The translations under genes were made by a program, and so were the position numbers. DNA of 64,000 nucleotides from Stenotrophomonas sp. WZN-1 (GTDB taxonomy: Bacteria; Pseudomonadota; Gammaproteobacteria; Xanthomonadales; Xanthomonadaceae), in contig NZ_CP021768.1 in the NCBI RefSeq assembly GCF_002192255.1, positions 3,428,001-3,492,000 on the forward strand, read 5' to 3'. Below the pieces are notes generated by a model. It made no database searches. It saw only the letters and a program-made list of their open reading frames with translations, and had not been told where the DNA came from. Shown here in pieces: positions 1-64,000 of the stretch. Position 1 is the first letter of the stretch. Each line of letters opens with the position of its first letter.

Positions 1-607
1 CGAGGATGCGCTGGAACAAGGGCAACGCACTGCTGTCGCCGTCATCCAGGCGTCCGGCCGCGAACGCGTTGCGCGCCTGTGCCAACAACGCACCAATACC
101 CGCTCCGGCACTGCGTCGCGCCTGCAGCTGGCGGGCGACCGAATCGGCTTCACCCTGTGGCACCTGCAGCTCACGGGCCAGTGCCAGCGCCTGCGCGCTG
201 CCATCCAGGTCATCGGCCTGCAGGCGATCGCGCGCCTGTTGCAGCGCTGCCGCGCCGGTATTGGCCAGTCCCTGGCGCGCCTGCGGGCGATCACCATCCA
301 GCGCCAGCACCGCCTGGTAGCGCTCGCGCGCACCACTGCCATCGGCATCACTCAGGCGACCGGCAGCCAATGCACGGTCCCCCTCGGCCAGCAGTTGTTC
401 GATCTGCGGCTCATCCCAGAACCAGTCGGCCAGCGGCTTGCGCAGCAGCACCAGCAGCACGAACACGGCCAGCGCGGCGAGCAGCGCCCAGCGCCAGATC
501 CGGCGCGCATGGCGCGCCTGCAGCCACCACCACCGCCCCTCTCGACGGACGCGGTCCAGCGCAGGATGTTCAGCGCCATGCGGGCGATGCGGGGGCTCGC
601 GTTCCAT
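1..607 (-). CDS. Membrane-anchored TPR-like protein, C-terminus outside the window
   Basis: About 202 codons are visible. The gene starts at an ATG at 605-607 and runs off the left end. The N-terminus is basic and is followed by one hydrophobic segment (about residues 39-58, rich in Leu, Val and Ala), so it probably has a single membrane anchor. The rest is a series of Ala/Leu/Gln/Arg helices with repeated 'ALAAGRL', 'YQAVLALDGDRPQAR' and 'AFAAGRLDDGD' type units, the pattern of degenerate TPR helices that would bind another protein. It starts only 30 bases after the relA stop on the same strand, so it is probably cotranscribed. The missing C-terminus could hold a catalytic domain. I do not recognise the family from this part. 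Confidence 0.6.
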   Translation of the reverse strand, partial: MEREPPHRPHGAEHPALDRVRREGRWWWLQARHARRIWRWALLAALAVFVLLVLLRKPLADWFWDEPQIEQLLAEGDRALAAGRLSDADGSGARERYQAVLALDGDRPQARQGLANTGAAALQQARDRLQADDLDGSAQALALARELQVPQGEADSVARQLQARRSAGAGIGALLAQARNAFAAGRLDDGDSSALPLFQRIL

Positions 608-637
608 GCGTGCAGGGTAGCCGGGGCAGCGTGAAGC

Positions 638-2794
638 TCAGCCGAGGCGACGCGCCTCGCTCACGCCCGGCAGCGCATCCAGTTTGCCAAGCAGGGTCGA
701 CAACTGCCCGTAGTCGCTGACCTTCAGCCGCAGCCGCAGGTGGGCACGGCCACTGTTGCGCACGTTGTCACTATGGATGTCGAGCACGTAGGCGTCTTCC
801 TGGGCGATCAGGTTGGTGATGTCCTTCAGCAGCCACCGGCGGTCAACGGCAGTCACCACCACGTCCACTTCGTAGCCGCCGCCGGCCTGGCCCCATTCCA
901 CCGGCAGGATGCGCTGCGGGCTGGTAGCGGCCAGCCGGGCCAGCGCGGCACAGTCTGCACGATGCACGGTGACACCACGGCTACGGGTCAGGTAGCCGAC
1001 AATCGGCTCGCCGGCCACCGGCTGGCAGCAGCGTGCCAGCTGCACCAGCAGATTGCCCACGCCCTGCACGGTGAACTTGGACTTGCCCAGGTTCTCGCGG
1101 CGCGCGGTCGGCCGCGGCAGGGTCGGCGCGGGTGCGGGCTGGCTGGCGGCACGCTCTGCTTCCAGCAGCGTACGGCTGACCTGGTTCGGGCCGGTATCGC
1201 CCAGCGCCACCTGGATGTACAGGTCATCGACGCTGTCAGCATGGAACTTCTTCGCCGCTACCGCCAGGTCCGAGTGCTGCAGGCCCAGCCGCTTCAGTTC
1301 GCGCTCGAGCAGCTCGCGACCGGCCTGTACGTTGCGCGCACGGTCGAGCTTGTGGAACCAGCTGCGCACCTTCTCGCGCGAGCGGTTGCTGGCCAGGAAG
1401 CCGTTGGCCGGCATCAGCCAGTCGCGGCGCGGATCGGCCTCCTTGCCGGTCAGGATCTCGACGCGGTCGCCGCTGCGCAGCCGATAGGTCAGCGGCACGA
1501 TACGGCCGTTGACCTTGGCGCCGCGGCAGCGGTGCCCGACCATGGTGTGCACCTGGTAGGCGAAATCGAGCGGCGTAGCACCCTGCGGCAGGTCCAGCAC
1601 CTCGTCCTTCGGGCTCAGCGCATAGACCCGGTCCTCGGTCAGCTCGGCATCGAGCGCCCCGGCCAGTTCATTGCCCTGCCCGTCCTGCGCCTGTTCCAGC
1701 AGCTGGCGCATCCAGGTGATCTTGCGGTCGAAGGACTTCTCCGCGCCCTTGCCACCTTCCTTGTATTTCCAGTGCGCGGCCACGCCCAGCTCGGCCTGCG
1801 AGTGCATCTCGTGGGTACGGATCTGCACTTCGATGGTGCGCCCTTCCGGGCCGACCACGGCGGTGTGCAGCGAGCGATAGTCGTTGGCCTTGGGCCGGGC
1901 GATGTAATCATCGAATTCGCTCGGCACCGGCGCCCACAATGCATGCACCACGCCCAGCGCGGCGTAGCAGGCGGCGACGTCGTCCACCATCACCCGCACC
2001 GCACGGATGTCGTACAGCTGGTCGAAGGCCAGCCGCTTCTTCTGCATCTTCCGCCAGATGCTGTAGATGTGCTTCGGGCGGCCGCTGACTTCGGCCTTGA
2101 TGCCCTGGGCAACCAGCTCGCGCGACAACACCTTCTTGACGTTCTCGACGTAACGCTCGCGGGCGATGCGGGTTTCGTCCACCTCCCGTGCGATGCGGCG
2201 GTAGGTCTCCGGTTCCAGGTGGCGGAACGCCAGGTCCTCCAGCTCCCACTTCAGCTGCCAGATGCCCAGGCGGTTGGCCAGGGGCGCGTGGATGTCGCGG
2301 GTCAGCTGGGCCAGCGCACGGCGCTGCTCTTCGTCCAGCTTGTCGGCCGCACGCATCCGCGCCAGCTGGCGTGCCAGCAGGATCGGCACCACGCGCAGGT
2401 CGCGGATGATGGCCAGCAGCAGCCGGCGCAGGCCTTCACTGTTGCGTCCGGCCTCACGGCCGGCATGCAGCGCCCACACCGGATCGGCGGCATCCTGGCC
2501 ATCGAGCAGGCCGATCACCGCCGCCTTGTGGCTGCCCAGCGGCAGCTGGTCCAGGCTGGCGCGCAGGCCCGGCAGGTCGAACAGCAATGCTGCCACCACC
2601 GCTCCCTCGTCGGCCGAGAGCATCGACAGCGCATCAAGGGTATCGCCCAGTACCGACCAGGTAGCGCGCATCTGGTGGTCGCACTCCGGCGCTTCCCAAT
2701 GCTCGCGCAGGGCCTGGCGCAACGGAGCAGGCAGCACTGCTGCCGAAGGACGGTTCAACAAGGCATCCAGGCCAGGGACGGAAGCGCGGTTCAC
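638..2794 (-). CDS. relA: GTP pyrophosphokinase RelA (stringent response synthetase)
   Basis: This 718-aa protein has the RelA/SpoT domain order: a degenerate HD domain (about 30-180), a synthetase domain (about 240-345), a TGS domain (about 385-450) and a C-terminal ACT domain (about 640-718). It transfers pyrophosphate from ATP to GTP or GDP to make (p)ppGpp on stalled ribosomes. The HD hydrolase motif is lost: the HD position reads 'LLFDLPG' at 70-76. The synthetase carries the acidic 'EFDD' at 293-296 that marks monofunctional RelA rather than SpoT. 'YDIRAVRV' and 'AELGVAAHWKYKEG' are typical synthetase motifs. A bifunctional SpoT is expected elsewhere in the genome. A membrane protein gene follows 30 bases downstream. 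Confidence 0.96.
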   Translation of the reverse strand: MNRASVPGLDALLNRPSAAVLPAPLRQALREHWEAPECDHQMRATWSVLGDTLDALSMLSADEGAVVAALLFDLPGLRASLDQLPLGSHKAAVIGLLDGQDAADPVWALHAGREAGRNSEGLRRLLLAIIRDLRVVPILLARQLARMRAADKLDEEQRRALAQLTRDIHAPLANRLGIWQLKWELEDLAFRHLEPETYRRIAREVDETRIARERYVENVKKVLSRELVAQGIKAEVSGRPKHIYSIWRKMQKKRLAFDQLYDIRAVRVMVDDVAACYAALGVVHALWAPVPSEFDDYIARPKANDYRSLHTAVVGPEGRTIEVQIRTHEMHSQAELGVAAHWKYKEGGKGAEKSFDRKITWMRQLLEQAQDGQGNELAGALDAELTEDRVYALSPKDEVLDLPQGATPLDFAYQVHTMVGHRCRGAKVNGRIVPLTYRLRSGDRVEILTGKEADPRRDWLMPANGFLASNRSREKVRSWFHKLDRARNVQAGRELLERELKRLGLQHSDLAVAAKKFHADSVDDLYIQVALGDTGPNQVSRTLLEAERAASQPAPAPTLPRPTARRENLGKSKFTVQGVGNLLVQLARCCQPVAGEPIVGYLTRSRGVTVHRADCAALARLAATSPQRILPVEWGQAGGGYEVDVVVTAVDRRWLLKDITNLIAQEDAYVLDIHSDNVRNSGRAHLRLRLKVSDYGQLSTLLGKLDALPGVSEARRLG

Positions 2795-2924
2795 AGCATC
2801 GAGCAGGCAAGACAGAGGCCTCTACACTAGCGCCGGCGCCGTTCAGGGACAATCACCGCGGCCACCATCACCCGGCATGAAGACATGCCGCTACACTCGC
2901 CAGCACACCCAGGAGAGACCTGCC

Positions 2925-3449
2925 ATGCCTTCGATTGCCCTGCGCATCCATCCCCGGATGCTGGCCTGTGCCGCCGTGCTGCTGTCCCTTTCCGCGCCAG
3001 CGCTGGCCCAGCGCGTGGTGGAGGGCGACCTGCAGCAGCAGATGTCGCCCGCCGAGTTCAAGGCCGCCGGCCTGGAAAAGCTCAGTGCCAACGAACTGGC
3101 CACGCTCAATCGCTGGCTGCAGGGCAAAGTGGAGGCGGCCACCACCCAGGCCGTCGCCGCAGCGCGCGAAGAAGGCCGCCAGGAAGTGATCAAGAAGAAC
3201 CGCGGCTTCCTCGACTTCGGCAGCAGCGAGCCGATCGAAAGCAACCTGCAGGGCGAATTCCGTGGCTTCAGCCAGGGCCGCCGCTACGTGCTGCAGAACG
3301 GCCAGGAGTGGGAGCAGATCGATGCCACGCACTATTCCGGTAGCCGCAAGGAAGCCCCCAGCGTCAGCATGCGCCCCGGCGTGATGGGGGCGTGGTACAT
3401 GAAGGTGGACGGCGTGAACGTGCAGCCGAAGGTTCGCCGCACCAAGTAA
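2925..3449 (+). CDS. Small exported protein of unknown function
   Basis: The product is 174 aa. The start at 2925 is chosen because a GGAGAG ribosome-binding site lies just upstream and because it gives a good signal peptide (Arg, a hydrophobic core, then 'APALA' with cleavage near residue 28). The mature part has an Ala/Glu-rich helical stretch (about 50-90) and then a basic, small beta-rich domain ('FLDFGSSEPIESNLQGEF', 'YVLQNGQEWEQID', 'GAWYMKVDGVNVQPKVRR'). This second half resembles small SH3-like periplasmic proteins of Xanthomonadaceae. I cannot name a family. It is divergent from relA with a gap of 130 bases. Confidence 0.75.
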   Translation: MPSIALRIHPRMLACAAVLLSLSAPALAQRVVEGDLQQQMSPAEFKAAGLEKLSANELATLNRWLQGKVEAATTQAVAAAREEGRQEVIKKNRGFLDFGSSEPIESNLQGEFRGFSQGRRYVLQNGQEWEQIDATHYSGSRKEAPSVSMRPGVMGAWYMKVDGVNVQPKVRRTK

Positions 3450-3489
3450 TACCCGGGCATTCCGGCCGCGCCGGATCCATGCCCGGCGG

Positions 3490-3516
3490 CAATGGCCGCC
3501 CGATGGGCGGCCATTG
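3490..3516. terminator. Bidirectional hairpin between convergent genes
   Basis: A perfect 12-bp inverted repeat (CAATGGCCGCCC, loop GAT) lies between the stops of the small exported protein (3449) and hrpA (3524). Placement between convergent genes suggests transcription termination in both directions. There is no clean T tract on either side, so the call rests on position and stem strength. Confidence 0.55.
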
Positions 3517-3523
3517 CACGCGT

Positions 3524-6500
3524 TTACGCCTGGCGCAGTGCGGCCACCCGCTGCGCCAGCTTCTTCGCTGAGATGCCGGTACGTGCGCCCAGCTCCTGGG
3601 CGAACAGCGATACCCGCAGCTCTTCCAGGTCCCAGCGCAGGGCCTGCCACTGCGGCCGCTCGCGCAGCCCCTGCTGCTCGCCCGTCTCCAGCGCCTCCAG
3701 GAACGGATGCAGTTCCAGCATGCGCGCCTGGTCGCGCGGCGGATCACGCTTGGCGCGCTCGGTGCGCAGGATCATCGCCTTCAGGTAGCGCGGGTACTGC
3801 GCCAGCGCATCGGCCGGCGTATCACGCAGGAACCCGGGGTGGATCAGGCCGGCCAGCTGCGCTTCCATATCGTCCAGGTTGCCGCGCGCCCAGCCCATCA
3901 ACGGTGCTTCCAGCATCGGCTTCAGTTCCGCCACCAGCGCCAGGATGCTCTCGGCCAGCTTCAGTCGCGACATCGCCTCGCCGAACAGGGCCTTGGCGGC
4001 ATGCTCGCGGCGCTGCTCGAAGGCCGCCGCATCGCGGATGTCTTCCAGGCCCTCGGCCAGCACTGCGTTCATCGCCGCATCGACCAGGTCACCGCGCAGG
4101 CGCTCCTGCGATTCGATGGCGGCATACAGCAGTCCGGTCTTGGCACCGACCGGCAACTGCTTGCGTGCCTGCTTCACCTTCTCGGCCAACGCGATCTCCA
4201 GCAGGCGGCGCACACCCAGCGGGTGGGCCTCCTGCGCCTGCTGGCGGTCGGCGAAGATACGCAGCGCCACGCTGTCGCCCTCGTCCAGCAACGCCGGATA
4301 GGCAGGTACACCCGCTTCACCGGGCACCTGCAGCGGAATCGGCGCGGCCGGGAAGGTGCGCAGGCCATCGGCCGCCATCTCGCGGCCGGCACGTGCAGCG
4401 AAGGCATCGCCGGCACGGCCGCCGAACTTCGCGCGCAGTGCGTCCAGATCGCGCGAAGTCGCCAGCACCTTGCCCTGTTCGTCGCGCAGGCGCAGGTTCA
4501 TGTGCAGGTGCGGTTCGATCGAACCGGGTTCGAAATCGAGCGCGGTCACAGTGGCGCCGGTGGCGCGTGACAGGAAGCGCGCCAGTTCGCCGGTGATGGC
4601 ATCGGCCCTGGGCTGCGGGAACGCCTCGTAGAACGCGTGGCCGAAGTCCGGCGCCGGCACGTAGTTGCGGCGCATCGCCTTGGGCAGGCTGCGGATCAGT
4701 GCCGAGGCCTTGTCGGCGACGAAGCCCGGCGCCAGCCAGCCCAGCTGCACCGGGTCCAGCGCATTGAGCAGGTGCAGCGGCACGTCCAGGGTGACGCCGT
4801 CATCGTCGGCCCCCGGCTCGAAGCGGTAATGCAGCGGCAGGCGTGCCTGGCCCAACGCCAGGTACTTCGGGTAGCGCTCCTGCTCGCTGCCCTCGCCCGG
4901 CAACAGGTCGACCAGTGACCACTGCAGGGTCTTGCGCTGTTCCGGCGCCAGCCCCTTCCACCAGGTATCCAGTCCTGCGGCCGAATGGATCTGCGGCGGC
5001 ACCCGGTCCAGGTACCAGCGCGCCTGCCAGTCCTCGTCGGCCACGATGCCGGCGCGGCGCAGCTTCGCTTCTTCCTCGCGGGCGATCTCCAGCACTTTCT
5101 GGTTGTCGGCCACGAAACTGGCGCGGGTGTTGATCTCGCCGGTCACCAGCGCCTGGCGCACGAAGATGTCATGCGCTTCGCCCGGCGCGATGCGGCCGTA
5201 GTGCACCGGCTTCTTTGGCGCCAGCACCAGGCCGAACAGGCTGATCTGCTCGGAGGCCAGCACCTGGCCCTGCGCGCGCGACCAGTGCGGGTCGAAGTGC
5301 TTGCGCAGCAGCAGATGCGGCAGTTCAGCGATCACCCAGTCCGGCTCGATCGCGGCCAGGGTCATGCCCCACACCTTCTGCGTATCGAGCAGATTGGCCA
5401 CCAGCAGCCACGGCGGCGGCCGCTTGGACAGCGCCGAACCCGGGAACGGCAGGAAGCGACGCTGGCGCGGCGCCTGGAAATCGCCCTTCTCGGTGCGGTG
5501 GCCGATCTGCGTCGGCAGGCCCGCCACCAGCGCGCGGTGCAGGGTCTGGTACGCAGCGGCACGCACGCGCTCGCTGAAACCGCCGCCCACCGGCGCCTGT
5601 TCCTTCTGTGCACGCACGGCCACTGGCGCCGGCGCCGCTTCGGCCTTGCCTTCGCGGGCCAGGCGCGCGGCACGGTGCAGCTGGCCACGGGTGGCTTTCA
5701 CTGCGGCGGCATCATCACGCGCCGGGGCCGGTGCACTGCTGCCGGCCAGCAGCGGGGCCATCGAGGCATCACTTGCTTCTTCCTTCCAACCCAGTTCCTC
5801 GCACAGCAGGCGCAGCTGGCGGTGCAGCTCGCGCCACTCGCGCATGCGCAGGAAGCCGAGGAAATGACGGCCGCACCAGTCACGCAGCTTGGACTGGGTC
5901 AGGTCTTCATGGGCCTGCCGGTAGGCATCCCACAGGCGCAGCACGCCGACGAACTCGGAACGACCATCGGCGAACTGCGCATGCGCGCTGTCGGCTGCAC
6001 CGCGGGCTTCGGGCGGGCGTTCGCGCGGGTCCTGGATGCCCAGGAACGAGGCGATCACCAGCATCGGCCGCAGGCAGCCGGCAGCCTGCGCGGCGACCAG
6101 CATGCGCGCCAGCTTCACGTCCACCGGCAGGCGTGCCATCTGCTTGCCGATGGTGGTCATGCGCCGCTCGGCGTCGATCGCGCCCAGTTCGGTCAGTTGC
6201 TGCCAGCCATCGGCCACCGCGCGCTCGTCCGGCGCCTCCAGGAACGGAAACTCCTCGATGCGGCCCAGCCCCAGCTGCAGCATGCGCAGGATCACCCCGG
6301 CCAGGCTGGAGCGGCGGATTTCCGGATCGGTGAACTCCGGTCGCGCCTGGAAATCGGCTTCGGCGTACAGGCGGTAGCAGATGCCCTCGGCGATACGTCC
6401 GCAGCGGCCCTTGCGCTGGTTGGCGCTGGCCTGCGAGATCGGCTCGATGTGCAGGCGGTCCAGCTTGTTGCGCGGACTGTAGCGCTTGACGCGGGCGAAG

Positions 6501-7609
6501 CCCGGATCGACCACGTAACGGATGCGCGGCACCGTCAGCGAGGTTTCCGCCACGTTGGTGGCCAGCACGATGCGCCGGTTCGGCCCGGGATTGAACACCC
6601 GGTCCTGGTCCTGGTTGGACAGGCGCGCGTACAGCGGCAGTACCTCGGTATTACGGTACTTGCGCCGTTCCAGCGACTGGTGCGCATCGCGGATCTCGCG
6701 TTCACCCGGCAGGAAGATCAGCACGTCGCCGCGCGCATCCAGGCGGGTGATTTCGTCGATGGCCGACACGATGGCGTCGTTGACGGTGCGTTCGCCCTGG
6801 TCTTCGCCCTCGCCTTCCAGCGCGCGATAGCGCACTTCCACCGGGTAGGTACGGCCTTCGACGCTGATCACCGGCGCATTGTCGAAATGCTGGGCGAAGC
6901 GTTCGGTGTCGATGGTGGCCGAGGTGACGATCAGCTTCAGGTCCGGGCGCTTGCGCAGCAGCTGCTTCAAATAGCCCAGCAGGAAGTCGATGTTGAGGCT
7001 GCGTTCGTGCGCCTCGTCGACGATGATCGTGTCGTAGTTCGACAACCAGCGATCGCTGGCGATCTCCGCCAGCAGGATGCCGTCGGTCATGAACTTGATG
7101 CGGCTGTCTTCGCTGACCTTGTCGTTGAAGCGCACCTGGTAGCCGACCAGCTGGCCCAGTTCGCTCTGCAGCTCCTGCGCCACGCGGCTGGCCACCGCAC
7201 GTGCGGCAATCCGTCGCGGCTGGGTGCAGCCGATCATGCCGGCCTGGCCACGGCCTGCGGCCAGGCACAGTTTCGGCAGCTGGGTGGTCTTGCCCGAGCC
7301 GGTTTCACCGGCGATCACCACGACCTGGTGGTCGCGGATCAGCCCGATGATGGCGTCGGCTTCACGCGCAATCGGCAGCTGCGGGTCCAGAGTAATGGAC
7401 GGCTGCTGCTGCGCCCGTGTCATCCGGCGCTGCACCGACGCCTGCAAGGCCTGCTCGAAGGTGGCGGCCAGTGCCGCATCCTTTGGCTTGGCCTGGCAAC
7501 GCGAGAGCATCCCCAGCAAACGGCCCCGGTCGCGGCTCATGGCGCCGTCGATGGCGGCGCGCTGTTGGCGCAGGCGGGGCGATGGATTTTTATCGATAGA
7601 GTTCATCAA
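3524..7609 (-). CDS. hrpA: ATP-dependent RNA helicase HrpA (DEAH box)
   Basis: This 1361-aa protein matches the size and order of bacterial HrpA. It has Walker A 'GETGSGKTT' at 101-109, the DEAH box at 198-201, the 'TSAT' motif III and the motif VI 'QRKGRCGR', followed by a long C-terminal extension of the HrpA type (DUF3418-like). HrpA unwinds RNA and helps rescue stalled or collided ribosomes and process mRNA. A low-complexity Ala/Pro/Arg linker near residues 610-660 probably separates the helicase core from the extension. Two starting methionines are adjacent; the first is used. It is divergent from the Dps gene with only 83 bases between starts. Confidence 0.95.
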   Translation of the reverse strand: MMNSIDKNPSPRLRQQRAAIDGAMSRDRGRLLGMLSRCQAKPKDAALAATFEQALQASVQRRMTRAQQQPSITLDPQLPIAREADAIIGLIRDHQVVVIAGETGSGKTTQLPKLCLAAGRGQAGMIGCTQPRRIAARAVASRVAQELQSELGQLVGYQVRFNDKVSEDSRIKFMTDGILLAEIASDRWLSNYDTIIVDEAHERSLNIDFLLGYLKQLLRKRPDLKLIVTSATIDTERFAQHFDNAPVISVEGRTYPVEVRYRALEGEGEDQGERTVNDAIVSAIDEITRLDARGDVLIFLPGEREIRDAHQSLERRKYRNTEVLPLYARLSNQDQDRVFNPGPNRRIVLATNVAETSLTVPRIRYVVDPGFARVKRYSPRNKLDRLHIEPISQASANQRKGRCGRIAEGICYRLYAEADFQARPEFTDPEIRRSSLAGVILRMLQLGLGRIEEFPFLEAPDERAVADGWQQLTELGAIDAERRMTTIGKQMARLPVDVKLARMLVAAQAAGCLRPMLVIASFLGIQDPRERPPEARGAADSAHAQFADGRSEFVGVLRLWDAYRQAHEDLTQSKLRDWCGRHFLGFLRMREWRELHRQLRLLCEELGWKEEASDASMAPLLAGSSAPAPARDDAAAVKATRGQLHRAARLAREGKAEAAPAPVAVRAQKEQAPVGGGFSERVRAAAYQTLHRALVAGLPTQIGHRTEKGDFQAPRQRRFLPFPGSALSKRPPPWLLVANLLDTQKVWGMTLAAIEPDWVIAELPHLLLRKHFDPHWSRAQGQVLASEQISLFGLVLAPKKPVHYGRIAPGEAHDIFVRQALVTGEINTRASFVADNQKVLEIAREEEAKLRRAGIVADEDWQARWYLDRVPPQIHSAAGLDTWWKGLAPEQRKTLQWSLVDLLPGEGSEQERYPKYLALGQARLPLHYRFEPGADDDGVTLDVPLHLLNALDPVQLGWLAPGFVADKASALIRSLPKAMRRNYVPAPDFGHAFYEAFPQPRADAITGELARFLSRATGATVTALDFEPGSIEPHLHMNLRLRDEQGKVLATSRDLDALRAKFGGRAGDAFAARAGREMAADGLRTFPAAPIPLQVPGEAGVPAYPALLDEGDSVALRIFADRQQAQEAHPLGVRRLLEIALAEKVKQARKQLPVGAKTGLLYAAIESQERLRGDLVDAAMNAVLAEGLEDIRDAAAFEQRREHAAKALFGEAMSRLKLAESILALVAELKPMLEAPLMGWARGNLDDMEAQLAGLIHPGFLRDTPADALAQYPRYLKAMILRTERAKRDPPRDQARMLELHPFLEALETGEQQGLRERPQWQALRWDLEELRVSLFAQELGARTGISAKKLAQRVAALRQA

Positions 7610-7635
7610 TCGGTTCGTTCAAAACTTTGAAAGCG

Positions 7636-7654
7636 ACCGGTCATCACGACCGGT
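7636..7654. promoter_or_regulatory. Inverted repeat in the hrpA/dps divergent promoter region
   Basis: ACCGGTC and GACCGGT are separated by 5 bases, giving a perfect 7-bp dyad, about 40 bases before the dps start and 27 bases before the hrpA start. A TTGAAA lies at 7627-7632 just beside it. The spacing would suit a dimeric regulator; which one is unknown. Confidence 0.4.
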
Positions 7655-7692
7655 TTATTGTGAAGGCCAACGATTCCACAAGGAGGAACCCC

Positions 7693-8241
7693 ATGGCGAA
7701 GACCAAGAGCACGACCAAGGCCAAGACCGGCAAGCAGAAGCTTGCAGCGGCGGCACCGTCGGCGCCGAACATCGATATCGGGATCACCCAGGGCGACCGC
7801 AAGAAGATCGCCGACGGTCTGTCGCGCTTCCAGGCCGATGCGTTCACGCTCTACCTGAAGACGCACAACTTCCACTGGAACGTGACCGGGTCGATGTTCA
7901 ACTCGCTGCACACCATGTTCGAGACGCAGTACACCGAGCAGTGGGCGGCGCTGGACGACGTGGCCGAGCGCATCCGCGCGCTGGGCTTCAATGCCCCGGG
8001 CTCCTACCGGGAATTCGCTGCGTTGACCTCGATCGCCGAGGAACCGGGCCTGACCGACAGTGCGGACTGGCGTGAAATGGTACGCCAGTTGGTGGTCGCC
8101 AACGAAGCGGTCTGCCGTACGGCACGTGAAGTGCTGGATGTGGCGGCCAAGGGGGACGACGCCCCGACCGAGGATCTGATGACCCAGCGTCTGCAGACGC
8201 ACGAGAAGTACGCCTGGATGCTGCGCTCGCTGCTCCAGTAA
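7693..8241 (+). CDS. dps: Dps-like ferritin, DNA-binding starvation protein
   Basis: The product is 182 aa. The start at 7693 is fixed by a strong AGGAGGA at 7681-7687. The N-terminal 30 residues are Lys/Ala/Thr-rich and disordered ('KTKSTTKAKTGKQK'), a typical DNA-binding tail. The ferritin-like domain shows 'TLYLKTHNFHWNVTG' and 'EQWAALDDVAERIRALG', which supply the His, Asp and Glu of the inter-subunit ferroxidase site. Dps dodecamers oxidise and store iron using hydrogen peroxide and condense DNA in stress. The gene stands alone, and its upstream region contains a dyad that could be an operator. Confidence 0.93.
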   Translation: MAKTKSTTKAKTGKQKLAAAAPSAPNIDIGITQGDRKKIADGLSRFQADAFTLYLKTHNFHWNVTGSMFNSLHTMFETQYTEQWAALDDVAERIRALGFNAPGSYREFAALTSIAEEPGLTDSADWREMVRQLVVANEAVCRTAREVLDVAAKGDDAPTEDLMTQRLQTHEKYAWMLRSLLQ

Positions 8242-8255
8242 GGATTGAGGGGGTC

Positions 8256-8430
8256 GGCAGGGCTTGCAGCCCTGCACCCGCCGAATCAACGTCAACATCA
8301 ACGTCAAAAGCTGGTTTCCTGTGGGTAGGCGGGGTGGGTCCGGTGGCAGGGGACGCCGTAAACCCGTCCATGGGGGCTTGGCCGCGGCATCCATGCCGCG
8401 GACACCCCTGCCACCGGACCCACCCCGCCT
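8256..8430. repeat. Composite palindromic intergenic element, copy 1
   Basis: The element starts with a GCAGGGC/GCCCTGC hairpin (about 8260-8276) and an AACGTCAA-type linker. The main palindrome follows, with perfect 26-bp arms at 8327-8352 and 8405-8430. Its loop begins ACGCCGTAAACCCGTCCATG and contains a second hairpin, CCGCGGCAT/ATGCCGCGG (8382-8401). The right arm runs on into a CGACAG...CTGCCG hairpin. The same layout recurs near 8.6, 31.8, 51.2, 62.3 and 62.7 kb. Confidence 0.85.
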
Positions 8431-8465
8431 TCGACAGGTCTCCGCGATCTGCCGGCAAAGCCATT

Positions 8466-8506
8466 GGGGTCAGATCCGTTTTCCTGCGGAAAGCGGACCT
8501 GACCCC
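8466..8506. repeat. GGGGTCAG inverted repeat, possible terminator
   Basis: GGGGTCAGATCCGTTTTCC pairs imperfectly with its inverse at 8488-8506 and is followed on the plus strand by ATTTTGTTTG, so it could end the dps transcript. A better-preserved copy lies at 51343-51383. Confidence 0.6.
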
Positions 8507-8535
8507 ATTTTGTTTGTCGATATCTGACAGATTTC

Positions 8536-8554
8536 ATCCACGCATGGCGTGGAT
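8536..8554. repeat. SMAG-type short palindrome
   Basis: ATCCACGC-ATG-GCGTGGAT, the same stem as copies at 16417, 36159, 40557 and 62597. Confidence 0.7.
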
Positions 8555-8586
8555 GGCCCCACCGTCACCGGGAATCGGTCAGGGGT

Positions 8587-8850
8587 GGGGCGGTGTGGGC
8601 TTGCAGGACCGTTGGCGCCATGGATGGCGCCATCGAGCCCCCATGGGTGAGGGCGCTTTGCTTGCGAAGCACTGCTTCGCAAGCGCCCGAACGCACAGCC
8701 GCCAGCGGCTGGGCCGGACCCCGGAGGGGGGTTTACGGCGTGTCCTGCAAGCCCACACCGCCCCGCCTAACCAGCAGACACCCCAGAGCCGGCTGTTGCC
8801 TTTGACGTTGCTCTGGCTTCTAGCAGGTGCAGGGCGCAGCCCTGCCGAGA
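8587..8850. repeat. Composite palindromic element, copy 2, inverted and with an enlarged loop
   Basis: Perfect 23-bp arms lie at 8587-8609 and 8742-8764. Read on the minus strand, the loop has the family core: ACGCCGTAAAC at one side and CCATGGGGGCTCGATGGCGCC at the other. An insertion of about 80 bases splits the core. It contains a near-uninterrupted hairpin at 8660-8684 (12-bp arms, 1-base loop). The GCAGGGC/GCCCTGC outer hairpin follows at about 8826-8845. Copies 1 and 2 together fill most of the 635-base gap between dps and recQ; I see no gene there. Confidence 0.75.
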
Positions 8851-8876
8851 CACCCCCGCCGGGGTAAACTAGCCGG

Positions 8877-10682
<1,806 letters not shown>

Positions 10683-10776
10683 CGGCGGGCTGGGCTCTAC
10701 ATTGGTGTAGCTCCAACCTTGAACCGGCCATTCAGCCGGAAGTGCATCCGCGCCCACTTGCAGCTAGATTAGCGCC

Positions 10777-11160
10777 ATGTCCCTGGCCTCGACCCTGCTC
10801 CGTGTCGTGCTCATGCTCAGCCTGTTGCTCAACGGGCTGAACGCGGCCATGGCCAGCGGTCACGAGGAAATGGGCCGGATGGCCCACGCCGTGGCCACTG
10901 CGGTTGATGGCGGCACTGCCGACTGCCACCACCACGCCGGCATGCAGGCCGACCCGGCCCCGCAGGCCAAGGCCCCGGCCCACGACGCCCACTGCCAGAT
11001 CAAGGACTGCGTGCGCAGCTGCGCCCAGCACCCGCTGCTGGTGGTGCAGCCGCTGCCGTTCATGGCCGGCCCCGCACTGTCGCTGGCACCGCAGCCGATG
11101 CCGGCCACTGGCCGTCCGGCGCCGCCGCTGCCGCCGATCTCGCGTCCTCCCATCGGCTGA
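10777..11160 (+). CDS. copL: CopL-type copper-responsive regulatory protein
   Basis: A 127-aa protein with an N-terminal hydrophobic segment (signal or anchor, about 5-25). Potential metal ligands include 'DCHHHAGMQAD', 'HDAHCQIKDCVRSC' and 'AQH', followed by a Pro-rich tail. Size, Cys/His pattern and position directly before copA and copB match CopL of xanthomonads, which is needed for copper-induced expression of copAB. The gap to copA is 75 bases. An alternative reading is simply a small periplasmic metal-binding protein. Confidence 0.85.
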   Translation: MSLASTLLRVVLMLSLLLNGLNAAMASGHEEMGRMAHAVATAVDGGTADCHHHAGMQADPAPQAKAPAHDAHCQIKDCVRSCAQHPLLVVQPLPFMAGPALSLAPQPMPATGRPAPPLPPISRPPIG

Positions 11161-11235
11161 TTCCACACGCACCGTGCGCCCTGCGCACCGTAGCCGGCCG
11201 CCTGCCGGCGTCTTTACGTGTCTGGAGTCACCACC

Positions 11236-13062
11236 ATGAATACCCGCATTCCCCCCGGTCCGGGCGCTGTGCCCATGCCGTCGCGCCGCCTGTTCGTACA
11301 GGGCCTGGCCGCCGGTGGCGTAGTTGCCGGCATCGCCGCTGTCGGTGTGCCGCAGCGCGCGCTCGCCACCGCCACGGCCGCCCCACGCCTGGCCGGCGCC
11401 CCCGCCGTGCTCAGCGACACCCACATCGAACTGGCCATCGGTGAATCGCTGGCCAATTTCACTGGCCGCACCCGCCCGGCGATCACCGTCAACGGCTCGC
11501 TGCCGGCCCCGATCCTGCGCTGGCGCGAAGGCCAGACCGTGGACGTGTTCGTGCGCAATACGCTGGAACGCCACCCGACGTCGATCCACTGGCACGGCAT
11601 CCTGCTACCGGCCAACATGGACGGCGTGCCGGGCCTGAGCTTCAACGGCATCGGCCCCGGTGAGACCTACCACTACCACTTCGAGCTGAAGCAGTCGGGC
11701 ACCTACTGGTACCACAGCCACTCCATGTTCCAGGAGCAGGCCGGCCTGTACGGCGCGCTGATCATCGACCCGGCCGAGCCGGCGCCGTACCACCACGACC
11801 GCGAGCATGTGATCATGCTGTCCGACTGGACCGACATGGACCCGGGCGCGCTGTTCCGCCGCATGAAGAAGCTGGCGGCCTACGACAACTACTACATGCG
11901 CACGCTGCCGGACTTCCTGCGCGACGCGAAGCGCGACGGCTGGTCAGCGGCGCTGTCCGACCGCGGCATGTGGGGACGGATGCGGATGACGCCGACCGAC
12001 CTGTCCGACGTCAACGCCAACACCTATACGTACCTGATGAACGGCACCGCCCCGGCCGGCAACTGGACCGGGCTGTTCCGCAGTGGCGAGAAGGTGCTGC
12101 TGCGCTTCATCAATGGCGGGTCGATGACTTACTTCGACGTGCGCATTCCCGGTCTGAAGATGACCGTGGTCGCCGCCGATGGCCAGTACATCCACCCGGT
12201 GAGCATCGATGAATTCCGCATCGCCCCGGCCGAAACCTACGATGTGATCGTCGAACCGAGCGGCCAGGATGCCTACACCATCTTCTGCCAGGACATGGGC
12301 CGCACCGGCTACGCCGCCGGCACGCTGGCGGTTCGCCACGGCCTGCAGGCGCCGATTCCCGAGCGCGACCCACGCGTGCTGCTGACCATGGCAGACATGG
12401 GCCATGGCATGTCGGGCCATGACATGGGTGGTGGTGGCCACGGCGGCCACGACATGGCCGCGATGAAGGGCATGGAAGGCGGCTGCGGCGCCAGCATGGG
12501 CCACGGCGCGCGCGCCGGCGGCGATACCGCCAGCAAGGCACCGAAGCATCCGGCCAGCGAGCACAACAACCCGCTGGTGGACATGCAGAGTTCGGCCACC
12601 GAACCGAAGCTGGACGACCCCGGCATCGGCCTGCGCGACAACGGCCGCCAGGTGTTGACCTACGGTGCGATGCGCAGCCTGTTCGAGGATCCCGATGGCC
12701 GCGAGCCGAGCCGCGAGATCGAGCTGCACCTGACCGGCCACATGGAGAAATTCTCCTGGTCGTTCGATGGCATTCCGTTCGCCAGCGCCGAACCGCTGCG
12801 GCTGAACTACGGCGAGCGCATGCGCATCGTGCTGGTCAACGACACCATGATGCAGCACCCGATCCACCTGCACGGCGTGTGGAGCGATCTGGAAAACGCG
12901 CAGGGCGAGTTCCAGCTGCGCAAGCACACCATCGACATGCCCCCGGGCACACGCCGCAGCTACCGCGTGCGCGCCGATGCACTCGGCCGCTGGGCCTACC
13001 ACTGCCATCTGCTGTACCACATGGAAGCGGGCATGATGCGCGAAGTGAGGATCGAAGAATGA
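11236..13062 (+). CDS. copA: Copper resistance multicopper oxidase CopA
   Basis: The product is 608 aa. An ATG at 11236 with a GGAG about 9 bases upstream is preferred to an in-frame GTG at 11218. A Tat signal ('SRRLFVQGLAAGG', residues 16-28) directs export of the folded, copper-loaded enzyme. Three cupredoxin domains carry the copper ligands: 'HWHG', 'WYHSHS', 'HPIHLHG' and the C-terminal 'HCHLLYHMEAGMM' of type 1, 2 and 3 sites. A Met/His/Gly-rich insert (about 385-440, repeated 'GHGM', 'GHDM') would bind extra Cu(I). CopA oxidises and sequesters copper in the periplasm. Its stop overlaps the copB start. Confidence 0.96.
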   Translation: MNTRIPPGPGAVPMPSRRLFVQGLAAGGVVAGIAAVGVPQRALATATAAPRLAGAPAVLSDTHIELAIGESLANFTGRTRPAITVNGSLPAPILRWREGQTVDVFVRNTLERHPTSIHWHGILLPANMDGVPGLSFNGIGPGETYHYHFELKQSGTYWYHSHSMFQEQAGLYGALIIDPAEPAPYHHDREHVIMLSDWTDMDPGALFRRMKKLAAYDNYYMRTLPDFLRDAKRDGWSAALSDRGMWGRMRMTPTDLSDVNANTYTYLMNGTAPAGNWTGLFRSGEKVLLRFINGGSMTYFDVRIPGLKMTVVAADGQYIHPVSIDEFRIAPAETYDVIVEPSGQDAYTIFCQDMGRTGYAAGTLAVRHGLQAPIPERDPRVLLTMADMGHGMSGHDMGGGGHGGHDMAAMKGMEGGCGASMGHGARAGGDTASKAPKHPASEHNNPLVDMQSSATEPKLDDPGIGLRDNGRQVLTYGAMRSLFEDPDGREPSREIELHLTGHMEKFSWSFDGIPFASAEPLRLNYGERMRIVLVNDTMMQHPIHLHGVWSDLENAQGEFQLRKHTIDMPPGTRRSYRVRADALGRWAYHCHLLYHMEAGMMREVRIEE

Positions 13063-14054
13063 GCCGCTCGCTGTTTTCCCCCAGCCTGCTGGCGCTGGGC
13101 CTGGCCGCCGCGCTGCCGGTGTTCGCGCAGTCGCACGAAGGTCATGACATGGCCGTGATGGATCTGCCGGCAAAGACCGCGAAGGCACCCGTCGATCCGG
13201 TCGATCATTCGAAGATGGATCATTCGAAGATGGATTCGGGCGCAATGGACCACTCAGCCATGGATCACTCGAAGATGGACCATGGCGCGACGCGGCCGGC
13301 GGCGATGGACCACGCCGCGATGGGCCACCGCACGCCTGCGCCTACCGAACCGCGCGAACCCATCCCGGTGCCGACCGATGCCGACCGCGCCGCGGCCTTC
13401 CCGCCCATCGCCCATGGTGCGATGGAGCATGCGCCGGAGATCAACAGCCTGCTGCTAATCGACCGCCTCGAACACTGGGATGGCAAGAGCAGCAATGGCC
13501 AGGCCTGGGAGGCGACCGGCTGGATCGGCGGCAACATCAACCGCCTGTGGCTGCGTACCGATGGCGAACGCAGTCGTGGCCGCACCGAATCGTCGTCACT
13601 GGAAGCGCTGTACGGCCGCAGCGTGTCGCCGTGGTGGGACGTGCTGGTCGGCGTGCGCCAGGACTTCCGCCCGGCCGACTCACGCACGTGGGCAGCCGTC
13701 GGCATCCAGGGCCTGGCGCCGTACAAGTTCGAAAGCTCGGCCACGCTGTACATGGGCTCCGGTGGCCAGGTGCTGGCCAAGGCCGAGGTCGAGTACGACG
13801 TGCTGCTGACCAACCGTTTGATCCTGCAACCGCTGCTGGAAGCAACCGTCGCGGCCAAGGATGAACCGGAATATGGCATCGGCCGTGGCCTGAACAAGGT
13901 GGAGGCCGGTCTGCGCCTGCGCTATGAGTTCAGCCGCCGCTTCGCACCGTACATCGGCATCAGCCACGAACGCACGTTTGGCGACACCGCCGACCACGCC
14001 GGTGACCACGCGCGCGACACGCGCTGGGTGGCCGGCGTGCGCATGTGGTTCTGA
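13059..14054 (+). CDS. copB: Copper resistance outer-membrane protein CopB
   Basis: The product is 331 aa and begins within the copA stop (ATGA overlap), so the two are translationally coupled. A signal peptide ending 'VFAQS' is followed by a Met/His/Asp/Lys-rich region (about residues 45-95) built of repeated 'DHSKM' and 'DHSAM' units that would bind copper. The C-terminal 230 residues form a CopB-family beta-barrel ending 'VAGVRMWF' with a terminal aromatic residue. The protein is thought to bind or exclude copper at the outer membrane together with CopA. Confidence 0.95.
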   Translation: MSRSLFSPSLLALGLAAALPVFAQSHEGHDMAVMDLPAKTAKAPVDPVDHSKMDHSKMDSGAMDHSAMDHSKMDHGATRPAAMDHAAMGHRTPAPTEPREPIPVPTDADRAAAFPPIAHGAMEHAPEINSLLLIDRLEHWDGKSSNGQAWEATGWIGGNINRLWLRTDGERSRGRTESSSLEALYGRSVSPWWDVLVGVRQDFRPADSRTWAAVGIQGLAPYKFESSATLYMGSGGQVLAKAEVEYDVLLTNRLILQPLLEATVAAKDEPEYGIGRGLNKVEAGLRLRYEFSRRFAPYIGISHERTFGDTADHAGDHARDTRWVAGVRMWF

Positions 14055-14078
14055 GCAGCGGTTTGTGAGCAATGGCCA

Positions 14079-14104
14079 GCCCCGGCTGCCGCCGGGGCCG
14101 GCTA
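14079..14104. repeat. SMAG-type palindrome after copB
   Basis: GCCCCGGC-TGCC-GCCGGGGC followed by CGGCTAC. The CTAC end and stem-loop shape fit an inverted SMAG element. It may also terminate the copLAB transcript. Confidence 0.5.
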
Positions 14105-14135
14105 CACTGCGCCACGCTCCGTTGCAGGCCCCGCC

Positions 14136-14648
14136 ATGTCGTTGCAGATCCGCCGCGCCACCCTTGCCGATGTCGACGCCCTGTCGGCGATCGCCATCGC
14201 CACCTACAACGAAACCTGGGGCGACTCGTACCCAGCGCAGGAGCTGCAGGATTTCCTGCAGGCGCACTACAGCAGCGAACCGCAGCGGATCGAACTGTCC
14301 GACCCACGCAGTGCCATCTGGCTGCTGATGGATGGTGAAACCGTGGTCGGCTATCTGGCGGCCGGTGCCAATACCCTGCCGCATGCGGATGCGCGCGAAG
14401 GCGACGTCGAACTGAAGCGGTTCTACATCCTTGCCGCGCACCAGAACGGCGGCCACGGCGCACGCCTGATGGACGCGTTCATGGCCTGGCTGGACCAGCC
14501 GCAGCGCCGCACCCTGTGGGTGGGCGTGTGGGAAGAGAACTTCGGTGCGCAGCGCTTCTATGCACGCTATGGCTGCCGCAAGGTCGGCGAGTACGACTTC
14601 ATCGTCGGCGACACCCACGACCGCGAGTTCATCCTGCGCCGGGCGTGA
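14136..14648 (+). CDS. GNAT-family N-acetyltransferase
   Basis: A 170-aa single-domain acetyltransferase. 'IRRATLADVDALSAIAI' is the usual GNAT start. 'LKRFYILAAHQNGGHGARLMDAFM' carries the acetyl-CoA pyrophosphate loop (Q/R-x-x-G-x-G/A type), and 'WVGVWEENFGAQRFYARYGCRKVGEY' is the C-terminal fold. The substrate is not evident. It is a clear paralogue of the protein at 36948-37469, with the same 'ENFGAQRFYARYG' block. It stands alone after the copper operon. Confidence 0.88.
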   Translation: MSLQIRRATLADVDALSAIAIATYNETWGDSYPAQELQDFLQAHYSSEPQRIELSDPRSAIWLLMDGETVVGYLAAGANTLPHADAREGDVELKRFYILAAHQNGGHGARLMDAFMAWLDQPQRRTLWVGVWEENFGAQRFYARYGCRKVGEYDFIVGDTHDREFILRRA

Positions 14649-14663
14649 TCTCGACGCTACAGA

Positions 14664-14972
14664 CTAGAAGTCGAACAGCTCCGACAGGAAGCTGTCCTTC
14701 TTCTTTTTCCTGTACCCGTGGCCACGGTTGTCCTCGTAGCGCTGGCCGAGGTGGCGGGTATCACGATGCATCACCGGTGGCGGCACAGACGCCGGCTGAG
14801 CCTGCACGGGCGCTGGCGGCGGCACGGCCGCACCGGCACCGGCGCGCTCGATGATCTTGTCCAGCTCGCCACGATCCAGCCACACGCCCCGGCAACCCGG
14901 GCAATAGTCGATCTCGATGCCATGGCGTTCGGCCATCTGCAGGGTCTGGGTCTTGCACACGGGGCACAGCAT
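14664..14972 (-). CDS. Zinc-ribbon protein (TFIIB-type zinc finger)
   Basis: The product is 102 aa. The start at 14972 has a GGAG ribosome site upstream. The N-terminus is a zinc ribbon with Cys3, Cys6, Cys24 and Cys27 ('CPVC' and 'CPGC') followed by 'RGVWLDRGELDKII', the signature of the zf-TFIIB family. Then comes a Pro/Ala linker and a strongly basic run ('YRKKKKDSFLSELFDF'). Such small proteins are widespread and uncharacterised; binding to nucleic acid or protein is an inference. Confidence 0.85.
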   Translation of the reverse strand: MLCPVCKTQTLQMAERHGIEIDYCPGCRGVWLDRGELDKIIERAGAGAAVPPPAPVQAQPASVPPPVMHRDTRHLGQRYEDNRGHGYRKKKKDSFLSELFDF

Positions 14973-15121
14973 CGGCGTCGCTCCTGTCGGTCTGGCTTCG
15001 ACTGTACCTGCGTGGTGATGACTGTGCGGCAACGCATGACCGAAGGCACAGGGACTTCCGGCGCGTGCCCGCCTGCATGCTGCGCAGCACACTGCGGCCT
15101 CACCCCGCAGGAAGTACGTAC

Positions 15122-15889
15122 ATGACAGTGCTGTCCCGCCTGCCTGCCGCCGCACGCCTGTTGCTGGTCCTGCTGGGCGTTGGCCTGGGCCTGAACCTGC
15201 GCGATATCGCCGCAGCCGCAGGAACGCCGATTCCTGCTCTGCCGATACCCTACGGCGGCAGCCTGCTCGACAACGCACTGGCGATGCTGCTCGCCGTACT
15301 GCTGGCACTGCTGCTGCGCCCCCGAGGAACGGGCCTGCTGGCCAGCCTCGGGCTGCGCGGAAATGGCTGGGCCGGACCGATGTGGGTGCTGCTGGCCAGC
15401 CTGCCCTGCTGGCTGGGACTGGCGCTGCTCGGTACCCCGAACACGGCGCTGACCACGCTGGATGCCACGATGCTGGCCGTGCTGTTCCCACTGGCCGAGG
15501 AAGTGCTGTTCCGTGGCCTCGGCTTCGTGCTGCTGGTGAAGATCGTGCGCGGTCCGTGGCCGCTGCTCGCGCTGCCGCAGGCACTGCTGTTCGGCATGGT
15601 GCACTGGCTCGGCTTCGGCGGGTTCGACGGCGGCGGCATCGCACTGTTCATTGGCGCGGTGATCGCGCTGGGCGGCTTCATCTTCGCCTGGCTCGACCAC
15701 CTCGACGGCGACACCCTGTGGTGCGGCCTGGTCCTGCATGTTTCGATGAACCTCGCCTGGAACGTGTTCAGCCTCGACGACGCCGTCGCACTGGGTTGGC
15801 AGGCCACCAGCCTGCGCATCGGCACCGCACTGCTGGCGGTCGCGGTACTGGCCTGGCACGTGCGACGTAGGCGCCAGACACGCCTGTAA
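15122..15889 (+). CDS. CPBP-family intramembrane metalloprotease
   Basis: A 255-aa protein with about seven hydrophobic segments. The CPBP/CAAX protease motifs are present: 'EEVLFR' (Glu126, Glu127, Arg131), His161 in 'GMVHWLG' and 'LHVSMN' (His206, Asn210). These supply the glutamate and metal-binding histidines of the Rce1-like active site in the membrane. The start at 15122 is chosen because upstream codons read through a non-hydrophobic leader. The substrate is unknown; bacterial relatives act in peptide maturation, immunity or stress signalling. Confidence 0.88.
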   Translation: MTVLSRLPAAARLLLVLLGVGLGLNLRDIAAAAGTPIPALPIPYGGSLLDNALAMLLAVLLALLLRPRGTGLLASLGLRGNGWAGPMWVLLASLPCWLGLALLGTPNTALTTLDATMLAVLFPLAEEVLFRGLGFVLLVKIVRGPWPLLALPQALLFGMVHWLGFGGFDGGGIALFIGAVIALGGFIFAWLDHLDGDTLWCGLVLHVSMNLAWNVFSLDDAVALGWQATSLRIGTALLAVAVLAWHVRRRRQTRL

Positions 15890-15983
15890 CGCCCACTTAG
15901 CCTGCCGTGCACGCCGGGCTCACTACTGGCTTGCGCATACTTGCGCGCCTTTTGCTCCCCCTGTTGTCCGGAGTTGCCGCGTC

Positions 15984-16409
15984 ATGTTGCTGTCCAAGCG
16001 CTTTGTGGAACCACGCGTCCTGCTGATCGAGGACGCCGAGGAAACCCAGGAACTCAGTCGCCTCGCCCTGGAAAGCCAGGCCTGCCAGGTCACCGCTGTC
16101 AGCAGCGCCGAGGCCGCGCTGGGCCTGCTCAACGCAGGTGAACCGTTCGACCTGCTGTTCACCGACGTCTGCCTGGGCGGCATCAGCGGCATCGAAACCG
16201 CCAACCGCGTGCGCGAGCACCTGCCGCAGCTGCCGATCCTGGTCACCTCCGGCATGGACCAGCACCGCGTGCTGCCGCAGCTGCGCGCCGGCATCCACTT
16301 CCTGCCCAAGCCGTACAGCATGAGCGAACTGCTCGATGCCATCCGTCTGTGCTTCCGCCATGCAGCGGATGCCACGTTGATGCCGCCGCCGCAGGCCAGC
16401 GCGGCCTGA
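15984..16409 (+). CDS. Single-domain response regulator (receiver only)
   Basis: A 141-aa CheY-like receiver without an output domain. Acidic residues Glu16-Asp17 and the phospho-acceptor Asp61 ('LLFTDVCLGG') are present, as are the switch Ser/Thr in 'LVTSG' and the conserved Lys in 'FLPKPYS'. A short Ala/Pro-rich tail follows. It would act by protein contact or in a phosphorelay. No histidine kinase gene is adjacent, so the partner is unknown. Confidence 0.9.
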   Translation: MLLSKRFVEPRVLLIEDAEETQELSRLALESQACQVTAVSSAEAALGLLNAGEPFDLLFTDVCLGGISGIETANRVREHLPQLPILVTSGMDQHRVLPQLRAGIHFLPKPYSMSELLDAIRLCFRHAADATLMPPPQASAA

Positions 16410-16416
16410 GGCAATC

Positions 16417-16435
16417 ATCCACGCAGGGCGTGGAT
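16417..16435. repeat. SMAG-type short palindrome
   Basis: ATCCACGC-AGG-GCGTGGAT lies between the convergent stops of the receiver protein (16409) and the esterase (16447), where it could also serve as a terminator. Confidence 0.65.
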
Positions 16436-16446
16436 GCAACCGGCCG

Positions 16447-17385
16447 TCAACCGCTGCTGTACGGCCCGGTACCCGGGAACACCTTCATCAACGCACGGGT
16501 GATCATGTCCGGGTAGACCGTGAAGTGGTCCTCGTCGTCGATCACCATGTTGTCCACCGTCAGCGAGCGGCCACTGCCGCGCAGCTGCTCGGCGAACTCG
16601 GCATTGTGGCGCAGCATGTCGTTGCGGGTGAAATAGCGCGGCTCCGGCTTGACCGTTTCGAAGCTGCCGATCGACAGCACCACCGTGGTCGGCTGCGTGG
16701 GCACCTTGGCCTCGGCCTGCAGTCGCGGCACAAGGTGGTTGTCGAACCACAGCGACGGGCTGGACAGAATGTAGGTACGGAACATGTCCGGACGCGTGGT
16801 CAGCACGTAGGCGCCGAACAGGCCGCCATAGGAATGGCCGGCATAGGCACGCCGTGCCGGATCGGTGCGGTAGCGCGCATCGATCATCGGCAGCACGCGC
16901 TCGGCGAGGAAGTCGCGGTAATGCGCGGCGCCGCCGTAGCTGACGTCATCGCTGTAGTCACGCGGATCGCTACGCGCCGGATCGCTGGGCGTGTAATCCC
17001 GCGAGCGGCTCTGCTTGGACGTCAGGCCTTCCTGCGGCGGCAGCCCGACCAGGATGAAATCCTCGATGTTGACGCCCTTCTGCCCGACCATGTTGCGCAC
17101 GCTGCGCACCAGCGGGAAGCTGTACAGCGCATCGGTCACGTACAGCACCGGATAGTGCTTTTCCGGATGTGCGGCGTAGTCGGCCGGCAACGCCACCCAG
17201 ATCGGGTAATCGCGGCCGACCGGATCGTGCGCGCGCAGCGCCTCGGTATCCGGCAGCACCACGCCCGGCGCGGCGGTGGCCGCGCTTTCCTTCGCTTCAT
17301 TCTGGGTTGCCGGTGGCGCCACCGACATCGCACAGCCACTCACGGCCAGGCAGGCCGCCACACTCCATCCACGCACACGCTGCAT
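16447..17385 (-). CDS. Esterase of the Fes/IroE-like alpha/beta hydrolase family, predicted lipoprotein
   Basis: The product is 312 aa. The start at 17385 follows a GGAGAG site and gives a lipoprotein signal with lipobox 'LAVSGC' (Cys18). The catalytic domain has the nucleophile elbow 'AGHSYGG', 'VLYVTDALYSFP' and 'ILSSPSLWFD', features of the putative esterase family (D-type esterases, Fes/IroE). Asp in 'IDDEDH' with His ('EDHFTVYP') probably complete the triad. It sits 84 bases downstream of a paralogous esterase on the same strand, so the two probably form an operon. The substrate is not evident; siderophore ester hydrolysis is one possibility for this fold. Confidence 0.85.
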   Translation of the reverse strand: MQRVRGWSVAACLAVSGCAMSVAPPATQNEAKESAATAAPGVVLPDTEALRAHDPVGRDYPIWVALPADYAAHPEKHYPVLYVTDALYSFPLVRSVRNMVGQKGVNIEDFILVGLPPQEGLTSKQSRSRDYTPSDPARSDPRDYSDDVSYGGAAHYRDFLAERVLPMIDARYRTDPARRAYAGHSYGGLFGAYVLTTRPDMFRTYILSSPSLWFDNHLVPRLQAEAKVPTQPTTVVLSIGSFETVKPEPRYFTRNDMLRHNAEFAEQLRGSGRSLTVDNMVIDDEDHFTVYPDMITRALMKVFPGTGPYSSG

Positions 17386-17469
17386 CCACACTCTCCCGTT
17401 GCGGGCGACGCACCCGGGTGGCGCCGCCACCGCATCCTCACACGTCGCGCGGCGCCGCGCCACGCGCGG

Positions 17470-18333
17470 TCAGGGCGAGGCCGGCGGCGGTGCCGGGAAC
17501 AGAGTGCGCAGCGCCTGCAATGCGGCCGGGTGGTAGATCGTCGCGTGGGTTTCCTCCGGCAGCGGCAGGTACTTCACCAGCGGCGACGGCGAAGCCTGCT
17601 GCAGCAGCGCAGCCAGTCGTGCCGTGGAGGCGGCCAGTTCCGGCTGCCCGCTGCTGGCCAGGAACACGTGCGGCTGTGCACGCGCCACCGCCGGTAGCTG
17701 CTTGGCCGCCCCGGCCAGCATCGCGCCACGGTTCCACCACAGGCTGGGGTCCAGCGCGATATAGCTGTTGAACAGCGTCGGCTCCTGCAGCAATGTCTCG
17801 ACCACGAACAGCCCGGCCAGCGACTCACCGATCAGCGCGCGCTCGTCGGTGGTCGGATAGCGCTGGCGTACCTGTGGCATCAGTTCATCGCGCAGGAAGC
17901 TGCGGTAGGCCGCCGAGCCACCGATGCGCGGCGCGATCTTCTGGTCCTGCGGGTCGCTGCTGGGGCCGGTCATGTCGCGGCGGCGCTCGGTGTTCTCGAT
18001 GCCGACCAGCAGGAACGGACGCATGCTGCCATTGCCGGTCAGCACCTGCACCAGCCCTGCCACATGCAGGAAGTCCTCGCCGATACCGCCATCGGCCATG
18101 TACAGCACCGGCAGCGGCGCCTTCGGGTCCAGGCCCCAGGGCTGCGGCCGATAGACATTGATACGGCGAGTCTCGCCCAGTGCCTTCGACTGCACGGTGA
18201 AGGTCTCGCCGATCACCAATGGTGCGGCCGTAGCGGACGATGCCGGCGGCGCCTCCTGCGCAGCAGGACCCGCTGCAAGGGCCGGCCACGCGGTGGCCAG
18301 CAGGATCAGGGCGGAGAGAGCGACGACGCGCAT
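17470..18333 (-). CDS. Secreted esterase of the Fes/IroE-like family
   Basis: The product is 287 aa. The start at 18333 is chosen for a GGAAG site 5 bases upstream and a clean signal peptide ending 'PALAAG'. The mature part has 'PVLYMADGG', the nucleophile motif 'IGESLAG' and 'YIALDPSLWW', with a late His in 'EETHATIYHP' as the likely triad histidine. It is a diverged relative of the downstream lipoprotein esterase, but is predicted to be soluble in the periplasm or secreted. Confidence 0.83.
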   Translation of the reverse strand: MRVVALSALILLATAWPALAAGPAAQEAPPASSATAAPLVIGETFTVQSKALGETRRINVYRPQPWGLDPKAPLPVLYMADGGIGEDFLHVAGLVQVLTGNGSMRPFLLVGIENTERRRDMTGPSSDPQDQKIAPRIGGSAAYRSFLRDELMPQVRQRYPTTDERALIGESLAGLFVVETLLQEPTLFNSYIALDPSLWWNRGAMLAGAAKQLPAVARAQPHVFLASSGQPELAASTARLAALLQQASPSPLVKYLPLPEETHATIYHPAALQALRTLFPAPPPASP

Positions 18334-18382
18334 GCGAACTTCCATTTTCGAGAGGACGGCCAGCATAACTGCGCCGGCGCCC

Positions 18383-18847
18383 TCAACGGCGATCCAGTTC
18401 GATCACGGCCTGGCAGGCACGGAGCTGGTCGTCGGCATCGCGTCCGATTCGAACAAGCGCTGCCGCAACCTCTGCTCGTAACTGGGCGCCCGCATCACGT
18501 TCGCCGGTGCGGGCGGCGGCTTCGGACAGACGGCCGGTGTGGCACGCGGCGAGGTCGTCGCGCAGGCGGAGAGTGCCAGCACGCAGGGCAGCCACCACAT
18601 CAGCATCCACCTCGGCCGCGCGCTCACGATCTTGTTCATGTTGCTCCCCCAATGAGGCCATCGCCTCGCTCCGTTCTTCCTGTTCCCGGCGCAACCGTTG
18701 TTCGGACAGAACCGCGCCGGCGTGACGTGCCGCATCGGCCCGCACCATTGCCAGATCACTGCGATCACCGCGCCAGCGCCAGCCGGCCATGAACATCAGC
18801 AGCGACCACAGCAGCAGCGACGCCATCACCATCAACATGCGTGGCAT
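18383..18847 (-). CDS. Phage Rz-like inner-membrane spanin
   Basis: A 154-aa protein with an N-terminal membrane segment (about 5-22), then a long charged helix rich in Glu, Arg, Gln and Ala ('EQRLRREQEERSEAMASLGEQHEQDRE' region). This is the i-spanin topology: one anchor and a periplasmic coiled coil. It follows the endolysin with a 3-base gap and contains a second gene, Rz1, in another frame, the classic Rz/Rz1 layout. With Rz1 it would fuse the inner and outer membranes in the last step of phage lysis. Confidence 0.85.
   Translation of the reverse strand: MPRMLMVMASLLLWSLLMFMAGWRWRGDRSDLAMVRADAARHAGAVLSEQRLRREQEERSEAMASLGEQHEQDRERAAEVDADVVAALRAGTLRLRDDLAACHTGRLSEAAARTGERDAGAQLRAEVAAALVRIGRDADDQLRACQAVIELDRR
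18403..18639 (-). CDS. Phage Rz1-like outer-membrane lipoprotein spanin, nested inside Rz
   Basis: A 78-aa product wholly inside the Rz gene in a different reading frame. The start at 18639 has a strong GGGGAG 4 bases upstream. The signal peptide ends in the lipobox 'LALSAC' (Cys26). The mature part is short and Pro-rich ('CPKPPPAPA'), as in o-spanins. Nesting, lipobox and Pro content together make the assignment solid despite the small size. Confidence 0.85.
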   Translation of the reverse strand: MNKIVSARPRWMLMWWLPCVLALSACATTSPRATPAVCPKPPPAPANVMRAPSYEQRLRQRLFESDAMPTTSSVPARP

Positions 18848-18850
18848 ATG

Positions 18851-19387
18851 TCACTGCTCCGCCAGGCAACGCGCATGGCGCTGCTGCTGGCGCTCCCACA
18901 CGCCCCAGCACACGGTGTTGGGACGGCCATCGATGCGGGCCGAACAGTCATAGCCCCCTGCCCGCTTCCACAGCAGCAACGCATCGCAGGCCTGGCGATA
19001 CTCACCCTGCAGCAGATGCCGGCGCATTGACGACGCGCGCCAGTTGCCGATGCCGTACTGGTAGAGGAAGTCGACATAGACGTCATACTCGCCCTGGCTG
19101 AGCGCCACGCCTGGCAGCGACGCGCGGAACTGCCCTTCCTCCCTGGCCAGATGGGCCTGCACGGTATGCAGCGCGCGTACCGGCGTGGTGCGGTCGCCCA
19201 TCCTCACCGGGGTGCCATCCTCGCGAACGGTCGAGCCGAAGCCATAGGTTGGTCGGTCATTGCGCGTCGGTACCACTGCGGCGTCGGTGTATCCCTCGCG
19301 GTCAACGATGGCGATCAGGCCCGCAGCACTCAGCGCAAGCGCGGCGACCAGGCTGCGCACCGGCAATGTACTGCTGGGCCGGCTCAT
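18851..19387 (-). CDS. Phage endolysin, GH24 lysozyme with N-terminal anchor (SAR-like)
   Basis: The product is 178 aa. The lysozyme region shows 'REGYTDAAV' and 'RPTYGFGSTV', with Glu31 as catalytic acid and Asp44/Thr47 as probable partners, then 'QGEYDVYVDFLYQYGIGNW', typical of GH24 muramidases. A weakly hydrophobic Ala/Leu segment (about 12-28) directly before the active site looks like a signal-arrest-release sequence, so the enzyme may be held in the membrane and freed on depolarisation. Its start overlaps the holin stop (ATGA type). Confidence 0.9.
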   Translation of the reverse strand: MSRPSSTLPVRSLVAALALSAAGLIAIVDREGYTDAAVVPTRNDRPTYGFGSTVREDGTPVRMGDRTTPVRALHTVQAHLAREEGQFRASLPGVALSQGEYDVYVDFLYQYGIGNWRASSMRRHLLQGEYRQACDALLLWKRAGGYDCSARIDGRPNTVCWGVWERQQQRHARCLAEQ

Positions 19388-19581
19388 TCGCGCTCCCTGC
19401 GGCGCCATTCGCGCAGCCAGCGCCAGCCCAGATAGGCAATCTGCGCCGCCAGGTAGATGATGGTGAGGACCACGACTAGGCGGTCCAGGGTGATGCCGGC
19501 TGCAAGCGCACCGGCGACGGTGACCGGCGGCGCCGACTTGATGGCCGCCGCGCCGGCCGTACTGATGATTTCTTCTTTCAT
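19384..19581 (-). CDS. Small phage holin-like membrane protein
   Basis: The product is 65 aa. A weakly hydrophobic Ala/Gly/Val stretch (about 8-30) precedes one clear membrane segment (about 35-54, 'VVVLTIIYLAAQIAYLGW'), and the tail is very basic ('RWLREWRRRERE'). Size, charged tail and position directly before an endolysin match a class II-like or pinholin type. The start at 19581 follows an AGGACC site. No function other than holin is suggested by context. Confidence 0.75.
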   Translation of the reverse strand: MKEEIISTAGAAAIKSAPPVTVAGALAAGITLDRLVVVLTIIYLAAQIAYLGWRWLREWRRRERE

Positions 19582-19706
19582 GATGGGTCCTGGAGGGAAT
19601 GCAGGCCGCGTCGCATCGACATGGCCCGAAGAGATGCCCGCCCCGCTGCCGGCTCGGCACGAGGGTTGTTCCGGTCGGGAGGCGGGCGAAAGATCGGTTC
19701 CGCCGC

Positions 19707-20135
19707 TCATGCGGCCTGGGCGATACCCTCCATCCAACCGCGCACGCGCTGGAAGCCAAGTTCGACCAGGTTGAGGTAATGCCGGTTGGATACCGGTCGC
19801 TGCCCGCTGTTGGCCAGCAGCAGATTCGCCGTTTCGAATCGTTCGACCTTGCGTCGGCCACGGCCGCAGTAGTAGCCGCGCAGCGCACAGGCCATCGCCA
19901 CGTTGTCACGCGCGACCGCCGTGATGATGTCTTCGATCTGCTGCGCCAGCTGATCGGTTTCCAGAGGCTTGTAGCCCTGGGCCCGCCCCGGCATGTCACC
20001 ACGATGCTCGATCAGCACCGCCAGCAGGTTGCGCGACTGGAAGCCGAGGTATTCGCAGTCCCGATGCAGCGCATATTCGCCGCCCCAGTGCTCCAGGCGG
20101 CTGCGGACATACTCACCGAACGTATCAAGCTGCAT
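19707..20135 (-). CDS. Phage regulatory protein, possibly a Q-like late regulator
   Basis: The product is 142 aa. The start at 20135 has a perfect AAGGAGAAG upstream. The protein is helical and basic in the middle ('ALRGYYCGRGRRKVERFETA') and ends in a putative DNA-binding helix region ('SNRHYLNLVELGFQRVRGWM'). Position between a Cro-like gene and the lysis genes is where lambdoid phages keep Q. The Q call is inferred from synteny, not from a recognised motif. It overlaps the Cro-like gene by 11 bases and is followed by about 125 bases before the holin, where a Q-controlled terminator could lie. Confidence 0.45.
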   Translation of the reverse strand: MQLDTFGEYVRSRLEHWGGEYALHRDCEYLGFQSRNLLAVLIEHRGDMPGRAQGYKPLETDQLAQQIEDIITAVARDNVAMACALRGYYCGRGRRKVERFETANLLLANSGQRPVSNRHYLNLVELGFQRVRGWMEGIAQAA

Positions 20136-20385
20136 GGGGGGCTTCTCCTTTGAGGGACGACGGGGCCGGACCGAACACATCCGGGCGCAGGGATTCGCGG
20201 CGCACGACGCCCGCAGTGGCCAGCTCGATGCGGCGGCACAGTCGCGCGCCGGGCAGCTTGTGGCCGCGGGCGATCATGTAGAGGGTCCGCAGTGCGCAAC
20301 CGGTCTGGTGGGCCAGGCGGCGCATGACGGGGCAGCTGGGGGTGCCGTAGCCCCCTTGGGAGATGGCGTAGTCGATGAGGTTCAT
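20125..20385 (-). CDS. Cro/YdaS-like phage repressor or antitoxin
   Basis: An 86-aa protein with a helix-turn-helix-like core 'VMRRLAHQTGCALRTLYMIARGHKLPGARLCRRIELAT' (about 20-57), the pattern of Cro/YdaS proteins. It is the first gene of the minus-strand lysis transcript and faces the repressor-like gene across an operator-bearing gap of 85 bases. The ribosome site is weak. Its role would be to bind the TTACC-type operators. Confidence 0.7.
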   Translation of the reverse strand: MNLIDYAISQGGYGTPSCPVMRRLAHQTGCALRTLYMIARGHKLPGARLCRRIELATAGVVRRESLRPDVFGPAPSSLKGEAPHAA

Positions 20386-20393
20386 GGGCCACA

Positions 20394-20436
20394 CATTACC
20401 GTCAAGGTAATGTGCAGTCAATACCGTTTTGGTCAT
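20394..20436. promoter_or_regulatory. Tandem operators of the phage-type switch
   Basis: The first dyad at 20394-20412 is CATTACC-GTCAA-GGTAATG, a perfect 7-bp repeat with a 5-base spacer. The second at 20422-20436 is TACC-GTTTT-GGT(C)A with the same spacing. Their centres lie about 25 bases apart. A further half-site, ATTGGTAATG, lies at 20444-20453. They fill the gap between the divergent Cro-like and repressor-like genes. Confidence 0.7.
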
Positions 20437-20470
20437 TTGCTGGATTGGTAATGCAGCGCACCATCTACAG

Positions 20471-20977
20471 ATGGACGCCAGTACTGCTCGCACCCTCAAC
20501 ATGCGCCTTCGCGTGGCCGCCGCCGGTGGCCCGGCCGAATGGGCCCGCCTGTTCGGTGGCACCCGCTGGGCGCAGCCCCAGGTCAGCCAGTGGATTTCCG
20601 AGAGCAACCCGAAGAGCATCGGCCATCGTCTTGCGCGCGATCTTGAATCAGTGATGCAGCTTCCACATGGAACGCTGGATCGCGTCGATCAGGACGGAGA
20701 CGTGTCGCTTCAGTCTCAATCTACGGGACTGGATTTCGCGAAAATGAGCGCTGCGGTCAAGGTGCTTTCGCACTACCTGGAGCTGGTCGGCGATCCACCG
20801 GAATGGATCTACGATCCCGTGCTGCTGGAGACCGCATTCATGGTCGTGGACGAGTTCGGTCAGCCCTCTGCGCCGGACAATGTGCTCGACCTGACGAAGC
20901 TTCTGGCAAGACGGATCAGGGAGGCAAAGGATGACTCACACGCGACTCGAGGAGCTCGCACAGCGGTTGGCCGCTAG
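20471..20977 (+). CDS. Phage-type HTH repressor without a cleavage domain
   Basis: The product is 168 aa. The N-terminus contains a helix-turn-helix-like stretch ('EWARLFGGTRWAQPQVSQWI', about 23-42). The C-terminal half ('MSAAVKVLSHYLELVGDPPEW' onwards) is not the S24 peptidase of CI/LexA proteins: I see no Ser/Lys dyad region or Ala-Gly cleavage site. The start at 20471 has little ribosome site and may be read from a leaderless or near-leaderless mRNA; a TTG at 20429 is the only longer alternative. It is divergent from the Cro-like gene across the operators. Confidence 0.65.
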   Translation: MDASTARTLNMRLRVAAAGGPAEWARLFGGTRWAQPQVSQWISESNPKSIGHRLARDLESVMQLPHGTLDRVDQDGDVSLQSQSTGLDFAKMSAAVKVLSHYLELVGDPPEWIYDPVLLETAFMVVDEFGQPSAPDNVLDLTKLLARRIREAKDDSHATRGARTAVGR

Positions 20978-21299
20978 GACCCAGGAACTGCGCGGCGAGC
21001 GCACCCCGGCCCCGGCATTGCGGGTGGTGGCGGGAGACGCGCATGGGGTTCGCGGGGAGAGGCGCATGGACGCGATCATGCGCGAGTGGCATTGCCGCAT
21101 GATCCGCAACGTACGCCGGCGCTGGGGCGAGCCCATGCAGCATGTGATCGACCAGGCCTGTTGCGGTGTGGTCAACATCGAGCAGCTCGCCGACGACGCA
21201 CTGATCCAGCTGCACAAGGACATGGAGCGCGCCGAGGAGTGCATCCGCGAAGGCATTTCCTTCCATGACGCCGGGCTGCTGCGCGCGCATTACGGCTGA
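20931..21299 (+). CDS. Small hypothetical protein linked to the phage switch
   Basis: A 122-aa helical protein, Arg- and Glu-rich, with three Cys/His-containing helices ('EWHCRMIRNVRRRWG', 'IDQACCGVVNIEQLAD', 'RAEECIREG'). It overlaps the end of the repressor-like gene by 47 bases and has a GGAGG ribosome site, so it is translated with it. I do not recognise it. A terminator follows at 21308. Confidence 0.6.
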   Translation: MTHTRLEELAQRLAARTQELRGERTPAPALRVVAGDAHGVRGERRMDAIMREWHCRMIRNVRRRWGEPMQHVIDQACCGVVNIEQLADDALIQLHKDMERAEECIREGISFHDAGLLRAHYG

Positions 21300-21307
21300 A
21301 AGAGGCC

Positions 21308-21345
21308 CTGGCCGGTCGGCGAGGACCGGCCAGAGGTGAATTTTA
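21308..21345 (+). terminator. Rho-independent terminator of the repressor operon
   Basis: CTGGCCGGTC and GACCGGCCAG form a 10-bp perfect stem with a 6-base loop (21308-21333), followed after a few bases by TTTT. It ends the plus-strand transcript of the phage-type module. Confidence 0.75.
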
Positions 21346-21368
21346 GTTACCAATTATTCCCAAATAAC

Positions 21369-21382
21369 TACCTTTAAGGTAA
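21369..21382. promoter_or_regulatory. Third copy of the TACC-N5-GGTA operator
   Basis: TACC-TTTAA-GGTAA lies about 70 bases before the gene at 21453, in an AT-rich promoter-like stretch. Half-site and spacer length match the operators at 20394 and 20422. A lone TTACC lies at 21347-21351. Confidence 0.55.
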
Positions 21383-21452
21383 TTGCAAAGCTGTACCCGA
21401 GGCGGTTGATACGCCTCGCCCTCACCGCCAGACCCACAAGGAAGTACACATC

Positions 21453-21797
21453 ATGCTGAGCGCCTTGATTGCTACCGTTCTCGCGGCCGCAGCGCCTGCG
21501 GTACCTGCGGCCGAGGCTGCATCGGCGCGCTACGCCGATTGCCTGCTGGGCCACCTGCAGGCGGGAATGTCCGACCAGACCGCGCAGCTGGTGCAGCAGG
21601 CATGCGCTGCCAAGTACCCGCAGGAGCGTGCCGATGCGGCGATTCTGGAAATGGAGGCGGGCAAGAGGCGCGAGGCCGAGTTCCAGCGGATCAACGCTGA
21701 TGCGGTGAAGTCCGCCAACGAAGCGGCTGCCGCCGCCGCACAACAGGCCAACCAGGACGCTGCGGCAACATGGGAAGATGTTTCGCGCGGGAAGTGA
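21453..21797 (+). CDS. Small exported Ala-rich protein next to the phage-type module
   Basis: A 114-aa protein with an AAGGAAG ribosome site and an N-terminal signal peptide ('LIATVLAAAAPAVPAAEA'). The mature part is helical and has two cysteines ('YADCLLGHL' and 'QQACAAKY') that could form a disulphide, then an Ala/Gln/Asn-rich tail. An operator of the module lies in front, so it may be under the same switch. No family recognised. Confidence 0.6.
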   Translation: MLSALIATVLAAAAPAVPAAEAASARYADCLLGHLQAGMSDQTAQLVQQACAAKYPQERADAAILEMEAGKRREAEFQRINADAVKSANEAAAAAAQQANQDAAATWEDVSRGK

Positions 21798-21910
21798 TGT
21801 CGATGGCGGTGCGTCGGCTGCGTGCTGGGGGTATCGATCAGGATTCAGCACGCATGCCGCTCGTGCACGTGGAACCACATTGGTTCTTCCGGCATTTTTT
21901 CCGACGGCAC

Positions 21911-21934
21911 GAAAAAGGCGCCCATTGGGCGCCT
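21911..21934 (-). terminator. Terminator of tRNA-Lys
   Basis: GGCGCCC-ATT-GGGCGCC (21917-21933). Read on the minus strand it is followed by TTTTT, directly after the tRNA 3' end. Confidence 0.85.
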
Positions 21935-21949
21935 AAGTCGTTGATGCAA

Positions 21950-22025
21950 TGGTGGGCCGTGATGGATTCGAACCATCGACCAAAAGATTAAAAGTCTTCT
22001 GCTCTACCGACTGAGCTAACGGCCC
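21950..22025 (-). tRNA. tRNA-Lys, anticodon TTT
   Basis: 76 bases including an encoded CCA (21950-21952). The acceptor stem is GGGCCGT/ACGGCCC. The D stem is GCTC/GAGC. The anticodon stem GAAGA/TCTTT holds loop CTTTTAA, so the anticodon is TTT. The T stem GATGG/CCATC holds TTCGAAT. All pairs fit. The 3' end points toward the phage-type module. Confidence 0.97.
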
Positions 22026-22103
22026 ATGCATGGCCCCAGCCTTTCGGCGGGGTGGGCATTCTACCCCACTTTGCCGGGCTGGGTGAAGCCGGGCATCTGC
22101 GAG

Positions 22104-22129
22104 GTTGCCGGCCAGCGGCCGGCACTACC
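22104..22129. repeat. SMAG element
   Basis: GCCGGCC-AGC-GGCCGGC followed by ACTAC, an inverted SMAG copy between tRNA-Lys and the protease gene. Confidence 0.75.
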
Positions 22130-22198
22130 TGGCAACGGGCCTCTAAACCCTTTCGCCGCGCGTCGCATCCCTACTGCAACCCGATCCCGGAGCAACGG

Positions 22199-23158
22199 AT
22201 GCGCCTGCTACTGCCGCTGATTCTCGCCCTGCTGCTGCCAGCCACTGCCACCGCCGCGACGCCCACCCACGTGCGTACTGACGACATCACCCGCTTCTGG
22301 GCCACCTACGATGCGGTTCGCGCCGAATCCGATGCAGCCAGACAGGTGGCCCTGGTGCAGCAGCGCTACATCGATCCGGGAAGCCCGGGCCTGCAGGCGT
22401 TGATGCAGGTCCGCAACTACACCGCCCGCGAATATGCCGAGGCCATGCGCGCCTGGCCACGCTTCTGGTCTTCGGTACGGCCGTTGACCGCCAACGCGCA
22501 GCAGGCCAGCGCCACGTTGGAGCGGGACCTCGCCGCCTTCCGCGCGCTCTACCCAGCCCTGCGCCCTGCCACCATCACCTATGCGGTCGGCGTGCTGCGT
22601 ACCGGTGGCACCACGCTGGGCGACAAGGTGCTGATCGGGGCGGAGATGGCGCTGGGCGACGAGCGCGTGGACGTGAGCGAGCTGCCCGAGCCGATGCGCA
22701 GCCGGCTGCGGATCTTCTACGACAGCCGACCCGGTGCGAACAACGCGCAGAACAACCTGCACGAATACGTGCATACCCAGCAGCGCGAGACCACCGGCAA
22801 CCTGGCCCAGTATGCGGTGCGCGAAGGCGTGGCCGAGTACGTGGCGGAGCGCATCAGCGGGCGTCGGCCGGCGCTGCCCTTCTATGACTATGGTGCAACC
22901 CACGAGGCGGGGATCCGCGCGCGCTTCATCGCCGAGATGGACAGCGATGACCTGGACAACTGGCTCTACAACAGCGCCCGCAATCCGTTCGGTGTCAGTG
23001 ATGTGGGCTACTACGCCGGCTATCGCATCGCGCAGGAGTACATGCGCCGGCAGTCGGACGAGAAGGCGGGTATCGCGCGGATGATCGAGCTGGATTATGC
23101 CGATCCGGAGGCGGTGCGTGCGTTCATCGAGACGTCGGGGTGGTTGCGGCAGCGGTAG
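22199..23158 (+). CDS. Exported zinc-dependent protease-like protein (DUF2268-like)
   Basis: A 319-aa protein with a signal peptide ('LLLPLILALLLPATATAA'). 'LHEYVHTQQ' is an HExxH zinc motif and 'REGVAEYVAERISG' supplies a downstream Glu, the arrangement of gluzincin-like DUF2268/GldB-type proteins. Residues 'FYDYGATHE' and 'DVGYYAGYRIAQEYM' fit the same family. It would act in the periplasm or outside; the substrate is unknown. The start at 22199 follows 'GGAGCAACGG'. Confidence 0.7.
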   Translation: MRLLLPLILALLLPATATAATPTHVRTDDITRFWATYDAVRAESDAARQVALVQQRYIDPGSPGLQALMQVRNYTAREYAEAMRAWPRFWSSVRPLTANAQQASATLERDLAAFRALYPALRPATITYAVGVLRTGGTTLGDKVLIGAEMALGDERVDVSELPEPMRSRLRIFYDSRPGANNAQNNLHEYVHTQQRETTGNLAQYAVREGVAEYVAERISGRRPALPFYDYGATHEAGIRARFIAEMDSDDLDNWLYNSARNPFGVSDVGYYAGYRIAQEYMRRQSDEKAGIARMIELDYADPEAVRAFIETSGWLRQR

Positions 23159-23181
23159 CGCTGGGCCATGCCCGGCGCACA

Positions 23182-23253
23182 GTGCCAACCAAGGTTGGCA
23201 CCCACCAAGGACGGTTCACCCCCACCGATGAAGCCGGCCAGCGGCCGGCTCTA
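23182..23253. repeat. Two SMAG-type palindromes
   Basis: GTGCCAACC-AA-GGTTGGCAC at 23182-23201 and AGCCGGCC-AGC-GGCCGGCT followed by CTAC at 23232-23254, between the convergent stops of the protease and queC. Confidence 0.75.
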
Positions 23254-23261
23254 CCGCAAGG

Positions 23262-23927
23262 TCAGGCGTACAGCGTCGGGTCGGCGACGCCGGCCTCGGC
23301 GAAGCCCTGCGCGCGCAGGCGGCAGGCGTCGCAGTGGCCGCAAGCGGCGCCGTTGGCGTCGGCGTTGTAGCAGGACACGGTCAGGCCGAAGTCCACGCCC
23401 AGGCGCACGCCTTCGCTGACGATCTGGCCCTTGCTGAGGAACTGCAGCGGTGCGTGCACCTTGATGCCCGCACCTTCCACGCCCGACTTGGTGGCCAGGT
23501 TGGCCAGTGCCTGGAAGGCCGCGACGAACTCGGGACGGCAGTCCGGATAACCGGAGTAATCCACGGCGTTGACGCCGCAGAAGATGTCGTTGGCGCCGAG
23601 CACTTCGGCCCAGCCCAGGGCCAGCGACAGCATGATGGTGTTGCGTGCCGGCACGTAGGTGACTGGGATGCCGGCACCACCGGCCTCGGGCACGTCGATA
23701 TCGTCGGTCAGTGCCGAACCGCCGATGCTGCGCAGGTCCACGTCCACGGTCTTGTGCGCGACCACGCCCTGGGCCTTTGCAACGCGGGCGGCGGCATCCA
23801 GTTCGGAGGTATGGCGCTGGCCATAGCGCACGCTCAGTGCATGCACGGCGAAGCCCTGTTCCTGGGCCATGGCGATGACGGCGGCTGAATCCATGCCGCC
23901 GGAGAGAAGCACGACTGCCTTCTTCAT
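23262..23927 (-). CDS. queC: 7-cyano-7-deazaguanine (preQ0) synthase QueC
   Basis: A 221-aa protein with the ATP-pyrophosphatase loop '[11 protein letters not shown]' at the N-terminus, '[11 protein letters not shown]', '[11 protein letters not shown]' and a zinc site of clustered cysteines at the C-terminus ('SCYNAD', '[11 protein letters not shown]'). It converts 7-carboxy-7-deazaguanine to preQ0 using ATP and ammonia, for queuosine in tRNA. It lies 77 bases after queE on the same strand. Confidence 0.97.
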
Positions 23928-24004
23928 GGGAAAACGTCCGGTTGGGAGGGGAAAGCCAGCACGCTGTCCCGCGCCGGAGGTACATCAGGGAACGCTGCGC
24001 GGGC

Positions 24005-24706
24005 TCATCGGCCCGGCTCGTCGTTCCACAGGATTTTATGCAACTGCATCTGGAAGCGCACCGGCAGCCGGTCTTCGACGATCCAGTCGGCCAGCTGCCG
24101 CGCGGTGATCTCGCCCTTGCTCGGCGAGAAGAACACGGTGCAGCGCTTCACCAGACCGTGCTCGGCGACCATGGCCTTGGCCCAGTCGTAATCCTCACGG
24201 TTGCAGATGACGAACTTGATCTGATCGCGCGCGGTCAGCAGCGGCAGGTTTTCCAGGCGGTTGCGGGCGGCTTCGGCCGAGCCTGGCGTCTTGATGTCGA
24301 CCACGCGCGACACGCGCGGGTCCACAGCGCTGACATCCAGCGCACCCGAGGTTTCCAGCGAGACGTCCATGCCGGCGTCGCACAGCTTCTGCAACAGCAC
24401 CAGGCAACGCTTCTGCGCCAGCGGCTCGCCACCGGTCACGCAGACGTGGCGCACGCCCTGGGCCAGCACCTCGGCCACGATGTCGTCGATATCCCACCAG
24501 GTGCCGCCGTGGAAGGCATAGGCGGTGTCGCAGTACTGGCAGCGGAGCGGGCAGCCGGTCAGGCGCACGAACACGGTCGGCCAGCCGGCGGTATCGGCTT
24601 CGCCCTGCAGCGAGGTGAAGATCTCGGTGATCTTCAGGCGTGGCAGGGGCGACTGCACGATCTCACTGGGCGTGGCGGCGGCGCTGGACGGGGTAACGGC
24701 GGTCAT
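24005..24706 (-). CDS. queE: 7-carboxy-7-deazaguanine synthase QueE (radical SAM)
   Basis: A 233-aa protein. The start at 24706 is chosen because upstream codons lie in the SMAG repeats. 'FTSLQGE' near the N-terminus is the QueE signature, followed by the 4Fe-4S motif CxxxCxxC in 'CPLRCQYC'. 'CVTGGEPL' is the SAM-binding motif. It makes CDG from CPH4 and acts directly before QueC. Gene order cpoB-queE-queC is common in gamma-proteobacteria. Confidence 0.96.
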   Translation of the reverse strand: MTAVTPSSAAATPSEIVQSPLPRLKITEIFTSLQGEADTAGWPTVFVRLTGCPLRCQYCDTAYAFHGGTWWDIDDIVAEVLAQGVRHVCVTGGEPLAQKRCLVLLQKLCDAGMDVSLETSGALDVSAVDPRVSRVVDIKTPGSAEAARNRLENLPLLTARDQIKFVICNREDYDWAKAMVAEHGLVKRCTVFFSPSKGEITARQLADWIVEDRLPVRFQMQLHKILWNDEPGR

Positions 24707-24767
24707 GGGCGGGTACTTCTTGGTGGGACACGTGGCGGGGGAGCTACCGTGGCCGGTAACGAACGCA

Positions 24768-24880
24768 GCCGAGCATGGCTCGGCGCTACAGAGAACAACC
24801 GGTCCGGGCATGGCCCGGCGCTGCCGGATCCGGGCGGGTTTGCCGAGCCGGAAACGAAAGCAGCCGAGCGTGGGCTCGGC
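24768..24880. repeat. Cluster of three SMAG-type palindromes upstream of queE
   Basis: GCCGAGC-ATG-GCTCGGC at 24768, CCGGGC-ATG-GCCCGG at 24804 and GCCGAGC-GTGG-GCTCGGC at 24863, each followed by a short GC or CTAC-like end. They fill the 209-base gap between cpoB and queE. Confidence 0.75.
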
Positions 24881-24915
24881 TCTACAGGACACGTAGTGTA
24901 AGCCCGGTCAGCGGA

Positions 24916-25734
24916 TCAGCGGATCTGCCTGCCGAGGCGGATCGACTGCAGGCGGTCCTGCGCGGTGCGAGCGGCGTCCGAGCCGGGGTACTGCGCCACG
25001 ACGGCCTCCAGCGTCTGCTGGGCCTGGTCGACCTTGCCCTCGCCATACTGCGAGAGGCCGACCTTGAGCAGGCCGCCTGCGGCCTTGTCGTGGGTCGGAT
25101 AGCGCGAGAGCAGTTCACGGAACTGGGCCTCGGCCATCGGGAAATTGCGGGTGGCGTAGTAGCTCTCGCCCAGCCAGTACAGCGCGTTCGGCGCGTACAC
25201 GCCGTTCGGGTACAGCTGCAGGAAGCTCAGGAACAGCTGCGCCGAATCATCGTACTTGCCAGCCTTCAGCGAATCGAAGGCGACGTTGTAGGAGGTGCGC
25301 TCGTCGCCGGTGGCGGCAAGGCTGCCGGCATCACCGTGGACGGAAGGCGGCCGCTCGGAAGTGGCCGCCACTGCGGGTTTTGCCGGGGCCGGGGCGGCCT
25401 TCGGCGCGCTGGCCGGAACGGGCGGCAGGGCCGGGGCGGCATTGCCCCCTTCCAACCGGTTCAGGCGGCTGTCCAGATCCAGGTACTGGTCCTGGGCGGA
25501 CTGCTTGAGCTGGGCGTTGTCGTGCTGCAACTGCTCGATCGAGGCCTGCAGGCTGGTGACCTGCTGCCGCAGCTGATTGATCTGGTTCAACAGGTCCTGG
25601 TTGGCACTGTTGTTGTACATCTGCTGCTCGAGCGCGCCGACACGGTCGGCCAGGCTCTGTCGCTGTGCATGTGCCGGTGCGGCAGCCACGAGGGCTGCCG
25701 CAACGACCAGCATCAATTTGATGCCAATGCGCAT
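24916..25734 (-). CDS. cpoB: Tol-Pal system periplasmic protein CpoB/YbgF
   Basis: A 272-aa protein with a signal peptide ('AALVAAAPAHAQ'), an N-terminal coiled coil rich in Gln and Asn (about 25-110), a Pro/Ala linker, and three TPR repeats ('AFDSLKAGKYDDSAQLF', 'WLGESYYATRNFPMAE', 'LSQYGEGKVDQAQQTLE'). CpoB links Tol-Pal to peptidoglycan synthesis during division. It starts 4 bases after the pal stop, so the two are cotranscribed. Confidence 0.94.
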   Translation of the reverse strand: MRIGIKLMLVVAAALVAAAPAHAQRQSLADRVGALEQQMYNNSANQDLLNQINQLRQQVTSLQASIEQLQHDNAQLKQSAQDQYLDLDSRLNRLEGGNAAPALPPVPASAPKAAPAPAKPAVAATSERPPSVHGDAGSLAATGDERTSYNVAFDSLKAGKYDDSAQLFLSFLQLYPNGVYAPNALYWLGESYYATRNFPMAEAQFRELLSRYPTHDKAAGGLLKVGLSQYGEGKVDQAQQTLEAVVAQYPGSDAARTAQDRLQSIRLGRQIR

Positions 25735-25737
25735 GGA

Positions 25738-26256
25738 TTACTGCGCGGTGTAGACGATTTCGACGCGACGGTTCTGCGACCAGCAGGACTCGTTCGACTC
25801 GGTGCAGACCGGACGCTCTTCACCGTAGGACACGACGGTCAGCTGCGAAGCCGAGCCACCGTTGGCCTGCAGGGCCGAGTTGACGCCGTTGCCACGACGC
25901 TCGCCCAGGGCCTGGTTGTACGCGCGCGAACCGCGCTCGTCGGTGTGGCCCTGCAGGGTGATGCGCGAGGACGGACGGTCACGCAGGTACTTGGCGTGGC
26001 AAGCCATGATGGCCTGGAATTCCGGCTTCACGTCTTCCTTGTCCAGGTCGAAGTAGACAACGCGCTGGCGCAGGCAAGCGTCGGTGTCCAGGTCGCCCGG
26101 GCCGTACAGGCCGGAGGTCGACGGACCGGTCGGGGTGGTGGTCGAGGTGCCGGTGTCAACCGGGGCTGCCGGCTCTTCCTTCACCTTCTTCGAGCAACCG
26201 GCCAGGACGGCCACAGACAGCAGGGAAACAAGCAGAACGCGGGTGGACTTGTTCAT
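25738..26256 (-). CDS. pal: Peptidoglycan-associated lipoprotein Pal
   Basis: A 172-aa lipoprotein with lipobox 'VLAGCS' and a Thr/Pro/Gly linker. The OmpA-like domain contains 'VVYFDLDKEDVKPEF' and 'LQGHTDERGSRAYNQALGERR', where the Asp and Arg bind diaminopimelate of peptidoglycan. It is anchored in the outer membrane and bound by TolB and TolA. Confidence 0.97.
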   Translation of the reverse strand: MNKSTRVLLVSLLSVAVLAGCSKKVKEEPAAPVDTGTSTTTPTGPSTSGLYGPGDLDTDACLRQRVVYFDLDKEDVKPEFQAIMACHAKYLRDRPSSRITLQGHTDERGSRAYNQALGERRGNGVNSALQANGGSASQLTVVSYGEERPVCTESNESCWSQNRRVEIVYTAQ

Positions 26257-26320
26257 GGCGATACCTTTGTGGCTCCTAGGCCGATGAGGGGTTCAAGACA
26301 GCGAAAATATTAACACTCTT

Positions 26321-27640
26321 TTAGCGCTGGGTACGGTATGGGGACCATGCCGGTTCGCGCACATCTCCGTCAGCCAGAACCAACCGCTGGCGCACGCGCG
26401 CATCGGCGGAAACGGCGTACAGCACACCACGGCCACCCTCGCGGGCGGCGTACAACACCATGCTTGCGTTGGGCGCAAAGCTCGGAGATTCATCCAGCGA
26501 ACCCGGGGACAGCGTGCTCCAGCGGGGCGAACCCAGCGAGCTGTCCATCATCGCGATCTTGTAGCTGTTGCCCGAGCCTTGTGCGACGGCGATCTTCTTG
26601 CCGTCGTAGGACACCGAGGGCTTGGCATTGTAGTTGCCCTGGAACGTCACGCGCTCGGCGCTGCCGCCACCGGCGCCGACCTTGTAGACCTGCGGACGGC
26701 CGCCACGGTCGGAGGTGAAGTACACCGCGCTGCCGTCCGGCGCCCAGGTCGGCTCGGTATCGATGGCGAAGTGGTTGGTCAGCTGGGTCAGCTGCTTGCT
26801 GCCAAGGTCCATCACGTAGATTTCCGGGTTGCCCGAACGCGACAGGGTCAGGGCCAGCTTGCGGCCGTCCGGCGAGAACGCCGGTGCGCTGTTGATGCCA
26901 CGGAAGCTGGTGACCAGCTCGCGCGCGCCGGTGCCGATGTTTTGGATGTAGATCGCCGAATTGCCACGCTCGAAGCTGACGTAGGCCAGCTTGCTGCCAT
27001 CCGGGCTCCACGACGGCGACAGCAGCGGCTCGGCCGAACGCACGATGGTCTGCGGGTTGTAGCCGTCGGAGTCGGCCACCATCAGCGCATAGCGCATGGC
27101 GTCGCCCTTGCCGCTGGCGGTCACGTAGGCGATGCGGGTCCAGAAGGCGCCGCGCACACCGGTGATCTTCTCGTAGATGGCGTCGGCCATCTGGTGGGCA
27201 ACGTCGCGCATGGCGTTGCCTCGGGCGGTCATCGCCAGGCCCAGCAGGCGCTCGCCCTTGGGCACGTCGAACAGTTCGTACTCGACGCGGTAGGCGCCGG
27301 CACCGGCGTCAAGCACGCGGCCGACCACGATGTAGTTCTGCTTCAGCGCGCGCCAGGTGGCGAACTGGATGTCGCCGCCACGCACGGGCTTCTCGACGAT
27401 CTGCGCTTCCGGCAGCGTGCGGAACTGGCCCGAACGCTCCAGGTCGGCGCGGACCACGCCGGCGACGTCGGTCTGCGGAGCGGCCGACGAACCCTGGTAG
27501 GGCATCGGCACGATGGTGATCGGCAGGGCGGAGGCATTGCCGCCGATGATGTCGATATCCAGCCCCTTCTGCTGCGCGACGGCAGCAAAGGGCAGCAACA
27601 GGGCCGCAAACACGGCAAGCCAGCGAGGCATCTTTTTCAT
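26321..27640 (-). CDS. tolB: Tol-Pal periplasmic beta-propeller protein TolB
   Basis: A 439-aa protein with a signal peptide ('FAALLLPFAAVAQQ'). An N-terminal TolB domain (about 25-160) is followed by a six-bladed WD40-like propeller with repeated 'LSPSWSPDGSKLAYVS', 'PAFSPDGRKLAL' and 'PTWAPDGSAVYFTS' units. The start at 27640 is the only one giving a signal peptide at the N-terminus. A gap of 285 bases separates it from tolA; I see no gene there, and tolB may have its own promoter. Confidence 0.97.
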   Translation of the reverse strand: MKKMPRWLAVFAALLLPFAAVAQQKGLDIDIIGGNASALPITIVPMPYQGSSAAPQTDVAGVVRADLERSGQFRTLPEAQIVEKPVRGGDIQFATWRALKQNYIVVGRVLDAGAGAYRVEYELFDVPKGERLLGLAMTARGNAMRDVAHQMADAIYEKITGVRGAFWTRIAYVTASGKGDAMRYALMVADSDGYNPQTIVRSAEPLLSPSWSPDGSKLAYVSFERGNSAIYIQNIGTGARELVTSFRGINSAPAFSPDGRKLALTLSRSGNPEIYVMDLGSKQLTQLTNHFAIDTEPTWAPDGSAVYFTSDRGGRPQVYKVGAGGGSAERVTFQGNYNAKPSVSYDGKKIAVAQGSGNSYKIAMMDSSLGSPRWSTLSPGSLDESPSFAPNASMVLYAAREGGRGVLYAVSADARVRQRLVLADGDVREPAWSPYRTQR

Positions 27641-27925
27641 GGAGCGCTCAATAGGGGGAAACCGGAACGAGGGATAACAAAGCGGGAGTGAACCGCTTCG
27701 CAATCATGAACCAAGGGTACGTGAATTCCGGGTCAGTTCCAGCCCGTTTTCTCACGCACCGTTAACGTCGTGGCTAACATCGCACCTGCCTGCCCCGGCC
27801 ACACCGCCCCTACAAGGCAGTGTTCGACAGCAACCCACAGCCTGCCCGGTCGAAACCGAGCGCACCAGAGGCAAGCGCGACAGTCGTGGGCGCGGGTGGC
27901 CTGACGACCGCCCTGCCCCGCTCGA

Positions 27926-28967
27926 TCAATCCTGCGCAGTAAAGGTCAGGTTGAGCGTGCGGTTGAACACTGACTCGAAGCCCCGGTACGGCAGCGGCTG
28001 GGCATTGAGCACGGCGGCCTCGATCGAGCGCTTGCCGGCCTCGTCATAGGGGCAGTTCGCACCAACCTTGGCCTGCAGCACCTGCCCACCCGGGATCTGG
28101 GTGATGGTCACCTGGCACTTCTGCCCCAGCGGCACGCTGTCCGGGCGGGTCCAGGTGTCGCGCACCTTGGCCTGGATCGCCGCAGCGTACTTGGCGGTCA
28201 GATCATCGCTGCTGCCACCCCCACCGGCGGCCGGCCGGGAGGCACCACTGGCACCGGCAGCGGCACTGCCGGCCGCGTTGCGCGCGGCGGCGACCTGGCG
28301 CAGCTTCTGCTCGGCCAGCTTGGCTTCCTTCTCGGCCTGCTCGCGGCGGGCACGGATCTCGGCGATCTTCTTCTGCTTCTCGGCCTCGGCCTTGTCAGCG
28401 GCCACGCGCTCCTGCTCGGCCTGCTTCTTCTTCTCGTCCGCTTCCTGCTGCTTGGCCAGGCGCAGCTTCTGCTCCGCTTCTTCCTGGCGCTTGCGTTCGG
28501 TCAGGTCGATCTGCTCCTGGCGGCGCTTGGCTTCCTGTTCCTGCTTGGCCTTCTCCTGCGAGATGGCCAGCGCACTCACCGCTTCCTGGTCCTTGGTATC
28601 CGGCTGCGCGACACGCTCCTGCGCTTGTTGCTGCTGGGGCGTGGGGGCATCCTGCGGGCGCGGCTCGGGAATCGGCTGCGGCGGCGGGATGGTGTCTTCC
28701 GGCACGGGGATCGGCTCGGCGACCGGCGGCGGCAGGTCCTCCAGCTTCTCCGACTGGCGCAGGGCCTGGCGTGCGGCGGAGGCCTCGGACGCGGACAGCG
28801 CCAGGCTGGCCTCGACCGACGGGTCGCCAGCGGCGGCGTCGGTGTTGCGCTCGGGCGACCAGAACCAGGCCACGATGAACACCAGCGCGACCAGCAGGTG
28901 CACCAGCAACGCCAGCGCCAAGGGCAGGCCCCAGCCGGGTTCGCGCTGATGCGGGGGTGGCAGGGCG

Positions 28968-28978
<11 letters not shown>
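27926..28978 (-). CDS. tolA: Cell envelope protein TolA
   Basis: A 350-aa protein with an N-terminal membrane anchor (about 17-42). A long Lys/Glu/Ala/Gln-rich helix spans about 110-230 ('KQEADEKKKQAEQERVAADK' region) and crosses the periplasm. The C-terminal domain (about 255-350) is of TolA/TonB type ('YAAAIQAKVRDTWTRPDSV'). TolQ-TolR energise TolA, which contacts Pal and TolB. It overlaps tolR by 11 bases. Confidence 0.95.
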
Positions 28979-29396
<418 letters not shown>

Positions 29397-29420
29397 GGCA
29401 TGGACTCCCGGGTCAGGCGC

Positions 29421-30200
29421 TTACTCGTCGCCAGCGCTCTGGCGCTGCAGGATGGAGCTGAACTCTTCGGCGAAGGTCTCGAACCGCACCGACATGCGCT
29501 CCACGCGGGTGGTGAAGCGGTTGTAGGCCCACACCGCCGGGATCGCCACGAACAGGCCGATGGCGGTGGCGAACAGCGCTTCGGAAATGCCCGGCGCGAC
29601 AGCGGCGATACCGGCCTGCGCACCACTGCTGATCATGTCGTGCATGGTCACCATGATGCCGAACACGGTACCGACCAGGCCCACGTAAGGCGCGGTCGAG
29701 CCGATGTTGGCCAGCAGCTCCAGGTTGCGCTCGAGCTGGTCCACTTCGCGGGTGTAGGTGGTGCGCATGGCGCGCTGCGCGCCTTCCAGCTGCGCGCGGC
29801 CATCCAGGCGGCGCTTGTCGCGCAGGCGGGTGTACTCGCGGAAACCGGCCTCGAAGATGGCTTCCAGGCCGCCGACATTGCGGCTGCGGTCGGTGGCCGA
29901 GCTGTACAGCTTGCCCAGGTCGGCGCCGGACCAGAAGCGGTTCTCGAACTCGTCGGCTTCGCGGGTGGCCTGCTTGAACACGCGGGCCTTGCGGAAAATG
30001 ATCACCCAGCTGACGAACGAGCCGACCAGCAGCAGCAGCACGATGATCTTCACCGGCAGGCTGGCCTTGGCCATCAGTTCGAGGTAGTTGATGCCGCCGC
30101 CGGTGGTGGCCTGGGCAAGGGTCTGTGTCGCGGCGTTGCTGACGTCGGCCGGCAGTGCCTCGGTGACCGTGGCCTGCAGGGCCAGGAGCGTTGCGATCAT
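29421..30200 (-). CDS. tolQ: Tol-Pal proton-channel protein TolQ (MotA/ExbB family)
   Basis: A 259-aa protein with three membrane helices: one near 45-65 ('VKIIVLLLLVGSFVSWVIIF') and two near the C-terminus, including 'STAPYVGLVGTVFGIM' and 'ATAIGLFVAIPAVWAYNRF', both ExbB/TolQ signatures. The start at 30200 follows an AGGAA site. It assembles with TolR as the motor. Confidence 0.96.
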   Translation of the reverse strand: MIATLLALQATVTEALPADVSNAATQTLAQATTGGGINYLELMAKASLPVKIIVLLLLVGSFVSWVIIFRKARVFKQATREADEFENRFWSGADLGKLYSSATDRSRNVGGLEAIFEAGFREYTRLRDKRRLDGRAQLEGAQRAMRTTYTREVDQLERNLELLANIGSTAPYVGLVGTVFGIMVTMHDMISSGAQAGIAAVAPGISEALFATAIGLFVAIPAVWAYNRFTTRVERMSVRFETFAEEFSSILQRQSAGDE

Positions 30201-30210
30201 CCGTTGTTCC

Positions 30211-30642
30211 TCAGTGTTCGGATTCGGGGTGGAGGTGGGGTTGCAGCACGGCAAGGACGGCCTCGTCCATGCCACGCGGGCGGAAACTGGCCGCTTCCAG
30301 TGCGGCGATGCGGACCTGCGCCGACAGCAGCAGCTCGCCGTCGCGCAGGATCTGCTGGTCGAAGACCATGCTGGCCTTCTTCAGCTGGACCAGGCGGGCG
30401 CTCACCTGCAGGGTGTCATCCAGCCGTGCCGGCCTGATGAAATCCATCTGCATCGAGCGCACCGCGAAGACCATCCCGTGCTCGGCGCGCATGCGCTCCT
30501 GGCCGTAACCCAGCGCACGCATCCATTCGGTCCTGGCCCGTTCCATGAAGGCCACGTAGCGGGCGTGGTAGACCACGCCACCAGCGTCGGTATCTTCCCA
30601 GTAAATGCGTGTCGGCCAACTGAATCGGGGCTCAACCGACAT
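30211..30642 (-). CDS. ybgC: Tol-Pal-associated acyl-CoA thioesterase YbgC
   Basis: A 143-aa hot-dog-fold protein. '[27 protein letters not shown]' contains the catalytic Asp and the Tyr-His motif of the 4-hydroxybenzoyl-CoA thioesterase family. Its start overlaps the ruvB stop by 11 bases and it precedes tolQ by 10 bases, so it opens the tol operon and may be cotranscribed with ruvB. It is thought to act on acyl-CoA in phospholipid metabolism. Confidence 0.95.
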
Positions 30643-31672
30643 CGGGAACCTCCGCGAACAGGTCCTGCGGCGGGTTCTTCGGCTTCAGGCCCATGTGCCG
30701 GTAGGCCTTGTGGGTGGCCATGCGGCCGCGCGCGGTGCGCACCAGGAAGCCCTGCTGGATCAGGTAGGGCTCGACCACGTCTTCCAGCGTGCCGCGCTCT
30801 TCGGACAGCGCCGCCGCCAGCGATTCGATGCCGACCGGGCCGCCATCGAAGTAGTCGACCATGGTCTTGAGCAGGCGCCGGTCGAGCTCGTCGAAGCCCT
30901 CCGGATCGACCTTGAGCATTTTCATCGCGGCCTGTGCCACGGCCTCGTCGATGTGGCCGCCGGCCTTGACCTGTGCGTAGTCGCGCACGCGGCGCAGCAG
31001 GCGGTTGGCGATACGCGGGGTGCCGCGCGCGCGGCGCGCGATCTCGCCGGCACCATCGGCGGTGCAGTCGATGGCCAGGATGGCCGCCGATCGGCGCACG
31101 ATGCGGGTCAGCTCTTCAACGCTGTAGAACTCCAGCCGCTGGACGATGCCGAAGCGGTCGCGCAGCGGCGCAGTCAACAGGCCGGCACGCGTGGTGGCGC
31201 CGATCAGGGTGAACGGCGGCAGGTCGATCTTGATCGAACGGGCCGCAGGGCCCTCGCCGATCATGATGTCGATCTGGAAGTCTTCCATCGCCGGGTACAG
31301 CACTTCCTCGACCACCGGCGACAGGCGATGGATTTCGTCGATGAACAGCACATCGTGCGGCTGCAGGTTGGTGAGCAGTGCGGCGAGGTCACCGGCCTTC
31401 TCGATCACCGGGCCGGAGGTGACCCGCAGGGCCACGCCCAGTTCATTGGCGATGACGTGGCTGAGGGTGGTCTTGCCCAGGCCGGGCGGGCCGAAGATCA
31501 GCACATGGTCGAGCGCGTCGCCACGGGCCTTGGCCGCTTCGATGTAGATCTCCATCTGCTCGCGCACCGGGGCCTGGCCGAGGTAGTCGGCCAAGCGCTT
31601 GGGGCGGATGCTGGCGTCGGCGGCGTCATCCTCGCGGGTGGCGCCGGCGCCGATGATGCGGTCGTCGGTCAT
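30632..31672 (-). CDS. ruvB: Holliday junction branch-migration helicase RuvB
   Basis: A 346-aa AAA+ motor. It has '[11 protein letters not shown]', Walker A '[10 protein letters not shown]', Walker B 'LFIDEIHRL', sensor 'IGATTRAG' and the C-terminal winged helix ('[10 protein letters not shown]'). Hexamers drive branch migration bound to RuvA. The start at 31672 has no clear ribosome site. kup and a repeat-filled gap separate it from ruvA and ruvC. Confidence 0.97.
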
Positions 31673-31773
31673 GTGCTGATTATGCGGCAAAAGCGCGGGT
31701 TTCGGCCGGGCTGCGCCCGGCACCCGCAGAAGCAACGGCAAAGGCCGAAGCAGAAGCGGGCATGCCGTGGAAT

Positions 31774-31875
31774 GGCGGGGTGGGTCCGGTTGCGGGGGAC
31801 GCCGTAAATACGTCCATGTAGGCTCGGTCGCGCCATCCATGGCGCTCACGCCCCCGCAACCGGACCCACCCCGCC
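31774..31875. repeat. Composite palindromic intergenic element, copy 3
   Basis: Perfect 25-bp arms lie at 31774-31798 and 31851-31875. The loop reads ACGCCGTAAATACGTCCATG and then GGCTCGGTCGCGCCATCC. A CGACAG...CTGTCG hairpin follows the right arm. It lies in the 454-base gap between kup and ruvB, where I see no gene. A GTGCCGACC/GGTCGGCAC palindrome with GTAG follows at 31923-31947. Confidence 0.85.
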
Positions 31876-32018
31876 TTCGACAGTTTCCTGCGGTCTGTCG
31901 TAACGGCATTCTGCTTTGGCGGGTGCCGACCGTTGGTCGGCACAGTAGATCCAGGCGTGGAGGAAACTGGAGAGCAGAGTGGGCCAAGCTTCAAGCGCGC
32001 GGCGCCTCCGCAAGTGGA

Positions 32019-32041
32019 GCCCCCTTGTTGTTCAAGGGGGC
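32019..32041. repeat. GCCCCCTTG hairpin, second family
   Basis: GCCCCCTTG-TTGTT-CAAGGGGGC followed by GCGCCGACAGGCGCGGGG. The same unit with a slightly changed stem lies at 49240-49260. A third hairpin, CCCACG...CGTGGG, follows at 32082-32108. Confidence 0.65.
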
Positions 32042-32113
32042 GCGCCGACAGGCGCGGGGATAAGGTGGAATGCGCGCGGGGCCCACGGTTTGCGCAGCAA
32101 ATCGTGGGACGTA

Positions 32114-32144
32114 GCGCAGGTGGAGATTAAATCTCCACCTGCGC
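32114..32144. repeat. 31-bp palindrome spanning the kup stop codon
   Basis: A perfect 15-bp inverted repeat with one central base (GCGCAGGTGGAGATT and its inverse). The kup stop at 32127-32129 lies at the centre, so the last five codons of kup are inside the palindrome. It is a probable transcript-ending hairpin, without a T tract. Confidence 0.75.
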
Positions 32145-34046
32145 GCCCAGTTCCACCAATCTGTTGCCCGGAATCCGGAAGAAGCCGGTCGCCGGGGCGG
32201 CATTCCGGTGCATCAGCGCGAACAGCTTGTCGCGCCAGATCGGCATGCCGCGGTTGGCGGTGGCGACGATGGTCTCGCGGCTGGCGAAGAAGGTGGTATC
32301 CATCGGGTCGAAATAGATGCCGCCGTGGTCGCACGAGCGCATCAGCGCCAGCGGTACGTCCGGGGTTTCCATGAAACCGAAGCGCACGTAGACGCGATAG
32401 AACTCGTCGCCCACCGATTCGATCTTCAGTCGCTGCCCTTCCATCGCATACGGGATCGGCAGGGTTTCCACGTGCAGGAACACGTTGCGCTCGTGCAGCA
32501 CCTTGTTGTGCTTGAGGTTGTGCATCAGCGCATGCGGCGCCACGGTCGGGTCGGCGGTGAGGAAGACCGCGGTGCCCGGCACGCGTACCGGCGGCGCCAG
32601 CATCAGGCCCGGCAGGAAGGTATCCAGGCGGATGCCGTCCTTGCGGATCTCATCGCGCAGCAGCTCGCGGCCACGGCGCCAGGTGCGCATCATGGTGAAC
32701 AGGAAGATGCCCAGCACCACCGGGAACCATGCGCCCTGCAGCAGCTTGGCGCCGTTGGCGATGACGAAGCCGAGGTCGATGATGAAGAACACCACGCACA
32801 GCGGCAGGATCCACTTGCGGGCCTTCGGCCACAGCGAACGCGCGACCAGTGCCAGCAGCAGGGTGTCGATCAGCATCGTGGCCGACACCGAGATGCCGTA
32901 GGCCACGGCCAGGTTCGACGAGCTGCGGAAGGCAAGTACCAGGCCGATCACCATCACCGCGATACCCCAGTTGATGCCCGGGATGTAGATCTGGCCGATG
33001 GTGTCGTGCGAGGTGTGCTTGATGCGCATGCGCGGGATGTAACCCAGCTGCATGGCCTGGCGCGAGACCGAGAACGCACCGGTGATGACCGACTGCGACG
33101 CGATCACCGCCGCCATCGTGGCCAGGATGATCATCGGGTAGAGCGCCCACGGCGGCACCGCCTCGAAGAACGGGTTCTTCAGCGCCTCGGGGTGGTTGAG
33201 CACCAGTGCGCCCTGCCCCAGGTAGTTCAGCACCAGGCACGGCAGCACGAAGAAATACCAGGCGTGGCGGATGGGTTTGGCGCCGAAGTGGCCCATGTCG
33301 GCGTACAGCGCCTCGCCACCGGTCACCGCCAGCACCACCGCGCCAAGGATGAAGATGCCGTGCCAGCTGTGCTCCATGAAGAAGCGGATCGCCCACCACG
33401 GGTTGAAGGCCTTCAGCACTTCCGGCGCGTCGACGATGTTGTAGATGCCGATCGCGGCCAGCGAGATGAACCAGACCGAGGTGATCGGGCCGAACGCCTT
33501 GCCGATCTTTTCGGTACCAAAGCGCTGCGCGGCAAACACCATCAGCAGCACCACCACGGTGATCGGCACGATGAAGGCATGCAGGCCGGGCGCGGCCACC
33601 TCCAGGCCCTCGACCGCGCCAAGCACGGAGATCGCCGGGGTAATCACGCCGTCACCGAAGAACAGCGAGGCACCGAAGATACCGAGGATGCCGACCACGT
33701 AAGCCGAGCGCGACCCGTTGCGCAGCGTGCGCTGGGTCAGCGCCATCAGCGCCATGATGCCGCCCTCGCCGTCATTGTCGGCGCGCATGATGATGGTCAC
33801 GTACTTCAGCGTGACCACGATGTTCAGCGCCCAGAACGCCAGCGACAGCACGCCCAGCACGGTGTCGTGGTCACTGTTGAGCCCGTAGTGCGGCGAGAAC
33901 GCCTCCTTCAGGGTATACAGCGGGCTGGTACCGATATCGCCGAAGACCACGCCGATCGCACCGATGATCAGCGCCATGCCTCCGGCGGGAGGGGCGTGAC
34001 CGTGGCCGCCGGGGGCAGCTGCGTGCGGGGTTTGACTGCTGGACAT
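32127..34046 (-). CDS. kup: Low-affinity potassium transporter Kup
   Basis: A 639-aa membrane protein. About twelve hydrophobic segments occupy residues 20-460 and a cytoplasmic tail follows. '[20 protein letters not shown]' near the N-terminus is the Kup signature. '[13 protein letters not shown]' and '[10 protein letters not shown]' are further family blocks. It takes up K+ with protons. It lies between ruvA and ruvB on the same strand. Confidence 0.96.
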
Positions 34047-34095
34047 GGGACTCCTGGCGAAGCTCAGGCGGTTCGTTGAGGGAAAGGGAGGTAGG

Positions 34096-34689
34096 TCAGC
34101 GCAGCGCCGACTGCAGCGCCTTGCGGATCACGGTGGCCACTTCGTCGCCTTCATTGAAGGCGTCGCGGGCCATGCGTGCGGCTTCGGCCGGCTTGTAACC
34201 GAGCTGCTGCAGGGCCACGGTGGCATCGGACAGCGGGTCGGCCGGGGCCGGGCCACTGCCGGTGGGCAGCGCGCCACCGGCACCGAACTGGGCGGCGCGG
34301 TCACGCAGCTCCAGGACCATGCGTTCGGCGGTCTTCTTGCCGATGCCCGGAATGCGGGTCAGCGCGGTGATGTCACCGGCCTGGACCATGCGCGCGAACT
34401 CTTCGACGCTGACGCCGGACAGCACGGCCAGCGCGATCTTCGCGCCGATGCCGCTGACCTTCTGCACGTCGCGGAACAGGCGCCGCTCACCCTCGCGCAG
34501 GAAGCCGTACAGCGAGACGCTGTCTTCTTTCTGCGAGTAATGGGTGTACAGGGTGACCTCGCGGCCGAGCTCGGGCAGGTCGTAGAAGGTGCTCATCGGC
34601 GCCTCCAGTTCGTAGCCCACTCCGTTCACGTCCACCACCAGCCACGGCGGCCCCTTGTAGGCGATGATGCCGCGCAGTCGACCGATCAT
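34096..34689 (-). CDS. ruvA: Holliday junction DNA-binding protein RuvA
   Basis: A 197-aa protein. '[28 protein letters not shown]' is the OB-fold domain I; two helix-hairpin-helix motifs follow ('[13 protein letters not shown]', '[12 protein letters not shown]') and a C-terminal RuvB-binding domain ('[18 protein letters not shown]'). The start at 34689 follows a GAGGAG site. It directly follows ruvC. Confidence 0.97.
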
Positions 34690-34702
34690 TGCGTGCAGCT
34701 CC

Positions 34703-35224
34703 TCATTTGCGGCCCCACGCCTGGCGGGCACTGAGCCCCAGGCGGTTGGCCGTTGCCCTTACGTGGGCATGGGTGATCGCCACCGCCAACGCGTCGGCCG
34801 CGTCGGCCTGCAGCTTGGTTTTCAGGTTGAGCATGAGCCCGACCATGTGTTGAACCTGTTGCTTTTCGGCGCCACCGCGCCCGACCACCGCGAGCTTGAT
34901 CTCGCTGGCGGCGTATTCGTGCACCGGCAGGTCGCGCAGCACCACGGCCGAGATCGCCGCGCCACGGGCCTGGCCCAGCTTCAGCGCCGAATCGGGATTG
35001 CGGGCCATGAACACCTTTTCGATGGCCACTTCATTGGGCTGGTATTCCCGGCACAGGTCGGCCAGGCCCAGCACCAGCAGCTTCATGCGCTGCGGGAAAT
35101 CGTCGGCGCCCAGCAGCACCAGCGGCTGGTGGTGCACGTGGCTGACGCGGCCGGCGGCGTCGACATCAATGATGCCGACCCCGGTCCGCTGCGAACCGGG
35201 GTCGATGCCGAGGATGCGGGTCAT
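34703..35224 (-). CDS. ruvC: Holliday junction resolvase RuvC
   Basis: A 173-aa nuclease. The catalytic acids are in '[12 protein letters not shown]' (Asp7), '[12 protein letters not shown]' (Glu) and the C-terminal '[15 protein letters not shown]' (two Asp). It cuts junctions symmetrically after RuvAB migration. It lies 13 bases before the ruvA start, so they are cotranscribed. Confidence 0.97.
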
Positions 35225-35329
35225 GCTGCGCTCCTGGCGGGGCGGAACGGGAGGCGCTGGCAGGCGTATGGGCTCATGACTGTCCGCGGTGACCGTTCAA
35301 CGGCCCGCGCCCAAGCCGTCGAAGACGGC

Positions 35330-36061
35330 TCAGGCGTAGGCGTCGGCGCCGAGTTCGGCGTTGGAATACACGTCCTGCACGTCGTCCAGGTCTTCGAGCA
35401 TGTCCAGCAGCTTCTTGACCTGAAGGGCAACGTCGCCTTCGACCTTGATGTCGTTGTCCGCGCGGAAGGTGACCTCGGCGTGGTCGGCGACATGGCCGGC
35501 GGCGGCCATTGCGTCCTTGACCGCGTTGAACGCGTCAGGGCTGGTGACCACGTCGATCGAGCCGTCGTCCGGGTAGACCACGATGTCATCGGCGCCGGCC
35601 TCGATGGCCGCTTCGGTGATGGCTTCCTCGTCGGCACCCGGGGCGAAGCTGAGTACGCCCAGGCGCTTGAACATGAAGGCGACCGAGCCTTCGGTGCCCA
35701 TGTTGCCGCCGCACTTGCTGAACGCATGGCGGACATCGGCCACGGTGCGCACGCGGTTGTCGGTCAGGCAGTCGACGATCACGGCCACGCCACCCGGGGC
35801 GTAGCCCTCGTAGCGGATTTCCTCGTAATCGACGCCTTCCAGTTCACCGGTGGCCTTCTTGATGGCGCGCTCGATCACGTCCTTGGACATGTTCACGGCC
35901 AGGCCCTTGTCCACGGCCACGCGCAGGCGCGGGTTGTTGTTGGGGTCGCCTCCACCGCCGCGCGCGGCCACGCCGATCTCGCGGATGATCTTGGTGAAAA
36001 TCTTGCCGCGCTTCGCGTCGGACGCGTTCTTGCGGGCTTCGATGGAGGGGCCTCTACCCAT
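35330..36061 (-). CDS. yebC: YebC/PmpR-family regulator
   Basis: A 243-aa protein. '[24 protein letters not shown]' and '[16 protein letters not shown]' are the N-terminal YebC signatures, and '[13 protein letters not shown]' is in the middle domain. Family members act as DNA-binding regulators or as translation factors that relieve stalls at proline-rich sequences. It lies upstream of ruvC on the same strand (105-base gap), a conserved neighbour. Confidence 0.95.
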
Positions 36062-36158
36062 GGGTGCTACCGTCTGGCTGCTTCAGGATCAAGGCGCGGA
36101 TTCTACCTGATCGGGCGCTGCAACCGTGTCTAGGGCGGAGGGATATCGGGAAGGCGCC

Positions 36159-36207
36159 ATCCACGCATGGCGTGGATCTACTGCCGCCGGGCATGGCCCG
36201 GCGCTAC
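36159..36207. repeat. Two adjacent SMAG-type palindromes
   Basis: ATCCACGC-ATG-GCGTGGAT (36159-36177) with CTAC, then GCCGGGC-ATG-GCCCGGC (36186-36202) with GCTACC. They lie between yebC and the hydrolase gene. Confidence 0.8.
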
Positions 36208-36239
36208 CGAGAGTGCACCGCCCTGCCCGGCGAACCGCC

Positions 36240-36872
36240 TTACGCGGCGGCGGCGTCGCGGCTGTGGTCGAACTGGCCGTGGCGCAGGAAATGCGCGGTC
36301 TGCCGCGCGGCATCGGGCGACACCACCAGGCCACTGTGGCTGGTACGCACCACGCAATGGTCGGCCAGGCCCGGCAGGCGGGTCTCGGCCAGGGCCACGG
36401 TGCCGTCGGAGGCATCGTCGATCGCCCCCAGCAGGCTGCCCAGCCCATGCGGCACCGAGCCGGCGATCAACCCGACTTCGGCCTTGCCCTGCCAGTCCGG
36501 CAGCCCATCGAGCAACAGTTCGCTGCTGCGCCCCAGCGCCAGTCCCCAGCCGTGCTCGGACAACGAGCGCGCGGTGCCGCTGCCGCGCAGCGGCGAGCCC
36601 AGGCAGACCACGCGCTGCACGTCCAGCTGCGGCTGGCGGCGCAAGGCCTCCAGCGCGAGCAATCCGCCCAGGCTGTGGCCGACCAGCGACAGCGGCCCGG
36701 CATCGGCCAGGCGTTCCAGCAGCTGTGGCACGGCCACGTCGGGGCCACCGAACACCGAGGAATAGCCGAACGCGTGCACCTGGAAACCGCGCGCGCGCAG
36801 GCGCCAGGCCAGCGGCCCGACCCAGGCACGGGCATTCCAGATGCCATGCAGCAGCAATACGGGGGGAGTCAT
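36240..36872 (-). CDS. Small alpha/beta hydrolase
   Basis: A 210-aa single-domain hydrolase. 'VLLLHGIWNARAW' is the oxyanion region, 'LVGHSLGGLLALEAL' carries the nucleophile Ser, and 'SDGTVAL' with 'HCVVRTSHSGLVVSP' supply the likely Asp and His. It resembles PGAP1/lipase-like cytoplasmic esterases. There is no signal peptide. The substrate is not evident. Confidence 0.85.
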   Translation of the reverse strand: MTPPVLLLHGIWNARAWVGPLAWRLRARGFQVHAFGYSSVFGGPDVAVPQLLERLADAGPLSLVGHSLGGLLALEALRRQPQLDVQRVVCLGSPLRGSGTARSLSEHGWGLALGRSSELLLDGLPDWQGKAEVGLIAGSVPHGLGSLLGAIDDASDGTVALAETRLPGLADHCVVRTSHSGLVVSPDAARQTAHFLRHGQFDHSRDAAAA

Positions 36873-36947
36873 GCAAACAGCCTGGCGGTCAGCGGGGCAG
36901 GAACGTGAGGTGATTGAACACGCGCGCGCAGCAAGCGGCGGTGAACG

Positions 36948-37469
36948 TCAGGCCGCGCGCGGTGCGCGGCGCAGGATGAACTCGAGGTCCTGGGTGTCAC
37001 CAACCGGGAACAGGTACTCGCCGGCCTTCTCGAAACCGTAGCGGGCGTAGAAGCGTTGCGCGCCGAAGTTCTCCGACCACACGCCCAGCCACAACGTGCG
37101 CGGGCCTTCGTGTTCCAGCCAGGCCAGCGCGGTTTCCAGCAGGCGGCTGCCCCAGCCGCAGCTCTGCTGCGTCTTGATCAGGTACAGGCGCTTGAGTTCG
37201 CCGTCACCGGGTTTCACATCCGGATGCGGCAGGCCGCAAGGGCCGGCGGCGGCATGGCCGACCGCCTCCCCATCCAGTTCCAGCAGCCACACCGCGTAGT
37301 CCGGGTGGGCCAGGATCACGCGCTGGCGCTCGACCGTGTAGGCCTCCTCGAGGAAGGCCTGCAGGTCCTGCGGCGGATACAGATGGCCGAAGGTTTCGGT
37401 GAACGTGCGTGCAGCCAGCGCCGACAGGGTCGGCGCGTCGTCCAAGGTGGCGCGGCGGATCGAATACAT
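36948..37469 (-). CDS. GNAT-family N-acetyltransferase
   Basis: A 173-aa acetyltransferase, paralogue of the protein at 14136-14648. 'YSIRRATLDDAPTLSALAARTFTETFGHLYPPQDLQAFL' opens the domain. 'LKRLYLIKTQQSCGWGSRLLETAL' holds the acetyl-CoA loop, and 'ENFGAQRFYARYGFEKAGEYLF' closes it. The start at 37469 is used because upstream codons read the antisense of the neighbouring acidic tail. It follows the acidic-tail gene by 31 bases. Confidence 0.88.
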   Translation of the reverse strand: MYSIRRATLDDAPTLSALAARTFTETFGHLYPPQDLQAFLEEAYTVERQRVILAHPDYAVWLLELDGEAVGHAAAGPCGLPHPDVKPGDGELKRLYLIKTQQSCGWGSRLLETALAWLEHEGPRTLWLGVWSENFGAQRFYARYGFEKAGEYLFPVGDTQDLEFILRRAPRAA

Positions 37470-37500
37470 GCAGGAAGTTGACGTCAGGGCGAAGCGCGGG

Positions 37501-37827
37501 TCAAGCCTTTTCAGGCGATTCCGATTCCGCTTCTTCTTCCTCGTCCTCTTCCTCGTATTCCTCTTCGTCCTCGTCCTCTTCTTCCCCGCCTTCCTCGTCC
37601 TCGTCGTACTCTTCCTCTTCGTCGTCCTCGTAATCCTCGACGCCGAAGTCTTCACCGTCCCAACGGCCTTCGCCATCGGCGACGAAGGTCAGGGCCATCG
37701 CCGCCGGGTTGGTACCGACGCGGACCAGCCAACCACCGAACACGCGTGCACGCTCGGTGACCAGGGTGGCCTCGGAGCCTTCATTGCCCAGCATTTCCCA
37801 CTCCAGCGAAAACGCAAACTCGGTCAT
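37501..37827 (-). CDS. Small protein with a long acidic C-terminal tail
   Basis: A 108-aa protein. The first 65 residues are a compact beta-rich domain ('MTEFAFSLEWEMLGNEG', 'VFGGWLVRVGTN', 'ALTFVADGEGRWDGEDF'). The last 40 are almost only Glu and Asp with a few Tyr and Gly, ending 'SESPEKA'. It lies 16 bases from the aspS start region and 31 bases before an acetyltransferase. The tail could mimic nucleic acid or bind cations or a basic protein. No family recognised. The tail's codons form a GAG/GAA repeat likely to vary in length. Confidence 0.65.
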   Translation of the reverse strand: MTEFAFSLEWEMLGNEGSEATLVTERARVFGGWLVRVGTNPAAMALTFVADGEGRWDGEDFGVEDYEDDEEEEYDEDEEGGEEEDEDEEEYEEEDEEEEAESESPEKA

Positions 37828-37843
37828 TGCCTGGATCTCCTGA

Positions 37844-39595
37844 TCAGTTGGTCTTGGGGCGAACCTGGATGTGCACTTCGGCCAGCTGCGCGTCGACGAT
37901 CGGCGACGGCGCGTCGGTCATCAGATCCTGTGCACCGGTGGTCTTCGGGAACGGGATGACGTCGCGGATCGATTCGGTGCCGGCCATCAGCGCGGCGATG
38001 CGGTCGATGCCGAAGGCGATGCCACCGTGCGGCGGCGCACCGTAGTTCAGCGCGTCGAGCAGGAAGCCGAACTTGGCGCGGGCTTCCTCGGCACCGATGC
38101 CGAGCAGCTCGAACACCGCGCTCTGCATGTCCGGACGATGGATACGGATGGAACCGCCGCCGATCTCATTGCCGTTGAGCACCATGTCGTAGCCGCGCGA
38201 GACGGCGGTACGGGCGTTGGCGCGCAGGTCGGCGATGTCGTCCACGGCCGGTGCGGTGAAGGGGTGATGCAGGGCGACGTAACGCTGTTCTTCCTCGTCC
38301 CACTCGAACATCGGGAAGTCGGTGACCCACAGCGGCGCCCAGCCGTCGGCGACCAGGCCGAAGTCCTTGCCGGCCTTCAGGCGCAGCGCGCCCATGAAGT
38401 CGGAGACCTTGTTGTAGCCACCGGCACCGAAGAACACGATGTCGCCATTGCCGGCGCCGACGTGGGCCACCAGCGCAGCGAAGGATTCCTCGCTGAAGAA
38501 CTTCTGGATCGGCGAGCTGACTTCGCCGTTGTCGGCGATCTTGATGTAGGCCAGGCCCTTGGCGCCGTACTTGGCGGCATGCGCGGCATACTCGTCGATC
38601 TGCTTGCGGCTCAGTGACGCACCGCCCGGAATGCGCAGCGCGGCGACGCGGCCTTCGGCATCGTTGGCCGGGCCGGTGAACACCGGGAACTCACTGTTCC
38701 TGACCAGCTCGGCCACGTCGACCAGTTCCAGCGCGATGCGCAGGTCGGGCTTGTCCGAACCGTAGCGACGCATCGCCTCGGCCCAGGTCATGCGCGGGAA
38801 GCTGGCATCCAGCTGGACGTCGACCACTTCCTTGAAGATGGCGCGGATCATGTCTTCGACGAAGTCCTGCACGTCGCGTTCGCGGACGAAGGCGAACTCC
38901 ATGTCCAGCTGGGTGAATTCCAGCTGGCGATCGGCACGCAGGGCCTCGTCGCGGAAGCAGCGCGCGATCTGGTAGTAGCGGTCGAAGCCGGCCACCATCA
39001 GGATCTGCTTGAACAGCTGCGGGCTCTGCGGCAGGGCGTAGAACTCGCCCGGATGCATGCGCGCCGGCACCAGGAAGTCGCGCGCGCCCTCCGGGGTGGC
39101 CTTGGTCAGGATCGGGGTCTCGATGTCCTGGAAGCCCTTCTCGTCCAGGTGGCGGCGCAGCGCCTGCACCAGCTTGATGCGGGTGCGCTGCATGCGCTGC
39201 ATTTCCGGGCGGCGCAGGTCCAGGTAACGGTACTTCAGGCGGGTTTCCTCGCCCGGGTTCTCGTGGGCGTGGAACGGCAGCGGCGCGGCCTTGTTCAGCA
39301 CGGTGATGGCGGTGGCGATCACTTCCACCTTGCCGGTGCGCATCTTGTCGTTCACCGCATGGCGGGCGCGCACGACGCCTTCCACCTGCAGCACGTCCTC
39401 ATAGCCCAGCGACGCGGCCACGGCGAACACGTCGGCGTTGTCGACTTCCACGGTCACCTGCACGATGCCTTCATGATCCCGGAGATCGATGAAGCAGACG
39501 CCGCCCTGGTTACGGGCCACGTCGGTCCAGCCGGCGAGGGTGACAGTCTGGCCAATCAGGGTCTCATCGACCAGGCCGCAGAAGTGGGTACGCAT
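37844..39595 (-). CDS. aspS: Aspartyl-tRNA synthetase
   Basis: A 583-aa class II synthetase. It has an N-terminal OB fold ('[22 protein letters not shown]'), motif 2 '[22 protein letters not shown]', a GAD insertion domain (about 290-410, the bacterial type) and motif 3 '[16 protein letters not shown]'. It charges tRNA-Asp. The start at 39595 is used; the 45 in-frame codons upstream are not AspRS-like. Confidence 0.97.
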
Positions 39596-39753
39596 GGGGG
39601 GAAGCTCCGCTGGAGAACGCCGGCACCGGATGGGGGCCGGAAAGCTCCGTATTCTGCGGCCGAGGCCCCGGCCGGGGCAAATCCGGCCAGTCACACCGGC
39701 TTGATCGCCCCCTTCCCTATAGTCAGGCACCTGCCACCGTATGGGATGCCGCC

Positions 39754-40497
39754 ATGAAACCGCTGTCCCTGGCCCGCCTGGCCGTGACCCTGAGCCTGGG
39801 CACCATCGCCACGTTCGCCCTGCCCTCCGCCCCGGCCGCCGCGCAGAACGGAGTGATCCGCTGCGAGAGCCAGAACAACCGAGAACGCGTCTGCACTACC
39901 GGCTGGCGCAATGCGCAGCTGGTCCGCCAGCTGTCCGGCAGCGCCTGCGACGAAGGCCGCACCTGGGGCAGCCGCAATGGCAGCATCTGGGTCACCAATG
40001 GCTGCCGTGCCGAATTCGTCGAGGCCCGTGGTGGCTGGAGCGGCGGCAATGGCGGTGGCTGGGGTGGCAACAACGGCCGGCCCGGCGAAACCATCCGCTG
40101 CGAGAGCCAGAACAACCGCGAGCGCAGCTGCCCGGTCGGCTGGCGCAATGCCCGCCTGGTCCGCCAGCTGTCCGGCAGCCCCTGCAACGAAGGCCGCACC
40201 TGGGGCGTGCGCAATGGCGCGATCTGGGTCAGTGGCGGCTGCCGCGCCGAATTCGCCGAGGCCCGCGGCTGGGGCGGTGGCGGTGGTGGATGGGGCGGCG
40301 GCAACAGCAACTACTCGATCACCTGCAGCAGCAACAACAACCGCACGCAGAACTGCGACTGGGATGAGCGCCAGGGTCGGCCGGTGCTGCAGCAGCAGCT
40401 GTCCGGCAGCGCCTGCCAGGAGGGCCGCAGCTGGGGCTACGCACGCGGCCAGGTGTGGGTGAGCAACGGCTGCCGGGCACGCTTCGGCACGCGCTGA
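39754..40497 (+). CDS. Secreted protein with three DUF3011 repeats
   Basis: A 247-aa protein with a signal peptide ('[12 protein letters not shown]'). Three repeats of about 55-60 residues each open with '[11 protein letters not shown]' or '[11 protein letters not shown]' and close with 'WGxRNGxIWVxxGCRAEF', with four cysteines per unit (probably two disulphides). Gly/Trp/Asn-rich linkers separate them. The repeat is DUF3011-like, in some proteins linked to lectin-like roles, which is unproven. It is convergent with a lipoprotein gene. Confidence 0.85.
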
Positions 40498-40511
40498 GTG
40501 AAGGGTCGGTT

Positions 40512-40626
40512 CCCTGGCCCATGGCCAGGGCCCTGCCCCCCTGCCGGGTATCCCGCATCCACGCATGGCGTGGATCTACCGGGAATCTTTCTGGGGTCGG
40601 AGCCCTCCGCAGGAGGTATCCGACCC
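40512..40626. repeat. Three palindromes after the DUF3011 gene
   Basis: CCCTGGCC-CAT-GGCCAGGG at 40512-40530 (possible terminator), SMAG stem ATCCACGC-ATG-GCGTGGAT at 40557-40575 with CTAC, and GGGTCGGA...TCCGACCC at 40594-40626 with a 17-base loop. Confidence 0.65.
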
Positions 40627-40631
40627 GAAGA

Positions 40632-41273
40632 TCAGGGTGCGGGCGCCTTCTCGTCGCCCCACGGTGCGGGCGGCAGGTCGACCGGCTTGCTCAGGTCGAA
40701 CTTCACGCGGAATCGGCGGCCCTCCGGGCGCGTCAGTTCGTAGACGAAGGTCTGGTCGGGGTCGATCTCCATCGCCCAGGTGTTGTGCGTGGACGCCAGC
40801 ATGTCGGCACGCCGGAACATCGCCACCGAATCGGAGTCGGCCGGGAACTGCTGGCGCTCGGCGGTGCCCGGTGGCGTGCTGTCGCCGCCGTAGAGGGTGA
40901 TGGCATCCGCGCTGCCATCCTGATGGCGGTGATCGTGCTTCAGGCGCAGGCCGTTTTCGGTGCGGGTCAGCACCCAGGTGCGTGAGTGGTCATCGCCGAC
41001 ATGGAAGGGAATCCGCAGTTCATGGGCGGGATCGGCACAGCCTCGCACATGCATGACCAGGCGCTGCCCGGCGAACGGGTCCTTGCCGGTCGGTGCCGGC
41101 GTGTCCTCCACCACCCGGCCCTCAAAGGCCTGGCCGCAATGCGCGGCGATGGCGGCCATGAAGGCATCGGCCGGTGCGGTCGCCAGATCATGGGCGACCG
41201 TATCGGAACGCTGCGAGCAGGCAGCGAGGCTGAGCAGGAGGGCGGAAGCGGCAACAACGGCAGGCAGTCTCAT
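40632..41273 (-). CDS. Predicted lipoprotein of unknown function
   Basis: A 213-aa protein with lipobox 'LLSLAACS' (Cys19). The mature part contains 'AIAAHCGQAFEGRVVED', 'VMHVRGCADPAHELRIPFHVGDDHSRTWVL' and 'FVYELTRPEGRRFRVKFDLSKP', a beta-rich fold with two further cysteines. It resembles xanthomonad secreted proteins of unknown role. It follows the antiporter gene on the same strand (53-base gap). Confidence 0.75.
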   Translation of the reverse strand: MRLPAVVAASALLLSLAACSQRSDTVAHDLATAPADAFMAAIAAHCGQAFEGRVVEDTPAPTGKDPFAGQRLVMHVRGCADPAHELRIPFHVGDDHSRTWVLTRTENGLRLKHDHRHQDGSADAITLYGGDSTPPGTAERQQFPADSDSVAMFRRADMLASTHNTWAMEIDPDQTFVYELTRPEGRRFRVKFDLSKPVDLPPAPWGDEKAPAP

Positions 41274-41326
41274 GCCCCAACCCTAACGGTCATGGCCGAC
41301 GGGCGCAAACCGCGCGCGACAACCGA

Positions 41327-42541
41327 TCAGCGTTCGGCGATGTGCGGTTCCGGCAGCGTCTCGGTGGCCGCCACCGGCGCGGACTCGCCCTCGCCCGCCG
41401 GCTCCTGTTCCACCGGATCGACATCGAACGGTGTGCGGAACACCAGCGACGGCAACAGCGTGGTCAGTGCGGCGTACAGCAGCAGCGCGCCGAACAGCAC
41501 CGCCGGAATCTGGAAACGCTCGCGCATGATCGCCGCCAGCACCAGGGTGAAGATCAGGGTCGGGGCCAGCGCCAGCGAGACCCGCAGGCTGCTGCGGAAG
41601 CTCTCGCCGAACATCACCCGGCGCTGCAGCCAGACTACGCCGATGCGCAGCGGCAGCACCACCAGGGTGATCACGATGCCCAGCCCCAGCGCTTCGAAGC
41701 TCAGTGCTTCGCTGGGCACCTTGGTGCCGGCGTTGAAGAAATAGAACGGCACGAAGAACGAGGCGAACAGGCGCAGCGCATGCAGGTTCTCGTGCGAGGC
41801 CAGCAGCGGCATGCGCTGGTGCAGCAGGCGCGCGACCAGGCCGGCGATGAAGGCACCGACCAGGTAATACACACCCAGCAGATAGGTGATATAGGCGGCC
41901 ACCATGCCGACCATCACCAGCAGCGAGAACTCCGAGCCCGGCGCGTGCGGCGCCACCCAGCGGCCCAGCGCGATGAACAGCAGCGGCAGGCCGATCATCA
42001 TCGCCAGCAGCGCCAGACTGGACAGCGCCATGTGGCCAGGGTCGCCGGCCTGCAGCACGATGAACAAGGCGGCCAGCGCCAGCAGTTCGCCGGCGATGGC
42101 CTTGCTGGTCACCCAGAATCGCTCGTCCTCGCTCAGGCCCAGTCGCGACAGCGAGTCCATGATGAAGCCGGTGGAGGGCGTCAGCAGCGCCAGCGCCAGC
42201 AGCCCGGCGGCCTGCCACGGCAATCCCGCGTAACGCCAGGCCAGCCAGCCCACGCCGAACAGCGTGCCGGTACGGATCACCAGATGCGCCAGCAGCGGCC
42301 ACATGCCACGGCGCAGGGCCTGCAGATCCACTTCCAGGCCGGCAAACAGGAACAGCGAGGAAATGCCCAGCGTGGCCAGCAGGCCGATCACCGCATCGTG
42401 CGCCTGGTCGCCCAGCCAGAGCATGCCGATGATGCCGAACAGCAGGCAGGTCAGCGGCGCGGGCAGGCTGAAGCGCTGCAGCGCGCGCGGGATCACCAGC
42501 AGCGCGAAGATCAGCAGCAGGTAGATCAACTCATGGCTCAT
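41327..42541 (-). CDS. Cation:proton antiporter of the CPA2 family
   Basis: A 404-aa membrane protein with about twelve hydrophobic segments. 'LTPSTGFIMDSLSRLG' is the core motif between helices of the antiporter fold. There is no C-terminal TrkA-N or RCK domain, only a short charged tail. It is of the Kef/NhaP-related CPA2 type, exchanging K+ or Na+ for H+; the ion is not shown by sequence. Confidence 0.82.
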   Translation of the reverse strand: MSHELIYLLLIFALLVIPRALQRFSLPAPLTCLLFGIIGMLWLGDQAHDAVIGLLATLGISSLFLFAGLEVDLQALRRGMWPLLAHLVIRTGTLFGVGWLAWRYAGLPWQAAGLLALALLTPSTGFIMDSLSRLGLSEDERFWVTSKAIAGELLALAALFIVLQAGDPGHMALSSLALLAMMIGLPLLFIALGRWVAPHAPGSEFSLLVMVGMVAAYITYLLGVYYLVGAFIAGLVARLLHQRMPLLASHENLHALRLFASFFVPFYFFNAGTKVPSEALSFEALGLGIVITLVVLPLRIGVVWLQRRVMFGESFRSSLRVSLALAPTLIFTLVLAAIMRERFQIPAVLFGALLLYAALTTLLPSLVFRTPFDVDPVEQEPAGEGESAPVAATETLPEPHIAER

Positions 42542-42626
42542 CGGGGTCTTCCGTGGGGTGCGAACGCGCGCAGGATGCGCGTGCCCGACCGATCCGGCAA
42601 GCCATTTCCGAATGACCCCGGTTACC

Positions 42627-43541
42627 TCATCCGATCATCGCGTCGGCCAGCGCCCCCACCCGTGCAAGCACCGCTGCACGCTGGTCGTCATCGACCGACG
42701 CGCCCTGCAGATAGGCGGTGACCACCCACGCTGCGCCGCCCGCATGCGGCCACAGCACGGCGATGTCGTTGCGCGTGTCATCACCGTTGCTGCCGGTCTT
42801 GTCCCCCACCCGCCAGCGCTTGCCCAGCCCGGCGCGCAGGCAGGCATCGCCGGTCTGGTTGTCGATGAGCCAATCGGCGAACTGCTGGCGCGATGCGGGC
42901 TGCAGGCCATTGCCCACCGCGAAGCGGGCCAGGCTGGTGGCCATCGCGGCCGGGCTGGTGGTATCGCGCGGGTCTCCCTTCGCGAACAGATTCACGTCCG
43001 GCTCGTTGCGGTCATTGCGGGTAACGCTGTCGCCCTGCCCGCGCAGGAATGCCGTCAGCGCCGACGGCCCGCCCACCACCTCCAGCAGCAGGTTGGCCGC
43101 CGTGTTGTCACTGGTGGTCAGCGTGCCCCGGCACAGGTCGCGCACCGTCAGGTCCTTGTCCACATGGCGGCGCGCCACCGGGGCATAGGACAGCAGATCC
43201 TTCCCGGCGATGGGCACACGGGTGTCGAGCGAAACGCGGCCTGCATCGGCAAGGCTCAGCACATGGGCAACCAGCATCGACTTGAACGTGCTGCACATCG
43301 GGAAGCGCTCGTCCTGCCGATGCCCGCCGATGCGACGGCCATCACCGGTGTTCAGCACGGTGACGCCCAGGCGGCCACCGCTGGCTTTTTCCAGCGCGGC
43401 GAAATCGGCGGCGCCAGCAATGGCGGCGTTCGCGGCGGGTGTGCCGGACGAAGGGGCAACGTCCCGCGCCAGCGCCGGGACAAGCAGCGAGGAAGCAACG
43501 GCAGCACCACTGAACTGCAGGAATCGGCGACGGGCGAGCAT
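42627..43541 (-). CDS. blaL2: Class A beta-lactamase L2
   Basis: A 304-aa protein. A Tat-type signal ('ARRRFLQFSGAAVASSLL') precedes the enzyme. Active-site motifs are 'STFK' at 84-87, 'SDN', 'RNEPDVN' (general-base Glu of the omega loop) and 'KTGSN'. Sequence and the divergent ampR match the inducible L2 cephalosporinase of S. maltophilia, which hydrolyses cephalosporins and aztreonam in the periplasm and is inhibited by clavulanate. Expression is controlled by AmpR. Confidence 0.96.
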   Translation of the reverse strand: MLARRRFLQFSGAAVASSLLVPALARDVAPSSGTPAANAAIAGAADFAALEKASGGRLGVTVLNTGDGRRIGGHRQDERFPMCSTFKSMLVAHVLSLADAGRVSLDTRVPIAGKDLLSYAPVARRHVDKDLTVRDLCRGTLTTSDNTAANLLLEVVGGPSALTAFLRGQGDSVTRNDRNEPDVNLFAKGDPRDTTSPAAMATSLARFAVGNGLQPASRQQFADWLIDNQTGDACLRAGLGKRWRVGDKTGSNGDDTRNDIAVLWPHAGGAAWVVTAYLQGASVDDDQRAAVLARVGALADAMIG

Positions 43542-43641
43542 AGGGGTTCTCCTGGTGACCGCCCGATTATTGAAGCCCCGCCCAGCGCCTACCAGCGCGA
43601 AAAATCAGCGAGAGCCATGAGCTGAATTCATACCTGCCGCA

Positions 43642-43675
43642 ATCAACTCGTTGCAATTTACGAAATTCCTCATTG
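43642..43675. promoter_or_regulatory. Candidate AmpR operator and L2/ampR divergent promoter region
   Basis: Within the 174-base gap, AATTT-ACG-AAATT at 43655-43667 is a perfect dyad in an AT-rich stretch (TCAACTCG... to ...CATTGA) just upstream of ampR. It fits the AT-rich T-N11-A dyads bound by LysR-type regulators. No experiment supports this exact site here. Confidence 0.5.
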
Positions 43676-43715
43676 AACGGTAGGATCAGCCATCACCCTG
43701 GCTCACGGCTTCCCG

Positions 43716-44582
43716 ATGCTGCACCCCACCCTGCCGCTGAACGCGCTGCGCGCTTTCGAAGCCGCCGCCCGCCACCAGAACTTCACCCGCGCCGCGCTGG
43801 AGCTGTGCGTCAGCCAGGCCGCGCTGAGCCACCAGATCCGCGGGCTGGAGGACCGGCTCGGCATCCGCCTGTTCCATCGCCTGCCGCGCGGCGTGGCGTT
43901 GACCGAAGAGGGCGCGGCGCTGTATCCGGTCCTCAACGAATCATTCGAGCGCATCTCGGCCAGCATCGCGCGCTACACCGGCGGGCCGGCCCGCGAAGTA
44001 CTGACGCTGGGCGTGGTCGGCACCTTCGCCACCGGTTGGCTGCTGCCACGGCTGGCCGCGTTCGAAGCGACGCACCCGGACATCGAGCTGCGCCTGCAGA
44101 CCCACAACAACCGCATCGACCTGGCCGGCGAAGGGCTGGACCTGGCCATCCGCTTCGGTGATGGCGACTGGCAGGGCCAGGCCTGCACGGCAATCCTCGA
44201 TGCGCCCTTCGCACCGCTGTGCGCCCCGGCATTGGCGCGGCGGCTGAAGCAACCGCGCGACCTCGCCACACTGCCGTTGTTGCGCTCCTACCGCAGCGAC
44301 GAATGGCCGCGCTGGCTTCAGGCAGCCGGGGTCAGCGGCGTGGAAGCCCGCGGGCCGGTGTTTGATTCGTCGCTGACGGTGGCGATGGCCGCCGCCGGGG
44401 GGGCCGGGGTGGCCTTGCTGCCCTTGCGCATGTTCGAGCAGGAACTGGCCGAAGGCCGCCTGCTGCAGCCCTTCGGCACCACTCTGGAGCTGGGCCGCTA
44501 CTGGCTGACGCGGCTGCGCTCGCGCGCCGAGCGCGAGCCGGCCAAGCGCTTCCGCGAGTGGCTGCAGGCGCAGGGCGCATAA
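43716..44582 (+). CDS. ampR: LysR-type regulator AmpR
   Basis: A 288-aa protein. The N-terminal helix-turn-helix ('ALRAFEAAARHQNFTRAALELCVSQAALSHQIRGLEDRLGIRLFHR', about 8-55) is LysR type, followed by the effector domain ('WLLPRLAAFEATHPDIELRLQTHNNR'). It lies divergent from L2, as known for S. maltophilia. AmpR senses muropeptides and switches L1 and L2 expression. Confidence 0.95.
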   Translation: MLHPTLPLNALRAFEAAARHQNFTRAALELCVSQAALSHQIRGLEDRLGIRLFHRLPRGVALTEEGAALYPVLNESFERISASIARYTGGPAREVLTLGVVGTFATGWLLPRLAAFEATHPDIELRLQTHNNRIDLAGEGLDLAIRFGDGDWQGQACTAILDAPFAPLCAPALARRLKQPRDLATLPLLRSYRSDEWPRWLQAAGVSGVEARGPVFDSSLTVAMAAAGGAGVALLPLRMFEQELAEGRLLQPFGTTLELGRYWLTRLRSRAEREPAKRFREWLQAQGA

Positions 44583-44592
44583 CAAAAAGGAG

Positions 44593-46458
<1,866 letters not shown>

Positions 46459-46793
46459 GGGGGAAGGCGTCCATATAACCGAATGGAATGTGCTGGTGAG
46501 CACTGTTCCTGCGACGCAATTCTAGCGTTAACGAATACTTGACGCGCCCCGGGATGCGCGGCGGCCGGCGTTCCTCTCTCCCACGTCCTCGCCGCGCGCC
46601 TCCCGGGCCCCCTCCCCGCGAGTGCCAATCCGGGCTAAATGGTTGCTGCTGCAACGTTTTTCCCGATGACCGGCATTTGACAGCCACTGAATATCCCGTT
46701 AATTCCTGCTTTGCGCACCGCAACAACCGCCGTCCGCCTCACCCCCGTGATGTCGATTCCGGTGCCGCCCCCGCCAACCGGAGCCCCATCCCG
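46459..46793. promoter_or_regulatory. Divergent promoter gap before the TonB receptor
   Basis: 335 bases without a gene. TTGACA at 46677-46682 with TAATTC 17 bases later (46700-46705) is a candidate sigma-70 promoter for the receptor; the -10 is weak. I see no clear Fur box or palindrome that decides regulation. Confidence 0.35.
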
Positions 46794-49181
<2,388 letters not shown>

Positions 49182-49192
49182 GCGAGGCTCTG

Positions 49193-49260
49193 GTAGTGCC
49201 GGCCGCTGGCCGGCAACCCCGCGCCGCATCTGGAGGAGAGCCCCTTCTTGTTGAAGGGGC
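49193..49260. repeat. SMAG element and GCCCCTTC hairpin
   Basis: GTAG-TGCCGGCC-GCT-GGCCGGCA at 49193-49215, 12 bases after the receptor stop. GCCCCTTC-TTGTT-GAAGGGGC at 49240-49260 followed by GCGCCGAAGGCGGGGG, the second copy of the unit at 32019. Confidence 0.75.
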
Positions 49261-49388
49261 GCGCCGAAGGCGGGGGTAGAGGAGAAATGCGTGGGCAAAC
49301 CCGCCGGCCACGGCGCGTGGACGGCGGGTTTGCCGTATCTGGCCTCATCGGTGAAAATCGGGATACCCCCGATTGCCTGCGAGTGCCG

Positions 49389-51086
49389 ATGCACCATGAC
49401 ACCGACCTGATCAACATCGTTGCCGTTGGCCTCGGGCTCGCCTTCATCTTCGGCGCGCTGGCCAACAAGCTCCGCTTGTCTCCCCTGGTCGGTTACCTGG
49501 TTGCTGGCATCTGCGTAGGCCCGTTCACCCCCGGCTTCGTCGCCGACCAGGCGCTGGCCAACCAGCTGGCCGAACTGGGCGTGATGCTGCTGATGTTCGG
49601 CGTCGGCCTGCACTTCTCGCTGAAGGACCTGATGGCGGTCAAGGCCATTGCCATCCCCGGTGCCATTGGGCAGATCGCGGTCGCTACCCTGCTCGGCTGG
49701 GGCGTGGCCTCGCTGATGGGATGGCCCGCCATCCATGGCGTCATCTTCGGTTTCTCGCTGGCCACCGCCAGTACCGTGGTGCTGCTGCGGGCGATGGAAG
49801 AACGCCGCCTTCTGGAGACCATGCGCGGCAAGATCGCGGTCGGCTGGCTGATCGTGGAAGACCTGGCCTGTGTGCTGGCGCTGGTGATGATGCCGGTGAT
49901 GGCCGGTGTGTTCGGCCCCGATGCGGCGAAGGAGTCGCACTCGCTGGGCAGCGTGCTCGCCGACATCGGCTGGACCTTCGTGCAGCTGGGCCTGTTCGTA
50001 GCGGTGATGCTGGTGGTCGGCCGGAGGGTCATCCCGTGGATCCTCGAACGCATCGCCGGTACCGGTTCGCGCGAACTGTTCACCCTGTCGGTGCTGGCGA
50101 TCGCGCTGGGCGTGGCGTTCGGCTCGGCGATGCTGTTCGGCGTCTCGTTCGCGTTGGGCGCGTTCTTCGCCGGCATGCTGCTCAACGAATCGGAGCTGAG
50201 CCACAAGGCCGCGCATGATTCGCTGCCGCTGCGCGATGCGTTCGCGGTGCTGTTCTTCGTCTCGGTCGGCATGCTGTTCGACCCGAACATCCTCATCCAG
50301 CACCCGTGGCAGGTGCTGGCCACCGTGCTGATCATCATGTTCGGCAAGTCGGCCGCCGCCTTCTTCATCGTGCGCGCGTTCGGCCACCCGACCAGCACTG
50401 CGCTGACCATCTCGGCCAGCCTGGCGCAGATCGGCGAATTCGCCTTCATCATCGCCGGCCTCGGCGTGGCGCTGCAGATCCTGCCGAAGGAAGGCCAGTC
50501 GCTGGTGCTTGCCGGCGCGCTGGTGTCGATCATGCTCAACCCGCTGGTGTTCGGCCTGCTCGACCGTTGGCAGGCCAAGCAGGAGCAGCAGCCCCAGCCG
50601 GCCGAGCCGGAAGAGGCGACCGGTCCCTCGCGCGATCTGCATGACCATGCCATCGTGATCGGTTACGGCCGGGTCGGCAGCGAGCTGGCGCAGGTGCTGC
50701 GCGATCGTGGCGTGCCGGTGCTGGTGATCGATGACAACAAGGAACATGTCGAGCAGGCACATGCCAAGGGCCTGGCGGCGATCCGCGGCAGTGCCGCCGC
50801 CGACCGGGTACTGGCCGAGGCCCATCCCGAGCGCGCGAAGATCGCAGTGCTGGCCATTCCGCAGCCGCTGGAGGCCGGTGAGGCACTGGCCAAGCTGCGG
50901 GCGATCAACCCGGAGTTGACCCTGCTGGCGCGCGCGCACAGCGATGCGGAGGTGAAGCATCTGTTGGAGCACGGTGCTGATGGCACGGTGATGGCCGAGC
51001 GCGAGCTGGCGTATTCGTTGGCGGAGATGGTGATGTCCACGCCGCCATACCGGAATCTGGGGCAGCACAGCATTCCGGTGGTGTAA
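49389..51086 (+). CDS. Kef/YbaL-type cation:proton antiporter with TrkA-N domain
   Basis: A 565-aa protein. About twelve membrane segments (10-400) contain 'FGFSLATASTVVLLRAMEERR' and 'GKIAVGWLIVEDLACV', the CPA2 core. A cytoplasmic TrkA-N/RCK domain with the nucleotide-binding 'VIGYGRVGSELAQVLRDRG' follows (about 420-530). Such proteins exchange K+ for H+, often gated by NAD(H) or glutathione adducts. The start at 49389 is taken because the 47 in-frame codons upstream are non-hydrophobic and lie in repeat sequence. Confidence 0.9.
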   Translation: MHHDTDLINIVAVGLGLAFIFGALANKLRLSPLVGYLVAGICVGPFTPGFVADQALANQLAELGVMLLMFGVGLHFSLKDLMAVKAIAIPGAIGQIAVATLLGWGVASLMGWPAIHGVIFGFSLATASTVVLLRAMEERRLLETMRGKIAVGWLIVEDLACVLALVMMPVMAGVFGPDAAKESHSLGSVLADIGWTFVQLGLFVAVMLVVGRRVIPWILERIAGTGSRELFTLSVLAIALGVAFGSAMLFGVSFALGAFFAGMLLNESELSHKAAHDSLPLRDAFAVLFFVSVGMLFDPNILIQHPWQVLATVLIIMFGKSAAAFFIVRAFGHPTSTALTISASLAQIGEFAFIIAGLGVALQILPKEGQSLVLAGALVSIMLNPLVFGLLDRWQAKQEQQPQPAEPEEATGPSRDLHDHAIVIGYGRVGSELAQVLRDRGVPVLVIDDNKEHVEQAHAKGLAAIRGSAAADRVLAEAHPERAKIAVLAIPQPLEAGEALAKLRAINPELTLLARAHSDAEVKHLLEHGADGTVMAERELAYSLAEMVMSTPPYRNLGQHSIPVV

Positions 51087-51097
51087 GACGGGCGTGC

Positions 51098-51265
51098 GGC
51101 AGGGCTTGCAGCCCTGCACCTGCCGAAGCAACGGCAACAGCAAAAGCTGGCATAGCGTGGGATGGCGGGGTGGGTCCGGTTGCGGGGGCCGCTGCAAGTA
51201 CGTCCATGTAAGCTCGGTCGCCGCATCCATGCGGCTCACGCCCCCGCAACCGGACCCACCCCGCC
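51098..51265. repeat. Composite palindromic intergenic element, copy 4
   Basis: A GCAGGGC/GCCCTGC hairpin at about 51101-51117 and an AACGGCAA linker precede the arms at 51164-51188 and 51241-51265 (25 bp, perfect). The loop is GCTGCAAGTACGTCCATG and then AGCTCGGTCGCCGCATCC. A CGACAG...CTGTCG hairpin follows. The 442-base gap to metY holds this, a SMAG copy at 51309-51332, the repeat at 51343 and a terminator; no gene. Confidence 0.85.
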
Positions 51266-51342
51266 TTCGACAGTTTCTTGCGAGCTGTCGGAACGGCGCC
51301 CTGCTCTGGTAGGTGTCGACCTTGGTCGACACGGCGACGCAT

Positions 51343-51383
51343 GGGGTCAGATCCGTTTTCCACAGGAAAACGGATCTGACCCC
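51343..51383. repeat. Perfect GGGGTCAG inverted repeat
   Basis: 19-bp perfect arms (GGGGTCAGATCCGTTTTCC) with a 3-base loop. The copy at 8466-8506 is degenerate. Both lie downstream of the composite palindrome on the same side. Confidence 0.8.
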
Positions 51384-51389
51384 GGAAAC

Positions 51390-51425
51390 AAAAAAATCCC
51401 CGGTCGACCCGCATCGACCGGGGAT
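51390..51425 (-). terminator. Rho-independent terminator of metY
   Basis: ATCCCCGGTCGA and its inverse form a 12-bp perfect stem with a 6-base loop (51396-51425). On the minus strand it is followed by a run of seven T. It lies about 105 bases after the metY stop. Confidence 0.9.
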
Positions 51426-51528
51426 CTGGATCGCCACGTTGCCACTGCCTTGGAGAGGCAGATCCACCGTAGCGCATCGCGCTGCCAGTGGTGATCGCCT
51501 GTGGCGATATGCACCAAGCGTGCGGCTA

Positions 51529-52815
51529 TCAGGCGCCGGCCAGTGCCTGCTCCAGGTCGGCGCGCAGGTCGCCGATGTGTTCGATGCCGATCGACAGCCG
51601 CACGGTGTCCTCGCTGACACCGGCCTTTGCCAGCTCCGCTGCATCCAGCTGGCGATGGGTGGTCGAGGCCGGATGGGTGGCCAGTGACTTCGCATCGCCC
51701 AGGTTGACCAGGCGGGTGAACAGCTTCAGTGCATCGAGGAAGCGCGCGCCGGCTTCTCGACCACCCGGCAGGCCGAAGGTCAACACGCCCGAGCCGTGCC
51801 CACCCAGGTAGCGCTGCGCGGCGGTATGCTCCGGGTCGTCGGCCAGTCCGGCGTAGCGCACCCAGGCCACCTTGGCATGCGCCTTCAGGAACTGCGCGAC
51901 GGCCAGTGCGTTGGCGTTGATGCGTTCCATGCGCAAGGCCAGGGTCTCGATGCCCTGCAGGATCAGGAAGGCATTGAACGGCGACAGTGCCGCGCCGGTG
52001 TTGCGCAGCGGCACTACCCTCGCGCGGCCGATATAGGCCGCCGGCCCCAGCGCTTCGGTGTAGACCACGCCGTGGTAGCTCGGGTCAGGCTGGTTGAGGC
52101 GGGCGAAGCGTTGGGGCTGTGCGGCCCAGTCGAAGCGGCCCGAATCGATGATCGCACCGCCCAGGCTGTTGCCGTGGCCCCCGAGGTACTTGGTCAGCGA
52201 ATGCACCACGATGTCGGCGCCGTGCTCGAACGGGCGCAGCAGGAACGGGGTGGCCACCGTGTTGTCGACGATCAGTGGCACGCCGGCGGCATGCGCGACC
52301 TCAGCAATGGCGGCAATGTCGGTGACGTTGCCGCGCGGGTTGCCGATCGATTCGACGAACACCGCCTTGGTGCGGTCGTCGATCAGCGCGGCGAACGCGG
52401 CAGGATCGGCCGGATCGGCGAAACGCGCCTGGATGCCGTACTGCGGCAGCGTGTGCGCCAGCAGGTTGAGGCTGCCGCCATACAGCGCACTGGAGGCGAC
52501 GATGTTGTCGCCGGCCTCGGCGATGGTCTGGAGGGCATAGGTGATCGCGGCCTGCCCCGAGGCCAGCGCCAACGCGCCGATGCCGCCTTCCAGCGCGGCC
52601 AGGCGCTGCTCCAGCACGTCGGTGGTGGGGTTCATGATGCGGGTGTAGATGTTGCCCGGCACCTTCAGGTCGAACAGGTCGGCACCGTGCTGGGTGTCAT
52701 CGAACGCATACGCCACGGTCTGGTAGATCGGCACCGCCACCGCGCGCGTGGTCGGGTCGGGACGGTAGCCGCCGTGCACGGCCAGGGTTTCCAGTTGCCA
52801 CTGCGGGTCACTCAT
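51529..52815 (-). CDS. metY: O-acetylhomoserine sulfhydrylase (PLP-dependent)
   Basis: A 428-aa enzyme of the Cys/Met metabolism family. 'ALASGQAAITYALQTI' and 'SSALYGGSLNLL' are near the cofactor site, and 'VHSLTKYLGGHGNSLGG' holds the PLP lysine. Long inserts relative to cystathionine synthases (e.g. 'GPAAYIGRARVVPLRNTGAAL') point to MetY. It makes homocysteine from O-acetylhomoserine and sulfide. Start 52815 is preferred to 52830, which lies 5 codons upstream; the ribosome site does not decide. No metX is adjacent. Confidence 0.93.
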   Translation of the reverse strand: MSDPQWQLETLAVHGGYRPDPTTRAVAVPIYQTVAYAFDDTQHGADLFDLKVPGNIYTRIMNPTTDVLEQRLAALEGGIGALALASGQAAITYALQTIAEAGDNIVASSALYGGSLNLLAHTLPQYGIQARFADPADPAAFAALIDDRTKAVFVESIGNPRGNVTDIAAIAEVAHAAGVPLIVDNTVATPFLLRPFEHGADIVVHSLTKYLGGHGNSLGGAIIDSGRFDWAAQPQRFARLNQPDPSYHGVVYTEALGPAAYIGRARVVPLRNTGAALSPFNAFLILQGIETLALRMERINANALAVAQFLKAHAKVAWVRYAGLADDPEHTAAQRYLGGHGSGVLTFGLPGGREAGARFLDALKLFTRLVNLGDAKSLATHPASTTHRQLDAAELAKAGVSEDTVRLSIGIEHIGDLRADLEQALAGA

Positions 52816-52995
52816 TGCACCAGGTTCCATCCGGGGAAACCGCCACCATAGGCCAGCCGGGGCCGGCCGCTGAAAGCCGCTGGCGATGACGTCCGTACCC
52901 GCGGTTATCAGGTTGGCCGCGATTCAGGCAGCCGTCATGGGCCGTTGCTAGGCTTCGCCGCCGGGCGCTCCTGCCCGGGCACGGAGGCCCCACGC

Positions 52996-53733
52996 ATGCA
53001 GCCATCCCCTTGGACTCCCCCTGCCAGCAGTTCGCCCACGTCGGTCCTGCTGGTGGAGGACGACCGTCGCCTGGCCGAACTGGTCAGCGACTACCTGCAC
53101 GAACATGGCTTCGCCGTGCAGCACGTGGCCCGCGGCGACCTTGCCGGTGCGGCCTGCCGCCAGCATGCCCCGGAACTGGTGGTGCTGGACCTGATGCTGC
53201 CCGGCCTCGGTGGCATCGATGTGTGCCGGCAGATCCGGAGCTTCTCCGATGTGCCGATCCTGATGCTGACCGCCTGCGAGGACGACATCGAACAGGTGCT
53301 GGGCCTGGAATCGGGTGCCGATGACTATGTGCACAAGCCGATCGAACCACGCCTGCTGCTGGCGCGCCTGCGCGCCCTGCTGCGCCGCCGCCATGGCAGC
53401 AGCAACACCGGCACCCCCTGCCGCCTGATGCACGGCGAGCTGCTGATCGACCGCATGCAGCGCGAGGTGCATCTGCACGGCCAGCCGGTGGACATGGGCA
53501 CCACCGAATTCGAGATCCTGTGGCTGCTGGCCAGCCAGCCCGGGCAGATCCTGTCGCGTGACCAGATCCTGCAGGCGGTGCGCGGCATCGGCTTCGACGG
53601 CCTGGACCGCAGCGTTGACGTCTGCATCGGCAAGCTGCGCCGCAAGCTCGGCGATGATGCGCGCGAGCCACGGCGGATCAAGACCGTGTGGGGGCGCGGC
53701 TACCAGTTCAATCCTGCGGCCTGGTCGGAATGA
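52996..53733 (+). CDS. OmpR-family response regulator (RstA-like)
   Basis: A 245-aa protein. The receiver has acidic 'EDD' at 21-23, the phospho-acceptor Asp65 ('LVVLDLMLPG') and Lys in 'DDYVHKPIE'. The winged-helix DNA-binding domain (about 145-240) contains 'TTEFEILWLLASQPGQILSRDQILQAV' and 'VWGRGYQF'. It is translationally coupled to the kinase gene and followed by a MipA/OmpV gene, its likely target. Confidence 0.94.
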   Translation: MQPSPWTPPASSSPTSVLLVEDDRRLAELVSDYLHEHGFAVQHVARGDLAGAACRQHAPELVVLDLMLPGLGGIDVCRQIRSFSDVPILMLTACEDDIEQVLGLESGADDYVHKPIEPRLLLARLRALLRRRHGSSNTGTPCRLMHGELLIDRMQREVHLHGQPVDMGTTEFEILWLLASQPGQILSRDQILQAVRGIGFDGLDRSVDVCIGKLRRKLGDDAREPRRIKTVWGRGYQFNPAAWSE

Positions 53734-55019
53734 AGCGCCTCTTCCTGTGGCTATGGTTCGTCACCGGCGCCTGCTTCCTGGTATCGGTGTTCTTCCTCAA
53801 CCACATCCTGGATGGCATCTACACGCCCGTGCAGGATCGCGTGTTCGTGCAGCAGGTTCGCGGGCAGGTGTACGCCCTGCGCAGTGGCCTTGCCGGCCTG
53901 GACGCCGGCCAGCAGCGTGAGCGCCTGCGGCAGTGGCAACCACACTACGGCATCGCCCTGACCCTGCTCGACAATCCTCCCGCGCTCGAGCGGCAGGAAC
54001 AGGCGGCCGTGCAGGCCGATGGCTTCATCGTGCGCGATCAGTACCAGCAGGTCCTGCTGCCCATCGATGGCGTCGGCGGCCGATGGCTGCACCTGCACCT
54101 GCCCGGCGCGGTGCAGATGACGATGTACATGACCATCGCCGCCTACCTCAGCATCCTGCTGCTGGTCGGCGCCAGCCTGTATGCCTGGGTACGCCTGCTC
54201 TGGCGCGACCTGGAAGCGCTGCGCCGGCACGCCGATCGCATCGGTGCCGGCGACCTGCAGGCGCGCGCGCAGGTTTCGCCACGCTCGCAGATACGCGTCA
54301 TCGTCGACCATTCCAACCGCATGGCCGCACGCGTGGCCGAGCTGGTGCAGCGCCAGCGCGACCTCACGCATGCCATTTCGCACGAACTGCGCACGCCCAT
54401 CGCACGCGTGGCCTTCGGCCTGGACCTGATGCAGGACAGCGACGATCGCGAACGCCGCGCGCGGCTGGCCCAGGGCCTGCATGGCGACCTGGCCGAGCTC
54501 AACCGGCTGGTCAGCGAACTGCTGGCCTACGAACGGCTGGAGCATCCCAATGAGGGCGAACCGATGCAGCGGATTGAAGCCAACGACTGGCTGCAGGCCT
54601 GCCTGGCCGATGCCCGCCGCGATGCCGAACGTGCCGGCCTGGCGCTGCGTGTGCAGCCTAGCGCCCTGCCGCGCGTGGATGCCGAGCCACGCCTGCTGCA
54701 GCTGGCGCTGAGCAACCTGCTCGGCAACGCACTGCGTCATGCGCGCTCGCAGGTCGAAGTCTCGCTGGTGGGTGTTGGCGGCCGCGCCTGCCTGCGCGTG
54801 GACGATGACGGCCCCGGCATCGCCGAGGCTGACCACGAAAAGGTGATGCGCCCGTTCACCCGCCTGGATGACAGCCGCAGCCGTGACACCGGCGGCTTCG
54901 GCCTGGGCCTGGCCATCGTCGGCCGTATTGCAGCCCGCCACGGCGGCGAGCTGCGCATCAGCCGCGCCACGCTGGGCGGCGCACGCCTGGAAATGCACTG
55001 GCCGCTGGCTGCCAGCTGA
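53730..55019 (+). CDS. Sensor histidine kinase (RstB-like)
   Basis: A 429-aa kinase. Two membrane segments (about 5-24 and 136-157) flank a periplasmic sensor of roughly 110 residues. HAMP follows, then the phospho-acceptor His218 in 'AISHELRTPIARV', the N-box 'NLLGNALRHA' and the G-boxes 'DDDGPGI' and 'GGFGLGLAIV'. Its start overlaps the regulator stop (ATGA). The signal is unknown; relatives of RstB respond to acid or divalent cations. Confidence 0.94.
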   Translation: MKRLFLWLWFVTGACFLVSVFFLNHILDGIYTPVQDRVFVQQVRGQVYALRSGLAGLDAGQQRERLRQWQPHYGIALTLLDNPPALERQEQAAVQADGFIVRDQYQQVLLPIDGVGGRWLHLHLPGAVQMTMYMTIAAYLSILLLVGASLYAWVRLLWRDLEALRRHADRIGAGDLQARAQVSPRSQIRVIVDHSNRMAARVAELVQRQRDLTHAISHELRTPIARVAFGLDLMQDSDDRERRARLAQGLHGDLAELNRLVSELLAYERLEHPNEGEPMQRIEANDWLQACLADARRDAERAGLALRVQPSALPRVDAEPRLLQLALSNLLGNALRHARSQVEVSLVGVGGRACLRVDDDGPGIAEADHEKVMRPFTRLDDSRSRDTGGFGLGLAIVGRIAARHGGELRISRATLGGARLEMHWPLAAS

Positions 55020-55159
55020 ACGCGCTGGGCCGCGATTACAGTTGATTACAACTCCCGCACAACTGCGGACGGATCGGTCGCCGGCGTATCGCCACGCTGG
55101 CGACCCTGCAGCACTCGCCGGATGCGCGCGCTGCTTTCCTCCCATTGTCGAGAGTTTCC

Positions 55160-55960
55160 ATGTCCCAGCTTCGCCGTTCCCCCACCCTGCTCTGCCTGGC
55201 CCTGCTGCCGCTGTTTGCCGCCCCGATCGCCCACGCCAAGGATGACCACTGGACCTTCGAGCTCGCCGCCGGTGGTGGCGTGACGCCGCGCTACAGCGGC
55301 AGCGAGGAGTATCGTGCGACGCCGTCACTCTCCTTCGATGTCACCTCGCCGGGGGGCTGGTTTCTGGGCACCAGTGGCATCGGCTGGGGCACCGCCCTCG
55401 GCGAGCACACCCGCGTGCGCGCCTACGTCGGCGGCAGCGGCATCCGCAAGGACAAGGACTCCCTGCTCGGCGGCTCGGACTTCCTGCGCGGCATGGGCGA
55501 TATCGATACCCGTCCCCTGGTCGGCGTCTCGGCTGGTTATACGCTGGGCGAGGCCGTGCTGAGCGGCTCCTGGCAGTTCACCCGCAAGGACGAGGACAAG
55601 GCCGAGAACGGCCTGGCCACCCAGCAGATCCATCTGAACCTGACCCTGCCGCTGTTCGACCTGGCTGGCGGTGTGGTCAGCGGCAGCGTGTCCACCGACT
55701 ACGGCAACCGCGGCTACATGCAGACCTGGTACGGCGTCAGCCCGGAACAGGCGGCGCGAACCGGCTTCGCCGAGCACAAACCGAAGGCCGGCCTGGTCAG
55801 CGCCGGTGTCGGCCTGAAGTGGAGCCACCGCGTGGGCCGCAACGGCAACTGGTATATCTCGGCCGAAGGCACGCGCCTGCTCGGCGATGCGGCCAACAGC
55901 CCGATCGTGCAGAAGCCCAACCAGTTCGGGCTGATGAGCGGGTACACGCACCGCTTCTGA
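55160..55960 (+). CDS. MipA/OmpV-family outer-membrane protein
   Basis: A 266-aa protein with a signal peptide ('LALLPLFAAPIAHAKD'), then a beta-barrel. 'AAGGGVTPRYSGSEEYRATPSLSFDV' is the MipA/OmpV N-terminal signature and it ends 'SGYTHRF', a terminal Phe as in porins. Relatives act in antibiotic or osmotic response and as scaffolds for murein enzymes. It lies 140 bases after the kinase. Confidence 0.9.
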   Translation: MSQLRRSPTLLCLALLPLFAAPIAHAKDDHWTFELAAGGGVTPRYSGSEEYRATPSLSFDVTSPGGWFLGTSGIGWGTALGEHTRVRAYVGGSGIRKDKDSLLGGSDFLRGMGDIDTRPLVGVSAGYTLGEAVLSGSWQFTRKDEDKAENGLATQQIHLNLTLPLFDLAGGVVSGSVSTDYGNRGYMQTWYGVSPEQAARTGFAEHKPKAGLVSAGVGLKWSHRVGRNGNWYISAEGTRLLGDAANSPIVQKPNQFGLMSGYTHRF

Positions 55961-55993
55961 GAAGTCGCCGGGCTGGGCGTTACTCACAGGAAA

Positions 55994-56021
55994 CGGGGCG
56001 CTGCGGTCAGGCAGCGCCCCG
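55994..56021. terminator. Bidirectional terminator hairpin mipA/clpB
   Basis: An 11-bp stem (CGGGGCGCTGC and its inverse) with a 6-base loop lies between convergent stops. On the minus strand TTTCC follows. Confidence 0.7.
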
Positions 56022-56027
56022 ATTGAC

Positions 56028-58613
<2,586 letters not shown>

Positions 58614-58663
58614 TGCGAATCCTCATCGGTCATCAGGGCCGGCCCGCGCCGGCGATGCTGGAA

Positions 58664-58691
58664 AGATGCGGTTGCCCCACCCCGTTTCAAG
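58664..58691 (-). promoter_or_regulatory. Candidate sigma-32 heat-shock promoter of clpB
   Basis: On the minus strand: CTTGAAA (58685-58691), 13 bases, CCGCATCT (58664-58671). The consensus is CTTGAAA and CCCCATNT with 11-16 bases between, so only one position of the -10 differs. It lies about 50 bases before the clpB start. Confidence 0.75.
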
Positions 58692-58794
58692 GGTGGCTGC
58701 GACTGCACCCCGAGGCCAGTCAGCCTGCGGCCAGCATGCCGGAACGGGTGTGGTCGGCGCGTTGATCCCGATCAGTTGCGCGCGTTGGGCGGGT

Positions 58795-59616
58795 TCAGCG
58801 TGTGATCGCGCTGCGGATTGCCCGCAGCTGCTGTTTGACCGCCCGCGCCTGCGCGGCGTCCATGCGCAGCAGGGCCTTCTGCCCGATCGAGCGGGACTGC
58901 AGGGTGGGATCGACGAAGCGATAGCGGCCGCGGTCATCGCGCTGTACCAGCGGCGCCTGGACCAGCTCCGGGGTCTCCAGCAGGTGGTCGATCACCGTGA
59001 CTAGGCGGTCATTGAAATAGCCCTCGGGTCGACCAAGGTCGACATAGGCCTGCTGGATCAGCGGATAGAAGCGCTTGTAAGCCGTGGCCGTTGCCGCCGG
59101 GTCGAGTGCAGTGAACGCCTGCACGTAGGGCGCATAGCGCGCCGCATTGCTGGCGGCGATGCGTTCACCGCCTTCGCCTGGCTCGGCCTGCAGGTTGCCC
59201 GGCAGCGGGCGCGCGGCCAGCGCGGTCGGCGGCACGCTGGGCTTGTCCAGATTGTCGACCTGGGTAACCAGGCGCTGGATCAGATGATCACGCAGCAGCA
59301 GGGTCAGCGGACCCTCGCCCTGGAACAGCTGGCCCAGTGCGCCCCAGGCCGCGGCATCGCTGTCAGCCAGCTTCGGCAGTGCCGGGTCGGCGGCGGCCTC
59401 GGTATCCAGCGGATGTTTGATCGGGGGTGGTGCTGGCGCGGGTTCTGCGGCGGCCGTGGGTTGTGGCGGTGCGGCAGTACTGGCGGGAGTTGATTGCACC
59501 GGCACCGAGACACCGTCTGCCAGGCTCTTGAGCTGATCGCGGAACAACCAACCGCCCGCGCCACCGATCACCACAACGCCCAATATCCAGGGCCATACTG
59601 CCTTTCCACTCTGCAT
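58795..59616 (-). CDS. Membrane-anchored DUF3014-like protein
   Basis: A 273-aa protein. One N-terminal membrane segment ('AVWPWILGVVVIGGAGGWLF') is followed by a Pro/Ala/Thr linker (about 35-75) and a soluble domain with 'PALPKLADSDAAAWGALGQLF' and 'LRDHLIQRLVTQVDNLDK', typical of DUF3014 proteins of gamma-proteobacteria. The start at 59616 follows a GAGGGAC; 59631 is an alternative. Role unknown. Confidence 0.8.
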   Translation of the reverse strand: MQSGKAVWPWILGVVVIGGAGGWLFRDQLKSLADGVSVPVQSTPASTAAPPQPTAAAEPAPAPPPIKHPLDTEAAADPALPKLADSDAAAWGALGQLFQGEGPLTLLLRDHLIQRLVTQVDNLDKPSVPPTALAARPLPGNLQAEPGEGGERIAASNAARYAPYVQAFTALDPAATATAYKRFYPLIQQAYVDLGRPEGYFNDRLVTVIDHLLETPELVQAPLVQRDDRGRYRFVDPTLQSRSIGQKALLRMDAAQARAVKQQLRAIRSAITR

Positions 59617-59789
59617 GATGCAGTCCCTCATCTATTCACCTGCATGGAGAAGGTGTGACCCGGCTGATTCCAGCCGGTTCCCCGCCTGTTCCGCTGCCGT
59701 TCGGGTTCAGGCCTGCACCAGAACCGCGCTCACGCCTGCTTTGCACTGCCCGCGCGAGGCTATGAGTTCTGTCCTGTGGAGACGCTGCC

Positions 59790-60500
59790 ATGCAGTACGC
59801 GCTGTACTACTGGACCGGCATCCAGGGCCGTGGCGAGTTCGTGCGCTTGGCGCTGGAAGATGCCGGCGCCGACTACATCGACATGGCACGGGTGCACGGC
59901 GATGCGGTGATGCAGCCGTTTCTCGATGGCAGCAGTGACGGTGCGCAGCCCTTCGCACCACCATTCCTGAAGGCCGGTCGCCAGGTCATTGCGCAGGTCG
60001 CAGCGATCCTGGATTTCCTGGGCCCTACGTTGGACCTGGTGCCGCAGGCGGCCTCGCGTCGGATGCAGGCGTTGCAACTGCAGCTGACCATCGCCGACCT
60101 GGTGGCCGAGGTGCATGACACCCACCATCCGATCGCCGCATCGAAGTACTACGAACAGCAGAAGACCGAGGCCAAGGCACGTGCCACGTCCCTGCGCAGC
60201 GAACGGCTGCCGAAGTTCCTGGGCTACTTCGAACACGTGCTGGCCGCCAACGGTGGCCGCCATGCGCTTCGCGAGCATTCCTATGTGGACCTGTCACTGT
60301 TCCAGCTGCTGAGCGGGCTGGACTACATGTTCCCGCGCCGCATGCAGGCGCTCGGCCCCACCCTGCCCCTGCTGCGCGCGCTGCAGGAGCGGGTGGCGAA
60401 ACGACCCAACATTGCCACCTATCTGGCCTCGGCGCGGCGGTTGCCGTTCAACACCAACGGCATCTTCCGCCACTACCCGGAGCTGGATGGGGAACGGTAG
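59790..60500 (+). CDS. Glutathione S-transferase-like protein
   Basis: A 236-aa protein. The N-terminal thioredoxin fold has 'YALYYWTGIQGRGEFVRLALEDAGADY' with the early Tyr/Arg of GST, and a C-terminal helical domain follows ('ALREHSYVDLSLFQLLSGLDYMFP'). It resembles fungal and proteobacterial sigma-like GSTs. The substrate is not evident. The stop codon TAG is part of the GTAG of a SMAG element. Confidence 0.85.
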   Translation: MQYALYYWTGIQGRGEFVRLALEDAGADYIDMARVHGDAVMQPFLDGSSDGAQPFAPPFLKAGRQVIAQVAAILDFLGPTLDLVPQAASRRMQALQLQLTIADLVAEVHDTHHPIAASKYYEQQKTEAKARATSLRSERLPKFLGYFEHVLAANGGRHALREHSYVDLSLFQLLSGLDYMFPRRMQALGPTLPLLRALQERVAKRPNIATYLASARRLPFNTNGIFRHYPELDGER

Positions 60501-60573
60501 TGCCGGCCGCTGGCCGGCAATCGCACGATGTGTCCAAGTTCCATGAACATGCCGGCCAGCGGCCGGCAACTAC
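60497..60573. repeat. Inverted pair of SMAG elements
   Basis: GTAG-TGCCGGCC-GCT-GGCCGGCA at 60497-60519 and its inverse GCCGGCC-AGC-GGCCGGC with CTAC at 60551-60573. Together they can form one large hairpin between the GST and the permease gene. Confidence 0.85.
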
Positions 60574-60580
60574 CGTGGGG

Positions 60581-62185
60581 TCAGCTGCCCCCACCCAGCG
60601 GTTTCACCGCCTGCTTCTGCAGCGACAGCAGGCCCAGCAGCAGTGCCAGTGCCACGTAGGCGCCGGCGAACTGCCAGCTGATGATGCGTGCCAGCCCGTC
60701 CAGGTCCCACGGCAGGTAGATGCCACCGCGCGGATCCACCGAATGGATCAGGCCGAACAGGGTCAGACCCGCGGCAACCAGCAGGAAGCCGCAGGCACGG
60801 CGCAGGCGCCCATCGACCATCGCCGCCACCGCCGAAATCCACAGCATGGAGGTGATGATGAAGCCGTTGCCGAGGGTGAAGATCACCGCCAGCTCAGGCA
60901 GGCCGTGGCCGTCGAGCTTGGTCAGCAGCTGCGGCAGCTGGTCGGGCGCGATCCAGCCCGGCGCTTTGATCGCCAGCAGGTACGCCACTGACGGCAGGAA
61001 ACCGAACACCATCGCGCCGGTGTGGTGGCGCGGCGTTGCCTGGAAGGCCTGCGTGGTGATGTCGATGGCCACGTACACGATGATCGGTGCCAGCACCGCC
61101 AGCGGCAGCCACTGCACCAGCCCGGAGATGATGCCGAGCATGCCGCCGATGCCGACGAACAGGCCGGTCAGTAGCGTGTAGCCGCTGCGCGCGCCCATGT
61201 GCTTGTACGCCGGCTGGCCGATGTACGGTGTGGTCTGCGCCACGCCGCCGCAGACACCGGCCACCAGCGTGGCCACCGCTTCCACCAGCAGGATGTCGCG
61301 GGTGCGGTAGTCATCACCGGCCGCGCGCGCGCTTTCGGACACGTTGATGCCACCGACCACCATCAGCAGGCCGAACGGCAGCAGCAGCGGCAGGTAGGTC
61401 ATCGCAGTGGGCAGGCCGTCGAGGAAGCCCAGCGTCGGCAGCGGAAGCACCACCTGCGGCGGCACCCACTCCGGCACATGGAAGCCGGGTGCGCCCAGCC
61501 CGGCCAGGCCGAGGCCGTAATACAGCACGGTGCCGAACACGAAGGCCAGCAGCACGCCCGGGCCACGCACCGGCAGCTTGCCCTTGGCGATCAGCACGTA
61601 CAGCAGCAAACCGAGCGTAGTGAAGCCGACCAGCGGCGAACGCAGCGTTTCCAGCAGCGGCAGCAGGCCCATCAGCACCAGCGCGATACCCGCGATGGAA
61701 CCCAGCAGCGCGGCACGCGGCAGCGCGCGGGTAACCGCTTCGCCGAAGAACGACAGCACGAACTTGAGCACGCCCATGATGACCAGCGCGGCCATGCCCA
61801 GCTGCCAGGTGGCGATACCCGCCGCATGCGGGTCCATGCCATGCTGCTTGAAGGCGATGAAGGCCGGGCCGAGCACCAGCAACGCCATGCCGATGCTGGT
61901 CGGTGCATCCAGGCCCAGCGGCATGGCGGTGACATCGTCGCGGCCGGTACGCGCGGCCAGCCGGCGCGCCATCAGGGTGTACAGCAGGTTGCCGACCAGC
62001 ACGCCAAAGGCGGTGCCGGGGAACATGCGGCCGAACACCACATCTGCGGGGAACTGGAAGATCCCGACCAGGGCCATGGCGATGAAGCCGAGGATGGAGA
62101 GGTTGTCGACGACCAGGCCGAAGAAGCCGTTGAAGTCGCCGGCGACAAACCAGCGACGCGGTGCGGCGGAAGCGGGAGCGGACAT
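60581..62185 (-). CDS. NCS2-like permease
   Basis: A 534-aa membrane protein with about twelve to fourteen hydrophobic segments. 'FNGFFGLVVDNLSILGFIAMAL', 'SFFGEAVTRALPRAALLGSIAGIAL' and 'VAGVCGGVAQTTPYIGQPAYKHMGARSGYT' resemble xanthine/uracil/vitamin C permeases (NCS2/AzgA-like). The substrate is not clear from sequence. The start at 62185 is used; in-frame codons upstream lie in repeats. Confidence 0.65.
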   Translation of the reverse strand: MSAPASAAPRRWFVAGDFNGFFGLVVDNLSILGFIAMALVGIFQFPADVVFGRMFPGTAFGVLVGNLLYTLMARRLAARTGRDDVTAMPLGLDAPTSIGMALLVLGPAFIAFKQHGMDPHAAGIATWQLGMAALVIMGVLKFVLSFFGEAVTRALPRAALLGSIAGIALVLMGLLPLLETLRSPLVGFTTLGLLLYVLIAKGKLPVRGPGVLLAFVFGTVLYYGLGLAGLGAPGFHVPEWVPPQVVLPLPTLGFLDGLPTAMTYLPLLLPFGLLMVVGGINVSESARAAGDDYRTRDILLVEAVATLVAGVCGGVAQTTPYIGQPAYKHMGARSGYTLLTGLFVGIGGMLGIISGLVQWLPLAVLAPIIVYVAIDITTQAFQATPRHHTGAMVFGFLPSVAYLLAIKAPGWIAPDQLPQLLTKLDGHGLPELAVIFTLGNGFIITSMLWISAVAAMVDGRLRRACGFLLVAAGLTLFGLIHSVDPRGGIYLPWDLDGLARIISWQFAGAYVALALLLGLLSLQKQAVKPLGGGS

Positions 62186-62324
62186 GGAAGGGGCGGTGGG
62201 GGTGGGGACCGCCGATGGTAGGCCCAGCGGGGCCGGCGCGCCAATTCCGTCGTGGAATGATGGGTTCCAGCCAACGGCGGAGCCCCTCGTGGCTGGGTTG
62301 GTCGCGGACAGCGATTTCTGGGTT

Positions 62325-62432
62325 GGGCCGGTCGGGATGGGCTGCGCAGGACACGCCGTAAACCCATCCTTGGGGGCTCGATGGCGCCATCCATGGCGCC
62401 AACGGTCCTGCACAGCCCGTCCCGCCCGGCCC
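62325..62432. repeat. Composite palindromic intergenic element, copy 5
   Basis: 28-bp arms at 62325-62352 and 62405-62432 pair with three mismatches. The inner arm end, GGGCTGCGCAGGAC, is the second arm type shared with copy 2. The loop reads ACGCCGTAAACCCATCC and GGGGGCTCGATGGCGCC. It is one of four repeats in the 648-base gap between the permease and the poxB-like gene; no gene is seen there. Confidence 0.8.
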
Positions 62433-62502
62433 CTGACAGTTTGCTGCGCGCGGCGGCCACGGAAGAGAATCAAAAGATCAAAAGCAAAGGCAGGCGCTCG
62501 TT

Positions 62503-62619
62503 GTAGAGCCGAGCCCATGCTCGGCTGCTGTACGCGAAGCCTCTGAGCCGAGCATGGCTCGGCTCTACAGAAGATCATTTCGATCATTCTTGCGTTATCC
62601 ACGCATCGCGTGGATCTAC
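62503..62619. repeat. Inverted SMAG pair and a third SMAG copy
   Basis: GTAG-AGCCGAGC...GCTCGGCT at 62503-62525, its inverse with CTAC at 62545-62568, then ATCCACGC-ATC-GCGTGGAT with CTAC at 62597-62619. Confidence 0.8.
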
Positions 62620-62644
62620 CGGCAGATCGCGATGATCTGTCGAA

Positions 62645-62824
62645 GGCGGGGTGGATCCGGTTGCGGGGGCGTGAGCGCCATGGATGCGGCGACCGAGCTT
62701 ACATGGACGTACTTGCAGCGCCCCCCGCTACCGGACCCACCCCGCCCACTCACGGTAAACCAGCTTTTGACCTTGCTTCGGCGGTTGCCGTGGTTTCGGC
62801 GGGTGCAGGGCGCAGCCCTGCATC
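62645..62824. repeat. Composite palindromic intergenic element, copy 6, inverted
   Basis: Arms at 62645-62670 and 62720-62746 pair imperfectly. Read on the minus strand the loop is GCTGCAAGTACGTCCATG, as in copy 4. The GGTGCAGG/CCCTGCA end at about 62803-62822 corresponds to the outer hairpin of copies 1 and 4. Confidence 0.75.
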
Positions 62825-62833
62825 GACCAACCA

Positions 62834-64000
62834 CTACTTCTTCAGGAAGTTGTCCACCAGCAGATGCTTCACGTCGTCGAAGCGGCCATTCAACACCGCT
62901 TTGGCGGCATACAGCGCCGTACCGGCCACCTGCTTGGCCTCGATCTGCGGCGGCATCACCAGCTCGGCGCGGCTGGTATGCACGTCCAGCAACGCCGGAC
63001 CGCGCTGGGACAGGAAATCCTGCACCGCCTCCTCCAGATCCTCGCTGCGGGTAACCGTGCGGCCATGGAAGCCGATCACCTCGGCGAGGCGGCCGAAGTC
63101 CGGGTTCTTCAGGTCGGTGTAGTTGTCCAGCAAGCCTTCCACTTTCTGCTCCAGCTCGACGAAATTCAGCGAGCCGTTGTTGAACACCACCACCTTGATC
63201 GGCAGATTCTCCTGTACCGCCGTCAGCAGGTCGCCCAACAGCATTGCCAGACCGCCATCGCCGGACAGCGAGATCACCTGCCGGCCGGGGAACGCCTTCT
63301 GCAGGCCCAGCGCCTGCGGCATCGCGTTGGCCATCGTGCCGTGCAGCAAGCTGGTCAGCGTGCGGCGGCGGCCATTCACCCGGATATGCCGCAGCACCCA
63401 CACCATCGGCGAGCCGCCGTCGGCGGTGAACAGCGCATCGTCGCTGGCATGCTTCGACAGCAGCGCGGTCAGGTGCTGCGGATGGATCAATTCGCCTTCA
63501 CCCGGCTGTTCTTCCTTTTCGCGCTTGTTCAGTGCCTTGTCACGACGCTCGATGCATTCGTCCAGGAAGCTGCTGTCCTCGCGTGGCGGCAGCATCGGCA
63601 GCAAGGCGTCCAGCGTTGGTGCGACATCACCGACCACGCCCAGATTCACCGGATGGCGGCGGCCGAGGTGACTGCCATCGCGGTCGACCTGGATGATCGT
63701 GGCCTTGTCCGGGTAGAACTGGCCCCACGCGAAATCGGCACCGAGCAGCAGCAGCGTGTCGCACTCCATCAGCGTGTGGAAGCCGGATTCGATGCCGAAG
63801 ATGCCGGTCATGCCCATGTTGTACGGGTTGTCCGGCTCGACGAAATCCTTGGCGCGTGAGGTATGCGCGACCGGGGCCTGCAGGCGCCGGGCCAGTTCCA
63901 GCAGTTGCGCGTGCGCACCCTGGCAACCGGCACCGGCGTAGACACCAATGCGCTTGCCCTGCCCCAACAACTCGGCGATCCGCTGCAGTTCAGCGTCGGA
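62834..64000 (-). CDS. poxB: PoxB-like thiamine-diphosphate enzyme (pyruvate:quinone oxidoreductase type), N-terminus outside the window
   Basis: 388 codons of the C-terminal part are visible, reading in from the right edge. A middle domain ('GVYAGAGCQGAHAQLLELARRLQAP') and the C-terminal TPP-binding domain are present; 'SLSGDGGLAMLLGDLLTAVQENLPIKVVVFNN' is the GDG...N motif for Mg and thiamine diphosphate and is close to PoxB. The protein ends 'VDNFLKK'. It would decarboxylate pyruvate to acetate with electrons to quinone. Other TPP oxidases cannot be excluded from this part. Confidence 0.85.
   Translation of the reverse strand, partial: SDAELQRIAELLGQGKRIGVYAGAGCQGAHAQLLELARRLQAPVAHTSRAKDFVEPDNPYNMGMTGIFGIESGFHTLMECDTLLLLGADFAWGQFYPDKATIIQVDRDGSHLGRRHPVNLGVVGDVAPTLDALLPMLPPREDSSFLDECIERRDKALNKREKEEQPGEGELIHPQHLTALLSKHASDDALFTADGGSPMVWVLRHIRVNGRRRTLTSLLHGTMANAMPQALGLQKAFPGRQVISLSGDGGLAMLLGDLLTAVQENLPIKVVVFNNGSLNFVELEQKVEGLLDNYTDLKNPDFGRLAEVIGFHGRTVTRSEDLEEAVQDFLSQRGPALLDVHTSRAELVMPPQIEAKQVAGTALYAAKAVLNGRFDDVKHLLVDNFLKK

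Follow-up and report, generated by a model that had tools for sequence, protein, structure and literature searches.

A 3-kb module lies intact at 3446.4-3449.4 kb in the genome of Stenotrophomonas sp. WZN-1 (G000), within the 64-kb stretch of DNA that was analysed as a whole and is here called the window. It encodes a repressor, a Cro-like protein, a Q-like antiterminator, a holin, a GH24 endolysin and nested Rz/Rz1, has its own operators, and every reading frame is open (Table 1). An earlier note on this DNA had read Rz/Rz1, endolysin, holin, late-regulator, Cro-like and repressor genes here, which PHROG and Pfam matches bear out. By reading, there are no virion, packaging or integration genes at the locus, i.e., it is not a complete prophage.

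Table 1. Features of the module, its surroundings and the two remote tail operons (window positions unless given in kb).
Feature	Position	Strand	Evidence or content
Rz-like i-spanin	18383-18847	-	phrog_2466, E 7e-23
Rz1-like o-spanin lipoprotein, in another frame inside Rz	18403-18639	-	phrog_3198, E 8e-7; lipobox LSAC by eye
GH24 endolysin	18851-19387	-	PF00959, E 7e-17; phrog_7, E 5e-27
Holin	19384-19581	-	phrog_920, E 5e-20
Q-like late antiterminator (putative)	19707-20132	-	49% full-length identity to annotated putative Q
Cro-like DNA-binding protein	20125-20385	-	YdaS-like PF15943, E 1.3e-6; phrog_35, E 1.2e-7
oR-like operator region, between cro and repressor	20388-20452	.	mostly invariant in 7/7 module genomes
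Repressor	20471-20977	+	phrog_12107, E 3e-18
Repressor partner gene, conserved	20931-21299	+	phrog_27415, E 1e-30
oL-like operator array, right of partner gene	21340-21384	.	TTACC-like half-sites in 7/7 module genomes
tRNA-Lys	21950-22025	-	
Tail operon 1	275.7-291.7 kb (G000:C1)		adaptor, closure, terminator, tube, tape measure, M, four fibres, L, K, I, J, small genes
Tail operon 2	3138.2-3151.4 kb (G000:C1)		starts at tube gene

The endolysin has a hydrophobic N-terminus that looks SAR-like by eye, and its residues 31-178 are 56% identical to the 'phage SAR endolysin' of BcepIL02. Used as a query, it found no second match in the WZN-1 genome (E<=0.01). The Cro-like gene overlaps the Q gene by 8 bases. 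Neither a LexA/S24 peptidase (autoprotease) domain nor any other Pfam family was detected in the repressor; PF00717 is present in two distant relatives which have about half of the repressor length in common with it. In 13 of 15 related viral contigs, the repressor gene is followed by the partner gene. The gene at 21453-21797 was rejected as a member of the switch, and is placed outside the module because relatives with 45-60% identity occupy the same interval between esterase and tRNA-Lys in 27 of 40 stretches from module-less genomes.

The full-length identity of the Q-like protein is to 'putative antitermination protein Q' in two Cylindrospermopsis phage records. Q-like PHROGs gave weak matches for 5, 3 and 2 of 28 family members. 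For the same family, no Q family was matched in Pfam, there was no PDB match, and a solved-structure search had no useful result. A faint match of the gene to the PA0613 family (E 0.011) scored 15.9 bits at a cut-off of 100. The Q-like product may act on an element that heads two tail operons elsewhere in the genome, as described below.

The operator pattern WACC-N5-GGTMA has five matches in the window (0.54 expected), four of which are inside the module, at sites 20397, 20422 and 21369, with one palindrome scored on both strands. Since a second array is found at 21340-21384, both oR-like and oL-like operators are retained, and the half-sites of the latter are conserved within otherwise unconserved sequence. 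Fifteen viral contigs have a repressor related to this one, and operators were compared in 12 of them (all except L113, L117 and L120). The central oR site, ATACC-N5-GGTCA, recurs in seven of these (L112, L114-L116, L118, L122 and L126). To the right of the partner gene, similar sites occur in L114-L116, L118 and L122, the L112 contig ends too early, and comparable sites were not seen in L119, L121 and L123-L126. The module is a compacted lambdoid switch; in viral contigs related to it, the parts are the same but the cro-Q interval is about 5 kb longer.

In a scan of the whole WZN-1 genome, the operator pattern gave 47 matches compared to 35 for the reversed pattern, and a stricter pattern gave none. 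Three sites within 1 kb occur at the module only, besides two other pairs spaced 0.6 and 1.4 kb apart. A regulon defined via the repressor operators was rejected on these numbers. The DNA-damage box has the motif TTAG-N6-TACT, and no box of this type was found in the module. CTG-N10-CAG matches twice in the module, both times within genes, and a consensus promoter and terminator scan of the module gave no result.

Among 91 genomes of the genus, the module is intact in seven, at a single shared site, and absent from 84; the seven carry a repressor of 79-100% and an endolysin of at least 85% identity. No stops were found in the seven genomes, and dN/dS is 0.07-0.16 for six of the eight genes. 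Individual values include 0.067 for Q, 0.088 for the endolysin, 0.105 for the partner gene, 0.115 for the holin and 0.34 for Rz; the value of 1.07 for Rz1 is uninterpretable because the reading frames overlap. In G362, however, the module has no recognisable Rz/Rz1. In a tree of flank genes, covering the 35 of 47 genomes with at least three of four such genes, module genomes take four positions and four of the seven form one clade.

The earlier note had also stated that no capsid, tail, packaging or integrase genes flank the module. This is correct in WZN-1 but not in D457 and G314, where a P2-like prophage of about 35 kb is inserted between the module and tRNA-Lys. As this prophage is bounded by its own tRNA 3'-end duplicate, which separates the two, the module lies outside it. 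The module as the edge of an adjoining prophage was rejected on the attachment duplicates in between and on the neighbouring phage sequence, which varies among L107-L111.

The note had suggested looking for a tailocin regulated with the module, and the WZN-1 genome indeed carries two remote lambda-type operons consisting of tail genes only, which have a leader element in common. PHROG scans of 17 proteins of operon 1 and seven of operon 2 (the tube protein partially) found no lysis, capsid or terminase families. Likewise, no capsid, portal or terminase genes were seen by eye in the ORF lists for the 60 kb surrounding operon 1 and the 30 kb surrounding operon 2, and no integrase was found with the operons in these lists or scans. 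The contractile sheath family PF04984 had no match in the genome, so an R-type tailocin or maltocin was rejected. The genes for a lambda-type tube, tape measure, L, K, I and J, without a sheath, are those of a non-contractile, F-type tail. Lysis genes, which an F-type tailocin would have in the same cluster, were recognised in neither operon; they lie in the unlinked module. Operon 1 retains head-tail adaptor, head closure and tail terminator genes; the adaptor and closure genes seem superfluous for a pure tailocin and count against one.

The tube protein of operon 1 is found in exactly the seven genomes with the module and in none of the 84 others. The chance of such a match is 1/C(91,7), about 1e-10, before relatedness is considered, and the seven genomes are not independent given the clade of four. 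Absence from most relatives, which according to the earlier note would speak against a release device, is literally the case (84/91), but the tube protein is absent there too. Operon 2 is present in five of the seven, being absent from EA1 and G368; of the 84 module-less genomes, five were checked for it and all lack it. The fibre genes of operon 1 vary between genomes. Tail genes have dN/dS of 0.05-0.38 and no stops in their true reading frames: the L frame of operon 2, as first taken, had stops in two of five sequences, and from an internal start (153 residues) none of four relatives has any.

Both tail operons are headed by an element of about 80 bp, present ahead of operon 1 in 7/7 and ahead of operon 2 in 5/5 genomes possessing the operon. 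A DNA search of the WZN-1 genome (E<=1) found it at these two places only. It reads as a promoter (TTGAC, 17-bp spacer, TAnnnT) followed by a 10-bp hairpin and a T-run. Hairpin and T-run are seen in 36 copies, of which 35 pair at ten of ten positions, with two changes seen on both sides, and three copies have folding z values from -5.0 to -6.4. The promoter pattern failed in L151 and L155, and in L143 it caught another place, though the alignment shows the promoter there. A profile built from eight copies, searched against 277 loci (3.52 Mb, E<=1e-5), gave 41 hits, 37 of them distinct and 29 outside the building set, and zero on reversed sequence. The element was not found in 20-kb tail-L stretches of eight module-less genomes.

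A relative of the module Q occurs in 29 IMG/VR contigs; five of these correspond to the module, and the remaining 24 have 62-76% identity. The element lies 34-1378 bp 3' of Q on the same strand in 23 of these 24 (the 24th ends 3 bp past Q), and an Rz-like match follows further downstream in 20 of the 23. The lambda-type arrangement, i.e., a promoter with an immediate terminator, placed between Q and the late genes, is thus found in 23/24. The element was not hit in L121 and L123, which have more distant Q-like matches (56% and 35%). G362 has a copy between Q and holin, 84% identical over 77 bp to its tail copy. The other six module genomes, including WZN-1, have none before the holin, and the lysis genes there must therefore be read from pR. 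This would leave Q in these six with remote targets only.

Reading function from sequence, we consider it very likely that an F-type (non-contractile) tailocin system is split over three loci here, with the module providing its control and release. We favor this because of the co-occurrence of tube and module, the shared element, its position behind Q, the tail operons without recognised lysis genes and the low dN/dS. Binding of the repressor, probably to both oR and oL, would hold pR off. When repression is lifted, pR would transcribe cro and the Q-like antiterminator, then holin, endolysin and spanins directly downstream. Q might act in trans on the element of both tail operons so that RNA polymerase reads through the terminator and tails can be produced. 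Lysis, timed by the holin and carried out by endolysin and spanins, would then release the tails, and these presumably kill related competitors. The sequences show the parts, how they are conserved and co-occur, the element common to both operons and its position following Q in viral contigs; we infer that Q binds and antiterminates in trans, as well as lysis, killing and the trigger. The earlier proposal of a domesticated release device for a product encoded elsewhere gains support from remote tail operons that have no recognised lysis genes and carry a Q-associated element, and a reading as altruistic lysis only is not needed. It is also fairly probable that phage late control now serves the host as a genome-wide release regulon, in which the lambdoid switch and lysis locus reaches cargo operons at other sites via the Q element, and an operon that gains the element joins the lysis programme. 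Two unlike tail operons carry the element, and one of them is optional among relatives.

Alternatively, the tail operons could supply tails to other phages or capsids, as for a helper, pirate or transfer particle, and be no free-standing weapon. The adaptor, closure and terminator genes kept in operon 1 agree with this, but capsid, portal and terminase genes were not seen around either operon (60 and 30 kb, by eye), operon 2 begins at the tube gene, and variable fibres in operon 1 are expected of a weapon; we regard tail supply as very unlikely. The module might also serve superinfection immunity or abortive infection, with the repressor silencing related incoming phages, or a phage that displaces it triggering early lysis. 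Cross-immunity is plausible since the central oR site is common to the module and viral contigs, and the lysis arm is intact. However, this leaves the element on two tail operons and the co-occurrence unexplained, and we give it very little probability as an explanation; immunity may be a by-product that does not compete with the main reading.

That the module is a slowly decaying cryptic prophage remnant, with unrelated tail remnants that co-occur through shared ancestry, is highly improbable. The genes are of phage origin and in the same order as in viral contigs, four of the seven genomes are in one clade, and Rz/Rz1 were lost from, or never present in, G362. Decay is nevertheless difficult to reconcile with reading frames free of stops, the low dN/dS of module and tail genes, retained operators and leader element, the tube protein in 7/7 module genomes compared to 0/84 others, and four positions in the flank tree. 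Type-10-like release of secreted enzymes or vesicle formation, with tails incidental, is extremely unlikely: a holin, endolysin and spanin set is present and an R-type maltocin endolysin is reported to lead to vesicle formation in S. maltophilia (PMC13393414), but three operator sites within 1 kb occur at the module only, in a scan with 47 matches against 35 for its reversed control, the Q element occurs at the two tail operons only, and no secreted enzyme is tied to the module via the element.

The three-locus tailocin system would explain the purpose of a seemingly orphan lysis cassette and give a rule for finding the partners of others, i.e., to look through the genome for copies of the late regulator's leader element. 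It would also provide an example of a phage antiterminator that has been domesticated as a regulator and works in trans. It also makes testable how phage parts are disassembled and rewired as bacterial weapons, and whether two tailocins come from one cell in one burst.

Lambdoid phages have the order cI, cro, Q, holin, endolysin, Rz/Rz1, the operators oR and oL, and pR'/tR'. The module has the same order, both operators and a pR'/tR'-like element; unlike these phages, it misses the cro-Q segment, its locus is without virion genes, and the late element is at remote tail operons. In the R-/F-pyocin locus of Pseudomonas aeruginosa, a single cluster contains every part and is controlled by PrtN/PrtR. 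This locus also combines phage-derived headless tails with a regulator and lysis genes (PMC12090994), whereas in WZN-1 the switch with lysis genes and two tail sets are at three places under a cI/Cro/Q-type switch. Pseudomonas chlororaphis is described in the same text as having two unlike tailocins with one common lysis cassette in one cluster (PMC12090994); the WZN-1 parts are unlinked, joined by the leader element and a Q that would act in trans. RcGTA of Rhodobacter capsulatus is multilocus, with particle genes, endolysin/holin and regulator at separate loci, but it has heads, moves DNA and is regulated by GafA rather than by a phage-type Q (PMC8601537). Maltocin P28/S16, from the same bacterial group, is reported as an R-type S. 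maltophilia tailocin in one cluster, whose endolysin lyses cells under DNA damage (PMC13393414); the WZN-1 tails are lambda-like, with no sheath match in the genome. In the accessible part of the open-licence literature, no other tailocin with tails unlinked from control and lysis genes was found. Rhizoviticin of Allorhizobium vitis, an F-type tailocin of chimeric prophage parts, is described as one locus of two adjoining subregions (PMC10811719). The WZN-1 system would likewise be non-contractile, but spread over three loci.

The module genes named in the earlier note, from Rz/Rz1 to the repressor and its partner gene, are all present with open reading frames and in the order it gave, as judged by ORF reading and family scans of the window (C1:3428001-3492000 of the 4.51 Mb single-contig genome G000, Stenotrophomonas sp. 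WZN-1). Operator-like sites are enriched in the window, with 5 matches compared to 0.54 expected, and 4/5 lie inside the module, one palindrome being counted twice. A Pfam scan of the repressor gave no match, so that a LexA-type peptidase domain was not found, and PF00717 is carried by two distant relatives sharing around half of the repressor length. The partner gene is a candidate for an inducing or co-repressor part. Genome G346 has three equal-score matches to the C-terminal half of the repressor on separate contigs, perhaps replicons or repeated prophages.

Coordinates of the module, the tail operons and related features
Feature	Location	Content
Module	window 18383-21299	Rz/Rz1, GH24 endolysin, holin, Q-like gene, cro, repressor, partner gene
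Partner gene	window 20931-21299	phrog_27415; C-terminal half strongly conserved
Operator-like array	window 21340-21384	
Small exported-looking protein	window 21453-21797	VF_A0006-like, E 5e-5, below cut-off
Tail operon 1	G000 275.7-291.7 kb	head-tail adaptor, head closure, tail terminator, tube (PF08813); small tape-measure-family gene, tape measure, M, four tandem fibre genes; L, K (JAB + NlpC/P60), I, J, two small unknown genes
Tail-L match	G000 285177-285791	only one in G000
Tandem fibre genes	L188:5105-9952	orthologous in L193-L196, L198, L199
Second G000 leader element	G000 3151346-3151432	
Tail operon 2	G000 3151199 down to 3138164	tube (phrog_158), tail assembly chaperone, tape measure, M-like, L-like; gene without family match at the K position
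Tail operon 2 tip protein	L214:7164-15452	2762 residues
Element in another prophage's tail region	L205:11832-11906	second tail-L locus of G362
Repressor-like matches in G346	C1:11883, C3:10307, C4:20895	

Among 91 genus genomes, one per species, the endolysin and repressor queries each matched 15, but both at high identity (at least 85% and at least 79%) only in seven: G000, G324, G331 (EA1), G334 (D457), G314, G368 and G362. The remaining eight endolysin matches in the genus have 41-74% identity, and five outside it, among 297 family genomes sampled, have 39-43%. A genome-contig scan with the endolysin returned EA1, D457 and one Novosphingobium MAG (53%). The closest protein clusters contain 61-74 members. 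In 7/7 module genomes the site lies between esterase genes and tRNA-Lys, and no stops were found in module genes across these genomes; G362 has no recognisable Rz/Rz1 at the module. The dN/dS values are 0.088 for endolysin, 0.115 for holin, 0.067 for the Q-like gene, 0.158 for cro, 0.162 for repressor, 0.105 for the partner gene and 0.34 for Rz. By comparison, the flanking esterases have 0.21-0.28, and queC, queE, ybgF and pal have 0.06-0.13. A flank-gene tree of 35/47 genomes places four module genomes in one clade and the other three separately.

D457 (L047-L049) and G314 (L050-L052) carry related P2-like prophages of ~35 kb between module and tRNA-Lys, with this tRNA gene as attachment site, behind a tRNA duplicate of 93 or 50 bases. 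Both have a tail sheath match, and Ogr-, spanin- and integrase-like genes were seen by eye in that of D457. Different phage sequence lies next to the module in the viral contigs L108, L110 and L111. Relatives of the small exported-looking protein (45-60% identity) occur at the esterase/tRNA-Lys site in 27/40 module-less stretches, and it belongs to a family that is a variable resident of this site.

Relatives of the repressor were found in 20 IMG/VR contigs; in five of them (L107-L111) this is the module itself, located at the extreme contig end. In the other 15, cro lies opposite the repressor in all and the partner gene behind it in 13 (within L112-L125). Among the 12 of these 15 contigs that were compared, the central oR site ATACC-N5-GGTCA occurs in seven. 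L114-L116, L118 and L122 have operator pairs on the right-hand side of the partner gene, and six others do not. From these pairs, the array beside the module is best read as a putative oL; its half-sites are preserved in 7/7 module genomes while the surrounding sequence is not. The holin lies 5.6-7.2 kb beyond cro in the viral relatives, where within reach, and L121 and L123 have a Q-like match ~5.1-5.2 kb beyond cro. The module has cro overlapping the Q-like gene, which indicates that the intervening segment has gone.

The late-regulator gene is called Q-like because its product is 49% identical over the full length to two proteins annotated as putative Q, because it has weak PHROG matches and, above all, because an ~80-bp leader element stands behind the gene in viral contigs. 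This element consists of TTGAC, a 17-bp spacer and TAnnnT, followed by a 10-bp hairpin and a T-run. All ten hairpin positions pair in 35/36 copies, in two copies both partners of a pair are changed, and three fold far better than shuffles. A profile was built from eight copies. Its search of 277 loci (3.52 Mb) gave 41 matches, 37 of them distinct: seven before tail operon 1, five before tail operon 2, one before the holin, 23 in viral contigs and one in a G362 prophage. As the profile was built from 8/37, 29 copies are independent of it, and the reversed sequence gave 0 matches. Q-like relatives occur in 29 IMG/VR contigs. Five are the module itself, where the element was not found; of the 24 others (62-76%), 23 matched the profile in a search of 211 loci (2.28 Mb), and the last contig stops 3 bp past the Q gene. 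Relative to Q, the element is on the same strand and 34-1378 bp downstream, with an Rz-like match further on in 20/23. The more distant Q-like matches of L121 (56%) and L123 (35%) have no element. G362 also has a copy (84% over 77 bp) in the gap separating Q from holin, where lambdoid phages have their late promoter; none was found there in the six other module genomes.

In G000, the element (search at E<=1) occurs in two places, each before a tail operon, and no contractile sheath was found in this genome. The reading of both neighbourhoods is based on ORF lists and on family scans of the operon proteins. The 60 kb around the tail-L match hold a tail-only operon, tail operon 1, flanked by a CDF/OsmC pair and a SulP transporter (named by eye). 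The JAB + NlpC/P60 make-up of its K protein is usual for a tail-tip peptidase. No lysis family matched among the 17 proteins scanned, which left out an ORF near 278.1-278.6 kb at a frameshift-like position. The tail-L family occurs in 15/91 genomes, including 7/7 with the module. Comparison of G000 with 17 tail-L stretches of other genomes (some with two) showed that operon 1 is orthologous at one common site in the module genomes, all with the element upstream, and that the eight other genomes have different tails; eight tail-L stretches of 20 kb from genomes without the module all lack the element. The tube protein occurs in 7/91 genomes, exactly the module carriers, which at sequence level settles the co-occurrence of operon 1 with the module; the chance figure of 1e-10 overstates independence, since the module genomes are related. 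The tandem fibre genes seem to vary in number and sequence among the seven genomes, as if swapped.

Tail operon 2 lies directly behind the second element, with rimO on one side and a gene of the DLH family on the other (named by eye). It is likewise tail-only, but of a different kind from operon 1. Its tip protein is much longer than J of operon 1 (1162 residues). Operon and element are present in G324 and D457 (80-100%), G314 (68-98%) and G362 (45-90%), while the site is empty in EA1 and G368, with ~0.2 kb between rimO and DLH. Five of the 84 module-less genomes were searched: the site is likewise empty in G327, G364, G370 and G312, and in G179 it is occupied by 2.4 kb of other sequence, in which no tail match was found.

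Lambda-type logic combines oR with oL, and Q with pR' and tR'. Lifting of the repressor would probably let pR read cro, Q and the lysis genes in a single pass. Q would then probably bind and act in trans, carrying polymerase past the terminators in the leaders of the two tail operons; tails would assemble during holin build-up and be freed by lysis.

In the open-licence literature we found no F-type tailocin in Stenotrophomonas and no case of unlinked tail operons preceded by a Q leader element. An R-type maltocin and its endolysin are already known from Stenotrophomonas (PMC13393414). Tailocins described in P. chlororaphis have a common lysis cassette inside one cluster (PMC12090994), and in RcGTA, a particle derived from a phage, the lysis genes are described as unlinked (PMC8601537).
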